From Zooshikella ganghwensis DSM 15267 (lineage in GTDB: Bacteria; Pseudomonadota; Gammaproteobacteria; Pseudomonadales; Zooshikellaceae): 64,000 nt of DNA. The notes below the pieces were generated by a model. The model worked only from the letters and a program-made list of their open reading frames with translations, did no database searches and was not told where the DNA came from. Location of the stretch: contig NZ_AUAF01000001.1 in the NCBI RefSeq assembly GCF_000428585.1, positions 62,001-126,000 of the forward strand, in the 5' to 3' direction. The translations under genes and the position numbers were made by a program. Shown here piece after piece: positions 1 to 64,000 of the stretch. Position 1 is the first letter of the stretch; the number at the start of each line of letters is the position of its first letter.

Positions 1-1198
1 AAACATCAACTTCAGATAAAACGTCAACAAAGTCCTCATATAAGTCACGTGTTCGAGAAAAACGATGAGGTTGATAAATCATCACTAAACGCTTTTCTGG
101 CCAACCATTTCGTATTGCATTAATCGTGGCTAATACTTCTCGCGGATGATGGCCATAATCATCAACCAGCATAACTTCACCATCAGCCACAGGGTAATTA
201 CCATATATCTGAAAACGTCTACCCACGCCTTGAAATTGCATCAGCGCATGACAAATATCTTCATCAGCAATGCCTTCATCCTGTGCAATAGCAATGGTTG
301 CAAGGGCATTTAATACATTATGTCTACCAGGCATGTTGAGACAAATATCCAGTGACTTACCTGATGGGCACACTGCAGTAAAACTTGTTTTTTGCCCAAC
401 CTGGCTTATGTTGACAGCCTGGTAGTCCGCCTCCTCAGTACAACCATAGGTAATAGTTGGTCGTTTAACCAATGGTAGTATTTCCTGCACAACAGGATCA
501 TCCGTACATAATACTGCTAATCCATAAAAAGGCAGGTTATGCAAAAAGTCGACAAATGTTTTCTTTAGTTTTTCAAAGTCACCTTCATAGGTAGACATGT
601 GGTCTGCATCAATATTGGTGACGACCGCAATCATTGGTTGCAAATGCAAAAACGAAGCATCTGACTCATCAGCTTCTGCAACCAGGTATCGGCTTGCACC
701 TAACTGAGCATTAGTGCCTGCAGAATTCAATTTACCTCCAATGACAAAAGTAGGATCAAGCCCGCCCTCTGCAAGTACTGATGAAATTAAACTCGTTGTG
801 GTGGTTTTTCCATGTGTTCCAGCCACTGCAATTCCATGCCGATAACGCATTAATTCTGCTAGCATTTCAGCCCGAGGTACGATTGGAATACGAGCTTCTT
901 TTGCTGCAATCACCTCAGGATTACTTGCAGCTACAGCACTGGAAACAACAACAACATCGGCATTGATAATATTTTTTTGGTGATGGCCAATCGCTATATC
1001 AACACCTAACTGTTGTAAATGCTCAACCGTTGCTGACGACTTAATATCTGAGCCAGCAATTTCATAGCCCTGATTAAGTAAAACTTCAGCAATGCCACAC
1101 ATACCAACACCGCCAATTCCAACAAAATGAATACGCTTTATTCGACGCATTTCTGGAATAGCGAACATGGGTACTGGTTTATTTAACGTACTAGCCAC
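1..1198 (-). CDS. murC: UDP-N-acetylmuramate--L-alanine ligase MurC (partial, C-terminus off window)
   Basis: Cytoplasmic ATP-dependent ligase that adds L-Ala to UDP-MurNAc, the first amino-acid step of peptidoglycan precursor synthesis. Translating the minus strand gives the MurC N-terminal motif [15 protein letters not shown], then the central Mur-ligase P-loop [10 protein letters not shown] and the [10 protein letters not shown] stretch. About 399 codons are present; the family is usually about 470-490, so roughly 80 C-terminal residues lie beyond the left edge. I place the start at GTG 1198: GGAGGT at 1207-1212 sits 8 nt upstream, while the in-frame ATG at 1168 has no ribosome binding site. 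With this start the gene overlaps the murG stop by 8 nt, suggesting translational coupling. It is the last visible gene of the dcw cluster; ddlB/ftsQ would be expected next. Confidence 0.96.
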
Positions 1199-2276
1199 CT
1201 TTTACAACCTCCAAGCAATGCCCTACCACTTCATTTGTCGCATCCGGCCTGGCTAACGAACGGGCAGCATTGGCCATTTGAGTCAAACGCTCTTTATTAG
1301 TCATTAATTGCGTTAATAATAATTGCACATGATCTTGAGTAAATGCTTGCTGCATAACCAACTCTGCGGCACCATGACTTACTAAATAATGTGCATTTTT
1401 AGTCTGATGATCATCAACAGCATAGGGAAAAGGTACTAGAATTGAAGGCACACCAGCATTTGCCACCTCAGCAATAGTTAACGCCCCTGCGCGACAAATA
1501 ACAAGATCCGCCCACTGATAAGCAGCCCCCATATCTTCAATAAATGCCTCAATTTTACCTTTCACACCATATTGGTTATACAGTGCCTGAGTTTGCGTTA
1601 AGTTTTTTTTGCCTGTCTGGTGCCAGATTTCAATAGACTGCTTTTGTTGTAGTTCTGCAATAGCAGATGGCACTACTTCATTTATAGCAACAGCCCCCAA
1701 ACTCCCACCTAACACCAGCAGTCTAAAAGGACGCTCATTAGACTCTGTTTCATGTATTTTTTCCTGAGGAACAATATTTTTTCTTACTGGATTACCTGTA
1801 CAATAAACTTTACGCAAACTTGCAAACGTACCAGGAAATGCCTCAAGTACACGTGTAGCAATTCGTGAGAGTAAACGATTAGTAAATCCAGCAATGGCAT
1901 TTTGCTCATGGATAACCAGTGGTATACCAAGTAACTTTGCTGCCACTCCACCTGGCCCGGCAACATACCCACCCATACCCACAACACAATGTGGCTTCAA
2001 GCGTTTTAAATGGTGTTTTGCCATACAAACTGCTTTGGTTATCATGAGTGGTGCTTTAACCCAACGCTGGACACCCTTGCCGCGAAGTCCCCCAACATTA
2101 ATTAATGTCATGGGGATTTCTTCTTTTGTAATCAAATCAGCTTCCATACTGTTGGGCGTACCAAACCAGTGAACACTATGTCCCTCGGCTAATAATTGTC
2201 GTGCTGTTGCTAACGCAGGAAATATATGCCCACCTGTACCCCCAGCCATAATCACAAATGTTTTTTGTTCACTCAC
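1191..2276 (-). CDS. murG: UDP-GlcNAc:lipid I N-acetylglucosaminyltransferase MurG
   Basis: Peripheral inner-membrane GT-B glycosyltransferase that converts lipid I to lipid II. The N-terminal glycine-rich loop [13 protein letters not shown], the [11 protein letters not shown] motif, IHEQNAIAG and a C-terminal [10 protein letters not shown] nucleotide-sugar site are all visible. I choose the GTG at 2276 (protein begins with [12 protein letters not shown]) because AGGAG lies about 8 nt upstream and the protein then has 361 residues, the usual MurG length; the open frame upstream to 2354 only reads through the 3' end of ftsW. It overlaps ftsW by 8 nt and murC by 8 nt. Confidence 0.97.
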
Positions 2277-3447
2277 GGCGTTTACTCCTGCTTTTAGTTT
2301 TAACAGAAGCTCTAAGCCTTCGTGTTTCAAAATCAATACGCAACAACAATGCAACAGCCATACAACTCACCAATAAACTACTACCGCCATAGCTCAATAA
2401 TGGCAGTGTTAACCCTTTAGTAGGCAGTAGTCCTGTATTTACGCCAATATTTATTAATGCCTGCATACCAAGAAGCAAGCCTAATCCATAAGCGATATAA
2501 GCAGAAAACAAACTATTTTCACGCTCTGCTTCTACTCCAATACACAAAGCTCGCCAGGCAACGAAAACCAGCATAAATACGACAAATAGTGCCCCAATTA
2601 AACCAAACTCTTCTGCTAACACAGCAAATACAAAGTCAGTATGGGCTTCCGGTAAATAAAACAGTTTCTGAATACTATTACCTAGCCCAACGCCAAACCA
2701 TTCTCCTCGCCCAAACGCAATTAATGCCTGAGTTAACTGGTAACCACTATCAAACTGATGTGCCCAAGGGTCGATATAGGTTGTTAGTCGCTGTAAGCGG
2801 TAGGCTTGTGAAAATGCCATTAAAGCAACAGCACCACCACAGGCCATTATCAGCAGAATAAAGTAAAACAGTTTCACCCCTGCTAAAAATAACATGCCCA
2901 CAACTGCACTAATCAGCACCACAGCCGCGCCAAAATCTGGCTCTAATAGCAGTAAAAAAACAACTAAGGCCAATAAACACATCGGCTTTAAAAAACCTGA
3001 CCAACGTTGTCGAACCTCTTCCTGACGCCGCACTAAATAACCTGCCAAATAAATAATGATGAATACTTTTGCTAATTCAGAAGGTTGAAAATTTGCAATG
3101 CCCAGGCTCACCCAGCGCTTACTTCCATTAATCTCACGCCCCACCAATAACACCGCAGACAACATCAATAGTGAGCATAAAAACAATAACCAGCCTTTGC
3201 TTTCCCACCAGCTCATTGGCACCATTAAAACCGTTAGTACCACCACTAAACTGACACTTAAATAAAGCAGTTGCCGGATACAAAAATAAAAAACATCATC
3301 ATACTGGCTAAAGGCTATTTCCGTTGATGCGGACGTCACCATCACCAACCCCGTGGCAATCAACATAATTGACACTACAACTAACGGTAAATCATACGTC
3401 ATAGTGACATTATTTTTTGATATCCAAGGCCACCAGGATTTAGTCAT
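2269..3447 (-). CDS. ftsW: SEDS-family lipid II polymerase FtsW
   Basis: Polytopic inner-membrane septal peptidoglycan glycosyltransferase (SEDS family), partner of FtsI. At 392 residues it shows about ten hydrophobic segments and the family signatures GREINGSKRWVSLG, QPSELAK and, near the C-terminus, LPLLSYGGSSLL. It has a short cytoplasmic N-terminus and a basic C-terminal tail. Its start overlaps the murD stop by 8 nt and its end overlaps murG by 8 nt, so it is embedded in a tightly packed run of wall genes. FtsW rather than RodA is supported by the dcw context. Confidence 0.96.
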   Translation of the reverse strand: MTKSWWPWISKNNVTMTYDLPLVVVSIMLIATGLVMVTSASTEIAFSQYDDVFYFCIRQLLYLSVSLVVVLTVLMVPMSWWESKGWLLFLCSLLMLSAVLLVGREINGSKRWVSLGIANFQPSELAKVFIIIYLAGYLVRRQEEVRQRWSGFLKPMCLLALVVFLLLLEPDFGAAVVLISAVVGMLFLAGVKLFYFILLIMACGGAVALMAFSQAYRLQRLTTYIDPWAHQFDSGYQLTQALIAFGRGEWFGVGLGNSIQKLFYLPEAHTDFVFAVLAEEFGLIGALFVVFMLVFVAWRALCIGVEAERENSLFSAYIAYGLGLLLGMQALINIGVNTGLLPTKGLTLPLLSYGGSSLLVSCMAVALLLRIDFETRRLRASVKTKSRSKRRE

Positions 3448-4813
3448 TCACTAACTCCTTGACCCACTGACAAAATTCATTACCACGTGCTTCATAATTT
3501 GCAAACATATCTAAGCTGGCACAGGCAGGCGATAATAAAACAACATCTCCAGGCTGAGCCATTTCAGCCGCCTTACTGACTGCACTTTGTAATGTGTCAT
3601 GCTCTTCGCCAGGAACTCCTGCCGAACGCCCCACAGCTAACAATGGTTTAGCATCTCGCCCTATAGCCACTAGATAACGACAATATTGATTGAATAAATC
3701 ACCTAAAATATCAAAATCTGCATTTTTACCATCACCACCAGCAATGAGAATTATTTTCCCTGCTATTTCAGAGCCAATGCCTTCTAATGCCGCAGATGCC
3801 GCCCCCACGTTAGTCGCTTTTGAATCATTAATAAAAGTAACCTGACTTTTCTCGGCAACCCACTCACAACGATGCGGAAGTCCTTTATACGTTCTTAAAG
3901 CAGAACACATAGCCTCTACCGGCAAACCCGCTTGATATCCTAACGCCAACGCTGCAAGTGCATTCGCATAGTTATGAAGCCCGACCACTTTTAACTCACG
4001 TGTATTCAGTAACCGATCTTGTCCCTTAACTAAAAATGTTCCGCCATCCGTATCATCTTCAATAACACCAAATTCTTTTAAATCTGGCTCATGCAAAGTA
4101 AACATTACATGAGGTATTTGCTGTGGCAGTAGCGGTTGAGTTAAAGCATCATCCTTATTACTCACTGCGGCTTTACAATTACGATAAATTTTTTGCTTTG
4201 CTTGATGATAAGCCATCAGTGAAGGATAACGATCCATATGATCTGGACTGATATTTAAAATAGTGCTTACAGTGGGCGCAAATGTATCAACCGTTTCTAA
4301 CTGAAAACTAGATAACTCCAATACAAAAATATCGAAGCCTCGGTCCAAAAGTGATAACGCAGGTATACCTAAATTACCACCCACACCTGTTTTCAAACCT
4401 GCTGCCTTGCACATGTCACCAACCATTGTGGTGACTGTACTTTTTCCATTAGAACCTGTTATCGCAATAACAGGTCTATCGCAGTAATAACCAAATAACT
4501 CAATATCACCAATAACTCGAACACCTTTTGCTTTAGCATTCGCAATCGCTGGTTCAGTGAGAGGTACACCCGGACTCACAATGAGTTCTGCAGCCCGAGA
4601 TAGCACTTCTTCTGGAATTCCACCAAGATATACTTGCACTAAAGGAAACTCGGCTCTAAAAACAGCTAACTCTGGTGGCGACTCTCTGCTATCAACAACA
4701 ATAAAATTAATACGTTGCTGCTGTAAAAAACGAGCACACGCCAACCCGGTTTTACCTAAACCAATAATGACACGAAGTTGATCAGAAGCAATTAAGCCCT
4801 GTTGTTTTTCCAT
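3440..4813 (-). CDS. murD: UDP-N-acetylmuramoyl-L-alanine--D-glutamate ligase MurD
   Basis: Cytoplasmic Mur ligase that adds D-Glu to UDP-MurNAc-L-Ala. The protein of 457 residues is close to family length. Motifs seen: an N-terminal Rossmann segment with IGLGKTGLACARF, the ATP-binding P-loop ITGSNGKSTVT, LNISPDHMDR and, in the C-terminal domain, INDSKATN and LLSPACASLDMF, the last typical of MurD. It starts 7 nt after the mraY stop and overlaps ftsW by 8 nt. Confidence 0.97.
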   Translation of the reverse strand: MEKQQGLIASDQLRVIIGLGKTGLACARFLQQQRINFIVVDSRESPPELAVFRAEFPLVQVYLGGIPEEVLSRAAELIVSPGVPLTEPAIANAKAKGVRVIGDIELFGYYCDRPVIAITGSNGKSTVTTMVGDMCKAAGLKTGVGGNLGIPALSLLDRGFDIFVLELSSFQLETVDTFAPTVSTILNISPDHMDRYPSLMAYHQAKQKIYRNCKAAVSNKDDALTQPLLPQQIPHVMFTLHEPDLKEFGVIEDDTDGGTFLVKGQDRLLNTRELKVVGLHNYANALAALALGYQAGLPVEAMCSALRTYKGLPHRCEWVAEKSQVTFINDSKATNVGAASAALEGIGSEIAGKIILIAGGDGKNADFDILGDLFNQYCRYLVAIGRDAKPLLAVGRSAGVPGEEHDTLQSAVSKAAEMAQPGDVVLLSPACASLDMFANYEARGNEFCQWVKELVND

Positions 4814-4820
4814 GCTCTTA

Positions 4821-5903
4821 TTACCGCAGTTTCAAGGTAGCTAAACCAATTAATACTAAAATCAATGTGATAATCCAAAAACGAACAATAACACGAGGCT
4901 CTGGCCAACCTTTTAATTCAAAATGGTGATGCAAGGGTGCCATTCTAAAAATACGTCGTCCCGTCAACTTATAGGAACCTACCTGTAAAATGACAGAAAC
5001 TGTTTCCATAACAAACACACCACCCATAATAAATAACACAATTTCCTGCCGGACAATTACCGCAATAACACCAAGTGCAGCCCCTAGCGAAAGTGCACCA
5101 ACATCCCCCATAAACACCTGTGCTGGGTAAGTGTTAAACCATAAAAAACCTAATCCAGCACCCACTAAGGCTGCACAAAATACAACAAGCTCTCCTGCAC
5201 CTGCGATATAAGGAATATGCAAATAATCGGCAAAACCAATATGGCCACTTAAATAAGCAAAGATACCTAAAGCACTTCCAACCATAACTGTGGGCATAAT
5301 TGCCAGCCCATCCAAACCATCGGTCAGGTTCACAGCATTGCTACTACCCACAATGACAAAATACGTCAGTACGATATAAAAAATGCCTATATCCAAAACC
5401 ACTTCTTTAAAAAATGGCACGATCAACTCAATTTCTGCAGGTGAAGGCGCTGTTTTAAATAAAAAAACTGCTGCACCAAGCCCTCCAACTGACTGCCAAA
5501 AATATTTCCAACGGGCTGGCAGTCCTCGCGAATTTTTTTCAATCACTTTTCGGTAATCATCAACCCAACCAACAGCACCAAAAATCAGCGTAACGCCTAA
5601 TACTACCCATACATAACGATTACCCAGATCAGCCCATAACAATGTACTAATAGCAATTGCCACAAGGATTAACGCGCCACCCATTGTTGGCGTTCCAGCC
5701 TTGCTCAAATGCGACTGAGGTCCATCATCTCTGACAGCCTGGCCAATTTGATAATGTGTCAGTTGTTTAATCAATTTTGGTCCCAACCAAAGCGCTAACC
5801 CCAACGATGTTAACACCCCTAAAATGGCCCTAAATGTTAAATACTGAAAAACGGTAAAACTGCTTTCATACTGCGCTAGAAATTCCGCCAACCACAACAG
5901 CAT
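4821..5903 (-). CDS. mraY: Phospho-N-acetylmuramoyl-pentapeptide-transferase MraY
   Basis: Integral inner-membrane enzyme that transfers phospho-MurNAc-pentapeptide to undecaprenyl phosphate, giving lipid I. At 360 residues it is the canonical length. Seen are the signatures [16 protein letters not shown] with its catalytic acidic residues, [24 protein letters not shown] and the C-terminal [11 protein letters not shown]. About ten transmembrane segments are evident. GGGAG lies 8 nt upstream of the ATG, and the gap from murF is only 3 nt. It belongs to the dcw operon. Confidence 0.97.
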
Positions 5904-5906
5904 TTA

Positions 5907-7277
5907 TTAATTACTCCCATAATTCCTATCCAAACAGGCCATAACAACATCTTCCATTTTTGCACTGCGAGAGCCTTTAACCAAAACAGTTGTTTCATTA
6001 GTTAAAAGTGCTTGCAGCTCATCTATAAGATTTTGTTTATTCGTATAGCCATGCCCACATTCGCCAAAACGAGCGACCGTATGTTGGCTTAAAGGCCCAA
6101 CCGTTAACAAATGGTTTATGCCCATTTTTCGAGCATAATCACCTAATTCTGCATGAATTTCTTCAGCATCTTGGCCCAGCTCAGCTAAATCACCTAGCAC
6201 CAATACACGTTCCCCAGGCTGCAGTGAAAGTAAATCAATTGCCGCCTTTACAGAACCTGGGTTTGCATTATAAGAGTCATCAATGAGTACTGCGCCCATT
6301 TTTCCTGGCAGCTTGTTGCCCCGACCTTGAACTGGCTCAACCTCGGCCAAAGCATTTATAGCCACGGGAATAGCTACCCCTAAAGCGATAGCTCCTGCAA
6401 TAGCGGCTAATGCATTGGCAACTTGATGCTTACCTCCCAGTTTGAGCTCAACAGGAAATACTTGTGCTTGATAGCGCAAGTTAAAGTACATACCGCCATT
6501 AGGCAAAGGCTCAATGGCTGTTGCCTCAAGGTCTGCAGCACAGTCATCAAGTGCAAATGACAAAATATGGCATGATGAAGCTTGATCTTGCCAATAATCA
6601 AAAAACACATCATTTTTATTGAGAACAGCAACACCATTAGCTGGCAAAGCGTGTAAAATTTCTGCTTTTGCTTGAGCTATTTTTTCAACAGACCCAAATC
6701 CACCTAAATGAGCACGCGTCACATTAGTAATAATGCTAACGTCAGGCTGGGCTAAATCTGCCGTATAAGCAATTTCACCAACCTCACTTGCGCCAAGCTC
6801 AATCACAGCAAACTGATGCTCTGCAGTAAGCTGCAAAAGTGTTAATGGAGCACCAATTGCATTATTTAAATTACCCTTGGTAGCCAGCACATCCCCTTGC
6901 TTATGCATAATGGCAGTGAGCATTTCTTTAACGGTGGTTTTTCCGCTATTACCAGTAACCGCTACCAGCTTTCCAGAGTAATACTGACGGTTTAATGCCG
7001 CTAATTTACCCAGCGCCTGAAGAGTATCTTTTACACATAACTGGGGGATAGGCACATTTTCTTGCACTTCACTGACGATTGCAGCACTAGCTCCTTTTTC
7101 ATAAGCAGCAGCGACAAAGTGATTGCCATTAAAATTGGGTCCTTGCAACGCAATAAACAAGTCACCAGGTTGCAACTGCCGGGTATCAGTAACGATATTG
7201 CCTATTTCAATATCTTGACCATGCAAATCAGCATCTAATGCGGAGGTAACATCTGATAAGTGCAAGCGCTTAATCAT
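5907..7277 (-). CDS. murF: UDP-N-acetylmuramoyl-tripeptide--D-alanyl-D-alanine ligase MurF
   Basis: Adds D-Ala-D-Ala to the UDP-MurNAc tripeptide in the cytoplasm. The 456-residue protein has an N-terminal substrate domain with TDTRQLQPGDLFIAL, the Mur P-loop AVTGNSGKTTVKEM and the C-terminal DDSYNANPGS motif. Two ATGs are close together; AAGGAG is only about 1 nt from the first (7283) but 7 nt from the second, so I start at 7277 (protein MIKRLHLSD). With that start it overlaps murE by 8 nt, the same overlap as three other junctions in this operon. Confidence 0.96.
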   Translation of the reverse strand: MIKRLHLSDVTSALDADLHGQDIEIGNIVTDTRQLQPGDLFIALQGPNFNGNHFVAAAYEKGASAAIVSEVQENVPIPQLCVKDTLQALGKLAALNRQYYSGKLVAVTGNSGKTTVKEMLTAIMHKQGDVLATKGNLNNAIGAPLTLLQLTAEHQFAVIELGASEVGEIAYTADLAQPDVSIITNVTRAHLGGFGSVEKIAQAKAEILHALPANGVAVLNKNDVFFDYWQDQASSCHILSFALDDCAADLEATAIEPLPNGGMYFNLRYQAQVFPVELKLGGKHQVANALAAIAGAIALGVAIPVAINALAEVEPVQGRGNKLPGKMGAVLIDDSYNANPGSVKAAIDLLSLQPGERVLVLGDLAELGQDAEEIHAELGDYARKMGINHLLTVGPLSQHTVARFGECGHGYTNKQNLIDELQALLTNETTVLVKGSRSAKMEDVVMACLDRNYGSN

Positions 7278-8775
7278 AAGCATACTCCTTCAATACTTTT
7301 GCTACTTGCACAAGGTCACTGAAGGGGTAGCGCTGACCATTAACCTCTTGATAATCTTCATGACCTTTACCTGCTACAACAACAATATCATCTGGCCTCG
7401 CCGCTAAGATGGCCTCTTGTATTGCTTTAGCTCGGTCAACTTCGACGTGAACCTGAAGCTGAGCATGTTTAAAACCAGGCATGATATCGTTGATGATCGC
7501 ACTAGGATCTTCTGTGCGAGGGTTATCACTGGTCACCACACATTCATCAGCGCACTGAGCAACCGCTTCAGCCATTAAAGGACGTTTTCCTGAGTCGCGG
7601 TCACCACCACAGCCAAAAACACACACCACTTTACCCAGAGAGTGCAAACGAACAGCTTTCAATAAATGTGCAAGGGCATCAGGCGTATGCGCATAATCAA
7701 CAACAACTGTTGGCTGGTTTTCTTCACCAAAATACTCCATTCGACCAGGAACTGTTTTGAGCGCTGATAATGCATCCACAATTCGCTCAACTGGCTGCCC
7801 ATGACAGCCTAGTGCAGCAACTGCGGCTAACACATTTTGCAAACTAAAGTGACCTAACAGTGGAATATTGGCTAAAACGCTACCCCATGGCGTATGCAAC
7901 AAACACTGGATACCATGAGGTAAATACTGAATCTGACTTGCATAAACATCAGCAGAAGCATTACTTAGACTGTAGGTAATTTGCTCTGTGGTTTCAGCTA
8001 CAGAGTGTTTAATAAAAGCTGCGTAATCATCATCCAAATTAATAATGGCATGTTTAAGCTCTGGCCAGGCAAATAGCTTAGCCTTGCTTTGCGCATAAGC
8101 TTCCATCGTGCCATGAAAATCCAAGTGATCCCGACTGAGATTCGTAAAAATCATGGTTTCAAACTTACAACCCACAAGCCGACCTTGTTCTACTCCATGG
8201 GAAGAAGCCTCCATCGCTAAATACGCAACTCTTTTTTGCACTAGTTCTGTAAGGTGAGACTGAATAACTAAACTACTAGGCGTGGTATTTAAACTAGCAT
8301 TTAACGCATCAAGCATGCCGTAGCCTAACGTTCCCATGACACCTGCAGATATATTTAAAGCACTAAACAACTGGGCAATAAAATGAGAAGTTGATGTTTT
8401 ACCATTCGTGCCAGTAACGCCAATTACTTGAATATGTTCGCTAGGGTTATGAAAATAACGACTAATGATACTTCCTACTTGAGTACTTAAATTCTGCATC
8501 AAAAACACAGGAATAGCATAGTCATACTGTGTTTCTGCCAGTACGCTATTTGCCTCAGCTAATACGCCAACAGCACCTCGTTCAACAGCTTGAGTGATAA
8601 ACTGATGACCATTCACCCGAGAACCCGGCAACGCAATAAACAAGTCCCCAGGTTTAACTTGCCGGCTATCTAATGCAATACCCGTGATGGTTAAATGCGC
8701 ATCAACAACCACATCAAAACCTGAGAGCAGTGCCTGTAACAACCATGTTTTTTGATCTACTTGCTGCGTATTCAT
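7270..8775 (-). CDS. murE: UDP-N-acetylmuramoyl-L-alanyl-D-glutamate--2,6-diaminopimelate ligase MurE
   Basis: Cytoplasmic Mur ligase that adds the third residue of the stem peptide. The 501-residue protein has the P-loop TGTNGKTS at about 121-128, the carbamylated-lysine region around KAKLFAW, and DNPR at about 417-420, the signature that selects meso-diaminopimelate rather than lysine. This predicts ordinary Gram-negative mDAP peptidoglycan. The start has no strong Shine-Dalgarno sequence, but it lies 6 nt after the ftsI stop, so coupling is likely. Confidence 0.97.
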   Translation of the reverse strand: MNTQQVDQKTWLLQALLSGFDVVVDAHLTITGIALDSRQVKPGDLFIALPGSRVNGHQFITQAVERGAVGVLAEANSVLAETQYDYAIPVFLMQNLSTQVGSIISRYFHNPSEHIQVIGVTGTNGKTSTSHFIAQLFSALNISAGVMGTLGYGMLDALNASLNTTPSSLVIQSHLTELVQKRVAYLAMEASSHGVEQGRLVGCKFETMIFTNLSRDHLDFHGTMEAYAQSKAKLFAWPELKHAIINLDDDYAAFIKHSVAETTEQITYSLSNASADVYASQIQYLPHGIQCLLHTPWGSVLANIPLLGHFSLQNVLAAVAALGCHGQPVERIVDALSALKTVPGRMEYFGEENQPTVVVDYAHTPDALAHLLKAVRLHSLGKVVCVFGCGGDRDSGKRPLMAEAVAQCADECVVTSDNPRTEDPSAIINDIMPGFKHAQLQVHVEVDRAKAIQEAILAARPDDIVVVAGKGHEDYQEVNGQRYPFSDLVQVAKVLKEYAYD

Positions 8776-8781
8776 ATACTT

Positions 8782-10506
8782 TTACGACTTATTTTTAATC
8801 CCAGGTTTTGCTTCTTGTTTGGCGACAGTAGGCATATTGTCTGGTGGAACACCTAACATTCTTAAAGCTCCTGCTGTCACATTCGAAAAAATTGGGGCCG
8901 CAACTGCACCACCGTAGTATTTTCCAGCCTTAGGATTATCAATCATCACGACTGTAACCACGCGCGGATTTGTGGCTGGGGCCATACCCGCAAAAATCGA
9001 CATATATTTTTTTTCTTCATAACCATGAGCACCGACTTTATGTACTGTGCCCGTTTTGCCCGCCACTGAATAGCTATCCACTTTGGCACGAGTGCCTGTC
9101 CCCCCCTGTTCAATAACGGTGGTTAACATTCGGACCACTTGCTTGGCTACTTTCTTAGGTAAAATTTGTTGTGCATCAACACTGGCGGGGTCATCTACCT
9201 TTAATAAGGATACAGGACGCTTAATACCGCCAGAAGCAAGTACCATATAGGCTTGGGCTACTTGCAGTGGTGTGGTGGAAAGACCGTACCCATAAGACAA
9301 GGTGGCAATTTCCACTGGGCGCCACTTAGTGTGAACAGGCAAACTACCACTTCGCTCACCAGGAAAACCAACCCCTGTTGGCTCACCAAGCCCAACTCGA
9401 CTAAGCAGTGACCATAACTGTTCAACACCAATATCTTGAGCAATTTTGGTTGTTCCCACATTGCTCGATTTGGTCAACACAGTAGTTAAATCGATGACGC
9501 CATAATTTCGGTGATCTTTAACTGCTTTACGACCAACCATGATATAGCCAGGGCGCACATCGATTTTGGTATCAGGCGTGTATTTGCCTGTTTCTAACGC
9601 AGCAGCAACAGTAAAGGCTTTCATGGTAGAGCCAGGCTCAAACACATCAGTTACCGCACGATTTCGTAATGCAGAAACTTTCACCCCCTTTCGGTTATTG
9701 GGGTTAAAAGACGGGTTATTGACCATTGCCAATACTTCACCTGTAGTAACATCCAATACGACAACTGAACCACTATCTGCTTCGTTTTCTTTAACCGCAT
9801 CTTGAAGAGCTCGATAGGCATAGTATTGAATGCGCATATCAATGCTCAGCATTAACTCCTTACCTGGTTCCGCACTTTTAATCGATTGCGCCTGCTCAAT
9901 AAGGCGACCACGACGATCCTTCAGCAAGCGCACCTTACCTGGCTTACCATCAAGCCACTCACTGTAAGCCAGCTCGATGCCTTCTTGCCCTTGGCCATCA
10001 ATGTTGGTGAATCCTATGAGATGAGCAGCCACTTCACTGGCAGGATAATAGCGACGAAACTCATCCATGACGTAAACACCTGGAATATCCAGTGCGGTTA
10101 CCTTGTCACCCTGTTTGGGCGTTAAGTGACGACGTAGATAAATAAATTCTTTATCGGCACTGCGTAAAATTCGCTTGGCTAAGGTTTTACGCTTAATACC
10201 TAATGTATCTGCCAGCTCTGGCCAGCGTGCTTTGTGTTCTACAAGTTCTTTTGGATTTCCCCAAAAAGACTTAACAGGTGTGCTAACAGCAAGGGGCTCA
10301 CCGTTTCGATCAAAAATAATGCCCCGCGTTGCCGCTATCTCGGTATAGCGAACTGTTCGTTTATCACCTTGATCCTGCAAAAACTGGCGATTTATGACAT
10401 GCAAATCAATAATACGCCAGGTAATGACGCCCATAACCAGCATCAAGCACGTTACAACAACTCGAAAGCGCCAAATATAAGGCCCTGTCTGCTTGACCTT
10501 ACTCAT
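8782..10506 (-). CDS. ftsI: Septal peptidoglycan DD-transpeptidase FtsI (PBP3)
   Basis: Bitopic class B penicillin-binding protein that cross-links septal peptidoglycan together with FtsW. In 574 residues there is a single N-terminal transmembrane helix (about 15-35), a non-catalytic pedestal domain, and a transpeptidase domain with all three active-site motifs: STMK at 293-296 (nucleophile Ser293), SSN at 346-348 and KTG at 483-485. The start overlaps the ftsL stop in an ATGA arrangement. Confidence 0.97.
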   Translation of the reverse strand: MSKVKQTGPYIWRFRVVVTCLMLVMGVITWRIIDLHVINRQFLQDQGDKRTVRYTEIAATRGIIFDRNGEPLAVSTPVKSFWGNPKELVEHKARWPELADTLGIKRKTLAKRILRSADKEFIYLRRHLTPKQGDKVTALDIPGVYVMDEFRRYYPASEVAAHLIGFTNIDGQGQEGIELAYSEWLDGKPGKVRLLKDRRGRLIEQAQSIKSAEPGKELMLSIDMRIQYYAYRALQDAVKENEADSGSVVVLDVTTGEVLAMVNNPSFNPNNRKGVKVSALRNRAVTDVFEPGSTMKAFTVAAALETGKYTPDTKIDVRPGYIMVGRKAVKDHRNYGVIDLTTVLTKSSNVGTTKIAQDIGVEQLWSLLSRVGLGEPTGVGFPGERSGSLPVHTKWRPVEIATLSYGYGLSTTPLQVAQAYMVLASGGIKRPVSLLKVDDPASVDAQQILPKKVAKQVVRMLTTVIEQGGTGTRAKVDSYSVAGKTGTVHKVGAHGYEEKKYMSIFAGMAPATNPRVVTVVMIDNPKAGKYYGGAVAAPIFSNVTAGALRMLGVPPDNMPTVAKQEAKPGIKNKS

Positions 10507-10796
10507 GGCACTACCATTTTTATCTGATCAGGATTTGGTGTTTCCATCTCCAGCTTCTCTGTTGCAATCCTTTCAACACGCTTGGGTGTAGTAAGAGTGC
10601 TATGCTGTAAAAGCAATTGCCCCCACTCAACTTGTGCAGCATTTTTCACAACAAGCTGGCGCTGCAGATCATTAAATGCACGACGATTCATGTGCGCTAC
10701 ATAAGTAATGGCTACTGAGGAGATAACCATCATCACCATCAGTATCAAAAACACCACAACTTGCTTATGCTTCAGCTGCGCTACTACATGAGTCAT
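10503..10796 (-). CDS. ftsL: Cell division protein FtsL
   Basis: Small bitopic divisome protein of 97 residues with a short basic cytoplasmic tail, one transmembrane helix (about 13-33) and a periplasmic segment predicted to be coiled coil (about 40-80). It bridges FtsB/FtsQ and activates FtsWI. Sequence conservation in FtsL is low, so the call rests mainly on size, topology and its position between rsmH and ftsI, which is invariant in gammaproteobacteria. Its stop overlaps the ftsI start by 4 nt. Confidence 0.92.
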   Translation of the reverse strand: MTHVVAQLKHKQVVVFLILMVMMVISSVAITYVAHMNRRAFNDLQRQLVVKNAAQVEWGQLLLQHSTLTTPKRVERIATEKLEMETPNPDQIKMVVP

Positions 10797-10819
10797 AGGG
10801 ACCCTCTTACTAATTGACG

Positions 10820-11761
10820 CTAACGCAATTTAGTGGCCACCCGCATAATTGAACTTCTAGCGCGGGGGTTTTGCTGAACTTCTACTTCACTTGGACGAAC
10901 AGGTTTCCTTTCACCTCGGAGGCGCTGAGAACTACTGACCATATCAACGGTCACGGGTACACCCGGTGGATACTCAGTCCCTTTTTCATGCTTTCTGATA
11001 AAGCGTTTTACGATGCGATCTTCAAGTGAGTGGAAGCTAATAACAACCAGTCGACCATTGACGTGTAAACACTGGAGCGCATCATCTAATCCTTGCTGCA
11101 AATCATCCAGCTCTCTGTTCACAAAAATGCGAATTGCCTGGAAGGATCGCGTCGCAGGATGCTTATGCTTTTCCCACGAAGGGTTAGCCTGCGCTACGAT
11201 CTCTGCTAACTGTTTTGTCGTAGTGATAGCTGCCTCCTCTCGGGCACGCACAATGGCATTTGCAATTCGCCGAGCAAAACGCTCTTCACCATACTCTTTC
11301 AAAACTATCGCAATATCTCGCTCATCTGCTCTTGCTATCCAGTCTGCTGCACTCACTCCATGGTCAGGATTCATTCGCATATCCAGCGGGCCATCTTGAA
11401 GGAAACTAAACCCGCGTTGAGCATCATCAAGCTGGGGGGAGGACACCCCCAAGTCCAGTAAAATACCATCTACCCGCCCCAGCCAGTGATGCTGTTTCAC
11501 CCACTCCATTAACTGTGCAAATGAACCATGGACAACACTTACTCTTGAATCCTCCTGTGCTAACTGATTAGCAATGGCGATTGCTGTAGGATCTTTATCA
11601 ATAACCAGTAGCTTCCCCTCAGCCCCCAACTGAGACAGAATCTTCCGGCTATGTCCACCACGCCCAAATGTGCCATCAATGTAAATACCATCAGCGACAA
11701 TATTTAGCTGCTGTACAGCTTCATCCAACAACACAGTGGTGTGTCTTAGTTCTTCAGTCAT
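10820..11761 (-). CDS. rsmH: 16S rRNA m4C1402 methyltransferase RsmH (MraW)
   Basis: SAM-dependent methyltransferase that makes N4-methyl-C1402 in the ribosomal P site. It acts on the same nucleotide as RsmI, which is encoded just upstream at about 13 kb. The 313-residue protein begins with [16 protein letters not shown] and contains the SAM site [22 protein letters not shown] and the C-terminal [14 protein letters not shown] motif. The open frame extends upstream to 11875, but that part only reads through mraZ in another frame; ATG 11761 lies 7 nt after the mraZ stop and matches family N-termini. Confidence 0.97.
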
Positions 11762-11768
11762 AAGCTCA

Positions 11769-12224
11769 CTACAACGACAAGGACTGCAGCTCATCTGGCA
11801 TTTCACTTCCTTGACTGGCTTCCGCCAGGTAGGCATCGCGACGCTCGCTCCAGCGCAGTTCACTCCAAAGTTCAAATTTTTTGCCCTGGCCCAAGAGGAT
11901 CACTTTCTTCTCGAGGCCAGCATAATCTCTTAGCAGTGGCGGGATTAACACCCTACCACTCCCATCAATTTCTAAATCAGTGGCATGCCCTATCAGCAAC
12001 CGCTGTATCCGTCTAGCTACAGGGTTGAAGCTTGGTAACGCCTCAATTTTTGCCTGGATTTCCTCCCACTCATCAATGGGGTAGATCAACAGGCAAGGTT
12101 CTTCTGTATCAATCGTGGCGACTAAAGAACCATTGCAATGGGAACTTAGTACTTCTCGGTAACGACTTGGGATAGCAAGCCGCCCCTTGGCATCCAGACT
12201 GATTGCATTGACTCCGCGGAACAC
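11769..12224 (-). CDS. mraZ: Transcriptional regulator MraZ
   Basis: DNA-binding repressor at the head of the dcw operon, forming ring oligomers that bind tandem boxes in its own leader. The 151-residue protein has two SpoVT/AbrB-like halves: an N-terminal [22 protein letters not shown] and a second copy around [21 protein letters not shown]. The start is a GTG at 12224. Directly upstream is an array of AAAGTGG boxes (listed separately), which supports autoregulation. Confidence 0.97.
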
Positions 12225-12239
12225 AACTATACACTCTCG

Positions 12240-12287
12240 CCACTTTTACCCCAAAAAAATCCACTTTCACCCACTTTGTACCACTTT
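12240..12287 (-). promoter_or_regulatory. MraZ operator: tandem AAAGTGG boxes at 10-bp spacing
   Basis: Read on the minus strand, AAAGTGG occurs at 12281-12287, 12271-12277 and 12261-12267, exactly 10 bp apart. A degenerate box (GGGG core, 12251-12257) and a further AAAAGTGG (12240-12247) follow. MraZ is known to bind short repeats with a TGGG/GTGG core at one-helical-turn spacing. The boxes lie at or just downstream of the predicted transcription start, so bound MraZ would block initiation or clearance. Confidence 0.88.
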
Positions 12288-12292
12288 CAGAC

Positions 12293-12321
12293 ACTATAGG
12301 AATGGCCCTGAGTTCCGTCAA
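12293..12321 (-). promoter_or_regulatory. Predicted sigma70 promoter of the mraZ/dcw operon
   Basis: The minus strand reads TTGACG (12316-12321), a 17-nt spacer, then TATAGT (12293-12298). Initiation would fall near 12286, inside the first MraZ box. This is the usual arrangement of the mraZ promoter in gammaproteobacteria. Confidence 0.8.
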
Positions 12322-12621
12322 GGCAACCCAAAGTGCCAACCCCCAACAAAATGTGACGGAGTTGACAAAAATGCGCAGATACGGGTTATTACATAACCAG
12401 GTACCAAATATATTTATCAAGAGGATTCAGCGAGTTAACGCAATTATTGAATTGACGTGACGTATGGATTAATTATTTCTGTAAAACACCTAATTGAGGG
12501 AAAAGCATAGAAGTGCAACATATTGTTGAACATTGTGCAGAGTACTTCATTTTCAGATGTTATATCCCATCATTCTAAGCTCACTTCAACTAATGAAAAC
12601 AAGCAATAATGTGGGAAATAA
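12322..12621. other. Intergenic region between mraZ promoter and rnpB 3' end
   Basis: About 300 AT-rich bases with no supported gene. The open frames here are short and lack family features. I see only weak small inverted repeats (for example around 12385-12405) and the 3' flank of rnpB, where the minus strand carries a short T-rich run (12620-12627) that may end the RNase P transcript. Confidence 0.5.
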
Positions 12622-12623
12622 AA

Positions 12624-12982
<359 letters not shown>

Positions 12983-12988
12983 CCGCGA

Positions 12989-13017
12989 AGCTTAGCTACC
13001 TTTATTTGAAAGTGCAA
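12989..13017 (-). promoter_or_regulatory. Candidate rnpB promoter overlapping the rsmI stop codon
   Basis: The minus strand has TTGCAC (13012-13017), a 17-nt spacer and TAAGCT (12989-12994), which puts initiation near 12982, where the P1 helix begins. The TAA of the -10 element is also the rsmI stop codon. The -10 match is only moderate. Confidence 0.45.
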
Positions 13018-13840
13018 CTTTGTATAACAGGTTTTTCTTCAGTCCAGAAATTTTTGCTGTCAAGCTTGCGGCCTGCTTAACAGGAAGCTCAGTTTGAAGT
13101 GTTTGTAAGATATGTAACACATCTGCAGGAATTTCATTTTCAGTATGAGCAGACTCCACCTTACCTTCAACAAGTACCACAAACTCGCCTTTCTGCTGAA
13201 TGGGCTCATCCTGTAAACGTTCAAGCAACTCACTCGCAGAACCTGACAACACTGTTTCAAACCGTTTGGTCAGTTCACGTGCTATGACTACCTGCGTCTC
13301 ATTTTGCAATACCTGTTGCATATCCTCCAAACAGTCAATAATGCGATGGGTTGACTCATACACGACCCATGTCGCCTGCAGTTGCGCCAGTTCGTTAATA
13401 CGCTGCTTTCGTTGTGATGTTTTAGCGGGTAAAAAACCTTCAAACCAAAACCGGTCAGTAGGTAAGCCTGCCACAGATAGTGCAGACATAATCGCACTGG
13501 GACCTGGAATTGGGCTTACCTGAAAACCCGCCTTTCTTGCGTTTCTCACTACCACAAACCCAGGATCAGAAATAAGTGGGGTACCTGCATCAGAAATCAA
13601 TGCAATTGACTGACCCTGCTGCAACTTTGCTAATAGCTGCTCCGTTCGTTGTGATTCATTATGTTCATGGTATGAAACCATGGGTGTGGTAATCCCAAAG
13701 TGAGATAGCAACCGCGAAGAATGTCGAGTGTCTTCCGCTGCAATTAAATCAACTTGCTGCAAAATTCTTTGTGCACGAGGACTAAAATCATCCAAGTGCC
13801 CTATAGGCGTTGCAACAATATATAAAACACCTGATGCCAT
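12992..13840 (-). CDS. rsmI: 16S rRNA 2'-O-ribose C1402 methyltransferase RsmI
   Basis: SAM-dependent tetrapyrrole-methylase-fold enzyme that methylates the ribose of C1402, the same base modified by RsmH. The protein begins MASGVLYIVATPIGHLDD and contains AAEDTRHSSRLL, the SAM loop ALISDAGTPLISDPG and PIPGPSAIMSALS. I chose ATG 13840 (282 residues) because the family starts just before the LYIVATPIG strand; an upstream TTG at 13864 would add eight residues with no homology. Its last codons overlap the predicted rnpB promoter. Confidence 0.96.
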   Translation of the reverse strand: MASGVLYIVATPIGHLDDFSPRAQRILQQVDLIAAEDTRHSSRLLSHFGITTPMVSYHEHNESQRTEQLLAKLQQGQSIALISDAGTPLISDPGFVVVRNARKAGFQVSPIPGPSAIMSALSVAGLPTDRFWFEGFLPAKTSQRKQRINELAQLQATWVVYESTHRIIDCLEDMQQVLQNETQVVIARELTKRFETVLSGSASELLERLQDEPIQQKGEFVVLVEGKVESAHTENEIPADVLHILQTLQTELPVKQAASLTAKISGLKKNLLYKVALSNKGS

Positions 13841-14339
13841 TATAAATAGAGCCTTTCCCACCAAGTTAGCAATATGACTGATTTACTTTTTAGTGAAACC
13901 AGTCATTATGAAGCTTATAAAAAAAGTGTAGTTTTCAGATAAAATAGAATAATGGACACCTCTAAAATAGTATTTTTTTGTAGGGCTGACACAATTAGTG
14001 AAGCTCTGCAAAAGCAGTATTACCCATAGCAGGGTCTAGGTGTTAATCCACACTCAATGTTGTACTTCACTTTACACTTTGCCAGTTAACTGTAAAGCCA
14101 AGTGAGCAAAAGTACATCAAGTTGGACCAAATATTTCGGTGTATACCATTAGCAGTATTGACCTATCCTAATGTTAAAGGGACCTGCTTTCTAGCAGTAG
14201 CAGTCCTTACATGTTGTTTTCTAGGCATAGCACTTTTGCGACATGATTGATAATCCCTAAAGACAGGGCACCGTGATAAAATTACTAAAGGTTCTTTTTT
14301 TACCCGCTCAAACCAACGCAATAGGAATCGCATTCAAGC
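13841..14339. other. Divergent intergenic region rsmI / lpoA
   Basis: About 500 AT-rich bases separating the divergent rsmI and lpoA. I find no convincing gene or family RNA. Promoters for both genes are expected here, but no hexamer pair is good enough to call. Short inverted segments (for example AGCAGTAGCAG near 14193-14203) are too weak to name. Confidence 0.4.
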
Positions 14340-16229
14340 ATGACAAGCACGAAAAAGATCAAAGCCCCTTTCAAGCAAGCCATCAAGCTGCTTGTTTCAG
14401 CTTGCCTTATCAGTGGTTTACTCACGGGCTGCGGCAACTCATTTATAAACCGTTCAGGTAGCTCACAAAGTGATCCCCTAGCCACTCAATCAATGGCAGA
14501 AGTACAGCAGCTTCTCTCGAGTGCCGAACAGAGTACGGGGGCAGAACAAGATGCCCTGCGACTGGATGCTGTAAGTATATTGTTAGAGCAGCAAAAGACA
14601 GCAGAAGCTAAAAATATTCTGCAGCAACTGTCGCCCAGCGTCGAGACAGGTTCAAACCAAGCTCGTTATGCCGTTGTCCAAGCGCAGCTGGCATTGGCAG
14701 AAATGAACGCCATGAAAGCATTTGAGTGGCTTGACTCCCCTGCTGTTATTAATAATTCTGATAGTCAGGTCGGCAAGCGCGCCTATGCCGTTAGGGCTGA
14801 AGCCTATGCACTGAATAAAGAGTATCGTGCAGCCATTGATGAAGTCATGATGGCTATTCCCCTTCAAACAGAGAGAGAAAAGCAGCCTTCTTACCAGCGC
14901 TTGTGGCGCTACTTACTCAATGTTGATAGCCCAACCCTGGACGCTATGGCAGCGAACACAGCGGATACTTTACTGACTGGTTATATTCAGCTGGCCAACA
15001 TTGTTAAAAAATCAGATAACATCGAAAGCCAGCTACAGGCTTTCGCCAATTGGCAACAACAGTGGCCTAACCATCCAGGGCATCAACAACTCCCTCAAAC
15101 TCAACAACTGTTGAGTAAGGCCTCGCAAGAGCGCCCGCAAAAAGTTGCTCTGCTGTTACCCAAAAATGGTGCTCTAAAGGTTGCAGGCAATGCCATTGAA
15201 TTAGGCTTTTATACTGCCTACTACCACTCTCAGCGAAGCGGTGGTCAGGTACCAGAAATTATTCCTTATGACACAACTTCAGCAGACCCTCTTGCTTTGC
15301 TTAACCAAGCTGCCGCTTCAGGTGCACAGCTGGCTATTGGCCCACTACGCAAAGATGCTGTTCAACAGTTACAAAATAATGCTGCCCTGCCAATCCCAGT
15401 GATGGCATTAAATTATGCTAATCGTGGTCAACAGGCTGGCAATCGGCCTTTCTACCAGTTTGGACTGTCAGCTGACGATGAAGCCCGTCAAGCGGCTCGT
15501 CAAGCAATACATGATGGTCATCGCTTTGCAGTAGTGATCACTCCTGACAGTGACTGGGCTGTCCGCGCCAGTGAAGCTTTTCAACAAGAATTACAATCTC
15601 TGGGTGGTGAAGTTGTTGGGGTTGGGCGATTCAATGAAGCAAATAATAACTATAAAGCCGTTATTGGCCGCTTAATGAATGTTAATGCCAGCAGTGCCAG
15701 GGCCCTTGAGATCCAGCGCCTTGCAGGTAAAGAAGTTGAATTCAGCGGGCGCCGCCGTCAGGATGTCGACTTTGTTTTTCTTGCAGCCAGTGCCAGCCAA
15801 TCACGACTGGTTAAGCCTTTTCTAGCTTATCATTTTGCTGGAGACCTGCCTGTTTATGCTACAGCAAATGTATTTTCAGGCACAGTTAACCCTCAAATTG
15901 ACCATGACCTAAACAATATTCGCTTTACCGGTATGCCCTGGCTCAATGATGATTTCAGTGATCCACTAAAAGCCGAAATTATTAAAGCGCGTCAGAACAA
16001 CGGCACATCTTACGCTCAGCTTTTTGCCTTGGGTATAGACGCCTTCCGCTTATATGATCGCTTAGGTCAACTTGCATCCTTAAGTGGTACTCAAATAAAC
16101 GGTGCATCAGGCTCCCTGACAATGAACACATATCAAGAAATTGAGCGAACTCAACCTTGGTATATTTTTAAAGCAGGCAAACCACAGCGGTTACCAACGA
16201 TGACTTTCAACCAGCCTAGTACTCAGTAA
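14340..16229 (+). CDS. lpoA: Outer-membrane lipoprotein LpoA (activator of PBP1A)
   Basis: Outer-membrane lipoprotein that reaches through the periplasm to stimulate PBP1A; formerly YraM/LppC. The 629-residue protein has a lipoprotein signal peptide ending LLTG with Cys31, an N-terminal helical TPR-like half (about 40-250) and a C-terminal half with the periplasmic-binding-protein fold (KVALLLPKNGALKVAGNAIELGF onward, about 265-610). It heads lpoA-yraN-diaA-dolP, the conserved order in E. coli and Pseudomonas. The Shine-Dalgarno before the ATG is weak (AGGAA, 12 nt away). Confidence 0.93.
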   Translation: MTSTKKIKAPFKQAIKLLVSACLISGLLTGCGNSFINRSGSSQSDPLATQSMAEVQQLLSSAEQSTGAEQDALRLDAVSILLEQQKTAEAKNILQQLSPSVETGSNQARYAVVQAQLALAEMNAMKAFEWLDSPAVINNSDSQVGKRAYAVRAEAYALNKEYRAAIDEVMMAIPLQTEREKQPSYQRLWRYLLNVDSPTLDAMAANTADTLLTGYIQLANIVKKSDNIESQLQAFANWQQQWPNHPGHQQLPQTQQLLSKASQERPQKVALLLPKNGALKVAGNAIELGFYTAYYHSQRSGGQVPEIIPYDTTSADPLALLNQAAASGAQLAIGPLRKDAVQQLQNNAALPIPVMALNYANRGQQAGNRPFYQFGLSADDEARQAARQAIHDGHRFAVVITPDSDWAVRASEAFQQELQSLGGEVVGVGRFNEANNNYKAVIGRLMNVNASSARALEIQRLAGKEVEFSGRRRQDVDFVFLAASASQSRLVKPFLAYHFAGDLPVYATANVFSGTVNPQIDHDLNNIRFTGMPWLNDDFSDPLKAEIIKARQNNGTSYAQLFALGIDAFRLYDRLGQLASLSGTQINGASGSLTMNTYQEIERTQPWYIFKAGKPQRLPTMTFNQPSTQ

Positions 16230-16237
16230 GTTTGAGT

Positions 16238-16612
16238 ATGTTTTGGCGCCTTTCCCATCGCCATCGAGGAAGCCAGCATGAAGATTTCGCGCTGGCTTAC
16301 CTGAAGCAACATGGATTAACGCTTGTGCAGCGAAATTATGCTTGGAAAGGCGGCGAAATTGACCTCATTATGCTAGATAAAACGACACTCGTATTTATTG
16401 AGGTTCGTTATCGAAAAAATACTACCTATGGCACAGCTGCTGAAACATTAACCAGCAGTAAGCAACGCAAACTCATTAACACAGCTAAACACTTTCTACT
16501 GACACAGGCTAAGCACAACCCTCCTTGCCGCTTTGATCTACTCGCAATAACAGGGCAAATGCCCGACCAGCAAACTGAATGGATCAAAAATATAATCCAG
16601 TTGACTTACTAG
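16238..16612 (+). CDS. yraN: YraN / UPF0102 family endonuclease-like protein
   Basis: Small protein of the UPF0102 family, which has a Holliday-junction-resolvase/restriction-endonuclease-like fold; its cellular role is not settled. Seen are the family signature GSQHEDFALAYLKQHG, NYAWKGGEIDLIM with the GEIDLI acidic motif, and FIEVRYRKN, which carries the E-x-R/K catalytic pair. About 124 residues. A TTG at 16232 is in frame, but I prefer ATG 16238. It begins 8 nt after the lpoA stop. Confidence 0.93.
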   Translation: MFWRLSHRHRGSQHEDFALAYLKQHGLTLVQRNYAWKGGEIDLIMLDKTTLVFIEVRYRKNTTYGTAAETLTSSKQRKLINTAKHFLLTQAKHNPPCRFDLLAITGQMPDQQTEWIKNIIQLTY

Positions 16613-16880
16613 CATCTAATAACAAGCTCAAGCTTCATTTAATTAATTCACTTAAACTGTTAACGGCTGTATTTTTGTTTTTTATCTGTCATCATCCCTG
16701 TCCTGACATTATTGATTCAGGTTACAATAGCACCCTCAGTCACCAGCTAAACGTTACATCAGTGCCTGACTGTCAGAAGAGATAGCCACCAGCACGCTGT
16801 ATTAATCGTTTACAACAACCACTTTATTTCTTCAACTGCTGTCTTTATCCTCAGCAATTCAACAATGTAAGGCTGTTTAA

Positions 16881-17468
<588 letters not shown>

Positions 17469-17488
17469 TTTTGGTGGAGCTTAACGAA

Positions 17489-18064
17489 ATGAAAAATCCT
17501 ATTTTATGGTTCCTTTTAGTCAACTTAATAACTTTCTCCACAGCATGCACCCCTATATTAAAAGCAACGAATGATGGTCCAATTCAGCAAGACAAAAGCA
17601 CACGGACTGTGGGCGACTGGGTTGATGACAACACCATTGAAACAGTTGCTCAGGTCAATATTACCAAAGCAGACCCAGCTCTCGAGCAGTCGCATATCGT
17701 AGTGACAAGTTATGATGGTATTGTCTTATTAACAGGACAAGTAGCGAATGAACGGTTGCGTAATCTTGCAGGTGATGTTGCCCGTAATGTTAAAAAAGTA
17801 CGGCGTGTTTATAATGAGCTAGAAATTGGTCCCGCTACCACGTTCTTAATTCGCAGTAATGACAGTTGGTTAACCTCAAAAATTAAAACCAAAATGCTTG
17901 CTGAAAAGAACTTCCCAGCAGGCAAAATCAAAATCGTGACAGAGAATGGTATTGTATATCTGATGGGAAAAGTTAATCAGTCTGTCGCCCGTCAAGCTGT
18001 AGACATTAGCCGTACAGCTTATGGCGTACAAAAAATTGTTAAGATTTTTGATTACACCGATTAA
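17489..18064 (+). CDS. dolP: BON-domain outer-membrane lipoprotein DolP (YraP)
   Basis: Outer-membrane lipoprotein with two BON domains, needed for envelope integrity and linked to BAM function and septal localisation. The 191-residue protein has a signal peptide with the lipidated Cys at residue 20, a first BON domain around VVTSYDGIVLLTGQVANE and a second around IVTENGIVYLMGKVNQ. I start at ATG 17489, with GGAG about 9 nt upstream; an in-frame upstream codon at 17471 would disturb the signal peptide. Last gene of the lpoA operon. Confidence 0.92.
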   Translation: MKNPILWFLLVNLITFSTACTPILKATNDGPIQQDKSTRTVGDWVDDNTIETVAQVNITKADPALEQSHIVVTSYDGIVLLTGQVANERLRNLAGDVARNVKKVRRVYNELEIGPATTFLIRSNDSWLTSKIKTKMLAEKNFPAGKIKIVTENGIVYLMGKVNQSVARQAVDISRTAYGVQKIVKIFDYTD

Positions 18065-18067
18065 ATA

Positions 18068-18087
18068 TAGCAAGCCATTGCTTGCTA
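18068..18087. terminator. Hairpin between convergent dolP and sspB
   Basis: TAGCAAGC (18068-18075), a CATT loop, and GCTTGCTA (18080-18087) form a perfect 8-bp stem between convergent genes. There is no long T-run on either side, so its strength as an intrinsic terminator is uncertain. Confidence 0.6.
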
Positions 18088-18113
18088 TTAAGTCATTCTA
18101 CTGTGGCCCATTT

Positions 18114-18527
18114 TTACTTAACAACTTTCAAACTTGGCTTACCACTTGGCCGTGAGCCAGGTTGTCCATCAGTACTTGGACTGGTTGGCGTAGGCTCTGG
18201 ATCAGTAGGCGTTTGCTCTACTTCAAAGACCATGCCTTGTCCATTTTCCTTGGCATAAATCGCCATCACGGCACCTGTAGGTACATAAACATGCATGGGT
18301 GATCCACCAAACCGCCCATTAAATTCAATCTGCTCATTACTCATTAGCAAGTCCCGTACAGCAACAGGAGAGATATTGAGCACGATCTGATCATCCTTAA
18401 TGAACTCTTGCGGTACAACCACACCAGCTTGCGCAGTATTGACTAATACATAAGGGGTACAGTTGTTGTCGACTATCCACTCATATAATGCTCTCATGAT
18501 ATATGGGCGGCTACTGCTCATTGACAT
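18114..18527 (-). CDS. sspB: ClpXP protease specificity-enhancing factor SspB
   Basis: Adaptor that binds ssrA-tagged peptides and delivers them to ClpXP. The 137-residue protein has the compact SspB core (SSRPYIMRALYEW, GVVVPQEFI, FNGRFGG), a proline/serine-rich flexible linker, and the extreme C-terminal tail SLKVVK, which corresponds to the XB peptide that docks on ClpX. ATG 18527 lies 7 nt after AAAGGAG. It follows sspA on the same strand, the standard arrangement. Confidence 0.95.
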   Translation of the reverse strand: MSMSSSRPYIMRALYEWIVDNNCTPYVLVNTAQAGVVVPQEFIKDDQIVLNISPVAVRDLLMSNEQIEFNGRFGGSPMHVYVPTGAVMAIYAKENGQGMVFEVEQTPTDPEPTPTSPSTDGQPGSRPSGKPSLKVVK

Positions 18528-18575
18528 CAATTGTCTCCTTTGTTTGGCGGGTATCTAGTTTTTTGGTGAGCATTA

Positions 18576-18593
18576 AGAGGGCCAAAGCCCTCT
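18576..18593 (-). terminator. sspA-sspB intergenic hairpin
   Basis: AGAGGGC and GCCCTCT form a perfect 7-bp GC-rich stem with a 4-nt loop between the sspA stop and the sspB start. No T-run follows directly on the minus strand, so it may attenuate or protect mRNA rather than terminate fully. Confidence 0.45.
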
Positions 18594-18626
18594 GACTTCA
18601 TAGCGAAAACACAGAGTCTGCTTTGC

Positions 18627-19256
18627 CTAGATACGCATTTCCTTTTCAGCCTCTGACAAGCTTTCTTTGAACGACTCCCTAGCAAATAACCGCTCAGAAT
18701 ACTCAATCAAAGGTCGAGCTTGTTTTGGCAACTCAATTCCCATTACCGGTAATCGCCATAAAACTGGAGCAACACAACAGTCAACCAGCGTAAACTCTTC
18801 ACTCATGAAAAAGGGCTTTTCCATAAAGATGGGGGTAGTAGATACCAAGCTTTCTCTCAGCTCTTTACGCACCCTGTTTGCAGTTGTCTCTTTGGTTTTA
18901 GCATCCAGCAATGTATCTACCTTTGTGGCCCAGTCCTTGGCAATTCGGTGCATCCACAACCGGCTTTGTGCCCGAGCTACAGGGTAGACTGGCAGCAATG
19001 GTGGATGGGGGAAGCGCTCATCGAGATACTCCATCATCACATTGGCTTCATACAAGATTAAATCTCGATCCAAAAGTGTTGGCAGACTATTGTATGGATT
19101 AAGATCAGCGAGTTCGGCAGGTTTATTTTCAGGATCAACATCCTGAATATCAACAGCCACACCTTTCTCAGCAAGAACTATTCTAACGCGATGACAATAA
19201 TGATCCTTAGGATCGGAGTAAAAAGTCATTGAGGAACGTTTGGCGACTACGCCCAT
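18627..19256 (-). CDS. sspA: Stringent starvation protein A SspA
   Basis: GST-fold protein without glutathione-transferase chemistry that associates with RNA polymerase and regulates stationary-phase and stress genes. The 209-residue protein has a thioredoxin-like N-terminal domain ([52 protein letters not shown] split over about 10-75) and an all-helical C-terminal domain containing [13 protein letters not shown]. Start ATG 19256 is preferred because family members start shortly before the SSMTFYS strand; the upstream frame to 19316 is not conserved. Confidence 0.95.
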
Positions 19257-19363
19257 GTTTAACCCCACATTTTGACTGAACCAAAAAACAAACAATGCGC
19301 GTACTCCTAAGAGCACACGCTGTTAACCTTAGCTAAAAAGCTATTGTACCAAGCAATGACTGC

Positions 19364-20119
19364 TTAGTGTACGTCTTTCCAGAACTCTCGCTTCAGCAAG
19401 TATGCAAAAACAAAGAATACTGCCAAAAACAATAGCACATAGACACCAACTCGTTTCCGCTCTAGCTGAGCAGGTTCTCCTGCATAAGCTAAAAAAGTCA
19501 CCAAGTTTTTGGTCGCTTCTTTATACTCTTGCTCTGACATTGATCCTTCTTTACCTGTAATAGGTTTAAACCCACACATGCGCTCGCCTGTTAAAGTATC
19601 ACGCGTTGAGGGATCAGTATCACCACAAGTATCTTCCTGAAGCCCCTGAAGCTCTGCAAGCACGTGCGGCATAGCTACATCAGGAAATACTTTATTATTG
19701 ACGCCCCAAGGACGCTTGGGGTCAACATAAAAAGTATTCAGGTAAGTGTATAACCAATCTGTACCTCGCACCCTAGCCACAAGGGTCAAGTCAGGAGGTG
19801 CAGCACCAAACCAAAGTTTAGCCTCATCATCACGCATGGCATTTTCCATTAGGTCGCCAATTTTTGCGTCATCAAAGACCAAGTTATCCATAAAAAGCTC
19901 ATGAGGAATGCCTAAATCATCAGCCACTCGCTCATAGCGCTGAAACTCTGTACTGTGGCAGCCCATACAGTAGTTTATATAAAGCTTGGCACCTTCTTGC
20001 AAAGCCGCTTTATCTTCCAAGTTGACATCAACATGGGTCAATGGATAACCACTGCCACCTGCGGCCATTACAGCAACAGGCATCCATGCTAATAACAACG
20101 CAATCAGTTGCTTTTTCAT
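19364..20119 (-). CDS. petC: Cytochrome c1 of the bc1 complex
   Basis: Haem-c subunit of ubiquinol:cytochrome c reductase, exposed on the periplasmic side. The 251-residue protein has a cleavable signal peptide (about 1-19), the haem-attachment motif CMGCH at 51-55, a PDLTLVARVRG segment typical of cytochrome c1, and one C-terminal transmembrane anchor (about 225-243). It shares an overlapping TAATG junction with petB. An aerobic chain with a bc1 branch is implied. Confidence 0.96.
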   Translation of the reverse strand: MKKQLIALLLAWMPVAVMAAGGSGYPLTHVDVNLEDKAALQEGAKLYINYCMGCHSTEFQRYERVADDLGIPHELFMDNLVFDDAKIGDLMENAMRDDEAKLWFGAAPPDLTLVARVRGTDWLYTYLNTFYVDPKRPWGVNNKVFPDVAMPHVLAELQGLQEDTCGDTDPSTRDTLTGERMCGFKPITGKEGSMSEQEYKEATKNLVTFLAYAGEPAQLERKRVGVYVLLFLAVFFVFAYLLKREFWKDVH

Positions 20120-21339
20120 TAGCCTGTCACCCTCTCTGGAACTGGTTTAGTCTTCTCTACCCGTGTGTACCATGGCATCAACAGAAAAAATAAGAAGTAA
20201 ATGACCGTACATACTTGGGACCAAAACGTTCGAGTGTCAGTGGCAGGCACAGCACCTAAATAGCCCAACCATAAGAAGCTAACAGCAAACAACACAATGG
20301 CTACTTTACTCATCCATCCCTTATAGCGGATAGATTTGACTGGGCTACGATCTAACCAGGGCAGAACAAATAAAATAGCAATCGCTGCCCCCATAGCAAT
20401 AACGCCCATTAGTTTATCAGGAATTGCCCGCAAAATGGCATAAAAAGGCGTAAAATACCAAACAGGTGCTATATGATCCGGGGTTTTCAAGCTATTAGCC
20501 TGTTCAAAATTAGGTTTTTCAAGGAAAAACCCTCCCATTTCAGGGAAAAAGAACACAACAATACAAAACACAAATAAGAAAACAACAACACCCACAATAT
20601 CCTTAACGGTGTAGTAAGGATGAAAAGGAATACCATCTAAAGGTATACCATTAGTGTCTTTTTTCTTTTTAATCTCAATTCCATCGGGGTTGTTAGAACC
20701 AACCTCATGCAGTGCTAAGATATGCAAGACAACCAGACCAACCAGCACTAGAGGTAAGGCAATTACATGTAATGCAAAAAAGCGGTTGAGGGTAATATCA
20801 GAGATTAAGTAATCCCCTCTAATCCACTGTTGTAAGTCAGCACCTATCACTGGAATAGCACCAAACAGTGAAATAATAACCTGAGCCCCCCAATAGGACA
20901 TTTGCCCCCACGGTAACAGGTACCCCATAAATGCTTCAGCCATTAATAATAAATAAATGGCCATACCAAATATCCATACTAGCTCTCGGGGTGTACGGTA
21001 TGATCCGTATAAAATACCGCGAAACATGTGCAAATAAACCACAACGAAAAATGCAGAAGCTCCTGTCGAGTGCAAGTAGCGAATCAGCCAACCCCATTCA
21101 ACATCACGCATAATATATTCGACGGAAGCAAATGCCTCTTCAGCCGATGGTTTATAGCTCATAGTCAGCCAGATACCCGTCAACAGCTGGTTAACGAGTA
21201 CCAATAAAGCCAGAGAGCCAAAAAAGTACCAAAAATTAAAGTTCTTCGGCGCGTAATATTTACTTAAATGTTCTTCCCACATCTTTGTGGCGGGAAAACG
21301 CGCATCGACCCAGGCCATGAATCTTTGCATTCTGCTCAT
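20119..21339 (-). CDS. petB: Cytochrome b of the bc1 complex
   Basis: Quinol-oxidising integral membrane subunit of 406 residues, with the full-length (unsplit) cytochrome b. The haem-ligand helices show LHSTGASAFFVVVYLHMFRG and ALHVIALPLVLVGLVVLHILALH; the Qo-site motif is PVWY, the variant common in proteobacteria. About eight to nine transmembrane helices. Start ATG 21339 has GAGGAG about 8 nt upstream, formed by the petA 3' end. Confidence 0.96.
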   Translation of the reverse strand: MSRMQRFMAWVDARFPATKMWEEHLSKYYAPKNFNFWYFFGSLALLVLVNQLLTGIWLTMSYKPSAEEAFASVEYIMRDVEWGWLIRYLHSTGASAFFVVVYLHMFRGILYGSYRTPRELVWIFGMAIYLLLMAEAFMGYLLPWGQMSYWGAQVIISLFGAIPVIGADLQQWIRGDYLISDITLNRFFALHVIALPLVLVGLVVLHILALHEVGSNNPDGIEIKKKKDTNGIPLDGIPFHPYYTVKDIVGVVVFLFVFCIVVFFFPEMGGFFLEKPNFEQANSLKTPDHIAPVWYFTPFYAILRAIPDKLMGVIAMGAAIAILFVLPWLDRSPVKSIRYKGWMSKVAIVLFAVSFLWLGYLGAVPATDTRTFWSQVCTVIYFLFFLLMPWYTRVEKTKPVPERVTG

Positions 21340-21340
21340 A

Positions 21341-21934
21341 TTAAGCGTTCTCCTCATCAATCCCGATGATTAGGGTGTTTTCATCCTCAAATGAGTAACG
21401 GGGCACCTCTAGATTCAGCGGTGCAGGCACTCCTTTATAAACCCTGCCCGCTAAATCAAACTTGGAGCCATGACAGGGACAATGAAAGCCTCCCAACCAT
21501 TGCTCATCGAAATCCATGGCCTTAACTTCAGGATGATATTTTGGCGAGCAGCCCAGGTGTGTACATAAGCCAACCAACACTAAAAGTTCTGGTTTACGTG
21601 AACGATACTCATTTTTTGCATATTCAGGCTGTTGCTCCTCATTTGAACCAGGATCAGCAACACGCTCATCCATTTTTTTGATGTTGGCTAAACTTTCTTC
21701 CGTTCGCCGGACAACAAATACAGGCTTACCTCGCCATTCAGCAACAACTTGCTGACCTGGCTCCACCTTGGCGATGTTCACTTTAACTGGGGCTCCCGCG
21801 GCCTTAGCCTTGGCACTTGGGTTCCAGGATTTTACAAATGGGATGGCGACTCCCACTGTACCAACAGCCCCTACTACTGACGTAGCGCCCACAAGAAAGC
21901 GACGCCGGGTTTTATTCACGCCGTCATTCGTCAT
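21341..21934 (-). CDS. petA: Rieske iron-sulfur subunit of the bc1 complex
   Basis: Rieske 2Fe-2S protein of 197 residues. A twin-arginine signal (TRRRFLVGATS, about 9-19) precedes an uncleaved membrane anchor. Cluster ligands are visible: Cys124 and His126 in CTHLGC, and Cys152 and His155 in CPCHGS, with Cys129 and Cys154 as the usual disulfide. The frame continues upstream to 22066, but ATG 21934 has GGGGAG 8 nt upstream and gives the usual length. First gene of petABC. Confidence 0.96.
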   Translation of the reverse strand: MTNDGVNKTRRRFLVGATSVVGAVGTVGVAIPFVKSWNPSAKAKAAGAPVKVNIAKVEPGQQVVAEWRGKPVFVVRRTEESLANIKKMDERVADPGSNEEQQPEYAKNEYRSRKPELLVLVGLCTHLGCSPKYHPEVKAMDFDEQWLGGFHCPCHGSKFDLAGRVYKGVPAPLNLEVPRYSFEDENTLIIGIDEENA

Positions 21935-22010
21935 TAAATTATTCTCCCCATCAGAGACATGACCCGTCGAATTTGCAGCTGAAGAATCAGAACAGATATA
22001 AAGCGTCAGA

Positions 22011-22038
22011 CTTATAAAAATGATTAAAATTTTGCGAA
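22011..22038 (-). promoter_or_regulatory. Candidate petABC promoter
   Basis: The minus strand reads TTCGCA (22033-22038), a 16-nt spacer and TATAAG (22011-22016), about 70-80 nt upstream of the petA start. The -10 matches 5 of 6 consensus bases, the -35 4 of 6. Confidence 0.45.
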
Positions 22039-22116
22039 TGTTAAAGAAAATCCCTTCACCTAGCAACCTTAAGGGTATTTTGTAAGACTTAAGAAGTGAA
22101 AATGCTCAACGCTTAA

Positions 22117-22150
22117 GCAAAAAAATACCCGGTCAATGCCGGGTATTTTA
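22117..22150 (-). terminator. Rho-independent terminator of rplM-rpsI
   Basis: On the minus strand AATACCCGGCATTGACCGGG is followed by TATTTTTTT. The hairpin AATACCCGG/CCGGGTATT, with the loop CATTGA region and a T-run, lies about 35 nt after the rpsI stop and separates it from petABC. Confidence 0.88.
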
Positions 22151-22185
22151 CAGCCACAATGAAGTGGGCAATGTAAATGCGTAAA

Positions 22186-22578
22186 TTAACGCTTGGAGAA
22201 CTGAGGACGCTTACGCGCTTTACGCAATCCAACTTTCTTACGCTCAACCTCACGCGCATCACGAGTAACATAACCCGCTTTACGCAATGAAGGACGGAGA
22301 TTGTTATCGTAATCCATCAGGGCACGAGTAATACCATGACGAATTGCACCTGCTTGACCAGCAGCACCACCACCAGTCACAGTAATTTTTATATCAAACT
22401 TGTCAGTCAATTCGACCAGCTCTAAAGGCTGACGAACGACCATGCGAGCAGTTTCACGACCAAAGTACTGATCCAGCTCACGACCATTAACAATAATTGC
22501 ACCAGAACCTGATTTCAGGAAGACACGAGCAGTCGAAGACTTACGACGACCTGTTCCATAGTATTGAGTAGCAGACAT
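22186..22578 (-). CDS. rpsI: Small ribosomal subunit protein uS9
   Basis: 30S protein whose C-terminal tail reaches the P-site tRNA. The 130-residue protein starts [20 protein letters not shown], has the [15 protein letters not shown] region and ends with the basic tail [12 protein letters not shown], all canonical. Second gene of the rplM-rpsI operon, 14 nt after rplM. Confidence 0.98.
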
Positions 22579-22592
22579 AGCCAGACCTTATC

Positions 22593-23021
22593 TTAAATTT
22601 CCAGAACCTGTGGTTGTTGCGCAGTATGGGGATGCTCAGTACCAGCATAGACTTTTAGCTTGCGATACATCGCACGACCCAGTACATTCTTAGGCAGCAT
22701 GCCTTTTACTGCGGACTCAATTACACGTTCAGGTGCTTTATTGATCAGGCCCTCAAAGTTGATGCTACGCAATCCACCAGGGTAGCCAGTGTGGCTGTGA
22801 TACATCTTATCTTTGCTCTTATTCCCGGTTACCCGGACTTTTTCAGCATTGATAACAACAATGTAATCACCAGTATCAACGTGAGGTGTATACTCTGGCT
22901 TATGCTTGCCGCGTAAACGACGAGCAAGTTCAGTAGCAAGACGACCTAGGGTCTTATCTGCTGCATCTACAATGTACCAGTCACGCTTTACTGTTTCTGG
23001 CTTAGCACTAAACGTTTTCAT
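22593..23021 (-). CDS. rplM: Large ribosomal subunit protein uL13
   Basis: Early-assembly 50S protein of 142 residues, the E. coli length. Seen are [42 protein letters not shown] and [16 protein letters not shown]. First gene of rplM-rpsI; the predicted mRNA leader is about 115 nt, a place where L13 feedback control is known in E. coli. Confidence 0.98.
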
Positions 23022-23144
23022 TAAACAATTGCCTCATTGACCGAATAAATTACCGGCAAAACCAAACACCCCTATCACCTTGGCTTGAGATGTAAAGTGA
23101 TGTTTGCGTTTAAGGGGCATTAGACGTTGGGAAACGAATGCGCA

Positions 23145-23150
23145 ATTATA
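23145..23150 (-). promoter_or_regulatory. -10 element of the rplM-rpsI promoter
   Basis: A perfect TATAAT on the minus strand about 125 nt upstream of rplM. The -35 region 17 nt upstream is poor, but a TG lies just ahead of the -10, so a near extended -10 promoter is possible. Start predicted near 23138. Confidence 0.5.
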
Positions 23151-23429
23151 CGCATCAGGCTAAATTTTAAAAGTCCTAAGCGACCTGAAAGACACTTTGG
23201 CAACCGAAAACTGACAAAACTCTACAATATAACTCAGTCAGAATACTTCCAAAGCCATGCAAGAGAGCTATATACCTCACAAAACAAATGTCAGCGAGCT
23301 TTTGAGCATGCCAGGCTGATACGCTTACTAGCTTTTGTACAGATATCAAGTACGAGACTAAAAACATCATTCTACGCGCGAACAGGCTACAACAGGCTTT
23401 GCTATCCATTCTCAGCTAGGACTTATCTC

Positions 23430-24473
23430 ATGGACTATAGACCATTAGCAAACACTTCGCTAAATGTGAGCCAGCTCTGTTTAGGTACAATGACCTGGGG
23501 GGAACAAAACAGTAAAGCTGATGCTTTTCAACAGCTTGACTATGCTACCAGCCACGGGGTTAATTTTATTGATACTGCAGAGCTCTACCCAGTCCCACCC
23601 AAAGCCAACACCTATGCCACTACAGAAAAAATTCTTGGCAAATGGCTAAACCTGCACGGGCATAGGAGCAACCTTATCATCGCAACTAAAGCTGCTGGAC
23701 CCGGAGACTGGGTCAGTTATATCAATGAAACAGGACCAACTTTAAAACATACAGACATTATGCGTGCTGTAGAAGGCTCTTTAAAACGCTTAAACACTGA
23801 TTATATCGACCTTTATCAAATACACTGGCCAGGGCGCAGCACAAATTTTTTTGGTCAACTAGGTTATCAGTTTGCTGAAGATAGCCCTGACATTGCATCC
23901 ATTGAAGAAACGCTTTTTGCTCTAAACGCGTTAGTAAAGAGTGGTAAAGTACGATACATAGGTGTTTCCAATGAGACACCCTGGGGGGTTAGTCAATACC
24001 TACAACTTGCGGATAAGCATAACTGGCCCAAGATTGTCAGTATCCAAAACCCTTACAACTTACTTAACAGAACATACGAGGTTGGTCTGGCTGAGTTTGC
24101 CCAAAGAGAGTCAGTGGGTTTACTCGCCTATTCTCCCCTGGCATTTGGTGTGCTTTCAGGGAAATACCTTTATGGGGCTAAACCAGTGGGGGCACGTCTA
24201 ACGCTATTTAGTCGCTTTAGTCGTTATAATAATCACTATGCCCATCAAGCAACCGAGGCTTATGTTCAACTGGCACAGCAGTATGGGCTTGATCCAGCTC
24301 AAATGGCATTAGCCTTTGTCAATAGCCAGCCATTCACAACTAGCACAATCATAGGTGCAACAACCATTGATCAATTAAAAACCAATATTGCCAGCAGGAA
24401 AATAACCTTACCTAATGAGATTCTGGATGGGATAGCACAAATCCACCAACAGTATTCAAACCCTGCCCCATAG
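23430..24473 (+). CDS. Aldo/keto reductase (Tas-like)
   Basis: Cytosolic NADP(H)-dependent oxidoreductase with a TIM-barrel fold. In 347 residues the AKR elements are in order: FIDTAELYP with the catalytic Asp/Tyr, a Lys strand IIATKAAGP, a His strand IDLYQIHWPGR, IGVSNETPWGV, and the cofactor-binding IIGATTIDQLKTNI near the C-terminus. The extended form with the PPKANTYATTE segment resembles E. coli Tas. ATG 23430 is chosen because MDYRPLANTSLNVSQLCLGTM is the family N-terminus; the open frame upstream to 23127 has no homology features. Substrate unknown. A reductase occupies this same neighbourhood next to rplM in Pseudomonas. Confidence 0.9.
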   Translation: MDYRPLANTSLNVSQLCLGTMTWGEQNSKADAFQQLDYATSHGVNFIDTAELYPVPPKANTYATTEKILGKWLNLHGHRSNLIIATKAAGPGDWVSYINETGPTLKHTDIMRAVEGSLKRLNTDYIDLYQIHWPGRSTNFFGQLGYQFAEDSPDIASIEETLFALNALVKSGKVRYIGVSNETPWGVSQYLQLADKHNWPKIVSIQNPYNLLNRTYEVGLAEFAQRESVGLLAYSPLAFGVLSGKYLYGAKPVGARLTLFSRFSRYNNHYAHQATEAYVQLAQQYGLDPAQMALAFVNSQPFTTSTIIGATTIDQLKTNIASRKITLPNEILDGIAQIHQQYSNPAP

Positions 24474-24485
24474 GCTCAAAAATAA

Positions 24486-24533
24486 AAGGCTCAACTCACT
24501 TTACTCCCAAAAGACCAAGAGTGCTTGAGCCTT
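24486..24533. terminator. Inverted repeat between convergent reductase and zapE
   Basis: AAGGCTCAA (24486-24494) and TTGAGCCTT (24525-24533) flank an inner CACT/AGTG pair, giving a long interrupted stem between two convergent genes. There is no T-run, so the terminator call is tentative. Confidence 0.5.
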
Positions 24534-24541
24534 CTCAGCAC

Positions 24542-25642
24542 CTAAGCCTGGTGTGGTCGCGCCAAATACTCATGTGACTGCATTTCTTGTAAGCGACTGA
24601 CAGTGCGCTTAAATGGAAAGCTCAGATTCTGCCCTTGATAAAGCTCCGTAACAGCTACAGCAGCAGACATAATCACATTCACATTGCGATCATAAAACTC
24701 ATCAATCAAATTGATAAAACGACGCGCTAGGTCATCATCTTTTGCGGTAAGCTGAGGAATTTCATCCAGTAATACTGTATGAAACTGCCGGCTGATCTCA
24801 ATATAGTCATTTTGACTACGCGGTCCATCGCAGAGTTGAGCAAATGAAAACCAGACAATACCATCACACACCTTTTTAAAGGGGATATCCCGTCCCAAAA
24901 TCTCAAGGGTGGCATCTTCAACAATATTACCCTCACCTAATACAGAAAGATTTTTAAAGTTTTCAGTTAACTGCTGTTTGGCTTGCTCATCCAGGGGGTA
25001 ATGATAAATCTCTGCCTGCTCTAAAACTCTCAATCGGTAATCAATACCACTGTCGACATTAACCACTTCAGTATGTGTCTTTAATAATTCAATTGCCGGC
25101 AAAAAGCGCTGTCGCTGTAAACCATCTTTATATAAGTCATCAGGCACAATATTTGACGTCGCTACCAACGTTACACCTCTAGCAAAAAGCTGTTGCAGAA
25201 GCCCCGCCAAAATCATGGCATCCGTTATATCTGTGACAAAAAACTCGTCGAGACAAATAATACGAAAGTCTGCGGATAATTTTTGTGCCACTTGCTCTAG
25301 TGGATTTTTTTCGCCTAGAATGGCTTTTAATTCCTGATGGACGCGCATCATAAAGCGGTGAAAATGAGTACGCCATTTCTGCTGGGTTGTCAGGCTTTCA
25401 AAAAACGTATCGACGAGGTAAGTCTTGCCTCTGCCGACCCCTCCCCAGAAATAGAGACCTTTAATAGGTGCTTCTACTTTTTTTGTGCGAAAAAATAGCC
25501 AGGAACGTTTAGCTGGCTGGTTTGATGCCGATTGCAGTGTCTCATATAGACACTGAAGGTGTTTTACCGCCTGCTCTTGTGCTGCATCGTATAAGAAATC
25601 CTCTCGTTGTAAATCCCGCTGGTAACGCTCAATAGGGCTCAT
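24542..25642 (-). CDS. zapE: Cell division ATPase ZapE (AFG1 family)
   Basis: AAA-type ATPase that associates with the Z ring and is needed under some stresses; homologous to mitochondrial AFG1. The 366-residue protein begins MSPIERYQRDL and has a Walker A motif GGVGRGKT at about 67-74, HFHRFMMRVH, Walker B IICLDEFFVTD, and LVATSNIVPDDLYKDGLQR, all AFG1 signatures. The frame to 25684 adds residues not conserved in the family, so I start at ATG 25642. Confidence 0.94.
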   Translation of the reverse strand: MSPIERYQRDLQREDFLYDAAQEQAVKHLQCLYETLQSASNQPAKRSWLFFRTKKVEAPIKGLYFWGGVGRGKTYLVDTFFESLTTQQKWRTHFHRFMMRVHQELKAILGEKNPLEQVAQKLSADFRIICLDEFFVTDITDAMILAGLLQQLFARGVTLVATSNIVPDDLYKDGLQRQRFLPAIELLKTHTEVVNVDSGIDYRLRVLEQAEIYHYPLDEQAKQQLTENFKNLSVLGEGNIVEDATLEILGRDIPFKKVCDGIVWFSFAQLCDGPRSQNDYIEISRQFHTVLLDEIPQLTAKDDDLARRFINLIDEFYDRNVNVIMSAAVAVTELYQGQNLSFPFKRTVSRLQEMQSHEYLARPHQA

Positions 25643-25936
25643 GGTAAATACTCTTAGCTTTTTATACTTCGAAGTAAATGGCACAGTCAGCTGTGCTCAA
25701 ATACTGTCAGCGAATATTACGGAGGCTTGCGATCCCCCCCTCTTTATGTGTTTAATGTCGCTGCACGCTAGGAAACTTTAATGGCCACGCCTATAAATGG
25801 CAAATCAATGAAAATATGATGAAATCTAGGCTGGCCACAAAAACGTCACGAGCATTGAAACACAATCAACACTAAACCTGCACAAATCTTGCTTGAGTAA
25901 TTTTTATTTCAGTACAAGTGAGAGGGGGGTAACAAC

Positions 25937-26416
25937 ATGGAACTGACAGAGAATCTTTGGCTTGCCTGCAGTATTAGCTTTGTCATCGGCTCAATCATCG
26001 GCGCATGGCTTTATCGAGCCTCAACGAGCGGTGTAGAGAGAAGCCAGTTAGAGGCAAAGCTGTCCGCCATGGAAAAGCAAATGCAAAAACACCAACAAAA
26101 CCTTGATGAACACTTTAATCAAACAGCCCAGCTTTTTAACCGTGTCACCGATGCTTACAAAGACTTGCAGGTACATATGGCAAATAGTGCGGCGTCACTG
26201 AGTCAAGATCCATCAGCATCTCACCAACTCTCTGATGCTTTATTAGCAAGCCAGACTCTGTCACCAGAGCAACCACCTGAGAGTCGTGAAAAAAGTGATG
26301 ACACCCTATTATCACCTCCCAAGGACTACGCCCCCAAATCAACTCCGGATGAAAAGGGGACTCTTTCTGAAGAGTTTGGCTTGCAACAGCCAATACAACC
26401 ACAACCAGCTAAATAG
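25937..26416 (+). CDS. zapG: ZapG / YhcB family (DUF1043) envelope protein
   Basis: Inner-membrane protein linked to division and envelope biogenesis in E. coli. The 159 residues contain one N-terminal transmembrane helix (about 9-27, with SFVIGSIIGAWLYR), a coiled coil (about 35-85) containing LDEHFNQTAQLFNRVTDAYKDLQ, the family signature, and a disordered C-terminus rich in Ser, Pro and Gln. A strong GAGGGGGG ribosome binding site precedes the ATG. Its stop overlaps the convergent QEGLA gene by 8 bp. Confidence 0.9.
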   Translation: MELTENLWLACSISFVIGSIIGAWLYRASTSGVERSQLEAKLSAMEKQMQKHQQNLDEHFNQTAQLFNRVTDAYKDLQVHMANSAASLSQDPSASHQLSDALLASQTLSPEQPPESREKSDDTLLSPPKDYAPKSTPDEKGTLSEEFGLQQPIQPQPAK

Positions 26417-28472
26417 CTTGTTTAATCTCACTGGTTGTTTTTGGCGTGATCACTATTGTTTGCTGTTTACTGACATCAAAAGGCTGAATGGACTGCAATA
26501 AGTAGTCCATTACAGGACCCGCTTCCACAGGGCTAGAAAGAAAAGCTGGTAACCACTCAGGTTTTTTAGCCATACCCCGCTCAATCATTTCATTAATAAT
26601 CGGTAAAAAACGAAAGCCGGTTTTACCAATAAATAAGTTGCGAATAGGCTGTGTTTTATAGAGTTGTACTGCCTGGCATAGCCCTTGTAGATACAAATAA
26701 TCCTTGGTAAAGCCACCACCACGGTGTACTCGGGTTGTTAAGCGAAATGCCTCATCTGGCTTCATATGGTGTTCTTCGGTTAAATACAGCCAGGTATGGC
26801 GAAAATCACGATAAAGTAGCATCTGTTCTACAGCGAGGACTCGTAATCCAAGCATTTTTAAGCGCTTTAAAGTCAAATTACCTGAATAGTGTTCACTTAA
26901 AATAGCCAAACCTTCCTGAGTTAGCGTGTTATCTGGCAACCCCAAAGCAAACACCTTTAATGGCTGTAAACCTGCGTTCAAGGTTGTCACCATATGAACA
27001 CCCAACTCGTGATGAGCTAACGCCTGCAGTTCCGTGGCTGTCACCTTGGCATCTTTGCGAACCAATAACGCTCTCCGCCCACTACTCACCATGGCCGCCG
27101 CAACCAAACGAGAACTGGTTTCGACTTTACAGTTCAGCCCCCATTCGGTTGCTTTTTGCTGCAAAATCTCACGCATTTGCTCAGCATTGTAAGCCGGGCT
27201 TTCCTCCTGCTCTGCAATAGCAGGTGCGTAGAGTAAAAAGCGCGCATTATCAATATCCTGTTTACCTGGCTCACCATAGTAACGTAAAGAGTTATAAATA
27301 AACCGCTCAGTACCAATACTCACCAATAAGTCAACCTTCATAGAGATAGTATCAATAACCTCACGATACAATTGCTGAATCCCAGCATCTCGGATTTCAT
27401 CAACGGGTAGACGATATAATTTTTCTCTTAGTAAATAAGGGTCCATTGCCAACTGGCGATAGGTAAACTCAGGCTGATACTTTGCTCTGTGCGAAAAAAA
27501 CCGCTTCATTTCATGAGCGATATTTATAGGGTTAACATACTGTAGTGTGCTTACACCTTTTGCCAACTGATATAATGCTCGATCAACCCGCTTAATAGCG
27601 GGGTCAACTAAGCTGGCTAGCATATGCTTGCGCTTGGCCTGTTTTTTCTTTGTAAAGCGCCTCGCAAAAAATGCTGCTGTATCCACTACAGTATGCTTCA
27701 TTCCTTCACTTAAACTCTGCAATACTAATGGATAAAGCTCACCACTCTTTTCATCCATGAACACTTTTTTAATTTCTGTTGGGATAACCAAGGTATTTTC
27801 AAAGCGGCTGTTTACATGAGCAATCATATAGCCTCGCCCATAAAATACTCGGTTAATTTCCACACTGGTCTTCAAGTTAGGTAGCTGCAAGGACTCCAGA
27901 CAGTTTTGATAACGCTCTATGATTGGTGTCCAACGATCCATATCTACCTGCTCTAACCCTAAGTTAAATACAGGAGCATCATCAGGTTGTCGGCCTTTGT
28001 TATAGGAATGAATATCAAATACCAAACTAGCACCAAAACGCTGCTCTAGTGCAGCTATCAATGCATCAAGAATACGGTAAAACTGACGATGCTTTTCAGT
28101 ACTTCGATGCCACTGATTATCGGTTAAAGGTGAGCGCCAAACTTTTAACCCCCAAGCTCGCTTATAAACACATTGAGCTAATGGACGGTTTAAGTCGTAT
28201 TCATATCTGGAGTCACAGGCTACCAATGTTATTGGTAATGAACGGATCAATTCTCCGGTATATGGATCTTCCTCAAAATAGCGCTGGTCGGTATCTAACA
28301 GACAGCGATTAACTAACTCCGAGCGTAACTGGCTTCCATTATGAATAGCAGTACAAATAAAAGGGACATAATCTTCAACTTTAATCTGAAAAGAGCCATC
28401 TTCAATACTGCACTCAAAGAGTTCACCTGCTTTAATGGCTTTGACAATGTCAGCTTCAGTACGACTCTGCAT
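26409..28472 (-). CDS. Fusion of N-formylglutamate amidohydrolase-like domain and QEGLA/DUF1704 (MATCAP-type) metallopeptidase
   Basis: 687 residues from ATG 28472, chosen because AAGGTGA lies 6 nt upstream; a TTG at 28478 is an alternative. Residues about 30-270 resemble the N-formylglutamate amidohydrolase/HutG-like zinc domain, with AIHNGSQLR (His44) and FDIHSYN (Asp153, His155). A linker rich in Lys/Arg follows. Residues about 290-670 are the DUF1704 domain: HELGVH at 488-493 is an HExxxH zinc motif, and QEGLA at 519-523 is the motif that names the family (annotated as flavohemoglobin expression-modulating); its Glu is a plausible third ligand. Eukaryotic DUF1704 proteins (MATCAP) are tyrosine carboxypeptidases. 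The start overlaps the upstream ATP-grasp gene by 17 nt, so the two are cotranslated. The substrate is unknown; a role in trimming a C-terminal or glutamyl-type modification is my inference. Confidence 0.85.
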   Translation of the reverse strand: MQSRTEADIVKAIKAGELFECSIEDGSFQIKVEDYVPFICTAIHNGSQLRSELVNRCLLDTDQRYFEEDPYTGELIRSLPITLVACDSRYEYDLNRPLAQCVYKRAWGLKVWRSPLTDNQWHRSTEKHRQFYRILDALIAALEQRFGASLVFDIHSYNKGRQPDDAPVFNLGLEQVDMDRWTPIIERYQNCLESLQLPNLKTSVEINRVFYGRGYMIAHVNSRFENTLVIPTEIKKVFMDEKSGELYPLVLQSLSEGMKHTVVDTAAFFARRFTKKKQAKRKHMLASLVDPAIKRVDRALYQLAKGVSTLQYVNPINIAHEMKRFFSHRAKYQPEFTYRQLAMDPYLLREKLYRLPVDEIRDAGIQQLYREVIDTISMKVDLLVSIGTERFIYNSLRYYGEPGKQDIDNARFLLYAPAIAEQEESPAYNAEQMREILQQKATEWGLNCKVETSSRLVAAAMVSSGRRALLVRKDAKVTATELQALAHHELGVHMVTTLNAGLQPLKVFALGLPDNTLTQEGLAILSEHYSGNLTLKRLKMLGLRVLAVEQMLLYRDFRHTWLYLTEEHHMKPDEAFRLTTRVHRGGGFTKDYLYLQGLCQAVQLYKTQPIRNLFIGKTGFRFLPIINEMIERGMAKKPEWLPAFLSSPVEAGPVMDYLLQSIQPFDVSKQQTIVITPKTTSEIKQAI

Positions 28473-29493
28473 CTTCAATCACCTTGCGAAACTCAGTTTT
28501 TCGCTGCGCTATCATTTCTTTAGCAGAAACTACATTTTCCACAAAATCGATCACTTTCTTCTGCAGTTTTGTCCTATTAAGGCGGTTAATACGTGTAATT
28601 CCACCAGGGCTTAATACATTTACCTCGATCAGCTTGCCATGAATGACATCAAGCCCCACAAAAAACAATCCATCTCGCACCAGTTTAGGCCCTATTGCCT
28701 GGCATAAAGCTTTTTCTTCTTTAGTCAATACATGTTTAACTTCCGTGCCACCCGCGTGAATATTTGAGCGCACATCATTTTCCGCAGGGCGGCGACGCAT
28801 AGCACCTATAGGCTCACCATTCAACATAAGGATGCGCACATCTCCGTGCTCAGCCCCTGGAACATATTCTTGTAAAATGACATAGTTGCTTTTATCACCA
28901 CTGCCAATATAAAAATCCAAAAGTGAGCGAAAGCTTTGTCGCGCTAGTTTTTCAATAACGATAACACCCTGTCCACCAAAACCATTTAGAGGTTTCAGGA
29001 TCATTCGCTCGGCATCATTCTCCATCAACACTCGCTCTAAATACTCACGGCTTTTAGAAACATGTGTAACAGGAATATACTTTTGCGCTTCACCACTAAA
29101 AGAAGCGGTGTACAGTTTATTATTGGCAATACGCAAACCATCAATATCATTCATTATGAATGTATCGTCTCGAACTGAGTCCAAAAAGTTTAACGCTACG
29201 GTATCCAGAGGTGGATTTGCCCGCATAATAATGACATCAAAGCCTGCCAGCGGCAGTTTGGAACGCTTAAAGTCTGCCACTTTGTAAAAATTTGGGATAT
29301 TAGCAGTCAGTTTCGTCGTTTTCTTAAATACATTACAAAACGCATGCGCTGTATTATCACGAATTGTTAGACTGTTAGGCGTTGTCAGGGCCACAGTATG
29401 TCCACGACTTACTGCTTCATGTATCAAGCGCAGAGTTGTATCTGTCTCAGGAGAAATTCGCTCCCAAGGATACATAAGAAAACAAACTTTCAC
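28456..29493 (-). CDS. GshB/RimK-like ATP-grasp ligase
   Basis: 345-residue ATP-grasp protein resembling glutathione synthetase. Seen are the N-terminal CFLMYPWERISPETDTT segment (GshB-like), IIMRANPPLD (about 88-96), the ATP-binding loop KPLNGFGGQG at 167-176, GDVRIL at 217-222, RRRPAENDVRSNIHAGG at 233-249 and the Mg/ATP-binding GLDVI..KLIEVNVLSP at 280-295. It starts at GTG 29493 with GGAG 9 nt upstream. The gene is coupled to the downstream FGase-DUF1704 fusion rather than to gshA or other glutathione genes, so it may ligate an amino acid to a peptide or protein rather than make glutathione. True GshB cannot be excluded from sequence alone. Confidence 0.85.
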   Translation of the reverse strand: MKVCFLMYPWERISPETDTTLRLIHEAVSRGHTVALTTPNSLTIRDNTAHAFCNVFKKTTKLTANIPNFYKVADFKRSKLPLAGFDVIIMRANPPLDTVALNFLDSVRDDTFIMNDIDGLRIANNKLYTASFSGEAQKYIPVTHVSKSREYLERVLMENDAERMILKPLNGFGGQGVIVIEKLARQSFRSLLDFYIGSGDKSNYVILQEYVPGAEHGDVRILMLNGEPIGAMRRRPAENDVRSNIHAGGTEVKHVLTKEEKALCQAIGPKLVRDGLFFVGLDVIHGKLIEVNVLSPGGITRINRLNRTKLQKKVIDFVENVVSAKEMIAQRKTEFRKVIEDAESY

Positions 29494-29874
29494 TTAATTA
29501 CGCTCCAAAGGCTGGACTGGAACAGATTAATCGATAGCTGCGCCACACTGCGGAAAAGATACAGGGAGTATCATCAGTAGGAAGAGTAAGTCAGCGCAAC
29601 CTAAGCATCCTTTTATACTGAATTGACCAGAAAAACAATCTTTTTATCTTGCTTATCAACAAAGAAATATAGATCAATCCTAACTACTTGAAAGCCACTT
29701 TCGAAAACACCTTTGTCCAGGTTCTACTAGGCACCTACCTCAAAATACCACAAATGTTACTTTAAAAGTGATTAGGGGAAAGCAAAATACAGGCATTGCA
29801 TTAACACATCCCTCTATTCACTTAATACTGTTTTTTTATAGGTAATTTCCCTACAGAGGAACAACTAAAAACGG
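29494..29874. other. Intergenic region upstream of the ATP-grasp operon
   Basis: About 380 AT-rich bases. On the minus strand TTGTTT (29633-29638), a 15-nt spacer and TATAAA (29612-29617) make a possible but short-spaced promoter for the ATP-grasp operon, with a leader of about 110 nt. The rest, up to the wzz stop, shows no gene or clear structure. Confidence 0.35.
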
Positions 29875-30657
29875 CTAAGTAGCCAGCGATAAATTTAAAC
29901 GCACCCTATTGACCAGCTCTACAATAAACGCACCAAACATTCCAAACATAATGGCCAGCAAGCAACCAATGGTAATCAAAAGCATTTTACTTATACCCTT
30001 TGGTTGCAAGCTTTGTGTTGCGGTCTCGATAATCACCCCTCCTTGCAATTCACTTAGCTGGTTTTCCAAAGTGGTAACCTTCATGAGTAACTCCATTGTT
30101 TTAGCCGGTGGTGCATGCCCATCCACTTGCTCCAACGTTTTCTTAGTAGACAACAGCTGTTGTTTAATACTTCTTGAAGCCTGTTCAACAATTTCAGTTT
30201 GTGCAGCATGAATTTTTTCAACAATAATTTTATGAAACTCACTCACTTTATCTTTACCAGCTAAACGGGCCTCACTGGATATCATAATTAAACCGGTATC
30301 TTTAAGCGCCTGGAAAGATACTTTAAAAGGTAAATCTTGAAGTTGATATCGCTGGGTAAACTCACGAGATACTTGTGGATAGTAAACTCTACTTGCTTTC
30401 TGAACGACAGCTTGAGGAGGCTCAATATAGTCACTCCAGCTACGTTTAGCTAATTGGTAAATACTGACAAAGGTATATGCATCAGGCTTAATTAAAGCCA
30501 CCGCTACTGTTACAACAATAATTGTCGCAGTAATGCCACACAACCAACGCCAATGGTTCACCAACACCTTAATAATATCAACTAAAGAAATTTCATCATC
30601 TACTGACGCTAACGGCTGTAATGCATGACTGTTTTTGATAGGTACTTGATTATCCAT
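29875..30657 (-). CDS. Wzz/chain-length-determinant family inner-membrane protein
   Basis: 260-residue protein with the Wzz topology: a short cytoplasmic N-terminus containing DEISLVDIIKVLVNHWRW, a transmembrane helix (about 38-56), a periplasmic region with heptad-like segments (about 140-200) and a second transmembrane helix (about 221-246). Such proteins set polysaccharide chain length in O-antigen or capsule assembly. No polymerase or flippase lies nearby, and the C-terminal proline-glycine motif is only partly evident (QPKGISKM), so its partner system is unknown. It sits alone between trxB and the ATP-grasp operon. Confidence 0.78.
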   Translation of the reverse strand: MDNQVPIKNSHALQPLASVDDEISLVDIIKVLVNHWRWLCGITATIIVVTVAVALIKPDAYTFVSIYQLAKRSWSDYIEPPQAVVQKASRVYYPQVSREFTQRYQLQDLPFKVSFQALKDTGLIMISSEARLAGKDKVSEFHKIIVEKIHAAQTEIVEQASRSIKQQLLSTKKTLEQVDGHAPPAKTMELLMKVTTLENQLSELQGGVIIETATQSLQPKGISKMLLITIGCLLAIMFGMFGAFIVELVNRVRLNLSLAT

Positions 30658-30827
30658 AGCTCTCGCAGTCCTTGCGATGTTTAGTACAAAATGACGTATA
30701 GTACTCTTATTTAATTATCATTATTTTTAAAAGTAGCACATAAAGTCGGCTGCTTTAAAAATACAATAACTTTGTCAACAAATTACCATCCACATCATTT
30801 TTTATTGATCAAAAAAACACCCAAAAC

Positions 30828-30851
30828 AAAAAAAAGCCGGCGTTGCCGGCT
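30828..30851 (-). terminator. Rho-independent terminator of trxB
   Basis: The minus strand reads AGCCGGCAACGCCGGCTTTTTTTT: a GCCGGC/GCCGGC stem with a short loop and a long T-run about 30 nt after the trxB stop. Confidence 0.92.
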
Positions 30852-30881
30852 AAGTCGTTCACATGTAAACTATTTTATTTT

Positions 30882-32213
<1,332 letters not shown>

Positions 32214-32343
32214 CTATACCTAAAACGAAGGCTTTTTAGGGGCGGCCGTCAAGCGATGAAGCCTCCAGTAGCTTATATTAATAAGTGACTGGGGTGAAAA
32301 GCGCCGACAACAAACCCTAAAAATGATTCGTGAAGGGTATATG
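32214..32343 (+). repeat. MITE-like dispersed repeat, copy 1 (full length)
   Basis: About 130 bp. The ends are imperfect inverted repeats: the left CTATACC..ACGAA..TTTTTAGGG (32214-32241) matches the complement of the right CCCTAAAAA..TTCGT..GGGTATA (32315-32341). Inside is a hairpin with CCAGT (32265-32269) pairing with ACTGG (32288-32292) and CTTAT pairing with ATAAG, plus the GGGGCGGCCGTCAA block. The left 84 bp recur inverted at 50651-50733 with about 88% identity. No coding potential. It ends about 55 bp before cysZ. Confidence 0.85.
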
Positions 32344-32399
32344 CTCCACGATATACTACGCAATGACTGTAAAGATTAATCAAAAACCCTTCAGACGCT

Positions 32400-33155
32400 A
32401 TGGCTACTATGCAGCAATCCAATCAATCAACGCACTATTTTTTTGCCGGTTTAAAACTAATTTTTCAGCCGGGGATGCGCCGCTTTGTATTTATCCCGCT
32501 TACTCTTAATATCATCCTTTTTTCCGTGATGATTTATTACTCTATTGGCTTTATTGATTCACAAATCAGCAACTTCATAGCTTGGCTACCCGAATTCTTA
32601 AGTTTTCTTAGTTGGCTTATATGGCCTATAGCCTTAATCCTAATGTGTTTGCTGGTATTTTTTTCATTTTCGTTGATAGCTAATTTTATTGCAGCTCCGT
32701 TTAACGGCTTTTTATCAGAAGCGGTGGAGAAACATACTCGCCAACAACAAGGCCTACCAGTATCAGAAACCCCTCTAGACTGGAAAGAGCTGTCTTTGTT
32801 GATTCCTAGAACATTAAGCCGCGAGCTGCGAAAGCTAGGCTACATTGTCCCTCGCTGGCTATTATTAGTAATACTGACGTTTATTCCTGTCATTAACTTT
32901 ATTGCGCCTATTGTCTGGTTGATATGGGGTGCCTGGATGATGGCGGTTCAATATGCCGATTTTCCTGCCGATAATAACAAAGTGCCATTTCCTGCACTTT
33001 TGAACAAACTAAAACAACGTAAAAGTATGACTTATAGCTTTGGCGGGCTTGTCTATTTAATGACGCTTATCCCCTTTGTCAACTTACTCGTTATTCCTGC
33101 AGCCGTTGCCGGAGGAACAATTCTTTGGGTCAATGAAAAGCTCTACGAGCAATAA
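32400..33155 (+). CDS. cysZ: Sulfate transporter CysZ
   Basis: Inner-membrane protein of 251 residues that supports sulfate uptake for cysteine synthesis. Family features seen: the N-terminal FFAGLKLIFQPGMRRFVFIPL, several hydrophobic segments, IAAPFNGFLSEAVE, ELRKLGYIVPRW and the C-terminal YADFPADNNKVPF region. There is no strong ribosome binding site before ATG 32400, and its promoter region is occupied by the dispersed repeat. Confidence 0.93.
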   Translation: MATMQQSNQSTHYFFAGLKLIFQPGMRRFVFIPLTLNIILFSVMIYYSIGFIDSQISNFIAWLPEFLSFLSWLIWPIALILMCLLVFFSFSLIANFIAAPFNGFLSEAVEKHTRQQQGLPVSETPLDWKELSLLIPRTLSRELRKLGYIVPRWLLLVILTFIPVINFIAPIVWLIWGAWMMAVQYADFPADNNKVPFPALLNKLKQRKSMTYSFGGLVYLMTLIPFVNLLVIPAAVAGGTILWVNEKLYEQ

Positions 33156-33233
33156 TATTAACATCATATTTTTTTCACACCTTCGTCATGGTGAAGATGC
33201 ATAGTCTCTGGTAATTTGACTAGCAGCTTCCCT

Positions 33234-34412
33234 ATGACCCACAAGCCAACCACCATTGCCATTGTCGCTAATACGCCTGTTCTATTTAATCAGGCACATA
33301 ATACGATGCTGCGCCACTTGATTGATGGCATGCTCCATCATGGGTTACAAGTACAACTAATATGCCCACACACTCAAGAAGAAGACCATCGATATCATCC
33401 TGGATTAATCTGTGTAACACCTTCACACATGATGGCATCCAGCAAAAAAAAACTATCACTTTCCCCTATTGCATGGCTTGCTGACTATTGGTCACAAAAC
33501 CCACCAGACGCCGTATATATTTCCTCACCCAGCTTTATGGGCTGGCAGGTAACACGATTAGCTTCTCGGCTAGCCATCCAAACAGTGACAGGTTTTTTTG
33601 ATTTGACAATAACCTCTCACTTTAATTGTGTAAAACATATTGCAAATCATTTGGTTTTGCCTTGGTTTAACGGCAAGAGCAAATATTCACTGGTTAACTC
33701 AATCCATCATGCTCGACAATTTCAATCATTACGCCTGAAGCGTTTAGCCATTCTTAGTCACGGAGTTGACAGCAAACGTTTTGCCCCCTGCTACCGTAGT
33801 ACTGAACTTCGACAACAGTGGCAAGCAGGCCGTCATGATCTAGTTTTTTTATATACAGGTCCATTGGATCAAGCTCATAATGCTGAACTTGCTCTACGCA
33901 CATTTCGCATTATCAAAGATCACTTTCCTAACAAACAGCATAAAATGGTATGTATTGGCAGTGGCAAACAAGCCGAGCATTTAAAGCACCGTTTTCCTGG
34001 CATCACCTATATAAGCCATGTTCCTGCCAGCCAACTGCCAAAAATATATGCGTCTGCCGACATATTACTACAGCCCAATAAACAAGGGTTACTGGGCAAT
34101 ACTGTTATAGAGGCAATGGCAAGTGGTGTTGTTGTCGTTGGATTTAAACGAGGCGCAGTGGCTCAGCATGTACAAAACCATGTATCAGGCCTGTCAATTT
34201 CTTTAAATGGCGGCTGGGTTGATGAAGAAACCTTTATTGATCGGGTATTAGCCCTATGTGACCGACCGGATAAAATCGCCTCTATTAAACGTAATGCCCG
34301 CTATACGGCATTACGTCAGGATTGGCAGTATGTGACACAGCAGTTCATCCATTTGCTGCTCTCACCTGCACCTTATACTTCCAAAACACAAATACAGCCA
34401 TCGCCGCTGTAA
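33234..34412 (+). CDS. GT-B glycosyltransferase, group 1 (GT4-like)
   Basis: Predicted cytoplasmic or membrane-associated glycosyltransferase of about 392 residues. The N-terminal acceptor domain includes PDAVYISSPSFMGWQ; the C-terminal nucleotide-sugar domain has LSHGVDSKRFAP, LVFLYTGPLDQAHN, MVCIGSGKQAEHL, and VIEAMASGVVVVGF with the EAMASG motif typical of GT4. Similar proteins add mannose or glucose to diacylglycerol or glycolipids, but the acceptor cannot be told here. A TTG at 33216 is in frame; neither start has a good ribosome binding site. It lies alone between cysZ and a convergent Yip1 gene. Confidence 0.85.
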   Translation: MTHKPTTIAIVANTPVLFNQAHNTMLRHLIDGMLHHGLQVQLICPHTQEEDHRYHPGLICVTPSHMMASSKKKLSLSPIAWLADYWSQNPPDAVYISSPSFMGWQVTRLASRLAIQTVTGFFDLTITSHFNCVKHIANHLVLPWFNGKSKYSLVNSIHHARQFQSLRLKRLAILSHGVDSKRFAPCYRSTELRQQWQAGRHDLVFLYTGPLDQAHNAELALRTFRIIKDHFPNKQHKMVCIGSGKQAEHLKHRFPGITYISHVPASQLPKIYASADILLQPNKQGLLGNTVIEAMASGVVVVGFKRGAVAQHVQNHVSGLSISLNGGWVDEETFIDRVLALCDRPDKIASIKRNARYTALRQDWQYVTQQFIHLLLSPAPYTSKTQIQPSPL

Positions 34413-34419
34413 GAATGCG

Positions 34420-35022
34420 TTAAAAGCTGTAGACAGGACCAATGCCAATTCCCCAAAAAATAGCAGTAACTACTTTCATTGATACCAACAAGACAAGGCC
34501 CACACACACCACTGATGTAGAAAACAAGAAGCCTCGCTCTGGCGGTATTTCCATCACCCTGGGAATACCTATGTATAATAAATATGCAGTATACCCAATG
34601 GCGATAATTATCGCGGTCATTGTAATTGGAATCGAAGGATAAATACCGACAATACCCACTAAATAAAGTGGTGTACCAACATAAGCTGTAAAAATAATAC
34701 ACTTTATTAAGCTAGGATCAGTACCATAGGTTTTTGCCATCCAGTGAATAAAGGCCCCCATAATAAAAACCGCAACAATAATCGCTAGATAAGACATTAA
34801 AGACATCAACAAAGCGCTACCCGCTGTTAATTTAGCAGAGTCCAACTCACCAATAGACCAACCTGTCCAGGTTGCGCCAACATACGAGCTAATCGCTGGT
34901 ACAGCAGCCAAAATTAACACATGAGACAAATAGCGGTGTTTGTTTACCAGTGTTTCCTTGCGAATATCCACCCATTCTTCACGGGGATGTGTGAATAAAC
35001 CCCAAACATGATTAAGTACCAT
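34420..35022 (-). CDS. Yip1-domain integral membrane protein
   Basis: 200-residue protein with about five hydrophobic segments. The N-terminal FTHPREEWVDIRKE and the IGIPRVMEIPPERGF block are seen in bacterial Yip1-family proteins. Function unknown. GGGAGAG 8 nt upstream supports ATG 35022. It ends 7 nt from the convergent glycosyltransferase. Confidence 0.85.
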   Translation of the reverse strand: MVLNHVWGLFTHPREEWVDIRKETLVNKHRYLSHVLILAAVPAISSYVGATWTGWSIGELDSAKLTAGSALLMSLMSYLAIIVAVFIMGAFIHWMAKTYGTDPSLIKCIIFTAYVGTPLYLVGIVGIYPSIPITMTAIIIAIGYTAYLLYIGIPRVMEIPPERGFLFSTSVVCVGLVLLVSMKVVTAIFWGIGIGPVYSF

Positions 35023-35294
35023 CGCAAATCTCTCCCTTACATTTGCTTAATCTATAGCACTAAAGGTGTAACTTTAGCTTTTCAAGTTATACAAGATGCT
35101 ATGCCTTTAGCACCTTGTGATAAAACACAATTCACTACCACCTAAACATATAACCTAATAATAAATAACGTTTTATCAAAGTTTTCTATAGCAAACCGAA
35201 ACTTACGAATTTTTCTTAATGCTAATTTTGTATTAAAAAACCATGAAAACTTATACAAATATCAACTATTGTAAAAGGTATAAGGAGGTGCGCT

Positions 35295-35834
35295 ATGAGA
35301 CAGCTTCATATCCTTACCAACAACATTAAAACCGTCAATCAACTTACCCAACAACTTTACAAGTCAGGAGTAAAAGAGAATAACATCCATGTTGTCCATA
35401 AAGATCACTCCCTTATCCAGTTTCACGGACTTAATGACAGTAGTTTTTGGCAAGAGCTGGATATTATTCACTGTGGCCAACGCGGCCTACTGATAGGCTT
35501 GCTAGTAGGACTCACTGCAGGTAATGGGCTGCTATTGTTTTTCCCTGAAGCCAGTGAGCATCTAGCCCTAATCATCTTTGTTATCGGGCTTTTAACCGCA
35601 TTTTCCACTTGGGTTGGAGGTATGATAGGCGCTGCACATGACAATTATCGAATAGCGCCTTACCACCACCATTTGAAAAAAGGGAGCTTTTTACTGCTAG
35701 TTGATATTGAGCCTAACCAATTAGTAACTGTTAAACAAATAGTGCAACAACAGCATAATGCTCAATATGTAGGTTCTACCTCTACTATCAGCAACCCTTT
35801 TAATGGTGGCGAACTAGTCCGTCATGACTTTTAA
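35295..35834 (+). CDS. Uncharacterised two-helix membrane protein
   Basis: 179 residues following a near-perfect TAAGGAGGTG ribosome binding site, so it is very likely expressed. The N-terminal 60 residues look like a small alpha/beta domain (HILTNNIKTVNQLTQQLYKSG, IHVVHKDH), two glycine-rich transmembrane helices follow (about 64-83 and 89-112), and a C-terminal soluble segment contains YHHHLKKGSFLLLVDIEP. The layout recalls small stress-related membrane proteins such as DUF1269-type proteins, but I do not recognise the family with certainty. It has no operon partner. Confidence 0.8.
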   Translation: MRQLHILTNNIKTVNQLTQQLYKSGVKENNIHVVHKDHSLIQFHGLNDSSFWQELDIIHCGQRGLLIGLLVGLTAGNGLLLFFPEASEHLALIIFVIGLLTAFSTWVGGMIGAAHDNYRIAPYHHHLKKGSFLLLVDIEPNQLVTVKQIVQQQHNAQYVGSTSTISNPFNGGELVRHDF

Positions 35835-35923
35835 AAGGGCTTTTACTTACAAAAAGACACTAATGACCAATATATGGCCTAAGGCCCTTATAGAACATGT
35901 TCTACTTTGACAGTTAAAAAGCC

Positions 35924-38419
35924 TTACGGGCTATTTGTCAACAGCTTCATTGGTGAGGCTATAGTCACTTGACGTGTGGTTAGCCAACCTATAGCACCAA
36001 TTAAGCATGTACCACTAATAGGTAATACAAACCAATACAACAGATGAAAGCTAAAATCTAAATTAAAGACTTGCTCGTATAAAAACCAAGTAGTTAATTC
36101 AAGTCCAACTACCGCCAAAGTACCAGCCAATGCACCTAGCAAGGCAAATTCTGTAATAATTGTGCGTCGAATACGGGCTGTCTCTGCGCCTAATGCTCGA
36201 AGAATAACCGCTTCTTGAAGCCGTTCATCACGACTTGACGCAATCGCAGCGGCTAACACCGCCAGCGCAGCCGCCAACACAAACCCCAGTACACACTCAA
36301 TGGCTAGCGTTACTTGCGTTAAAATCTGCCGAACCTGTCGTATGACTAAATCAATATCCAATAGCGTCACACTAGGAAATTGCTTAATCAAGTCAATAAT
36401 AAAGTGCTCTTGCCCGGGTGGCAGATAAAAACTCAATAAATTAGTTGCAGCATATTCATCCAATACTTTTTTAGGAAAAATAAAATAAAAGTTCGGCTTA
36501 AATGATTCCCAGTTAACTTCACGAATGCTGGTCACTTTTACCGTGAATGTCTGCCCTGTGATATTAAACAGCAATTGATCACCAAGCTTTATGCCTAATT
36601 TTTTAGCCAGCTGCGACTCAATGGAAACTTCTTCTGAACTTACCTCCTTCGTCCACCACTGTCCTGCAACTAGTTTATTATCTGCCGGTAACTCATCTGA
36701 CCATGTAAAATTAAGTTCACGTCGAAGGGCGTTATTATCTTGTGCTTCTTTCGTCACAGCTTGTTTGATAGGCACTTGATTAAGTTCTTGCAATCTTCCC
36801 CGGATAATGGGGTAAACAGCTGAGCGACTGACGTTCCCCTGAGTTAATTGCTGTAATAGCTCAGGGACCTGATCAGACATTATATTCATTGCAAAGTAGT
36901 TTGGTGTTTCAACAGGAAGTTGCTTCTGCCAATCGCTCAACAAATCAGTTCGTAACAAGAATATGAGCGCCATTACCATCAGAGTTAAACCCAACGCAAG
37001 CACTTGCCCCACTACAAACCTCAGATGTCGTAACAAACGACGGCTGGCAAAGCGTAATAACAGTGGTAATTTTTCACGTTGCAAACGCTTGAGCAGAAGC
37101 CTGATCAACGCCAGTAATACCATGCTCAGTACTAATCCAGAACCTAACATAGCTACTAAAATGACTATGGCCAAAACCCAGTCCAGAGTGATCCACCACA
37201 TCAAAAGGCCTAATGTGAGTACTGCAACGCCATACCACAACTGACTTCGAATTGACGGTGGCAATAAATCTCTTCGTAGCACACGCAAGGGAGGAACCTG
37301 CTTTAGCTGCAATAAGCTGGGTAACGCAAAACCTAGCATAACGCCTAAACCAGCAAGCAAACCAATACCCCATGGCTGCCAGCCTACAGGGGGAAGTGAT
37401 GGAGGCAGCAATTCCCCTAAAATTAAAATAACGCCATGATGTATTGCTAACCCTAAAATTGAGCCAATAAGCCAAGTCCCACAGACCAAGCACACCAGTT
37501 GTAGCATATGTAACTGCAACACAGCAGCCTGGGTGTACCCTACAGCGCGCATAATCGCAACCGCATCATAGTGTCGCTGTGCATAACGTTGCACACCAAC
37601 CGCAATGGAAACCCCCGCAAGCGCTAATGCAATCAGGCCAGCCAGCCTTAAATATCGCTCTGCTCGTTCTAAAGCATTACTTAATGCTGGTCGATTGGCC
37701 TTAACATCCAACAAGCGCTGACTGGGCTGTAATTTGGATGTAAGTCGTGTTTTTAGTTGCTCAATAGACTCTGGTAAGCCACTAAACAAATAAAAGTAAG
37801 CTACTCGACTCCCTGGTTGAATGACTTTCGTTGCAGTCAGCGACTTGAGATTAAGCAAGACTCGAGGAGACAATGTATAAAAGTCACCACTTCTATCTGA
37901 CTCATAAGTGAGTACCTGGGTCACTTTAAAGTTTGCATCTCCTATCGTTAACCTCTCTCCAAGCTTAATATTGAGCAAACCAAACAGCCGTGGCTCAAGC
38001 CATACCTCTCCTTCTGCAGGGACTGCCTGAGTTTTTTGACCAGACCCATAAACCTGCTGTCCAATCCTTAACTCACCGCGCAGAGGATACCCCTCACTCA
38101 CAGCTTTTATAGCCGCCAGCTGAAAATTGTTATTGGCAACGACCACACTTGGAAAAGTGACTGTCTCAGCTTGCTTTAGGGGCAAACTCTTCGCCTCAGC
38201 CAATAGTGAATCTTGCGCAGGATAAGAACTGCGTAACACCAAGTCAGCCCCAAGCAACTCAGTGGCCTGGCGACTCATGACTTTTTCCAAGCGCTCCGTA
38301 ATGCTGTTTATGGCAACTACTGTGGCAATAGCCACTAATAATGCGGCAATAATGACATTAAGCTCACCTGAACGAATATCACGCATTAACAGACGTATAC
38401 TTAGCAGTACTCGTTTCAT
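35924..38419 (-). CDS. ybbP: FtsX-like ABC transporter permease (YbbP type)
   Basis: 831-residue inner-membrane permease with the duplicated FtsX/MacB arrangement: an N-terminal helix, a large periplasmic domain, then a block of helices (about 250-480), a second periplasmic domain and a final helix triplet containing ALGAETARIRRTIITEFALLGALAG. It forms a transporter with the adjacent ATPase; the substrate is unknown, with lipoprotein-, lipid- or peptide-related roles suggested by the family. ATG 38419 overlaps the ATPase stop as ATGA. The frame to 38467 lies inside the ATPase gene. Confidence 0.9.
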   Translation of the reverse strand: MKRVLLSIRLLMRDIRSGELNVIIAALLVAIATVVAINSITERLEKVMSRQATELLGADLVLRSSYPAQDSLLAEAKSLPLKQAETVTFPSVVVANNNFQLAAIKAVSEGYPLRGELRIGQQVYGSGQKTQAVPAEGEVWLEPRLFGLLNIKLGERLTIGDANFKVTQVLTYESDRSGDFYTLSPRVLLNLKSLTATKVIQPGSRVAYFYLFSGLPESIEQLKTRLTSKLQPSQRLLDVKANRPALSNALERAERYLRLAGLIALALAGVSIAVGVQRYAQRHYDAVAIMRAVGYTQAAVLQLHMLQLVCLVCGTWLIGSILGLAIHHGVILILGELLPPSLPPVGWQPWGIGLLAGLGVMLGFALPSLLQLKQVPPLRVLRRDLLPPSIRSQLWYGVAVLTLGLLMWWITLDWVLAIVILVAMLGSGLVLSMVLLALIRLLLKRLQREKLPLLLRFASRRLLRHLRFVVGQVLALGLTLMVMALIFLLRTDLLSDWQKQLPVETPNYFAMNIMSDQVPELLQQLTQGNVSRSAVYPIIRGRLQELNQVPIKQAVTKEAQDNNALRRELNFTWSDELPADNKLVAGQWWTKEVSSEEVSIESQLAKKLGIKLGDQLLFNITGQTFTVKVTSIREVNWESFKPNFYFIFPKKVLDEYAATNLLSFYLPPGQEHFIIDLIKQFPSVTLLDIDLVIRQVRQILTQVTLAIECVLGFVLAAALAVLAAAIASSRDERLQEAVILRALGAETARIRRTIITEFALLGALAGTLAVVGLELTTWFLYEQVFNLDFSFHLLYWFVLPISGTCLIGAIGWLTTRQVTIASPMKLLTNSP

Positions 38420-39096
38420 GATGCAGCTACCAACTGTCCAGCATCTATGTGAAGTTGTCTTTGACAAGCACTGGCTAGCTGCATGTCATGGGTTACCAAA
38501 ATAAGTGTCGTATTTTCCTCTTCATTCAGCTGAAACAATAATTCAATAATACGCTCACCCGTATGCGTATCTAAGTTCCCGGTTGGCTCATCCGCAAATA
38601 AAATAGGAGGACGATTGACGAAGGCTCGGGCAATAGCAACGCGCTGCTGCTCACCGCCAGAAAGCTGCTTGGGATAGTGCTGCAAACGGTGGTCTAACCC
38701 TACACGCACCATAAGAGATTTAGCTTCCGTTTCAGGGGCAGGATGTCCAGCAAGCTCCAAAGGCAACATAACATTTTCCAGTGCTGTCAGCGCAGGAATT
38801 AAGTGAAATGACTGAAAGACAAAACCTACCTTTTCACCACGAAGCTTGGCTCGCTCATCTTCACCAAGAGAGCTAATGACTTCACCATTCAACATGACGT
38901 CGCCCTGGCTGGGTGTATCCAGACCAGCTAATAAACCTAACAAGGTCGACTTGCCAGAACCTGAGGCGCCAACAACAGCGACAGATTCCCCCTGCTTGAT
39001 CTCAAAGCTAATACCCTCCAATATAGTGAGGACTCCATCGGGGGTTGTAACATGCTTACCGATATTTTTCGCCGCTACAGCACTGGGTATCGACAT
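38416..39096 (-). CDS. ybbA: ABC transporter ATP-binding protein (YbbA, LolD-like)
   Basis: 226-residue nucleotide-binding subunit. Walker A is [17 protein letters not shown], the signature is [15 protein letters not shown], and Walker B is [14 protein letters not shown], followed by the TLILVTHD switch. AAGGAA lies 5 nt from ATG 39096. It is cotranslated with the ybbP permease. The start codon overlaps that of divergent tesA inside one CATG. Confidence 0.94.
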
Positions 39097-39760
39097 GGAA
39101 TTCCTTCTTTCGTATTGGCAACAGACAGTTCGAGTTATTCTGATGACTTTGACACTCAGCTTAACGCAAAATGTATTCGCTAAAACCCTTTTAGTCGTAG
39201 GTGATAGCCTGAGTGCTGGTTATGGTTTAGATCCAGCCGCTGGCTGGGTCAACCAACTGGCAGAACGACTTAAAGCTCACGATATTCCTTTATCAGTAGC
39301 TAATATAAGCATTAGCGGAGAAACATCCGCTGGCGCATTACGCCGCCTACCCTCTGCACTTGCTAAATATACGCCAACTATCGTACTGATTGAACTCGGA
39401 GCTAATGATGGCCTACAAGGGCTTCCTTTAAAGCTTCTTAAGCAAAACCTTCGACAAATGATTCTGCTCTGTAAACAGCAAGGTGCCTTACCAGTACTCT
39501 TCACGATGCATATCCCACCCAACTACGGCAAGCCCTATACATCAGCATTTAGCCAACTTTTTTCCACCCTCAGCCAAGAACAAAACATTCCATTAATGCC
39601 TTTCTTTCTAGAAGGTGTTGCAGGAAATCCAGAGTTTATCCAGGCTGATGGTTTGCACCCCAACCAGGCAGCTCAGCCTATTATTTTGAAAAATGTATGG
39701 ACTGTACTGGCCCCAATGATTAAACAACAGTTAACGATTGAAGAGAGCGCCACTCAATAA
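39095..39760 (+). CDS. tesA: Periplasmic SGNH esterase TesA (acyl-CoA thioesterase I / lysophospholipase L1)
   Basis: 221-residue SGNH/GDSL hydrolase. A signal peptide of about 29 residues ends near NVFA. Block I GDSLSAG carries the nucleophile Ser38; block III is ELGANDGLQG; block V is DGLHPN with the catalytic Asp and His. Multifunctional thioesterase, protease and lysophospholipase in E. coli. Start ATG 39095 is the only in-frame codon giving a proper signal peptide. The divergent ybbA-ybbP neighbours are conserved. Confidence 0.93.
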   Translation: MEFLLSYWQQTVRVILMTLTLSLTQNVFAKTLLVVGDSLSAGYGLDPAAGWVNQLAERLKAHDIPLSVANISISGETSAGALRRLPSALAKYTPTIVLIELGANDGLQGLPLKLLKQNLRQMILLCKQQGALPVLFTMHIPPNYGKPYTSAFSQLFSTLSQEQNIPLMPFFLEGVAGNPEFIQADGLHPNQAAQPIILKNVWTVLAPMIKQQLTIEESATQ

Positions 39761-40332
39761 TGAAATACCTACAGCCTGTTTTATAAACAGCTGAATGGCA
39801 AACGTATTCAGCTATCACTTTCCTCTTTAATTTAAGAGAGTATTTAAGTGCAACCTGTTCAAGGTTTACCAGAACAGAAAACTTACGAAAAGTGTGTTTA
39901 ATTGTAGTAATTTTAACAAGTTTACATAACTGAAAAGTTTATAAAGCAAGTGAATCATTTTCCAAAACATACTGCTAATTCAATCTGTTCAACAACCTCC
40001 CACTCAGATCAATTAATACGTGTTTTTCCGTAGCTTTACGTATACCCGATATTGTTTTTCCGGTTACACTTCCCTGCATAATCGCTACAAGTCCATAATC
40101 ATCCGTCATCAACCCTCATTCAGCACTATACTGACTTGGGGTAAATTGATCCGGGCGATCAAACAATAGCGTCTCACATCACGCTTTTATAGGTAAGCAC
40201 ACCAGTAAGCTTCCAGACTTGTGTGAATGATTGTCTCCAGCAGCCCTCAGCCTCTGACACCCGCAGACATAGGTGACCTAGTCAGTGTGTAAGGCCTGTC
40301 AAACTCTAGCTTTAGCAGTTGTGAAGGTAACT
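39761..40332. other. Intergenic region upstream of ackA
   Basis: About 570 AT-rich bases with no supported gene. It contains the TTGATC/GATCAA palindrome listed next and should contain the ackA-pta promoter. A TATACT near 40123-40128 is a possible -10 element, without a good -35. The size suggests complex regulation or a decayed gene, but I found no recognisable remnant. Confidence 0.4.
40146..40162. promoter_or_regulatory. Palindrome TTGATC-N5-GATCAA upstream of ackA
   Basis: A perfect 6-bp inverted repeat around CGGGC, about 170 bp before the ackA start. The half-sites resemble FNR/Anr half-sites, but the spacing between TTGAT and ATCAA is 7 instead of 4, so it is not a standard site. It may bind another dimeric regulator. 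Confidence 0.3.
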
Positions 40333-41523
40333 ATGAGTAAGCAAAATATTCTTGTCATCAATTCAGGCAGTTCCTCAATCAAGTTTGCAGTCATCAACCC
40401 CCAAAATGAACATGAATATGTCAGTGGTTTAGCTGAGCGTTTAAGCCAGCCTGAAGCACGTATCATTTGGAAGCAAGATGGTGAAAAAACCATTTACGAC
40501 ATGCCTAATGCAGATCACGATATTGTCTGCCAGAAAATTCTCCACTTACTGGAAGAGCAACAACTGACAGAAACCCTTGCCGCTATTGGCCACCGTGTTG
40601 TACATGGCGGTGAGCACTTCAAAGCTTCTACCCTCATCAATGATGATGTAGTACAAGCCATTGAAGACTGTAAAGGGCTTGCACCTCTTCACAACCCAGC
40701 ACATTTACTGGGCATTCGAATTACTCAAAAGTATTTTCCAAACTTGCCTCAAGCTGCTGTATTCGACACTTCGTTCCACCAAACTATGCCTCCTCAGGCT
40801 TACCTCTATGCTATTCCTCATTCTCTCTATCGCGACCATCATGTCCGCCGTTATGGTTTCCATGGTACCAGCTACCGCTTTGTCACAGGGGAGGCCTGCC
40901 AGCGCCTTAATATTCCTGTAAATGAAAGCAATATTTTATGTGCTCATTTAGGTAATGGTTGCAGTGCTGCTGCCATATATCATGGCCAATCAGTAGATAC
41001 GACGATGGGCCTAACGCCATTAGAAGGGCTGGTCATGGGCACCCGCTGTGGAAATATTGATGCCAATATTTTCAACTTCCTTCATCAACAGCTTGGCTAT
41101 GATATTGACCGTATTACCACATTACTTAACAAAGAAAGTGGATTACTTGGTCTCTCTGAACTCAGTAATGATTGTCGTACACTTGAAGAAGCTATGGAGC
41201 AGGGTCACGAACAGGCAACACTGGCAATAGATGTATTCAGCTATGTGCTGGCTAAATCCTTGAGTGGCCTTGCCAGCTCACTGGACCATATTGATGCCCT
41301 AATCTTTACAGGTGGTATTGGTGAAAACTCTCGCGTAATACGTGCTAAGGTTTTACAACAACTGCGTATTTTTGGCTTTCAACTTGATGCTGATGCCAAT
41401 GCAAACAACGGTAAAAATAACAAAGGCATTATTACCACTGCAGATAGCCCTGTTGCCTTGGTCATCAATACCAATGAAGAACTCATGATTGCTCGTGACG
41501 CAGCTCAACTTGCAGGCTGTTAA
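40333..41523 (+). CDS. ackA: Acetate kinase AckA
   Basis: Interconverts acetate + ATP and acetyl phosphate + ADP. The 396-residue protein begins with VINSGSSSIKFAV, has GHRVVHGG, DTSFHQTMPPQAYLYAIP, the HLGNGCS phosphate loop, and the C-terminal ALIFTGGIGENS and NTNEELMIARD. GAAGG 6 nt before ATG 40333 sets the start. It is followed by pta, forming the overflow/acetate assimilation pathway. Confidence 0.97.
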   Translation: MSKQNILVINSGSSSIKFAVINPQNEHEYVSGLAERLSQPEARIIWKQDGEKTIYDMPNADHDIVCQKILHLLEEQQLTETLAAIGHRVVHGGEHFKASTLINDDVVQAIEDCKGLAPLHNPAHLLGIRITQKYFPNLPQAAVFDTSFHQTMPPQAYLYAIPHSLYRDHHVRRYGFHGTSYRFVTGEACQRLNIPVNESNILCAHLGNGCSAAAIYHGQSVDTTMGLTPLEGLVMGTRCGNIDANIFNFLHQQLGYDIDRITTLLNKESGLLGLSELSNDCRTLEEAMEQGHEQATLAIDVFSYVLAKSLSGLASSLDHIDALIFTGGIGENSRVIRAKVLQQLRIFGFQLDADANANNGKNNKGIITTADSPVALVINTNEELMIARDAAQLAGC

Positions 41524-41626
41524 TTTGAAGATATAGCCGCAGCAAGCTCATATTTGTCATAGCTTTTGTTTGCTATGTTCACAGTTTGCTGGGGGTATAT
41601 ACAGTTGCTGTAGAAGGATTAACTGT

Positions 41627-43759
41627 ATGCATACTTTTTTTCTTGCACCCACAAGTGCTGGAGTCGGACTCACATCCGTATCTATGGGGCTGGTCCGTGC
41701 CTTTGATAACGTCGGCCTGCGGGTTCATTTTTTTAAGCCTATTGGGCAGCTTCACATCTCAGATCGAGGCCCAGAACGTTCAACTCATGTCATTCAGCAA
41801 CACATGGGGCTAAATCCACCCACTCCGATTTCACTGAGTGAAGTGGAAGATTTGCTGGGTGATAATCAAAAAGATAAGTTACTGGACCGTATCATTGAGC
41901 TGTTTGATCAAAGCGCTAAAGATGCTGATGTGGTTGTCATTGAAGGCTTAGTTCCCACTCGAAGTGCTCCTTATGTCACTCACTTAAACCGTGAAATTGC
42001 AAAAGCAATTGGTTCAGAAGTTATTTTGGTTGCTTCATGCAATGAAAGCACACTGGAAGAAACAGCAAACCGCTTAGAAATTGCGGCTGAAAATTTTGGT
42101 GGTATTGGTAACAACAAGCTACTGGGTTACATTCTTAACAAGGTTCCAAACGCCGACTATAAGAAAATTTGCCCTGGTAAGCCCATAGAGCTACGAAAAC
42201 TTGCCGCCTTTAACCGCAAAGAGTTTGCCCCTATTGGTGCAGTTCCTTGGGATGAGGCGTTGTCTTCTCCGCGCACCAAAGATATTGCTGAATTACTGGA
42301 TACCAAGATTATCTACGAAGGGGACATCACCTCTCGAAGAGTCACTTCTAAAGTGCTATGTGCACGAACTGCGGCCAATATGAGCCACCACCTCAAGCCT
42401 GGTAAGTTGATCATTACCCCTGGTGACCGTGATGATGTGATTCTTGCTTCCAGTATGGCAGCATCGAATGGTGTCCCTTTGGCAGGCTTAATGCTGACCA
42501 ATGGTATCGAGCCCGATCCTCGTATTTTTGAACTGTGTAAAAAAGCTATTCATGAGAGTGGCTTACCTGTGTTGCTTACAGGCTTAGACTCTTTCAACAC
42601 AGCTGCAGCACTGACTCAAATGAATACTGAGGTACCTCTTGACGATTATGACCGTATGGAACAGGTCATGAACTTTGTGGCTGATCACCTCAATGCTGAG
42701 TGGTTAAAAGAACGCTGTGGTACAGCTATTGAAACTCGGATGTCTCCTGCAGCATTTCGTTATCAGCTCACCAAGCGCGCTAACGAAGCGAAGAAAAGAG
42801 TCGTTCTGCCAGAAGGTAATGAACCCAGAACAATTCAAGCTGCTGCAATTTGTCATGACCGAGGCATTGCCCAGTGTATCCTTTTGGGTAACCGGGAAGA
42901 AATCTATCAAGTTGCTGCAAACCACGGTGTTGAGTTACCTGAGACAGTCATTATTATGGACCCTGAGGCCGTTCGTGGACGCTATATCCAGCCAATGGTT
43001 GAACTGCGGAAGCACAAGGGCCTGAATGCTCCTATGGCTGAAGCACAACTGGAAGATAACGTGGTATTAGGCACCATGATGCTGGCTATGGATGAAGTCG
43101 ATGGATTGGTATCCGGTGCTGTGCATACCACTGCGAACACCATTCGCCCTGCTTTCCAGCTGGTTAAAACCAAACCCGATGCCAAGCTAGTCTCTTCAGT
43201 TTTCTTTATGCTGCTACCTGATCAGGTACTGGTCTATGGTGACTGTGCAGTAAATCCTGAGCCTACAGCAGAAGACCTGGCTGATATCGCTATTCAAAGT
43301 GCTGAGTCAGCGAAAGTCTTTGGTATTGAGCCAAGGGTTGCCATGATCAGCTACAGTACAGGTTCTTCAGGCTCTGGCAGTGAAGTAGAGAAAGTAAGAA
43401 AAGCCACAGAGATTGCACGTAGCAAGCGCCCTCACCTTTTGATTGATGGCCCCTTGCAGTACGATGCTGCTGCTATCGAAAGCGTTGCTAATAAAAAAGC
43501 TCCTGATAGCCCTGTGGCAGGTAAAGCAACCGTCTTTATTTTCCCTGATCTTAATACTGGAAATACCACCTATAAAGCTGTGCAACGTAGTGCAGATGTA
43601 ATCAGTGTAGGTCCTATGCTGCAGGGGTTAAACAAACCTGTAAACGACCTATCCCGTGGTGCTCTGGTTGATGATATCGTCTTTACAATTGCTTTGACCG
43701 CAATCCAGGCGGAACAAGTACAGCGCGAAGCTGCTGCAAGAAAAGCAGAAAGTAATTAA
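41627..43759 (+). CDS. pta: Phosphate acetyltransferase Pta (long form)
   Basis: Interconverts acetyl-CoA and acetyl phosphate. At 710 residues it is the long three-domain enzyme: an N-terminal P-loop-like BioD domain (FFLAPTSAGVGLTSVSMGL), a central DRTGG domain (LIITPGDRDDVILA) and a C-terminal catalytic PTA_PTB domain (RVVLPEGNEPRTIQAA, SYSTGSSGSG, FPDLNTGNTTYKAVQR). GAAGGA precedes ATG 41627 by about 8 nt. In an operon with ackA. Confidence 0.97.
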   Translation: MHTFFLAPTSAGVGLTSVSMGLVRAFDNVGLRVHFFKPIGQLHISDRGPERSTHVIQQHMGLNPPTPISLSEVEDLLGDNQKDKLLDRIIELFDQSAKDADVVVIEGLVPTRSAPYVTHLNREIAKAIGSEVILVASCNESTLEETANRLEIAAENFGGIGNNKLLGYILNKVPNADYKKICPGKPIELRKLAAFNRKEFAPIGAVPWDEALSSPRTKDIAELLDTKIIYEGDITSRRVTSKVLCARTAANMSHHLKPGKLIITPGDRDDVILASSMAASNGVPLAGLMLTNGIEPDPRIFELCKKAIHESGLPVLLTGLDSFNTAAALTQMNTEVPLDDYDRMEQVMNFVADHLNAEWLKERCGTAIETRMSPAAFRYQLTKRANEAKKRVVLPEGNEPRTIQAAAICHDRGIAQCILLGNREEIYQVAANHGVELPETVIIMDPEAVRGRYIQPMVELRKHKGLNAPMAEAQLEDNVVLGTMMLAMDEVDGLVSGAVHTTANTIRPAFQLVKTKPDAKLVSSVFFMLLPDQVLVYGDCAVNPEPTAEDLADIAIQSAESAKVFGIEPRVAMISYSTGSSGSGSEVEKVRKATEIARSKRPHLLIDGPLQYDAAAIESVANKKAPDSPVAGKATVFIFPDLNTGNTTYKAVQRSADVISVGPMLQGLNKPVNDLSRGALVDDIVFTIALTAIQAEQVQREAAARKAESN

Positions 43760-43766
43760 CCCAAAC

Positions 43767-43805
43767 AGCGTATGCCTTGTTCAAGGTATACGCTCCTCTT
43801 TCTTT
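43767..43805 (+). terminator. Terminator of ackA-pta
   Basis: AGCGTATGCCTTG and CAAGGTATACGCT form a 13-bp stem with a single G-T wobble and a TT loop (43767-43794), followed by the pyrimidine-rich CCTCTTTCTTT. The hairpin is very strong, though the T-run is interrupted. Confidence 0.8.
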
Positions 43806-44023
43806 AGTTCTACCTTAATTGCCATCTTATTTAAACAAGATGAAATCCTTTCCTAAACCTGTCAAACTCCGCGTTACTCATCGTACTCATATTGCACTTT
43901 TATTAAAATCCATCGTAAGCTGCTGCTTTTAGTGATAATACTCTCTTATTGCTTTGGATAGAGCACATAATAAACACTAAAAACCAGCTACCAAGGAAAT
44001 CATAAAAAAAGAGACGAAAACAC

Positions 44024-44944
44024 ATGCTGTATTTTTTACCATCAACAGTTCGTGGATGCGTTGCAGGATTACTGCTGGTGCTTAATACGCTGACTTTGTG
44101 TTGGCCATTATTTATTATCACTTTTTTAAAGCTGATTATTCCTATTCAAGGGTGGCGGGCATGGTGCGCTAAAGTCTCTATTCGTATTGCTGAATTATGG
44201 ATGACCATTAATAGCGGCTGGATTCACCTTACCCAAAAGCCAAAGTGGCATATTGAGGGTCTTGAGCAGCTCCAGAAAGAGGGCTGGTATTTAGTTACAA
44301 GTAACCATCAGTCTTGGGCTGATATTACAATTTTGCAGCATATACTCAACCGTCGTATTCCTATGCTTAAGTTTTTTCTCAAGCAAGAATTGATATGGGT
44401 ACCTTTTATTGGGTTATGCTGGTGGGCTTTAGATTTTCCATTTATGAAGCGCTATAGCAGAGACTACCTTGAAAAATACCCAGAAAAAAAAGGTCAAGAT
44501 TTAGAAACAACAAGAAAAGCCTGCGAGAAATTCCGAAACACACCCGTTGCCATTTTTAATTTTTTAGAAGGAACCCGCTTTACACCACATAAACACCGGG
44601 ACCAACAGTCACCTTATCAGTTTCTACTGAAGCCCAAGGCAGGAGGTATTGGCTTTGTATTAGGCGCCATGGGTGATCAGCTAAAGAGTATGCTGAATAT
44701 TACGATTTATTACCCTGCTCAGTACCGCTCTTATTGGGACTTTTTATGTGGAAAATTTCGTAATGTGGTTATTAAAATTGAGCAAACAGAAATCCCTAAC
44801 GAATTTAAAAACAAAGATTATCTCAATGACCCTGTGTTTCGTGAGCAATTCCAGTTTTGGGTAAGTGATCTTTGGCAAAAAAAGGATAAATTGCTAGCGG
44901 ATATGCATCAGCAATATACTCAAAGATCACACAATAACCCCTAA
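44024..44944 (+). CDS. PlsC-like membrane acyltransferase (YihG-like)
   Basis: 306-residue 1-acyl-glycerol-3-phosphate acyltransferase-family enzyme of the inner membrane. The N-terminus has hydrophobic helices; the acyltransferase motif I is NHQSWAD (NHx4D), motif III FLEGTRFTPHKH (EGTR) and the acceptor region LKPKAGGIGFVLGAM. This matches E. coli YihG, which acylates lysophosphatidic acid. It follows pta, as an acyltransferase does in Pseudomonas. Confidence 0.9.
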   Translation: MLYFLPSTVRGCVAGLLLVLNTLTLCWPLFIITFLKLIIPIQGWRAWCAKVSIRIAELWMTINSGWIHLTQKPKWHIEGLEQLQKEGWYLVTSNHQSWADITILQHILNRRIPMLKFFLKQELIWVPFIGLCWWALDFPFMKRYSRDYLEKYPEKKGQDLETTRKACEKFRNTPVAIFNFLEGTRFTPHKHRDQQSPYQFLLKPKAGGIGFVLGAMGDQLKSMLNITIYYPAQYRSYWDFLCGKFRNVVIKIEQTEIPNEFKNKDYLNDPVFREQFQFWVSDLWQKKDKLLADMHQQYTQRSHNNP

Positions 44945-44945
44945 A

Positions 44946-44974
44946 AAAATATAGCTGCTTTAACGGCAGCTATA
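44946..44974 (-). terminator. Terminator of the OmpA-like lipoprotein gene
   Basis: On the minus strand ATATAGCTGC, a short loop and GCAGCTATAT are followed by TTTTTTT, a canonical intrinsic terminator just after the convergent stop at 44982. Confidence 0.85.
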
Positions 44975-44981
44975 TCACCAT

Positions 44982-45578
44982 TTAATGTTTCGGGGGTTTG
45001 ATATTAATTTCAACTCGACGATTCATCATACGGCCAGATGAAGTATCATTACTGGCTATTGGACTATCAGGTCCCATACCATAAAAAGTGACACGAGAAG
45101 CAGCAATACCTCTTTGTGTCAGATGATAAGCTACCTCTCTTGCTCGCTCTCGGGATAATCGCTGATTAAATTGATAGTCACCTGTATTGTCAGTATGTCC
45201 AATAATTTCAACCGTATTCTGATCAAACTCCGCTAAAACGTCTGCTAATGCATTAAGTACTTTGCTAAAGTCCTGGCGGATATGTGTAGCATTGATAGCA
45301 AAACTCGCCTCCTCAGGCATTATCAATACTAAATGATCTAAATCGCGAGAAACACTTACTTTTGTTTTTTCTAATGCTTGACGCAAAGACTCTTCTTGCC
45401 GATCAATATAAAAATTATCTTTAGCAGAATAGTTTTTGTTCGCATCAACTTTTGCCGTTTGCTTAGCGAATGGCTCCTTAAACCAGTCGCCATCAACTAA
45501 CTTTTGGCATCCCACAACACCCCCACCCAATAAAGCAATGATCAGCCCGACTCGCGCATATTCCTGTAACTGCCTCAT
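44982..45578 (-). CDS. OmpA-C-domain lipoprotein
   Basis: 198-residue protein with a lipoprotein signal (Cys24 after GGGVVG), a variable middle region, and a C-terminal OmpA/MotB peptidoglycan-binding domain (about 90-195) with VEIIGHTDNTGDYQFNQRLSRERA and the NRRVEI ending, including the Asp and Arg that bind diaminopimelate. Predicted outer-membrane anchoring to the wall. A GTG at 45590 is in frame; ATG 45578 is preferred since GGGGG lies just upstream. Convergent with the acyltransferase, as the Pseudomonas counterpart. Confidence 0.9.
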   Translation of the reverse strand: MRQLQEYARVGLIIALLGGGVVGCQKLVDGDWFKEPFAKQTAKVDANKNYSAKDNFYIDRQEESLRQALEKTKVSVSRDLDHLVLIMPEEASFAINATHIRQDFSKVLNALADVLAEFDQNTVEIIGHTDNTGDYQFNQRLSRERAREVAYHLTQRGIAASRVTFYGMGPDSPIASNDTSSGRMMNRRVEINIKPPKH

Positions 45579-45716
45579 TATTTCCCCCACCTAATTTGGC
45601 TTTTTATAGTATGCTCCTTCATTTACTATGTTTACTATGAAACACAGCGTTAAAGGCTAGTGCTTCATTTTTACCTCTCGTATCGTTGGCTTGAAAATTA
45701 GCCTCCCAACAGTGAA

Positions 45717-46904
45717 TCAAATAGTGTTAACCGACTCTAGCTCATTATCGATAATATCTTTCAGCAAGCTAGCTCTGCTTTCACTCTCTTGTCCATTAAT
45801 AACAGCGTTTAACTTGTAAACTAAACGTTCAAACTCATTTTCGATATAAATACTTTGCAGGAAAACACTTTGTAGTTGTTTATTTGTCTCAGCCCATACT
45901 TGGTCTATTGTTTCCGAGGACGCAGGATATGATTTACCATGCACAACATCACCCAGTTGCAACGATAAATTATCAAATAAATCAGCAACCTCTCTAAGGG
46001 AGGCTTGATAGCCATCTTCTACTTTTTGTATAAAACGCTGCACCCTAGCAATAAAAATATTGATAAAAGCACGCTCAGCTTGCAATGCCATACTCATATC
46101 CAGCTGTTGGATTTTCTGTTCGACAATAGCAACATGAACACTTAACCATTGCCTGAATGCATCAACCTCTTTCCCAGAAAAGTCCGGTGCTTTTTTTAAT
46201 AAGAGCGATACTCGCTCAGTATTGAATACACAACGTCGACCAAATACATGCCAGGCACCCTGTTTACATAACTTATCCAACAAGTGTGTTTCAAAGGCTT
46301 TCGTCATACCATGTGCTTCCATGGTTTTTTTGCCAAACTGAGCCCGCAACTGAACACTTGCGGCAATATCGAAGCTTTCCAGCTGAGTAAGCAAACATTG
46401 CCCTAACTGATCGAGATTTTCACTGCTGAAACAGTCCTGAACAAAGTCATAAGACACACCCTGAGGTAAATTATCGATACTTGTCAACTGCTGTCTTAGG
46501 GAAAGTTTTAGGCGCTTTTTCAGCTGCTGATTAGCAATGGTGTGGTAGATTTCTTTAGTCAGCCTAGCATGTAATTCATTATCCCCCATAGCAACATGAA
46601 TAACATCATTACACCCCATCTCATAAGCATGCATACGAAACTCAAGGTCTTTTTCGTAAGCCACCAGCACAATAGAGGTCCCTTCAGTCAGGCCATTCTC
46701 ATATAAATGCTGACACATCGACAATGCTGTAGTCATCGACTCAATGGGGAAAATAACAATTAACTTTACTGACTCACTACTCGCCGCATGTTGCATTTCA
46801 TCCACAGAGTTGAGCTTAAGCACATGAAAAAAACGCTCAACTCTTCCAACCCATGCTGTTGCAGGTGACTCATCAAAAACAGCTACTTTATACTCTAATT
46901 GCAT
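45717..46904 (-). CDS. Protein with degenerate receiver domain and long helical output domain
   Basis: 395 residues. Residues 1-125 look like a CheY-type receiver: YKVAVFDESP with acidic residues 11-12 and a predicted alternating alpha/beta pattern ending near DNELHARLTKEIY. The usual phospho-Asp at the end of beta 3 is absent (KLIVIFPIES) and the conserved Lys is not evident, so it is probably a pseudo-receiver. Residues about 150-390 are mostly helical, with no recognised catalytic motif; a segment around 240-290 (VHVAIVEQKIQQLDMSMALQAE) may be coiled coil. No histidine kinase is adjacent. I do not recognise the output family. Confidence 0.7.
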   Translation of the reverse strand: MQLEYKVAVFDESPATAWVGRVERFFHVLKLNSVDEMQHAASSESVKLIVIFPIESMTTALSMCQHLYENGLTEGTSIVLVAYEKDLEFRMHAYEMGCNDVIHVAMGDNELHARLTKEIYHTIANQQLKKRLKLSLRQQLTSIDNLPQGVSYDFVQDCFSSENLDQLGQCLLTQLESFDIAASVQLRAQFGKKTMEAHGMTKAFETHLLDKLCKQGAWHVFGRRCVFNTERVSLLLKKAPDFSGKEVDAFRQWLSVHVAIVEQKIQQLDMSMALQAERAFINIFIARVQRFIQKVEDGYQASLREVADLFDNLSLQLGDVVHGKSYPASSETIDQVWAETNKQLQSVFLQSIYIENEFERLVYKLNAVINGQESESRASLLKDIIDNELESVNTI

Positions 46905-46948
46905 AGCACACTCCTTGTGCTACTGAGCCAACCAGTAAAAAATAGCGC

Positions 46949-48610
46949 TTACTGGATTTTTTCTGCACGTATTTTTTTCTTATCAATTTTTCCTACACTG
47001 GTTTTAGGAATAGCATCAACGAACTCTATTACTTCAGGAATCGCCCATTTATGAATCTTCCCTTGTGCTACAAATTGCTGTAAGTGTATCTGTATATCTT
47101 CACCCTTTGTTTGCTTATCTTTTAATACAACCAAAGCACATGGCCTTTCCCCCCACTCAGGATGAGGTAAACCAATAACAGCAACTTCAGATACACCCGG
47201 GTGCTGACTGATTAAGTTTTCCAGGGTCAGTGAAGAAATCCACTCTCCACCGGTCTTTATGACATCTTTAATTCGGTCAGTAATTTGAATAAAACCAAGT
47301 GCATCAATGGTTGCCACATCACCAGTATGGAGCCAACCATCACGCCATAACGCCTCACTTCCTTTTTCTTCTTTTAAGTAACCTTGAGTGAGCCAAGGTG
47401 CCCGACACACTATTTCACCTACTTGCTGTCCATCATGGGCTAAATCATTTCCCTCTTCATCAACAATTGCCAATTCCACCAAAGGTGCTGGTATACCGGT
47501 TTTAATTCTAAAATCAATTTGCTCATCCTCAGGCAAATCTCTTAGCTTTTCGTTTAAATAAGCAACTGATAGCAACGGACATGTCTCTGATAAACCATAA
47601 GCCCCTGTCAAAATAACGCCTTTTTCTCTGGCAGCAACAGTCAACCCTTTCGTTAAAGCCGAACCACCAATTAAAATACGCCAACCAGATAAGTCTGCCT
47701 GCTTTGCAGCCTCTGAGTTTAAAAGCATATTTACAATTGTGGGTACACAATGAGAAAAGCTAACTTTTTCTTGCTGTTGTAATTTAATCAGCAAATCAGG
47801 CTCATAGCGTCCAGGATAAACTTGCTTCGTGCCCACCATTGTTGCTGCATAGGGCACTCCCCAAGCATGAACATGAAACATGGGTGTGATAGGCATATAA
47901 GTGTCGCCAGAGTTCATCAATGGCTGGCCCGCTAAACTGCCTAATGATAAAGAAATCACCAAGGTATGCAGAACAATTTGTCTGTGGGTAAAATAAACTC
48001 CCTTGGGATTTCCGGTAGTACCTGTTGTATAAAAAGTAGTAGCAACAGAGTGCTCATCAAAGTCAGGGAAATTATAGGTAGTCTCACTTTCAGCCAAAAG
48101 CGCTTCGTACTCTCCCTGAAATGAGACGCCTTGCGAAGACAAGTTATCATGCTTACTTTCAGATGGCTTGTCTGTTAATAGCCAGAATCCTTCAACCGTA
48201 TTTAACTTGTCTTTTATTTGTGCCATTAACGGTACAAAGTCATCATGAACTAGCACTAACTTATCATCGGCATGATTCATTGTGTATAAAATCTGCTCGG
48301 GAGATAAGCGAATATTTACCGTATGGATAATGGCACCGATCATGGGAATCGCAAACATACACTCAAGGTAACGATGAGAGTCCCACTCTAAAACTGCTAC
48401 AGTATCTCCAGGTCTCACTCCCGCTTTTGTTAACGCATTTGCTAAACGACAGATACGCTCATAAAGCTCGCCGTAGGTATAACGAAATAAATCACGATAG
48501 ACTATTTCCTGCTGAGGCTCATAACGCGGACCAGAGAGTAAAATCTGCTTAATTAAAAGAGGATATTCGTACGCACTGGCAGTGGGTTTAACAATTTTTG
48601 TTTTTAGCAT
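46949..48610 (-). CDS. Fatty-acyl-CoA synthetase (AMP-forming, AlkK-like)
   Basis: 553-residue ANL superfamily enzyme that activates carboxylates as acyl adenylates then thioesters. The P-loop-like motif TFYTTGTTGNPKGV, the adenylate motif LTGAYGLSETCP, the hinge GWLHTGDVATID and the C-terminal PKTSVGKIDKKKIR with the catalytic Lys are all present. Length and the YRDLFRYTYGEL start resemble AlkK/medium-chain ligases. It diverges from an acetyl-CoA acetyltransferase gene, suggesting fatty-acid degradation, but the chain-length preference is inference. Confidence 0.9.
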   Translation of the reverse strand: MLKTKIVKPTASAYEYPLLIKQILLSGPRYEPQQEIVYRDLFRYTYGELYERICRLANALTKAGVRPGDTVAVLEWDSHRYLECMFAIPMIGAIIHTVNIRLSPEQILYTMNHADDKLVLVHDDFVPLMAQIKDKLNTVEGFWLLTDKPSESKHDNLSSQGVSFQGEYEALLAESETTYNFPDFDEHSVATTFYTTGTTGNPKGVYFTHRQIVLHTLVISLSLGSLAGQPLMNSGDTYMPITPMFHVHAWGVPYAATMVGTKQVYPGRYEPDLLIKLQQQEKVSFSHCVPTIVNMLLNSEAAKQADLSGWRILIGGSALTKGLTVAAREKGVILTGAYGLSETCPLLSVAYLNEKLRDLPEDEQIDFRIKTGIPAPLVELAIVDEEGNDLAHDGQQVGEIVCRAPWLTQGYLKEEKGSEALWRDGWLHTGDVATIDALGFIQITDRIKDVIKTGGEWISSLTLENLISQHPGVSEVAVIGLPHPEWGERPCALVVLKDKQTKGEDIQIHLQQFVAQGKIHKWAIPEVIEFVDAIPKTSVGKIDKKKIRAEKIQ

Positions 48611-49029
48611 GAATTGTCATCCTTAACGTGTCATATTAACGACTTAAATACATCATAAAGCCTTCGACACTGTGATCACGAAGTTGTAAAGCTTATTAAT
48701 AAAGCTTAAATGCACATAAACTGACCGTCGAGTTACTGCTTTATATAAACTCCTAGTCATTCTATACACCACACTAACGTTTACACTCTTAACAGAATAA
48801 ATATACGACATTTATCGTGCATGTAGCTAAGTGCAAAAAGCAATCTTTAAGACAAAAAAGTCATTAACATTTCCAAAACTTACCAGTCAGTTATTACGTA
48901 GTATTTCCCCTTTAAAAACAGTTAAAATCTCACTACAAAACGTAATAATCATCCCCTTACCCTCTAAGCAAAGGGTATTGCATAAGAATAAATCTAATAA
49001 CAAATTTTCTAATATGAACAGGTAAGCTC
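48611..49029. other. Divergent intergenic region: acyl-CoA ligase / thiolase
   Basis: About 420 AT-rich bases between two divergent lipid-metabolism genes, a natural site for shared control. I saw no convincing operator or promoter pair, and the 64-codon frame inside (48831-49025) is low-complexity and unsupported. Confidence 0.35.
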
Positions 49030-50217
49030 ATGCAAAATAAGGATGCAGTTGTTCTGGTTGATGGCGCCCGCACTCCCATGGGCAGCTTTCAAGGTGCATT
49101 TAAAACACTGTCGGCTGTTGATTTAGCAGCTATTGCTGTCAAAGAGGCCATTCAAAGAAGTGCTTTGTCACCCACGGATATTCAAGAAGTTATCATGGGT
49201 TGTGTGTTACCTGCTGGTCTGAAGCAAGGTCCTGCTCGCCAAGCTAGTCTCCAAGCAGGCATTCCTGCAAGTACAGGCTGTACAACGATTAACAAGTTAT
49301 GCGGCTCAGGTATGAAAGCAGTCATGCTTGCCCATGACTTAATTAAGGCGGGTACGAATACCATCATGCTAGCTGGCGGCATGGAAAGTATGAGTAATGC
49401 ACCTTTCCTTCTTGAAAAAGCCAGACAAGGTTATCGAATGGGACATCAACAGGTGCTAGATCACATGTTTACTGATGGGCTTGAGGATGCAGAGACTGGC
49501 AAGCTCATGGGTTGGTTTGCACAACATACGGCAGATGAACATGAAATCAGTCGAGAAGCCATGGATCAATTTGCTATTAACTCATTGCAACGTGCCAATG
49601 ATGCAATTCAAACCAATAAGCTCGACGCTGAAATTGTACCTGTCCCTGTACAAACGCGTAAACAAACAACCCTCGTTCAAACCGATGAGCAACCGGGTCA
49701 AGCAAATATTGAGAAAATCCCCTCCTTGAAGCCAGCATTCGCTCAGAATGGCTCTATTACTGCCGCAAACTCCAGCTCTATCTCGGATGGTGCATCAGCC
49801 ATTGTGTTAATGTCTGAGTCAGAAGCTGTACAGCGTGGTTTGACTCCCAAAGCCCGTATTATTGCTCATAGCACCCACTCACAACACCCATCGACCTTTA
49901 CAACAGCCCCTGTTGGCGCCATTAAAAAAGTTCTGGATAAAGCTCAGTGGCAAAAAGATGATGTCGATTTATTTGAGATCAATGAAGCTTTTGCCATGGT
50001 CACCATGTTTGCCATGCAAGCCTTAGATTTACCTCATGAGAAAGTCAATATTCACGGTGGTGCATGTGCTCAGGGCCATCCTGTTGGCTCAACAGGCTCC
50101 AGAATTTTGATTACGCTCATGTATGCGCTTGAGCATTATAATTTGAAACGTGGCATTGCTTCTCTATGCATTGGTGGAGGTGAGGCCACAGCAGTAGCCA
50201 TTGAGCGGATTTCATAA
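49030..50217 (+). CDS. Acetyl-CoA acetyltransferase (thiolase)
   Basis: 395-residue thiolase that condenses or cleaves acetoacetyl-CoA. The nucleophilic Cys91 is in INKLCGSGMKA, the second motif is NIHGGACAQGHPVGSTGSR and the C-terminal LCIGGGEATAVAIE holds the second catalytic Cys. The biosynthetic-type sequence fits PhaA/AtoB; no phaB or phaC lies nearby. Divergent from the acyl-CoA ligase. Confidence 0.95.
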   Translation: MQNKDAVVLVDGARTPMGSFQGAFKTLSAVDLAAIAVKEAIQRSALSPTDIQEVIMGCVLPAGLKQGPARQASLQAGIPASTGCTTINKLCGSGMKAVMLAHDLIKAGTNTIMLAGGMESMSNAPFLLEKARQGYRMGHQQVLDHMFTDGLEDAETGKLMGWFAQHTADEHEISREAMDQFAINSLQRANDAIQTNKLDAEIVPVPVQTRKQTTLVQTDEQPGQANIEKIPSLKPAFAQNGSITAANSSSISDGASAIVLMSESEAVQRGLTPKARIIAHSTHSQHPSTFTTAPVGAIKKVLDKAQWQKDDVDLFEINEAFAMVTMFAMQALDLPHEKVNIHGGACAQGHPVGSTGSRILITLMYALEHYNLKRGIASLCIGGGEATAVAIERIS

Positions 50218-50242
50218 AAAAATAACTGACTATCAAATACGA

Positions 50243-50280
50243 CATGTAAAGCCAGCTTCAGGATAAGCAGGTTTTACATG
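50243..50280 (+). terminator. Strong hairpin downstream of the thiolase
   Basis: CATGTAAAGCCAGCTT and AAGCAGGTTTTACATG pair over 16 positions with one G-U and one mismatch, around a 6-nt loop. It starts 25 nt after the thiolase stop. No T-run follows, so it may be a processing or stability signal as much as a terminator. Confidence 0.55.
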
Positions 50281-50323
50281 TTGATTAAACTGAACCGTAA
50301 AATGCATGGAGCACATTAAGGCT

Positions 50324-50647
50324 ATGTCTGCAGCAACCCCAAGCAAAAATAAACATGACCAGTCGCCCAGCTCAAAATCACTCTCTACTGAAGACCTCGC
50401 CCGTGTAAATGAGTACTTAAGTTCACCTGTCCACCAAATCGAACGATCACCCTTTAAGCCATTAAAGTTACTTGGCTGGCTTTTGCTGATTATTATTGGG
50501 CTGGGGGTAATCAGTCGTGAGTTAGGTAATTACTTTATGAGTCAGCTTTTTGGCGGATATACCCTTTACGAATCATTTTCAGGGTTTGTTGTCATCGCTC
50601 TTGACTACCAAGGATGGTGGAAATGCAGTTTATGCATGAGCATTTAA
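50324..50647 (+). CDS. Small DUF3094-like inner-membrane protein
   Basis: 107 residues from ATG 50324; an earlier in-frame ATG is at 50306. The core LSTEDLARVNEYLSSPVHQ followed by IERSPFKPLKLLGWLLLI matches my recollection of DUF3094, a short gammaproteobacterial family with an N-terminal EDxxRVxEYL motif and one transmembrane helix (about 47-65). Function unknown. The C-terminal 30 residues go beyond the usual family end. The stop lies 3 nt from the dispersed repeat, which may have changed the original 3' end. Confidence 0.65.
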   Translation: MSAATPSKNKHDQSPSSKSLSTEDLARVNEYLSSPVHQIERSPFKPLKLLGWLLLIIIGLGVISRELGNYFMSQLFGGYTLYESFSGFVVIALDYQGWWKCSLCMSI

Positions 50648-50650
50648 CTG

Positions 50651-50733
50651 TCACTCCAGTCACTTATTAATATAAGCTCCTGGGTCTTCATCATTTGACG
50701 GCCGCCCCTAAAAACCCTTCGTTTTGGGTATAG
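50651..50733 (-). repeat. MITE-like dispersed repeat, copy 2 (truncated, inverted)
   Basis: 83 bp on the minus strand that match 32214-32297 with about 10 differences: CTATACCCAAAACGAAGG, the TTTTTAGGGGCGGCCGTCAA block, and the CTTATATTAATAAGTGACTGG hairpin. The right-hand 45 bp and the second terminal repeat are missing, so this copy is partial. It lies between the DUF3094-like gene and the tRNA cluster. Confidence 0.85.
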
Positions 50734-50856
50734 GCTAGGTCAAAATAGATTAAGCTGCAGAGCCGCTATTTGCTTAGAGCAGAGGCAAGTGGAAAGATTT
50801 TAAATTTAAGGGTTTTAAGTAAAGGATGGTTGCTATAAACGAGAGGTGTTTAATGA

Positions 50857-50932
50857 TGGTGGGTCGTGCAGGATTCGAACCTGCGACCAATTGGTTAAAA
50901 GCCAACTGCTCTACCGACTGAGCTAACGACCC
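50857..50932 (-). tRNA. tRNA-Lys (UUU)
   Basis: The minus strand folds as a 76-nt tRNA, GGGTCGT acceptor stem, TAGCTCAGTCGGTAGAGC D arm, anticodon loop CTTTTAA (UUU) and GGTTCGAATCC T arm; the 3' CCA is encoded. Third gene of the Asn-Pro-Lys operon. Confidence 0.97.
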
Positions 50933-50937
50933 AAATA

Positions 50938-51014
50938 TGGTCGGGGTAGAGAGATTCGAACTCCCGACATCCTGCTCCCAAAGCAGGCGCGCTACCAGAC
51001 TGCGCTATACCCCG
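50938..51014 (-). tRNA. tRNA-Pro (UGG)
   Basis: 77 nt on the minus strand with CGGGGTA acceptor, GCGCAGTCTGGTAGCGC D arm, anticodon loop TTTGGGA (UGG), GAGTTCGAATCTC T arm and encoded CCA. Separated by 5 nt from each neighbouring tRNA. Confidence 0.97.
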
Positions 51015-51019
51015 TGATT

Positions 51020-51095
51020 TGGCTCCCCGAGCTGGACTCGAACCAGCGACCCAATGATTAACAGTCATTTGCTCTACCAACTGAGCTATCGGGGA
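51020..51095 (-). tRNA. tRNA-Asn (GUU)
   Basis: 76 nt on the minus strand, TCCCCGA acceptor, TAGCTCAGTTGGTAGAGC D arm, anticodon loop CTGTTAA (GUU), GGTTCGAGTCC T arm and encoded CCA. First gene of the tRNA operon. Confidence 0.97.
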
Positions 51096-51145
51096 CCGAC
51101 TCAGCGCTGAGGTTTTTGCTGTCTCCCTCAACGTTGGTGGCGCGC

Positions 51146-51173
51146 ATGATACCGTACTGGTAGAAACTGTCAA
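51146..51173 (-). promoter_or_regulatory. Promoter of the tRNA-Asn-Pro-Lys operon
   Basis: The minus strand has consensus TTGACA (51168-51173), a 16-nt spacer and TATCAT (51146-51151), followed directly by the GC-rich discriminator GCGCGCC and preceded by an AT-rich stretch. This is the typical design of growth-rate and ppGpp-controlled stable-RNA promoters. Confidence 0.85.
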
Positions 51174-51509
51174 CCCCTTTTATAGTAAAATTAGCTAACT
51201 CTTTTGTAGCTAGACATATTTTAAACAATTTCGTATAAAGCCGCTGCAAGCAATACCAGCCTAAACAATTTTGGTTTAATTAGAGTAAAAGTGGCTCATC
51301 CTATCAATCCACACCCAAAAATTGTTTGCCAACTATACTCAAGGTAATGTGTTCAAAAACCAGAGCTGATGAGTTGATCTATTCACCAAACCACGACCGA
51401 GCAGATTATCCGTGATCTACTCTCACCAGAGCAAAGCAAACCCAATTTTTAGCAGGACTATGCAACCTGTTGTCCATGTTTTCGGGACTCCCAGAGCGCA
51501 AGGACAGAT
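51174..51509. other. Intergenic region tRNA operon / DUF1631 gene
   Basis: About 340 bases between divergent transcription units. The AT-rich part next to the tRNA promoter may act as an UP element. A TATACT lies near 51333-51338 without a proper -35. No gene or further structure seen. Confidence 0.35.
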
Positions 51510-53990
51510 ATGACAAAGCCTGAAAATAACAAGATCGTCGATTTAGCCTCTAAACAAAAAGGCCCACGCAGGCAAATTGAGCCTCGATTTGAAAAATTAC
51601 TGCAAAGTTGCCGTCAAATCACGATGAATCATACAGCAGAAATGCTGACCAACCTGTTCAACAATATTGATGATGCTTTCTTTGCTGCAGCAGACCAGGC
51701 AGAAACCAACAGCATCCAAACCATCTTCTTTGATGCCATGCGAGAGCTTCGCATGCAAAGAGCTTCTATTGAGCGAGCTTTTCATCAACATCTAGCACAA
51801 CACTTTGAAAACCACCTTTATGGACCTCAAAACCAAAGCAGTAATGGATTTGAAGATATTACCGCAGACCAGCTCAACCTCGTGCAGCAAGAGGAATTTG
51901 AGCAAACCGTCCTGTTGACAAGCATTTCCAGTCGAGCAGTAGCCAAAAATAACGAAGCTTTATACAGCCTCAGCCAACGTTTTGCTTTATTGCTAAAAGC
52001 TGAGCGACTGCCTATTGAAAAAATCCCATTTGCCCCAGTGAGCATTGCAGAGTGTTTTGCAAAAGCTATTAGCGTCATAGCACTTAATAAGCGTATTAAA
52101 AAGGCTTTATTTGAGCTATTTGAGTTATACGTTATGAGTGAGCTAGCTACTGTTTATGAGGCACTTAATGACCGATTAATTGAGGCAGACATCTTACCGA
52201 ACATTCGGTACAGCAAAGTTAAATCAACCATTACATCTCGCGGTCAAAGCTCTTCTCAGCCACAAAATCAACCGACAGCCAAACAAGCTACAACAGAGAG
52301 TACACCATTAACTACAAAGGTCTCTGCACCAACTTCACCACAGACAACAGCAGACAGTGAGCCTGGTTACAGTGAGAGCACCGCTGATCCCTCTCAAAAA
52401 GCCGCCACCTTATTCAATGCCATTCATGACCTGTTAGCTGACTATCGCGATATTTTTAGTGGCACCTCCCACCCAGTTGACGGACTAGGCACACCACAGT
52501 CTGCAACAGGTTCAGCTGTAAATCGTCCATTTCGAAGCATTCATCAGTTTAATGCTGATGTTGACAATAATACTCCAGACTATTCAACAACAGATGTCGT
52601 TGATGCCCTTAATACTCTGCAAAACCATGCTCAGCGGCCGCTAACTGAACCATTTCCAAAAGAGCAAGTTGTTAATGAGTTAAAGGAAGAGCTTGTTGCA
52701 ACACTTAGCCAAGGCCATGAGCATGCGCAACCTATCGCTTCCAATGATGCAGATATTATTGATCTGGTAGGTATGCTCTTTGACTTTATTCTTGATGAAC
52801 AAACCCTTCCAGATAAAGCCAAAGTCATCCTCAGCCACCTGCACACACCCTATCTCAAGCTTGCATTAATGGATAAGGCCCTTTTTACCCAACACACTCA
52901 TCCTGCCAGGCGACTTCTCAACACCATGGCGCAAGCTGCCATAGACTGGGTGGAAAACAATGAAGATAGCCATGGAGTTATCGACAAAATTCAGTTTACT
53001 GTCCGTACAATACTTAATGAATTCAATACTGACATTGAGTTTTTCGAGTTGCTTTTCCAAGAGTTTGACCAGTTTATTAAACAACTGGAGCGACAAGCAG
53101 AAATCATCGAGCGACGAACGGTTGAAGCTGAAAAAGGACATGATCGCCTACAGGCAGCTAAAGAAGAAGCCAAGCAAGTTATTCAGCAGGCTATAGCCAG
53201 CTTCAAGTTCAAAGTACCTCAACCTATTCACCACTTTTTATTCTCGCTATGGCATGAAGTATTAGTGTTTCACTACCTGCGAAAAGATGACAAGCATAGT
53301 GAGTGGCAAAAAGCTCAAGACTTGGCTCATGAGCTTTTGTGGAGTATCTCACCCAAGTTAACACCAGGAGATAAAAACTTACTTCGGCAGTCTCAACCCC
53401 ATCTGATTAATGAGTTGCGGCAGTTTATTCTTGCTTTAGGCGGCCACCAGGAAAGCTATATAAAAGAAGCCATGCGCCCGCTGGTCAGCTGTCAGCGCGC
53501 AGCACTAAATGCTATTGAGGAAGAAGTAATACACTCAGCGCCTTCAACTGCTACTAAGTCCGCTCAGGAAAAAGAAGAAGATATTACTAAGCACGAAGAA
53601 GCTAAAACCAGCTCAGCCGCAGTAGCTCCTCAAGACACATCAGATGCCATCTCTGATCCTGAAGCCGTTGAAGCGATAGAGCAGTCACTATCGCTCAAAG
53701 AGAAGTTAAGCAAGATTGACTACGGCACCTGGTTTTCATTTAAGGTGCAAGATGACTGGATTAGGCTAAAACTGTCCTGGTACAGCAATACGACCTTTCA
53801 CTACATGTTTGTTGATAGCTCTGGGCACAAGACCATGGTTAAAACACTGAGTGAGCTGGTTGAAGACTTTCAAAGTAATAAAGCGGACTTTTATACATTA
53901 CCCGCCAAAACCCCGTTGATGGATCGTGCATTAGAAAAGATTCACTCTTTTTTAAAGCAGCTTTCCCGTCCCAAAAAATCCAAAGAATGA
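51510..53990 (+). CDS. DUF1631 family protein
   Basis: 826-residue protein of uncharacterised family DUF1631. The N-terminal half (about 15-240) is helical, with LLQSCRQITMNHTAEMLTN near the start. A Ser/Thr/Gln-rich linker follows (about 245-305), then a second helical domain (about 400-650) including a coiled coil near 515-560. The C-terminal part has YGTWFSFKVQDDWIRLKLSW and LMDRALEKIHSFLKQL, typical of the family end and perhaps PilZ-like beta structure. AAGGACA precedes the ATG. The next gene, 11 nt on, is a PilZ protein, hinting at c-di-GMP signalling. No enzyme motif seen. Confidence 0.85.
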   Translation: MTKPENNKIVDLASKQKGPRRQIEPRFEKLLQSCRQITMNHTAEMLTNLFNNIDDAFFAAADQAETNSIQTIFFDAMRELRMQRASIERAFHQHLAQHFENHLYGPQNQSSNGFEDITADQLNLVQQEEFEQTVLLTSISSRAVAKNNEALYSLSQRFALLLKAERLPIEKIPFAPVSIAECFAKAISVIALNKRIKKALFELFELYVMSELATVYEALNDRLIEADILPNIRYSKVKSTITSRGQSSSQPQNQPTAKQATTESTPLTTKVSAPTSPQTTADSEPGYSESTADPSQKAATLFNAIHDLLADYRDIFSGTSHPVDGLGTPQSATGSAVNRPFRSIHQFNADVDNNTPDYSTTDVVDALNTLQNHAQRPLTEPFPKEQVVNELKEELVATLSQGHEHAQPIASNDADIIDLVGMLFDFILDEQTLPDKAKVILSHLHTPYLKLALMDKALFTQHTHPARRLLNTMAQAAIDWVENNEDSHGVIDKIQFTVRTILNEFNTDIEFFELLFQEFDQFIKQLERQAEIIERRTVEAEKGHDRLQAAKEEAKQVIQQAIASFKFKVPQPIHHFLFSLWHEVLVFHYLRKDDKHSEWQKAQDLAHELLWSISPKLTPGDKNLLRQSQPHLINELRQFILALGGHQESYIKEAMRPLVSCQRAALNAIEEEVIHSAPSTATKSAQEKEEDITKHEEAKTSSAAVAPQDTSDAISDPEAVEAIEQSLSLKEKLSKIDYGTWFSFKVQDDWIRLKLSWYSNTTFHYMFVDSSGHKTMVKTLSELVEDFQSNKADFYTLPAKTPLMDRALEKIHSFLKQLSRPKKSKE

Positions 53991-54001
53991 AGGCTTAGGG
54001 T

Positions 54002-54367
54002 ATGAATGATCGGCGCAAAGAACAGCGTATATCCATTGCACAACCGCTTGAGGTATACGATGTTCACACAGAGCATAAGCTTGGCTCATTAGTAGACCTG
54101 TCGTACAGCGGATTTATGCTGCTCACCACACAATCCATTTCACCAAGCCGCATTTTTCAATGCCGCCTACATCTAACCGATGTCCCTAAAGAAGAACGCA
54201 CTCTTAACTTAGGTGTTGAATGCTTATGGGCCACCCCCAGCAATGCCCCCACCCTATTTTGGGCGGGGTTTCATATCATTGATATTAGCGAATCAGCTCA
54301 AAGTGCTTTAGAGCAGTTTATTGATGCTCACAGCGAAGCTTATCAAACCAGTGAGTTCAATAGCTAA
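54002..54367 (+). CDS. PilZ-domain c-di-GMP receptor
   Basis: 121-residue single PilZ domain. The c-di-GMP-binding arginines are in RRKEQR at the N-terminus (RxxxR), followed by the DLSYSGF motif (D/N-x-S-x-x-G), and the GVECLWATP and FWAGFHIIDI strands. Expected to bind c-di-GMP and signal to a partner, likely the DUF1631 protein 11 nt upstream, with which it forms an operon. Convergent with clpB. Confidence 0.9.
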   Translation: MNDRRKEQRISIAQPLEVYDVHTEHKLGSLVDLSYSGFMLLTTQSISPSRIFQCRLHLTDVPKEERTLNLGVECLWATPSNAPTLFWAGFHIIDISESAQSALEQFIDAHSEAYQTSEFNS

Positions 54368-54404
54368 ATCAGCAAAGCCCTAATTTAACTGACTTAGAAA
54401 CTGC

Positions 54405-56978
54405 TTACTCCTGGCGAAAGCTAATCTCATCATCCGCCAAGTAGGCAACTATCGTACTTCCTGGCGCAAACTGCCCCCCCAAAATATATTGAGCCAAAGG
54501 GTTCTCAAGCCAGCGTTGTATAGCACGTTTTAGAGGACGAGCCCCATAAACAGGATCAAACCCCACTTCAACTAACTTGACCATCACCTCACTACTGACC
54601 TGAATGTTTAAATCTAGATCAGCGAGACGACGCTTCAAAAGGTTGATCTGAATTTCCGCAATGCCTTTAATCTGCTCTGCGGCCAACGGATGGAAAACCA
54701 CAAGCTCATCAATCCTATTAACGAATTCTGGCCTGAAGTGTGTTGCTACAATATCCATCAAGGTATTTTTTACCTTTTTAAAATCCTGTTCATCAATCCG
54801 TTGTAACACATCCGAACCTAAATTAGATGTCATCACGACAACCGAATTTTTGAAGTCAACGGTACGTCCATGACTATCTGTTAGCCGGCCATCTTCCAGG
54901 ACCTGAAGCAAAATATTAAAGACATCAGGATGCGCCTTTTCCACCTCATCCAACAGAATCAAAGAGTAAGGTTTTCTTCTAACAGCCTCAGTGAGGTAGC
55001 CACCTTCTTCATAACCAACATAACCAGGAGGTGCCCCCACTAAGCGCGCTACAGAGTGCTTTTCCATAAACTCTGACATATCAATGCGCACCATGGCTTC
55101 TTCAGTATCAAATAGAAACTCAGCCAGCGCCTTACATAATTCTGTTTTACCAACACCTGTTGGCCCCAGGAACATAAACGAACCGTTAGGTCGGTTAGGA
55201 TCAGCAAGCCCTGCCCGTGAGCGTCGTACTGCATTGGACACCGCTCGTACGGCCTCTTCCTGCCCCACAACACGGTGGTGCAGAGCTGACTCCATACGTA
55301 ACAGTTTATCCCGCTCCCCCTCCAGCATTTTGGCCACAGGAATACCCGTCCACTTGGAAACCACTTCAGCGATTTCTTCTTCACTGACTTTGTTGCGCAG
55401 CAGCTTCATTGAACTCATCTCTGCCTGGCCTGCTAAATCAAGCTTTTTCTCCAGCTCAGGAATGCGCCCATACTGCAACTCAGACATCCGGGTTAAGTCT
55501 CCACTTCGCCTTGCTGCGTCCAGTTCAGTCCTAGCACGCTCCAAATCTTCTTTAACCTTTTGTGAGCCTTGCAAAGCTGCTTTTTCAGCCTTCCAGACTT
55601 CTTCAAGGTCAGCGAACTCTCGCTCAAGCCGTTCAATGTCACCTTCTAACTTTTCCAACCGCTTACGAGAAGCCTGGTCTTCTTCTTTTTTGAGTGCCTC
55701 TTGCTCAATTTTTAATTGGATTAAACGACGCTCAAGCTTATCCATAGATTCCGGCTTGGAGTCCATCTCCATCCGAATCCGACTAGCGGCTTCATCAATT
55801 AGGTCAATTGCTTTATCAGGTAGCTGCCGATCAGTTATATAACGATGGGATAGTTTCGCAGCTGCAATAATTGCTGAGTCAGTAATATTAACCCCATGGT
55901 GTACTTCATAACGTTCTTTCAAACCACGTAAAATGGCTATGGTGTCCTCTTCACTAGGCTCATCAACCAATACTTTCTGAAAACGTCGTTCTAACGCAGC
56001 ATCTTTCTCAATATACTGGCGGTACTCATCAAGCGTGGTAGCACCAACACAATGTAGCTCCCCCCTGGCAAGCGCAGGCTTAAGCATATTGCCTGCATCC
56101 ATAGCACCTTCAGCTTTACCAGCACCAACCATGGTATGCAACTCATCAATAAACAGAATGATGCGCCCTTCCTGCTTGGAAAGCTCATTCAGCACAGCTT
56201 TTAGGCGCTCTTCAAAATCACCACGAAATTTTGCTCCAGCAATCAACGCCCCCATGTCTAAGGCTAAAATCCGCTTATCTTTTAAGCCATCTGGGACTTC
56301 ACCATTAATAATACGTTGCGCAAGACCTTCAACGATTGCAGTCTTACCCACCCCTGGCTCCCCAATCAACACTGGGTTATTTTTAGTCCTGCGCTGCAAA
56401 ACCTGAACTGTGCGACGAATTTCATCATCTCGACCAATAACAGGGTCTAACTGACTTTTTTCAGCTCTTGCCGTTAAATCAATTGTGTACTTGTCTAATG
56501 CCTGACGATGCTCTTCAGCATTAGGGTCGTTAATCGACTCACCACCGCGCAGGTTAGCAATAGCATTTTGTAATGCCTGCTTACTGATACCCTGCCGACG
56601 TAATAACTCACCTAACGTCCCTTTATCTTCCATGACAACCAACAATAAGGTTTCACTGGAAATAAACTGGTCACCTTGCTGCTGGGCCTGCTTATCGGCC
56701 ATGTTAAGTAAACGTCCCAGATCTGGTGACATTTGCACATTACCATCAGGGGTCTTCAAGGTAGGCAATCGGCTTAACGCTAAATCTAAGTCCTGGCGCA
56801 GCTGTTGGAGGTTGAATCCAACCTGCATTAATAAAGGCTTAACGGAACCACCCTGCTGCTCAAGCAGAGCCACCATAAGGTGCAATGGTTCTATGTAGTT
56901 ATGGTCTTTACCTACGGCTAGAGACTGAGCATCAGCAATCGCTTCCTGGAGTTTTGCAGTCAGTCGGTCAATTCTCAT
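54405..56978 (-). CDS. clpB: Disaggregase ClpB (Hsp100)
   Basis: Cytosolic hexameric AAA+ chaperone that works with DnaK to dissolve protein aggregates. The 857-residue protein has an N-domain with two Clp repeats (about 1-150), NBD1 with Walker A GEPGVGKT at 206-213, the coiled-coil middle domain (about 410-525, with [20 protein letters not shown]), NBD2 with Walker [15 protein letters not shown] (about 605-618), and [14 protein letters not shown] in the C-terminus. A probable sigma32 promoter lies about 200 bp upstream. Confidence 0.98.
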
Positions 56979-57189
56979 CTTCGTTCACCCTATCTTTAGC
57001 AAACTGTTGATAAACCTGCCAAGCGATGGTGAGTATGCCCTGAACTCTCTTTTTTATTGATCGTTAGGAGTCAGACCATTTACTCCTTTGCCAATTAATA
57101 CGGTACTTGGCGTTGGAATTCTGAAAAGGAGAAGCTATTAACTACCTGTGACTGTCCTTCTTCTCCGGACAGAATCTACTTGTTTACTA

Positions 57190-57217
57190 ATATGGAGTTC
57201 AGAGAGGGGGATTCAAG
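57190..57217 (-). promoter_or_regulatory. Predicted sigma32 heat-shock promoter of clpB
   Basis: The minus strand has CTTGAAT (57211-57217), a 13-nt spacer and CTCCATAT (57190-57197), close to the sigma32 consensus CTTGAAA-N13-15-CCCCATNT. Initiation near 57183 gives a leader of about 200 nt. The region also carries a CTGTCC/GGACAG hairpin near 57148-57170 and a weak hairpin plus TTTTT (about 57257-57285) that may end pgeF. This covers the 307-bp gap between pgeF and clpB. Confidence 0.75.
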
Positions 57218-57285
57218 GCCAGCAGGTTGAACCCAATGACCTTCGATAGGAGATTACTAAAAATCAGCAACTTAAAGAGCGTTGC

Positions 57286-58050
57286 CTAAGCAAACCAAAT
57301 AACGCTAGCCATACGACCTGTTTGGTTTTCTCGTCGATATGAATAAAAGTATTCAGGCTGGCTATAGGTACACAAATTTCCACCATAGATCGCTTCTATT
57401 CCCAGAGAATACAAGCGTATTCGTGCTAACTCATATAAATCAGCATACCAGTGCCCTTTGCGCTGACTTGGTTGAAAGCAACGGTTTGTATCCTGGTGAC
57501 CTGCAAAGGCCTGCATGACTTCTTCACCAACCTCATACTGCTGCTGACTAATGGCAGGTCCCAACCAGACCATAAGCTGCTCGGGGGGTTCCTCTAGAAT
57601 ATGAATGGTATTTTCAATAATACCTTCAGCCATTCCTCGCCAACCCGCATGAATAACAGCTACTTTGCTTCCACTCAGGTTAGTGACAAAAACCGGCAAA
57701 CAGTCCGCCGTTAACACGGCACCCACAAGGTTAGGCTCCGTTATAATCACAGCATCAGCTGTACGTTCCTTGCCATCATTACAGGCATTAATCACTTCCA
57801 CGCCATGCTCTTGCTTCAACCACTGGATGGGCTGGGAAAGCGCCCAGTCTTCCATTAAAAGTTTACGGTTTTCAGCAACACGGTCTTCATTATCCCCAAC
57901 ATGTAATGCCAGATTAAAGTAGCCATAAGGCGGTAAACTGTTACCTGATACCCGTGTAGTAACCAAAGCATGAACATTAGCCGGTGCAGGCCACTCTGCC
58001 AGCAAATAACGATGCTTGCATAGCTTTTCTGCTTTGGTTTCCACCTTCAT
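57286..58050 (-). CDS. pgeF: Purine nucleoside phosphorylase / polyphenol-oxidase-family protein PgeF
   Basis: 254-residue YfiH/LACC1-family protein, associated with peptidoglycan editing in E. coli and with purine nucleoside metabolism in other members. Seen are LTTRVSGNS-like N-terminal motif (LVTTRVSGN), LKQEHGVEV, ADCLPVF with the metal Cys, VIHAGWRGMAEG with the metal His, and GGNLCTYSQPEYFYSYRR. Lies between rluD and clpB as in E. coli and Pseudomonas. Confidence 0.93.
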   Translation of the reverse strand: MKVETKAEKLCKHRYLLAEWPAPANVHALVTTRVSGNSLPPYGYFNLALHVGDNEDRVAENRKLLMEDWALSQPIQWLKQEHGVEVINACNDGKERTADAVIITEPNLVGAVLTADCLPVFVTNLSGSKVAVIHAGWRGMAEGIIENTIHILEEPPEQLMVWLGPAISQQQYEVGEEVMQAFAGHQDTNRCFQPSQRKGHWYADLYELARIRLYSLGIEAIYGGNLCTYSQPEYFYSYRRENQTGRMASVIWFA

Positions 58051-58100
58051 TCCTATTCCTCTTCTATTGATAGGTATTGCACTTTTGATAGGTGTTACAC

Positions 58101-59063
58101 TTAGCCTTGCTCAAACGCACTGATCAATTGCTGAAAATCTGCAGGGCGATCAACTTGCCACTCGCAGTATTCCTCTTGACTTGGGTGAATTAACCCCAAA
58201 CGTCTGGCATGAAGGGCCTGTCGAGAAAAACCGTGCAACACAGACTGCAGCTGAGGTGAAGCACCCTTGGGTAGACGTAACCGGCCACCATAAAGCGTGT
58301 CTCCCACTAAAGGATAGTGCAAATAGCTCATATGTACGCGAATCTGATGGGTACGACCAGTTTCTAACTTCACTTTCACGAGCGTAGCTGAGTCAAAACG
58401 CTGTAAAACCCGATAGTGGCTCACAGCTGGCTTACCTGTTTCTACCACTGCCATTTTTTTACGGTCATGAGGGTGACGGCCAATGGGCTGCTCAACAGTC
58501 CCTCCAGCGGTCATAGCGCCATACACTAAGGCCTCATACTCACGACTCACTGTTCTAGCCTGAAGCTGCTCGACGAGGTCACAGTGCGCTGTTAAATTTT
58601 TAGCTACAACCATCAGGCCTGTCGTATCTTTGTCTAAGCGATGAACAATGCCTGCTCGCGGTACAGTGGCAAGCGCAGGACAATGATGTAATAAAGCATT
58701 CAACAATGTGCCCTGAGCATGCCCTGCCGCAGGATGCACAACCAATCCTGCAGGCTTATTGAGAACAATAAGATCATCATCCTCAAAAACGATATCCAGT
58801 GGAATATCTTCTGCAACCCAGCGCTCTTCAGCTTCCAGCGCTGCTTGTACAGTTAATGTTTCACCACCCAGCAGCTTATCTTTAGGTTTAGCCTGGTGTT
58901 GATCCACCTTCAGTTGTCCTGACTTTATCCAAGCCTGTAATCTTGATCTAGAATACTCACTGAAGCAGTGTGCTGCGATCTGATCCAAGCGTTGCCCACT
59001 CATCGTCATGGGCACTACTGCTTCTAATACTATCTGTGTTTCGTGCTGTGTATATTCAGTCAT
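58101..59063 (-). CDS. rluD: 23S rRNA pseudouridine(1911/1915/1917) synthase RluD
   Basis: Isomerises three uridines in helix 69. The 320-residue protein has an N-terminal S4 RNA-binding domain (about 20-75, GQRLDQIAAHCFSEYSRSRLQ) and the RluA-type catalytic core with HRLDKDTTGL, where Asp144 is the nucleophile; ETGRTHQIRVHMSYLHYP lies toward the C-terminus. ATG 59063 fits the family start; the frame reaches 59084. Divergent from bamD. Confidence 0.96.
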   Translation of the reverse strand: MTEYTQHETQIVLEAVVPMTMSGQRLDQIAAHCFSEYSRSRLQAWIKSGQLKVDQHQAKPKDKLLGGETLTVQAALEAEERWVAEDIPLDIVFEDDDLIVLNKPAGLVVHPAAGHAQGTLLNALLHHCPALATVPRAGIVHRLDKDTTGLMVVAKNLTAHCDLVEQLQARTVSREYEALVYGAMTAGGTVEQPIGRHPHDRKKMAVVETGKPAVSHYRVLQRFDSATLVKVKLETGRTHQIRVHMSYLHYPLVGDTLYGGRLRLPKGASPQLQSVLHGFSRQALHARRLGLIHPSQEEYCEWQVDRPADFQQLISAFEQG

Positions 59064-59434
59064 AAACCTGCTGTCATGTCGCAAAACCGTAATAGGTAGC
59101 TTTTATGCTTTGGATTCAATAGGTTGCTGTGGTTAAATAACACTAATCGTGGGTCATTGAGCAAATAATGCATAACCGATAAGGCTCGCCCCAGCAGCGC
59201 TGGCAGCAAGTCTATCATAGCCTTATCCAACTTAGTGCATCATCTGGGGGAGATACCAGCAAACAAGTTTTTGAAAAAAGCTTGGACTGGTTCAAACCTC
59301 ATGTCACTGATCCGGTTGAACACTTAAGCAGAAAATTACAAGATAAACGGTTCACTGATTGCTGTTAAAGCACGAATCAATTCACTTAACCTGTTGGCCT
59401 ACACGTTAAGTACTAATAGGGATAAGCACACAAC
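59064..59434. other. Divergent intergenic region rluD / bamD
   Basis: About 370 bases that must hold both promoters. There is a short imperfect inverted pair, GGTTCAA near 59292 and GGTTGAAC near 59325, and TACTAAT near 59412, which may be a -10 for bamD, but none is strong. No gene seen. Confidence 0.35.
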
Positions 59435-60466
59435 ATGCGTATTGCTAAACACTTAATCATTCTCAGCTTTATTAGCTTATTAGTAGCATGTGCCTCAGAC
59501 TCCAAAAAAGAGATTGATGAAAGCCTGACTGAGTCAGAGCTTTATGAGCAGGCACAAGTGGCTCTTGATACCAGTAATTACAATGATGCAATTGATAAAC
59601 TGAAAGCCCTGGAAGCCCGCTTTCCTTTTGGCTCCTACGCTGAGCAAGCCCAGTTGGACTTAATCTTTGCTTATTACAAAAACCAAGAGCAAGGATCCGC
59701 GATTGCCGCAGCAGACCGATTTATCCGCTTGCACCCCAACCATGAAAATGTTGACTATGCCTACTACCTGAAAGGCTTATCTTCATATACGGCTGATGTT
59801 GGCATTGTTGAGCGCTATGTTGAGATTGATATGAGCAAGCGTGACCCAGGCCAGGCACGAGACTCATTTAATGAATTTTCTGAACTATTACGCCGTTTTC
59901 CAGACAGTCGCTATGCACCAGACGCTCGAAAACGGATGATATTTCTTCGTAATCAACTCGCTGCCTATGAAGTGCATGTTGCAAACTATTACTTGAAGCG
60001 CAAAGCTTACGTGGCTGCCGCTAATCGTGGTAAATATGTGGTTGAAAACCTGCAAGAGACCCCAGCAGTGCCGGATGCACTAGCAATTATGGTCGAAGCA
60101 TACCAGCACTTAGGCCTGACAGCTGCAGCGAACAATGCACTGGAAACGCTGAGATTAAATTCACCTAAACATAAATCCCTGGATGAGAACGGCAAATTCG
60201 TCAACTACAAGGTTTACCATGATGTTGACCCATCAATATGGAACATTATGAGCTTTGGCTTGCTAGATGACCCTGAAGATGTTGAGCCACCGTCTCGCCG
60301 GAAAAGTCGTGACCAATTAGATCTGGAAGCTGAAGTAGGCCATGAACGCTCTTGGCTAAACGTTATCAGTTTTGGCTTAATTGGTGATGATGGAGAAGAA
60401 AATTCCGAAACGTCTAAAACAGGCAAAACGGAAACAGCTGAAGATATCTTGCAGCGCGATGAGTAG
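59435..60466 (+). CDS. bamD: Outer-membrane assembly factor BamD (C-terminally extended)
   Basis: Essential BAM-complex lipoprotein for beta-barrel insertion. Signal peptide with LVAC (Cys19), then five TPR-like repeats (about 30-245) with [41 protein letters not shown] and [21 protein letters not shown]. At 343 residues it is about 100 longer than E. coli BamD; the extra C-terminus has two related segments, [10 protein letters not shown] and [11 protein letters not shown], then an acidic tail. Pseudomonas BamD is also long. Followed by a strong terminator. Confidence 0.96.
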
Positions 60467-60481
60467 TGTTATTCTTTCGTT

Positions 60482-60511
60482 AAAAAGCGGGGCTAATGCC
60501 CCGTTTTTTGT
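60482..60511 (+). terminator. Rho-independent terminator of bamD
   Basis: GCGGGGCTAATGCCCCGTTTTTT: a GGGGC/GCCCC stem with a TAAT loop and T6, with an A-run upstream, so it may also act for convergent nadE. Confidence 0.93.
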
Positions 60512-60571
60512 GTTCACTGCCTAGCGATGTGATTAGTAAGCTTCCTATTAATTAAGCCCACAAGAGACCGT

Positions 60572-62182
60572 CTACTCCCCTAATTTCCAGCCATTAGTCA
60601 CAGGGTATCGCCTGTCTCGCCCAAATCCACGACGAGTAACTCTTACGCCAATAGCCGCTTGACGCCGCTTATACTCATTAATATCAACTAAACGCAGTAC
60701 ACGATAAACGTCGTCTTTTGCAAAACCCTGCTCGACAATAGCATCAGCACTTAAATCATGCTCTATATAGTTCGCTAAAATAGCATCCAGCACATCGTAA
60801 CTTGGTAAGCTATCTTCGTCTACCTGACCTGGCGCCAACTCAGCCGATGGCGGTCGGGTTATAACCCGCTCAGGAATAACAGGCGAGATTGTATTTCGAT
60901 ACCGCGCCAACTCAAAAACCAATGTTTTTGGCACATCTTTTAACACATCAAAGCCACCAGCCATATCACCATACAGCGTGGCATAACCAACAGCCATTTC
61001 ACTTTTGTTACCCGTTGTCAGTACCAAATAGCGCTTTTTATTAGAAAGCGCCATCAGTAGTACACCCCGACAACGTGCCTGAAGGTTTTCTTCTGTCGTA
61101 TCTCGAGTCGTGTCTTTAAACTCATCTGATAGGGCTGACATAAATGCATCAAACATAGGTTCAATAGGCAGCACTTTGTAGTCTACCTTTAATGCTTTTG
61201 CTTCAGCCTCAGCATCTTCCAGACTCATGGATGAGGTATAGTGGTAAGGCATCATAATGGCAGACACACGCTCATGGCCCAGCGCATCGACAGCAACAGC
61301 TAAGGTCAGTGCGGAGTCAATACCACCAGACAATCCTAAAATAACGCCCTTAAAGCCATTCTTTTCGACATAGTCTCTTACACCCAACACCAATGCCTGA
61401 TAAATACTTGGCATTTTTGCTGGTGGATCAACTTGTTTTCCAGCCTCAATAGACTTTGATGTTAAGTCAACCTCAACAGGGTAAAGCCCTTCTTGATAAT
61501 AGTCTCCACCTACTGCTATGACACCATCAGCACTCATCGCAAAGGAGCCACCATCAAATACCAGCTCATCTTGCCCTCCCACTTGGTTAACATAAATCAT
61601 GGGAAGTTGGCTTTCAGTACAGCGCTGTCTAGCAACTTGCTGGCGATCCGCTACTTTATCCATATGAAAGGGAGAAGCATTTAAGCACAATAGTAACTCT
61701 GCACCTGCTTGCTTAGCTGACTGGACAGGACCTGGCTCCCAGATATCTTCACAAATACAAAGCCCGATCTTAACGCCATTATGGTCATATACTGTGGTTT
61801 CATGGCCTGGTGTAAAGTAACGTTTTTCATCAAATACTTGATAGTTCGGTAGCAATTGCTTGGCATAGCGGGCTTTAATCTTGCCATCCCTTATCACTAC
61901 AGCCTGGTTTTGACCATCAAAGGGCAAGCCAATAACAATATCAATTCCAGTTACCTCTCCTAGCTGGGTTAATGCCTTCTCAACCCTCAATTGCATACTG
62001 TCTCGTAAAAGCAAGTCTTCTGGCGGATAGCCACACACACTTAATTCAGAAAATACGATGATTTCTGCTTGATATAACTGCTTTGCCTGCTCAGCAGCTG
62101 CAATAATTTTTTTCGTATTACCCTGAATATCCCCAACTAAAAAATTCAGTTGAGCCATGACAATCGAAAGCTTCGCGGACAT
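60572..62182 (-). CDS. nadE: Glutamine-dependent NAD+ synthetase NadE
   Basis: Two-domain enzyme that amidates NaAD to NAD+. The N-terminal nitrilase-like amidase domain carries the Glu46-Lys108-Cys144 triad (FSELSVCGYPPED, YAKQLLPNYQVFDEKRYF, CICEDIWEPGP); the C-terminal synthetase domain has the PP-loop SGGIDS at 285-290 and TTGNKSEMAVGYATLYGDMAGG. At 536 residues it is the standard bacterial glutamine-dependent form. ATG 62182 follows TAGGG by 5 nt. It lies between bamD and pilS, which are neighbours in Pseudomonas. Confidence 0.96.
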   Translation of the reverse strand: MSAKLSIVMAQLNFLVGDIQGNTKKIIAAAEQAKQLYQAEIIVFSELSVCGYPPEDLLLRDSMQLRVEKALTQLGEVTGIDIVIGLPFDGQNQAVVIRDGKIKARYAKQLLPNYQVFDEKRYFTPGHETTVYDHNGVKIGLCICEDIWEPGPVQSAKQAGAELLLCLNASPFHMDKVADRQQVARQRCTESQLPMIYVNQVGGQDELVFDGGSFAMSADGVIAVGGDYYQEGLYPVEVDLTSKSIEAGKQVDPPAKMPSIYQALVLGVRDYVEKNGFKGVILGLSGGIDSALTLAVAVDALGHERVSAIMMPYHYTSSMSLEDAEAEAKALKVDYKVLPIEPMFDAFMSALSDEFKDTTRDTTEENLQARCRGVLLMALSNKKRYLVLTTGNKSEMAVGYATLYGDMAGGFDVLKDVPKTLVFELARYRNTISPVIPERVITRPPSAELAPGQVDEDSLPSYDVLDAILANYIEHDLSADAIVEQGFAKDDVYRVLRLVDINEYKRRQAAIGVRVTRRGFGRDRRYPVTNGWKLGE

Positions 62183-62426
62183 AAAAACCCTAGTGGTCAA
62201 TTGAAAAGTTTGCGCTATTTTGGGGGAAACAAAGCACGCTGTAAAATAGCTTAATACGTTACATCATCAACAGTGTTTTTAGTATAGCGACTTCCCCTTT
62301 TTCATCACTGAGCTGCCACCTTGAGCAAACATTCATTTGCTACACTGAACTCAAAAGAAAAACCAGAGCACTGAAAGCGACTTTACGCTTGTCTTATTCA
62401 CTTTCAAAATACTCAATAACATCCCG

Positions 62427-64000
62427 ATGCCGGTCACTGTCTACAACAACGAATTATCCAATCGACGATTTCATGCACTGAGGGTATATAATCTATATCG
62501 CGCGATTTTAGGCCTACTTTTCATCGCTGCGGCATTCAGCCCTATCGGCAAAGAGCTGATCACACCAGATACATCAATCCATTTCAAAGTATTTGCATTT
62601 ATTTACCTTGGCATCAATATGCTGATCATTGCTATCAGTAGAAAGCCGCCAAATACGATACAGATTTTTACTATTGTCTGTTTGGATATTGTTTTACTAA
62701 GCTTGCTTTTTTATTTAAGTCGTAAACAGGCAACAGGCTTGGGCAACCTGTTAATTGTTTCTGTTGCAGCAGGCAATATCTTATTAAAGGGGCGAACCGG
62801 TATTGCCATTGCGGCACTGGCTACCCTATGTATTATCGCTCTGAGTATTTATCAAACGCTGGTTCCCGACCAACAAAGCAAATCAATTAATGCTGGTCTG
62901 TTAGGTGCAATTATCTTTGCAACAGCCATTTTTGTGCAAAGTCTATCTGAGCGGATTCGACGTAGTGAGGAGCTTGCCAGGCAGCGAAGTACTGAGTTCT
63001 ATAACCTGCAAAAGCTTAATCAGCTAATCATCCAGCGTATGCGAACAGGCATTCTGGTCATTGATGCCCATGAACGTATTATTATGATGAACCAAGCCAG
63101 TCACTTTTTTTTAAATAGCCCTGTGCAAACGCCCACCCTGCTTCAGGTTTCTCCTGACTTACATGCCTGTTACCAACAGTGGAAAGAAAGTCCTGAGCAA
63201 ACGCCTAAACCCTTTCAAACCAGTCCAGATCGCCCTAAAGTGCAGTCAAGTTTCACTCAGATATACGACAATGAGTCGAGTAAAGTAATTATTTTTCTTG
63301 ATGACCTGACAGCACTAAATCAGCAAGCTCAGCAGCTCAAACTCGCATCTTTGGGAAAACTTACTGCGGCCATTGCCCACGAGATCCGCAACCCGCTTGG
63401 CGCTATTAGTCATGCTGCACAATTACTGAATGAGTCAGACCAGTTAAACAATGCTGATCAGCGGCTCATTGAGATCATTCAAAATCACTCACGGCGGATG
63501 AACATCATTATTGAAAATGTTCTGCAACTTACTCGTCGTAAAACCAGTAATCCTCAAGCTCTTTTACTCAATGACTGGATTAAGCAGTTTTTGACAGAAG
63601 AACCCTTTCCAGGCTTCAGTAACCCAGTCATTAGCTTCCTCCCCTCCCCTCTACCCATTCAGGTTATGGCTGACCCCGACCAGATCACTCAAGTTGTCAC
63701 GAATCTTTGTCAAAATGGACTACGTTATAGCTTTAAGAAGAATCAGCAAGCCACGCTACAATTACATACAGGGTTACGAGAAGATAACGGTCTACCGTAT
63801 CTTGATATCACTGACAACGGACCAGGTATGAAACCCGAGGTTAGAAACCACTTATTCGTACCCTTTTATACCACTGAACCAAGAGGCACAGGTCTAGGGT
63901 TGTATATATCCAAAGAGCTATGTGAAGCCAACCAGGCAACCCTAGAGCTAGTTCAGTACGAACCAGGCTGTACCTTCAGAATCACATTCACTCATGGTCA
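62427..64000 (+). CDS. pilS: Sensor histidine kinase PilS (partial, 3' end off window)
   Basis: Inner-membrane sensor of the PilS-PilR system that controls type IV pilus genes. The N-terminal part has six predicted transmembrane helices (about residues 25-175), a PAS-like cytosolic segment with RTGILVIDAHERIIMMNQA, then the dimerisation/phosphotransfer box AAIAHEIRNPLGAISHAA and the ATPase domain with ITDNGPGM and RGTGLGLYIS. About 525 codons are seen with no stop, so only a few C-terminal residues are missing. pilR would be expected immediately downstream. Position near clpB-rluD-bamD matches Pseudomonas. Confidence 0.92.
   Translation, partial: MPVTVYNNELSNRRFHALRVYNLYRAILGLLFIAAAFSPIGKELITPDTSIHFKVFAFIYLGINMLIIAISRKPPNTIQIFTIVCLDIVLLSLLFYLSRKQATGLGNLLIVSVAAGNILLKGRTGIAIAALATLCIIALSIYQTLVPDQQSKSINAGLLGAIIFATAIFVQSLSERIRRSEELARQRSTEFYNLQKLNQLIIQRMRTGILVIDAHERIIMMNQASHFFLNSPVQTPTLLQVSPDLHACYQQWKESPEQTPKPFQTSPDRPKVQSSFTQIYDNESSKVIIFLDDLTALNQQAQQLKLASLGKLTAAIAHEIRNPLGAISHAAQLLNESDQLNNADQRLIEIIQNHSRRMNIIIENVLQLTRRKTSNPQALLLNDWIKQFLTEEPFPGFSNPVISFLPSPLPIQVMADPDQITQVVTNLCQNGLRYSFKKNQQATLQLHTGLREDNGLPYLDITDNGPGMKPEVRNHLFVPFYTTEPRGTGLGLYISKELCEANQATLELVQYEPGCTFRITFTHG

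Follow-up and report, generated by a model that had tools for sequence, protein, structure and literature searches.

Two overlapping genes of Zooshikella ganghwensis DSM 15267, one for a GshB-like ATP-grasp ligase (hereafter LIG) and the other for a fusion of two zinc domains (FGMAT), may form a single co-translated unit, and we propose, with a probability of roughly one half, that this unit is a low-salinity cycle in which a ligase adds and a carboxypeptidase trims amino acids, likely on a small acidic peptide. The pair is a variation on a ligase/peptidase theme already known from RimK/RimB, RloC/RloA, and TTL/MATCAP.

Organization of the Locus

The window, which is the whole stretch of 64,000 nucleotides that was analyzed, corresponds to positions 62,001-126,000 of NZ_AUAF01000001.1, and all coordinates given below refer to it. 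LIG (28456..29493, minus strand) encodes 345 aa from a GTG start and belongs to the NF009110/PRK12458 subfamily, while FGMAT (26409..28478, minus strand), which joins an FGase-like domain to a MATCAP (DUF1704/QEGLA) domain, encodes 689 aa from a TTG start; the 3' end of the former and the start of the latter overlap by 23 nt (28456..28478, minus strand). An ATG at 28472, two codons past the TTG, provides an alternative start that shortens the product to 687 aa and the overlap to 17 nt, and this explains the residue numbering of an earlier note on this DNA, whose two overlapping reading frames are indeed present and whose figure of 687 residues is correct when counted from the ATG, the TTG giving 689. 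The TTG numbering is used here throughout.

Scanning of the locus for promoters returned sites no commoner than in shuffled sequence, and the terminator scan lay about 1 standard deviation above the shuffles. As for its surroundings, a Wzz-like gene lies upstream in the window and was not found as a recurring neighbor at homologous loci, no histidine-utilization (hut) gene occurs among the neighboring reading frames searched in the window, and within the same window neither a RimB-type retropepsin gene adjoins LIG nor is a gene for an RloB-type inactive-transglutaminase membrane protein adjacent.

The Ligase and Its Relation to GshB and RimK

LIG matches PF02951/PF02955 (the GSH-S_N and GSH-S_ATP domains), and its fold is clear from the sequence without structure prediction. 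It shares with GshB the fold, including the retained N-terminal domain, and the ATP and metal residues, with K125, K160, R210, R225, D273, E281, and N283 all kept relative to an E. coli reference sequence; LIG was also aligned to 1gsa. Its score of 465.6 bits against NF009110 lies above the cut-off of 408, whereas the 80.3 bits against the RimK family TIGR00768 fall below the cut-off of 143.4 and rule LIG out as a RimK. Since LIG is nearer to GshB than to RimK, a small peptide is at least as likely a substrate as a protein.

It could also be argued that LIG acts as an additional glutathione synthetase and that glutathione, or one of its conjugates, is what FGMAT turns over, given that LIG, with 279.5 bits, exceeds the cut-off of 272 for NF003573, the glutathione synthase model of NCBI, that the Zooshikella genome carries GshA, and that the authors of a Photobacterium damselae transcriptome label the LIG-type gene RS17020 as GshB and interpret it as glutathione synthase (PMC10308900). 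This reading is nevertheless very unlikely. Against TIGR01380, the canonical GshB model, LIG reaches 234 bits, below the cut-off of 299, and a second, canonical GshB is coded elsewhere in the genome, which excludes LIG as the only gshB; when compared with E. coli GshB, that other copy scores 409 bits and LIG 118. The active-site loop EVNVLSPGG (residues 290-298; 28600..28626, minus strand) stands where canonical GshB has EINVTSPTC, and the substrate-side TSPTC is altered to xSPGG or xSPGT. Moreover, the pair spans several bacterial groups, Bacteroidota without GshA and GshB included, and in the available sequence of three such genomes (G231, G232, and G240) no other GSH-S_ATP match was found, nor any match for GshA to PF04262, the family covered by the search. 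Over 229 Gammaproteobacteria, the LIG group scores at least 353 bits on NF009110, the threshold by which LIG-type ligases were counted in the survey below, and canonical GshB at most 244 bits. Judged by sequence, LIG is a subfamily apart from, and paralogous to, true GshB.

Two Zinc Domains in One Protein

FGMAT should, according to its sequence and an AlphaFold model (mean pLDDT 92, pTM 0.89), combine two different predicted zinc sites of the carboxypeptidase type in one protein. The first belongs to the FGase domain, which has an M14-like fold (residues 39-237; 27768..28364, minus strand; PF05013, 1.8e-17), and the second to the MATCAP domain (residues 325-662; 26493..27506, minus strand; PF08014, 5e-100), where the profile match spans positions 1-362 of 365 with 335 bits. 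The model aligns with human MATCAP 7z5g over 298 residues (Z 25.9, 2.9 A) and with the N-formylglutamate amidohydrolase 2q7s over 236 residues (Z 25.4, 2.3 A), so that profiles, model, and structure matches bear out both of the folds that had earlier been assigned from motifs.

Within the MATCAP domain, HELGVH (an HExxxH motif; residues 490-495; 26994..27011, minus strand) would supply the zinc ligands H490 and H495 and the catalytic E491, and it is invariant in a 56-sequence alignment (A2) and in 78 homologues. QEGLA (residues 521-525; 26904..26918, minus strand) holds the predicted third metal ligand, E522, which aligns with E316 of human TMCP1/MATCAP in the alignment to 7z5g; Q521, E522, G523, and A525 are invariant in A2. 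These are the intact motifs that the earlier note had placed at residues 488-493 and 519-523, to which the TTG numbering adds two, and the zinc site at 488-523, whose absence would have spoken against its proposal, is conserved. The probable metal ligands of the FGase domain are H46 (28341..28343, minus strand) and E70 (28269..28271, minus strand), both invariant in alignments A2 and A4, together with H157 (28008..28010, minus strand), which is kept in 77 of 79 sequences, the exceptions being N in L112 and Y in L132; L058 has R at this position. HutG-type N-formylglutamate amidohydrolases (PF05013) share this fold and the conserved H...E...DxH residues; unlike them, the present FGase domain is fused to, or in an operon with, MATCAP and a ligase, and histidine-utilization genes are not nearby.

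Because TIGR02421, against which FGMAT scores 392.5 bits (cut-off 338.65), bears the name of a flavohemoglobin expression modulator, FGMAT might be taken for such a regulator with an incidental ligase neighbor; this is scarcely credible, as the name is without support in the literature searched, the folds are catalytic with invariant motifs, and the linkage to LIG is far above chance.

Conservation and Genomic Context

The survey of ligase/peptidase linkage that the earlier note had proposed was carried out on two samples, and the linkage proved to be conserved in both. Among the 229 Gammaproteobacteria, a LIG-type ligase occurs in 14 genomes and a fusion-type MATCAP in 13, the two being adjacent in 12 (hypergeometric p ~4e-17, phylogeny ignored), so 12 of the 13 fusion-type genes lie beside LIG. 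At 73 of 78 testable loci of FGMAT homologues in other genomes LIG is directly upstream in the same order and on the same strand, and 72 of these 73 overlap (median 20 nt), which places the overlap beyond chance. The possibility that LIG might be the sole gshB and have no link to DUF1704 elsewhere is thereby contradicted on both points, the canonical copy having been found as described above. Two observations count against a strict unit, namely the FGMAT loci without LIG nearby (5/78) and the genomes with LIG but without any MATCAP (2/14).

At some loci the neighborhood offers parallels. One locus (L149) has the order LIG-CorA-MscS-RimK-AstE and another (L095) RimB-RimK-AstE-FGMAT, RimB-RimK lies close to FGMAT in a third (L122), and RimK or AstE-type genes are sometimes near at loci that lack LIG. 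RimK is absent from the Zooshikella genome and is therefore not needed for the pair. A LysR gene (c2) and a gene of ~115 aa (c3) also recur; these resemble, judged by sequence, HdfR and MaoP/YifE, and on account of that likeness they were treated as positional synteny and not counted as partners.

A different reading of this layout is one-way biosynthesis, in which LIG would make a small peptide metabolite and the zinc domains would mature it, by deacylation or by cutting off a residue that had served as protection or as a leader, with nothing being reversed. A ligase and a hydrolase that are co-translated from one operon suit synthesis and processing equally as well as a cycle, and the three-gene form of some Gammaproteobacteria, where FGase, MATCAP, and ligase each have a gene of their own in direct succession, looks like a pathway in series; FGase relatives use N-acyl-glutamate substrates, and a GshB-like ligase is a small-peptide type of enzyme. 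We hold this reading to be possible but doubtful, seeing that no transporter, precursor, or further enzyme was found conserved beside the pair at homologous loci, that the MATCAP and M14-like folds are of the carboxypeptidase type, and that the recurring RimK, RimB, and AstE neighbors fit cycles of addition and removal.

Induction at Low Salinity

In P. damselae RM-71, the one strain from which the expression data derive, RS17020 ('GshB'), RS17025 ('QEGLA'), and RimK are up 38.4x, 27.5x, and 52.2x, respectively, at 1% vs 3% NaCl (PMC10308900), the first two being mapped to LIG and FGMAT by gene order and name. The gene order LysR, MaoP, LIG, FGMAT in P. damselae ATCC 33539 fits these consecutive tags, and a salt transcriptome of Halomonas elongata held no usable statement on the pair. 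Since the pair is conserved and appears to be strongly induced at low salt in one marine bacterium, it is probably a salt-responsive system for making and trimming a peptide. This link, like the neighborhood parallels with RimK, RimB, AstE, and MscS, was absent from the earlier note and was added by the present analysis.

A Proposed Cycle and Its Relatives

In the add-and-trim cycle that we favor, LIG would spend ATP on activating a C-terminal carboxylate, to which it would then join an amino acid by the ATP-grasp chemistry of GshB, and the two zinc sites of FGMAT, M14-like and MATCAP, would take C-terminal or side-chain amino acids off the same acidic substrate, the whole serving adaptation to low salinity. 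That substrate would most likely be a small acidic (glutamyl-type) peptide and not glutathione, although a protein tail is possible; we infer its identity, its sharing by both enzymes, and the reversibility of the cycle.

RimK and RimB are the established writer and eraser of glutamylation, with S6 as their target. The likeness consists in an ATP-grasp ligase beside a peptidase, in the recurrence of RimK/RimB near MATCAP and LIG genes, and in the induction of RimK at low salt together with LIG and FGMAT, whereas LIG is of the GshB type, the hydrolase comprises two zinc domains in place of the RimB retropepsin, and S6 is not a general target. S6 was rejected in that role because it lacks an acidic tail in pair-carrying Bacteroidota, ending in -KSNSNK in Empedobacter (G240) and being without tails like those of RimK targets in the others. 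The Rlo system of Pseudomonas aeruginosa (RloA/RloB/RloC), which likewise unites an ATP-grasp protein with a peptidase, in this case a retropepsin, governs hypo-osmotic tolerance (PMC12239564), but its secreted aspartic protease RloA and its membrane protein RloB are both missing from the LIG/FGMAT locus.

Human MATCAP/TMCP cleaves C-terminal Tyr and Glu (PMC10499314), and on tubulin TTL and MATCAP/TMCP set an ATP-grasp ligase against a carboxypeptidase whose fold and HExxxH + E metal site recur in FGMAT; unlike that system, ours has no tubulin, its ligase is a GshB relative, and a bacterial FGase domain is fused to the peptidase in co-translated genes. We think it rather unlikely that the pair does in bacteria what the tyrosination cycle does on tubulin, with LIG as writer and FGMAT as eraser of a reversible tag on the C-terminus of a protein or signaling peptide at falling salinity, which would hint at the origin of eukaryotic MATCAP. 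It is also unlikely that LIG extends, and FGMAT trims, the C-terminus of one specific protein in the manner of TTL and MATCAP on tubulin: the length of the match to human MATCAP, the co-induction of RimK in P. damselae, the extension of protein tails by ATP-grasp relatives such as RimK (PMC12239564), and an S6 that ends in -TVEE in the RimK-free Zooshikella genome speak for it, yet LIG lies far under the RimK cut-off and still has the N-terminal domain of GshB, the Bacteroidota with the pair have an S6 without an acidic tail, and no other target is known.

Implications

The bacterial MATCAP, which has so far been named 'flavohemoglobin expression-modulating' alone, thus gains a partner, a likely type of reaction, and an environmental condition under which its substrate can be hunted, and the LIG-type gene, which is routinely called a glutathione synthase, also in the low-salt transcriptome, probably does not encode such an enzyme. 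Should the cycle prove true, it would add a zinc-peptidase branch to the ligase/peptidase systems of the RimK/RimB type and would allow a relative of the tubulin detyrosinase to be studied where experiments are easy.

Organization and conservation of the gene pair

Both genes of the pair lie on the window's minus strand. The gene for LIG, a GshB-like ATP-grasp ligase of 345 aa (28456-29493), is followed by that for FGMAT (26409-28478), a fusion of an N-formylglutamate amidohydrolase-like (FGase-like) zinc domain with a MATCAP (DUF1704/QEGLA) zinc domain, the two overlapping by 23 nt. FGMAT comprises 689 aa from a TTG start and 687 aa from an ATG two codons later; the positions that the earlier note, proposing a writer/eraser pair, gave for HExxxH (488-493) and QEGLA (519-523) hold with numbering from the ATG. 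A Wzz-like chain-length-type gene (29875-30657), which lies upstream of LIG on the same strand, does not recur as a LIG neighbour in the other loci compared. Elsewhere, 1191-12224 reads from its ORF translations as an ordinary division/cell-wall (dcw) cluster (murG, ftsW, murD, mraY, murF, murE, ftsI, rsmH, mraZ).

The 80 nearest relatives found across 84,980 species genomes (best matches, not independent samples) come from Gammaproteobacteria, Bacteroidota and one Nitrospirota MAG, the named hosts being mostly marine. Two are cut by contig ends; LIG lies immediately upstream in 73 of the other 78, with an overlap in 72 of these 73 (median 20 nt). Among 229 Gammaproteobacteria, the LIG-type ligase occurs in 14 genomes, the fusion-type MATCAP in 13, and the two adjoin in 12 (hypergeometric p about 4e-17, phylogeny ignored), and MATCAPs standing alone (about 430-490 aa) occur without LIG. 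Other Gammaproteobacteria (L061-L067, L059) have a three-gene form, consisting of a separate predicted-active FGase, a MATCAP fused to a degenerate FGase-like N-domain (hhalign against FGase: probability 95%, E 3e-8), and LIG, which in L059 is present as two tandem copies. Stand-alone MATCAP genes form a tandem pair at L047:384-3156, one member perhaps being specialised, and that of L068 (G027:C45:2571-3666), with several in-frame stops, is apparently a pseudogene.

Relation of the ligase to glutathione synthetase

In profile searches LIG contains GSH-S_N and GSH-S_ATP domains, passes the NF009110 cut-off ('glutathione synthetase', PRK12458) at 465.6 bits and narrowly that of the glutathione synthase equivalog NF003573, and falls below those of TIGR01380 and the RimK model. 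It is not the canonical GshB, which the genome also encodes (G000:C4), along with GshA. NF009110 scores in the 229 Gammaproteobacteria form two groups with none between 353 and 244 bits, LIG in the upper and canonical GshB in the lower; LIG retains the ATP- and metal-side GshB residues, and the TSPTC loop becomes xSPGG or xSPGT. Three Bacteroidota with the pair (G231, G232, G240; completeness not given) lack any further GSH-S_ATP match and any GshA of family PF04262, the alternative GCS2 family being outside the search. From the separate GshB, the score groups, the changed loop and these Bacteroidota we conclude that LIG is a GshB paralogue, most likely with a different substrate.

Structure and zinc sites of the fusion protein

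FGMAT matches PF05013 at residues 39-237 and PF08014 (MATCAP) at 325-662. In its AlphaFold model, built on a 56-sequence alignment (mean pLDDT 92, pTM 0.89), Foldseek and VIA-align match residues 312-670 to human MATCAP 7z5g (Z 25.9, 298 residues, 2.9 A) and 27-275 to N-formylglutamate amidohydrolase 2q7s (Z 25.4, 236 residues, 2.3 A), scores far exceeding those of the next unrelated structures. Next on the MATCAP side are DUF885 proteins and M32 carboxypeptidases, and on the FGase side (Z 10-12) M14 carboxypeptidases, succinylglutamate desuccinylase and a phage poly-gamma-glutamate hydrolase; from these matches, FGMAT as modelled joins two distinct folds of zinc carboxypeptidase type, one after the other.

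H490, E491, H495 and E522 show no variation, and aligned with human MATCAP this site matches its catalytic E281 and ligand E316. Within the FGase domain the invariant residues include H46, E70 and D155, with H157 almost invariant; of these, H46, E70 and H157 are the probable metal ligands. H157 is missing from L132 and L058, neither of which has LIG, and also from L112, where LIG is present; at L058:2055-4073, in a genome of 1.4 Mb, FGMAT persists with no LIG and its H157 is replaced by R, as if the FGase site decayed once the ligase was lost. By motifs and folds, LIG and FGMAT are two intact enzymes with conserved coupling.

RimK-type neighbours and proposed function

RimK-family genes occur in five of the 80 loci against about 0.25-0.5 expected (a rough Poisson estimate gives p of about 2e-4 at most; one genus accounts for two of the five). 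In Thiomicrorhabdus arctica (L095:3203-7989), which lacks LIG, RimB-RimK-AstE stands directly upstream of FGMAT, and RimK may have taken the place of LIG; L122 likewise has RimB-RimK near FGMAT and no LIG. RimK-family genes, with RimB-type genes, also adjoin two stand-alone MATCAPs (L041:5948-8601; L042:4058-7824). At L149:7020-11991 a LIG-type ligase without MATCAP belongs to a same-strand run of LIG, CorA-like transporter, MscS-like channel, RimK and AstE-like hydrolase, which suggests a wider osmotic/glutamyl-peptide network. Poly-glutamate and S6 tails are made by RimK and taken off by RimB, and hypo-osmotic tolerance of P. aeruginosa is controlled by the ATP-grasp/retropepsin Rlo operon (PMC12239564).

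We propose that LIG and FGMAT would form a ligase/carboxypeptidase cycle acting on an acidic peptide substrate and called up on falling salinity. The two probably share one substrate, FGMAT reversing the ligase reaction rather than maturing its product; a one-way pathway is the less likely alternative. A small peptide is the preferred substrate because LIG is GshB-like and the S6 comparison rejected S6 as a general target; a protein-tail cycle is less likely. Every single domain, and ligase/peptidase pairs as a theme, are already known; the literature searched, which did not extend to Iyer et al. 2009, yielded no description of this combination, its spread or its low-salt link.

Low-salt expression

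Low-salt co-induction is published for one relative: in P. damselae RM-71 at 1% versus 3% NaCl, A0J47_RS17020 ('GshB') rises 38.4-fold, A0J47_RS17025 ('QEGLA') 27.5-fold and RimK 52.2-fold (PMC10308900). These tags were assigned to LIG and FGMAT through gene order and names rather than RM-71 sequence; the order LysR, MaoP, LIG, FGMAT in P. damselae ATCC 33539, where canonical GshB is located elsewhere, agrees with the consecutive tags. That study places 'GshB' among the top low-salt-induced genes and discusses it as glutathione synthesis. It is most likely the LIG paralogue (L103/L154 in P. damselae) and not canonical gshB, so that study's parallel to gshB mutants of V. cholerae may not hold.

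Follow-up and report, generated by a model that had tools for sequence, protein, structure and literature searches.

An ERIC-family MITE upstream of cysZ in Zooshikella ganghwensis and its many relatives in Zooshikellaceae

The spacer between trxB and cysZ of Zooshikella ganghwensis DSM 15267 was analyzed within a window, by which we mean the whole stretch of 64,000 nucleotides of DNA studied here. The two genes are divergently oriented and between them lies a short element with inverted ends. The features of the locus are listed below.

30882..31859, minus strand: trxB, the divergent neighbour on the other side of the element
32215..32341, plus strand: ERIC-family MITE, 127 bp including both flanking TA, in the same orientation as cysZ
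32215..32216, no strand: TA, left copy of the target-site duplication (on the basis of one TA at the Z. harenae empty site)
32215..32240, plus strand: left terminal inverted repeat TATACCTAAAACGAAGGCTTTTTAGG
32258..32297, plus strand: core hairpin GAAGCCTCCAGTAGCTTATATTAATAAGTGACTGGGGTGA, the part in common with E. coli ERIC
32316..32341, minus strand: right terminal inverted repeat TATACCCTTCACGAATCATTTTTAGG
32340..32341, no strand: TA, right copy of the target-site duplication (on the same basis)
32400..33155, plus strand: cysZ, 58 bp downstream of the element

The initial annotation had placed a MITE-like repeat with imperfect inverted ends at 32214-32343, just upstream of cysZ. The gene was confirmed by a match to NF003433 (E 4e-84). 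The element is indeed found in that range, but its limits had to be moved in by one base on the left and two on the right, since 32215 and 32341 are the positions where conservation begins and ends in an alignment of copies with their flanks. Within these limits the element reads TATACC...GGGTATA over 127 bp and contains both the GGGGCGGCCGTCAA block and the nested CCAGT..CTTAT/ATAAG..ACTGG hairpin described earlier. The agreement of the ends at 20 of 29 positions was also reproduced: when 29-mers were compared with the reverse complement of the sequence 69 bases further on, 20 matches were reached at only one of 63,873 window positions, which is the cysZ element. As RNA, its plus strand forms a fold over the whole length (-48.5 kcal/mol, z -5.9, with none of 200 shuffles as good), and so does its minus strand (-46.3, z -6.8); as DNA, the plus strand folds as well (-22, z -3.75).

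The recurrence of the repeat in inverted orientation elsewhere in the window, which had been noticed from the letters alone, corresponds to a second family copy:

50558..50732, minus strand: second family copy, 175 bp, with an empty site in Z. harenae that has one TA
50602..50650, minus strand: internal module of the long variant, ~49 bp (approximate extent)

The length of 175 bp is due to the insertion of the ~49-bp module, which is seen as a gap between two aligned pieces and is carried by other long copies as well.

When the element was used as a blastn query, the window genome gave 45 match pieces. A search for the end pattern with at most three mismatches returned 279+280 occurrences in this genome against 2+1 for a reversed control, and 141+148, 207+198, 186+176 and 102+107 in four relatives of the family, which are Zooshikella harenae WH53 (G001), of the same genus as the window genome, Spartinivicinus ruber (G004) and two genomes of the genus of the latter (G002 and G003). 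We then collected 107 elements, most frequently 126 bp long (46), followed by 128 (12) and 127 (8). Removal of other lengths and of identical sequences left 71 distinct copies, with lengths of 123-129 bp (alignment A1), all from Zooshikellaceae and with no ERIC included, from which the covariance model R1 was made. R1 matched the cysZ copy at 32215-32341 with 145.8 bits over model positions 1-126, and had at least 150 matches in the window genome and 93, at least 150, 130 and 112 in the four relatives. Among 37 genomes the element was present in five, all of them Zooshikellaceae, and in none of the 32 genomes of the order outside this family. In a wider set of 390 genomes, 11 had matches, namely the five of the family and six of the 385 others with 1-4 stray end matches. 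A further full-length R1 match was found on a plasmid of Saccharobesus litoralis, between ahpC and ahpF (E 1.2e-20).

In Z. harenae the trxB-cysZ spacer has no element, and the window sequence aligns continuously with it once the element and one TA are taken out, the flank being different at one base, next to the TA. A single TA was present at each of three empty sites, two in Z. harenae, at the places of the window copies, and one in G003, at the place of a G002 copy; none of the remaining elements tested had a clean empty site, their flanks being too diverged, absent or rearranged. One copy lies at the same place in G002 and G004, which indicates that some insertions are older. Crude ORF calls, in which some sites are counted twice, put 84 of 85 placeable copies in intergenic positions, with 16 more too close to a stretch end. 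What the initial annotation had proposed to look for, many copies, target-site duplications and empty sites, was found, and the repeat, correctly noticed there, is a real multi-copy mobile element. The earlier proposal that it fills the space of the cysZ promoter stands in part only: the element does occupy this spacer, but as an insertion into an older trxB-cysZ interval that is element-free in Z. harenae. The insertion may have disrupted a cysZ promoter, but TTGAT(A/G) and TATACT, which flank the empty site of Z. harenae, are by our count 19-20 bases apart, outside 16-18. A promoter scan of the empty site and of the element found no promoter-like site.

The central hairpin resembled the sites of the ERIC-PCR primers ERIC1R and ERIC2. 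The primer letters were matched in 5375 of 5426 E. coli genomes, and the Zooshikella copy itself matches 5375 of 5426 E. coli genomes (blastn with an E limit of 10), with a best E of 1e-6 and 82% identity over positions 33-97. E. coli ERIC is printed as 127 nt reading tataccc...gggtata (PMC2759123). The elements of E. coli and Salmonella and those described here have in common the length of 127 nt, the TATACCC...GGGTATA termini, a central CCCCAGGAGCTTA...TAAGTGACTGGGGTGA hairpin, the TA duplication (for ERIC taken from papers), the intergenic location and the many copies. The consensus of the window genome agrees with E. coli ERIC at 7 of 7 positions in each terminus and at 33 of 38 in the core, and differs in the arms, where 35 of 74 positions are identical. 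Judged by its sequence, the cysZ element is thus a member of the ERIC (IRU, RU-1, MITEEc1) family of MITEs, with the core, a length of ~127 bp with terminal TA, full-length homology, the TA duplication and intergenic placement. The initial annotation had stated that it resembles no standard feature, which was wrong, an ERIC having been overlooked. The host is of another family than those in which ERIC is reported, a matter of distribution and not of definition: a review names Enterobacteriaceae and Vibrionaceae (PMC10969869), and here the host belongs to Zooshikellaceae. We also searched 369 genomes of the class for the exact ERIC core pattern, which is strict, so that the five genomes with matches do not map the distribution of ERIC. 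One of the five was the window's own (43+46); the other four had one match each, which we regard as chance because they are single and have no R1 match beside them.

Many contigs of G003 break either ~50 bases outside the end TATACCCATAACGAATCATTTTTAGG or just inside a repeat begun by TATACCCATAACGAATCATTTTTAGG, and one G003 contig encodes, beside this end, the C-terminal part (140 residues) of a DDE_3 transposase. Both the G003 fragment and a longer related protein of Z. harenae (P0001 and P0002) scored above the NCBIfam cut-off for IS630 (NF033545). The end of the G003 IS agrees with the Zooshikella consensus ends at 22 of 26 and 24 of 26 positions, the 24 being with the right end; its left end was not found, one end being seen and the transposase being split over contigs. 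The match of the ends with the IS630 of a relative makes it likely that an IS630 transposase mobilises the element in trans, and Zooshikella ERICs were probably moved by IS630 transposases. The element, which has no gene of its own, would be excised by an IS630-type (Tc1/mariner-like) transposase supplied in trans, which would bind the ends of ~26 bp and reinsert it at TA. Intergenic copies would persist because they do little harm, and a transcribed copy, possibly the one upstream of cysZ, would place a long hairpin in a leader. The suggestion of a non-autonomous transposon, one of three made earlier, is right, as shown by the copy number, the inverted ends, the TA duplication at empty sites and the near-identical IS630 end in a relative. 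Taken as a whole, the reading of the repeat as an ERIC-family MITE, for which the homology speaks directly, that would be moved in trans by an IS630-type transposase has in our estimate a probability of about 0.93.

The window genome has a more distant IS630 of the same clade (49-50% amino acid identity), with three copies truncated at contig ends; its end agrees with the consensus ends at 19 of 26 and 17 of 26 positions. Most DDE_3 transposons of G002 and G004 (for example L126, L127 and L136) were rejected as partners as they have no matching end pair, which only the P0001 clade has. The IS630 of Allochromatium (44-50% identity) was rejected as well, since it starts with TATACCG, without the CCC. 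Two further loci were observed in the course of this search. In L137 (G003:C126) the N-terminal part of the IS630 transposase is fused to unrelated upstream sequence, with another transposase-like frame downstream, and L122:926-2046 of Z. harenae is a full-length IS630 relative whose transposase lies in two overlapping frames, as it would in an IS expressed by frameshift or in a pseudogene.

We examined the hairpin for covariation. Of 30 predicted pairs, 14 change on both sides, and 97.2% of cells are paired. Cells with a double change numbered 79, whereas shuffles had 16.4 and slid controls 3-11, and a tree-based count gave 17 double changes on single branches, 12 of them within the 14 strand-neutral pairs. 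Such changes may arise without selection, by correction of imperfect palindromes through template switching or conversion between the arms. This would produce double changes on single branches and predicts the strand symmetry that is observed (see below), but it leaves unexplained the unpaired core bases that are conserved, also in E. coli. We regard it as a serious possibility of somewhat less than even odds, and one that is compatible with an ERIC-family MITE moved by IS630.

It is improbable that the folded transcript is what has been selected, as a riboswitch-like or leader RNA of cysZ. The strong fold over the whole length, the pairs changed on both sides, the cysZ leader direction and the excess of co-directional copies between tandem genes (31 against 16, by crude ORF calls with some sites counted twice) would suit such an RNA. 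However, the genes beside the copies are unrelated and cysZ of Z. harenae lacks the element, and losses of pairing are symmetric between the strands if the choice of pairs favours neither strand. A first count had suggested a strand-specific function, with 40 changes from Watson-Crick to G-U against 19 to A-C (p 0.009) in the predicted plus-strand structure. With pairs taken from the minus-strand structure there were 14 changes to G-U against 24 to A-C, with pairs common to both strands 11 against 14, and with all pairs combined 43 against 29 (p 0.13). We therefore dropped the G-U excess, because the signal follows the choice of pairs, the structure having been picked with plus-strand energies. 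Neither the element nor three long-variant loci matched Rfam at gathering scores, with one chance match below threshold. Nothing supports a strand-specific structured RNA, and structured RNA, one of the three readings offered earlier, is not supported as the main one even if the pairs covary. We read the hairpin as kept at the level of DNA or of either strand, or as mended by template switching.

Another alternative is an IS630-type MITE that does not descend from ERIC and has come to a common core by chance or convergence. The low identity of the arms would fit this, and other IS630 relatives also have TATACC-like ends and TA targets. Against it, there is agreement with ERIC in the core, in the two termini of 7 bp and in overall length. 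In global alignment with the printed E. coli ERIC the family consensus scored 91, against a maximum of 15 in 2000 shuffles (z 12.3), and the window copy 74 against a maximum of 14 (2000 shuffles, z 10.6), so that none of 2000 dinucleotide shuffles reached the alignment score. Moreover R1, made without any ERIC, matched the E. coli ERICs L193 and L194 over model positions 1-126 (E 2.9e-17 and 2.9e-15), and in Saccharobesus there is another copy related over its full length. The shuffles and the ERIC-free model largely refute this alternative, which we consider very unlikely. Finally, a REP/BIME, as also suggested initially, here taken to be mobilised by a RAYT (tyrosine transposase), would likewise be palindromic, intergenic and of high copy number, but REPs are described as palindromes of 20-40 bp (PMC3733652) and the size of 127 bp, the TA duplication and the IS630-like ends of the element leave this reading with a negligible probability.

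Descent from ERIC with movement by IS630 leaves the poor agreement of the arms to be accounted for. The Z. harenae consensus agrees with E. coli ERIC at 34 of 38 core positions and at 35 of 75 arm positions, for which the alignment is uncertain (Fisher p 6e-6). Compared with its sister genus Spartinivicinus, the same consensus agrees at 32 of 40 core positions, a lower share than with E. coli, and at 64 of 74 arm positions, without contrast (p 0.42). The copy of Saccharobesus takes an intermediate position in both core and arms. These contrasts suggest that the arms track the family and its IS630 and that the core and the termini track ERIC at large. What is new is this apparent mosaic, with core and termini like those of E. 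coli and arms like the local IS, together with the high-copy ERICs of Zooshikellaceae and the one in Saccharobesus. It is tempting, if doubtful, to see ERIC as a two-part element, with a core hairpin that would be under selection across orders of Gammaproteobacteria and arms that would be exchanged to suit the available IS630 transposase. If so, the core would do something more than serve mobility, and the extra hairpin modules of both genera would be more swappable parts.

Similar designs occur in other repeats. RUP of Streptococcus pneumoniae differs in having no ERIC core, and we claim no sequence homology with it. No ERIC core is known in the Correia/NEMIS elements of Neisseria, whose 50-bp internal segment binds IHF, and the sequence of BOX, likened here by description, is not known to be related to the Zooshikella element. 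As described, RUP (107 bp, 108 copies) has IS630-like ends, those of IS630-Spn1, and TA targets, and Correia/NEMIS has TA termini and occurs in short and long forms that differ by the 50-bp segment (PMC2229807), comparable with the forms of 127 and 175 bp found here. BOX of S. pneumoniae is reported to have optional or repeated internal modules within fixed ends (PMC3049150). The nearest case is MITEPlu5 of Photorhabdus luminescens, called a relative of ERIC/MITEEc1 and linked to CCC-type IS630 transposons by ends like those of ISPlu3, ISPlu8 and ISPlu19, with TA targets, a strong fold and hundreds of copies, 467 of them complete in TT01 (PMC6267812). It differs in belonging to another host order, is likened here by description, and has 47 copies that differ in presence or absence between strains (PMC6267812). 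MITEEc1 has also been placed in the IS630 family (PMC11434687). The link between ERIC and IS630 is thus already published for Photorhabdus. A literature search pairing ERIC with Zooshikella, Spartinivicinus or Saccharobesus gave no paper treating both among the matches listed.

ERIC sequences are the basis of a widely used typing PCR, and a 2007 paper described their transfer mechanism as still not elucidated (PMC2759123). The Zooshikellaceae are marine and lie outside the described hosts, so that ERIC is found here in an unexpected family; each of their genomes has roughly a hundred copies or more, and they also offer clean empty sites and a transposon with almost the same end. They would be a second, independent system for testing the mobilisation of ERIC by IS630, in which so distant a comparison parts the arms, which appear tied to the transposase, from the constant core and termini.

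The family also includes longer and shorter forms. Long variants carry modules of ~49 bp or ~60 bp, and one copy has two of the former: this 226-bp copy (L163:524-749, in G003) lies at a place that has no such insertion in G002 and G004. The ~60-bp module, of the GCTACCGCAAGTTT...AAACTTGC type, sits within the core hairpin (L109:3398-3633, L101:1989-2175, L034:2546-2734, L035:2631-2819). It occurs in long variants of both Zooshikella and Spartinivicinus, so that the optional modules appear to be older than the split of the genera. There are also short derivatives, 81-83 bp long, in which both ends are retained but most or all of the core is missing (L162:10567-10648, L166:9871-9953, L169:9929-10009). 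The second copy of the window lies ~125 bases from a tRNA-Lys/Pro/Asn cluster (50857-51095, minus strand), and Rfam places an RNase P RNA elsewhere in the window (12623-12981, minus strand). A long-form copy in L118 (G003:C56:1-1200) appears to have been split by a different insertion element, with a frame that looks like a transposase of the IS4/IS50 type. In some places elements or lone ends abut at a common TA (L013 near 1625, L165 near 14687, L154:107-328), as if copies insert beside or into copies.
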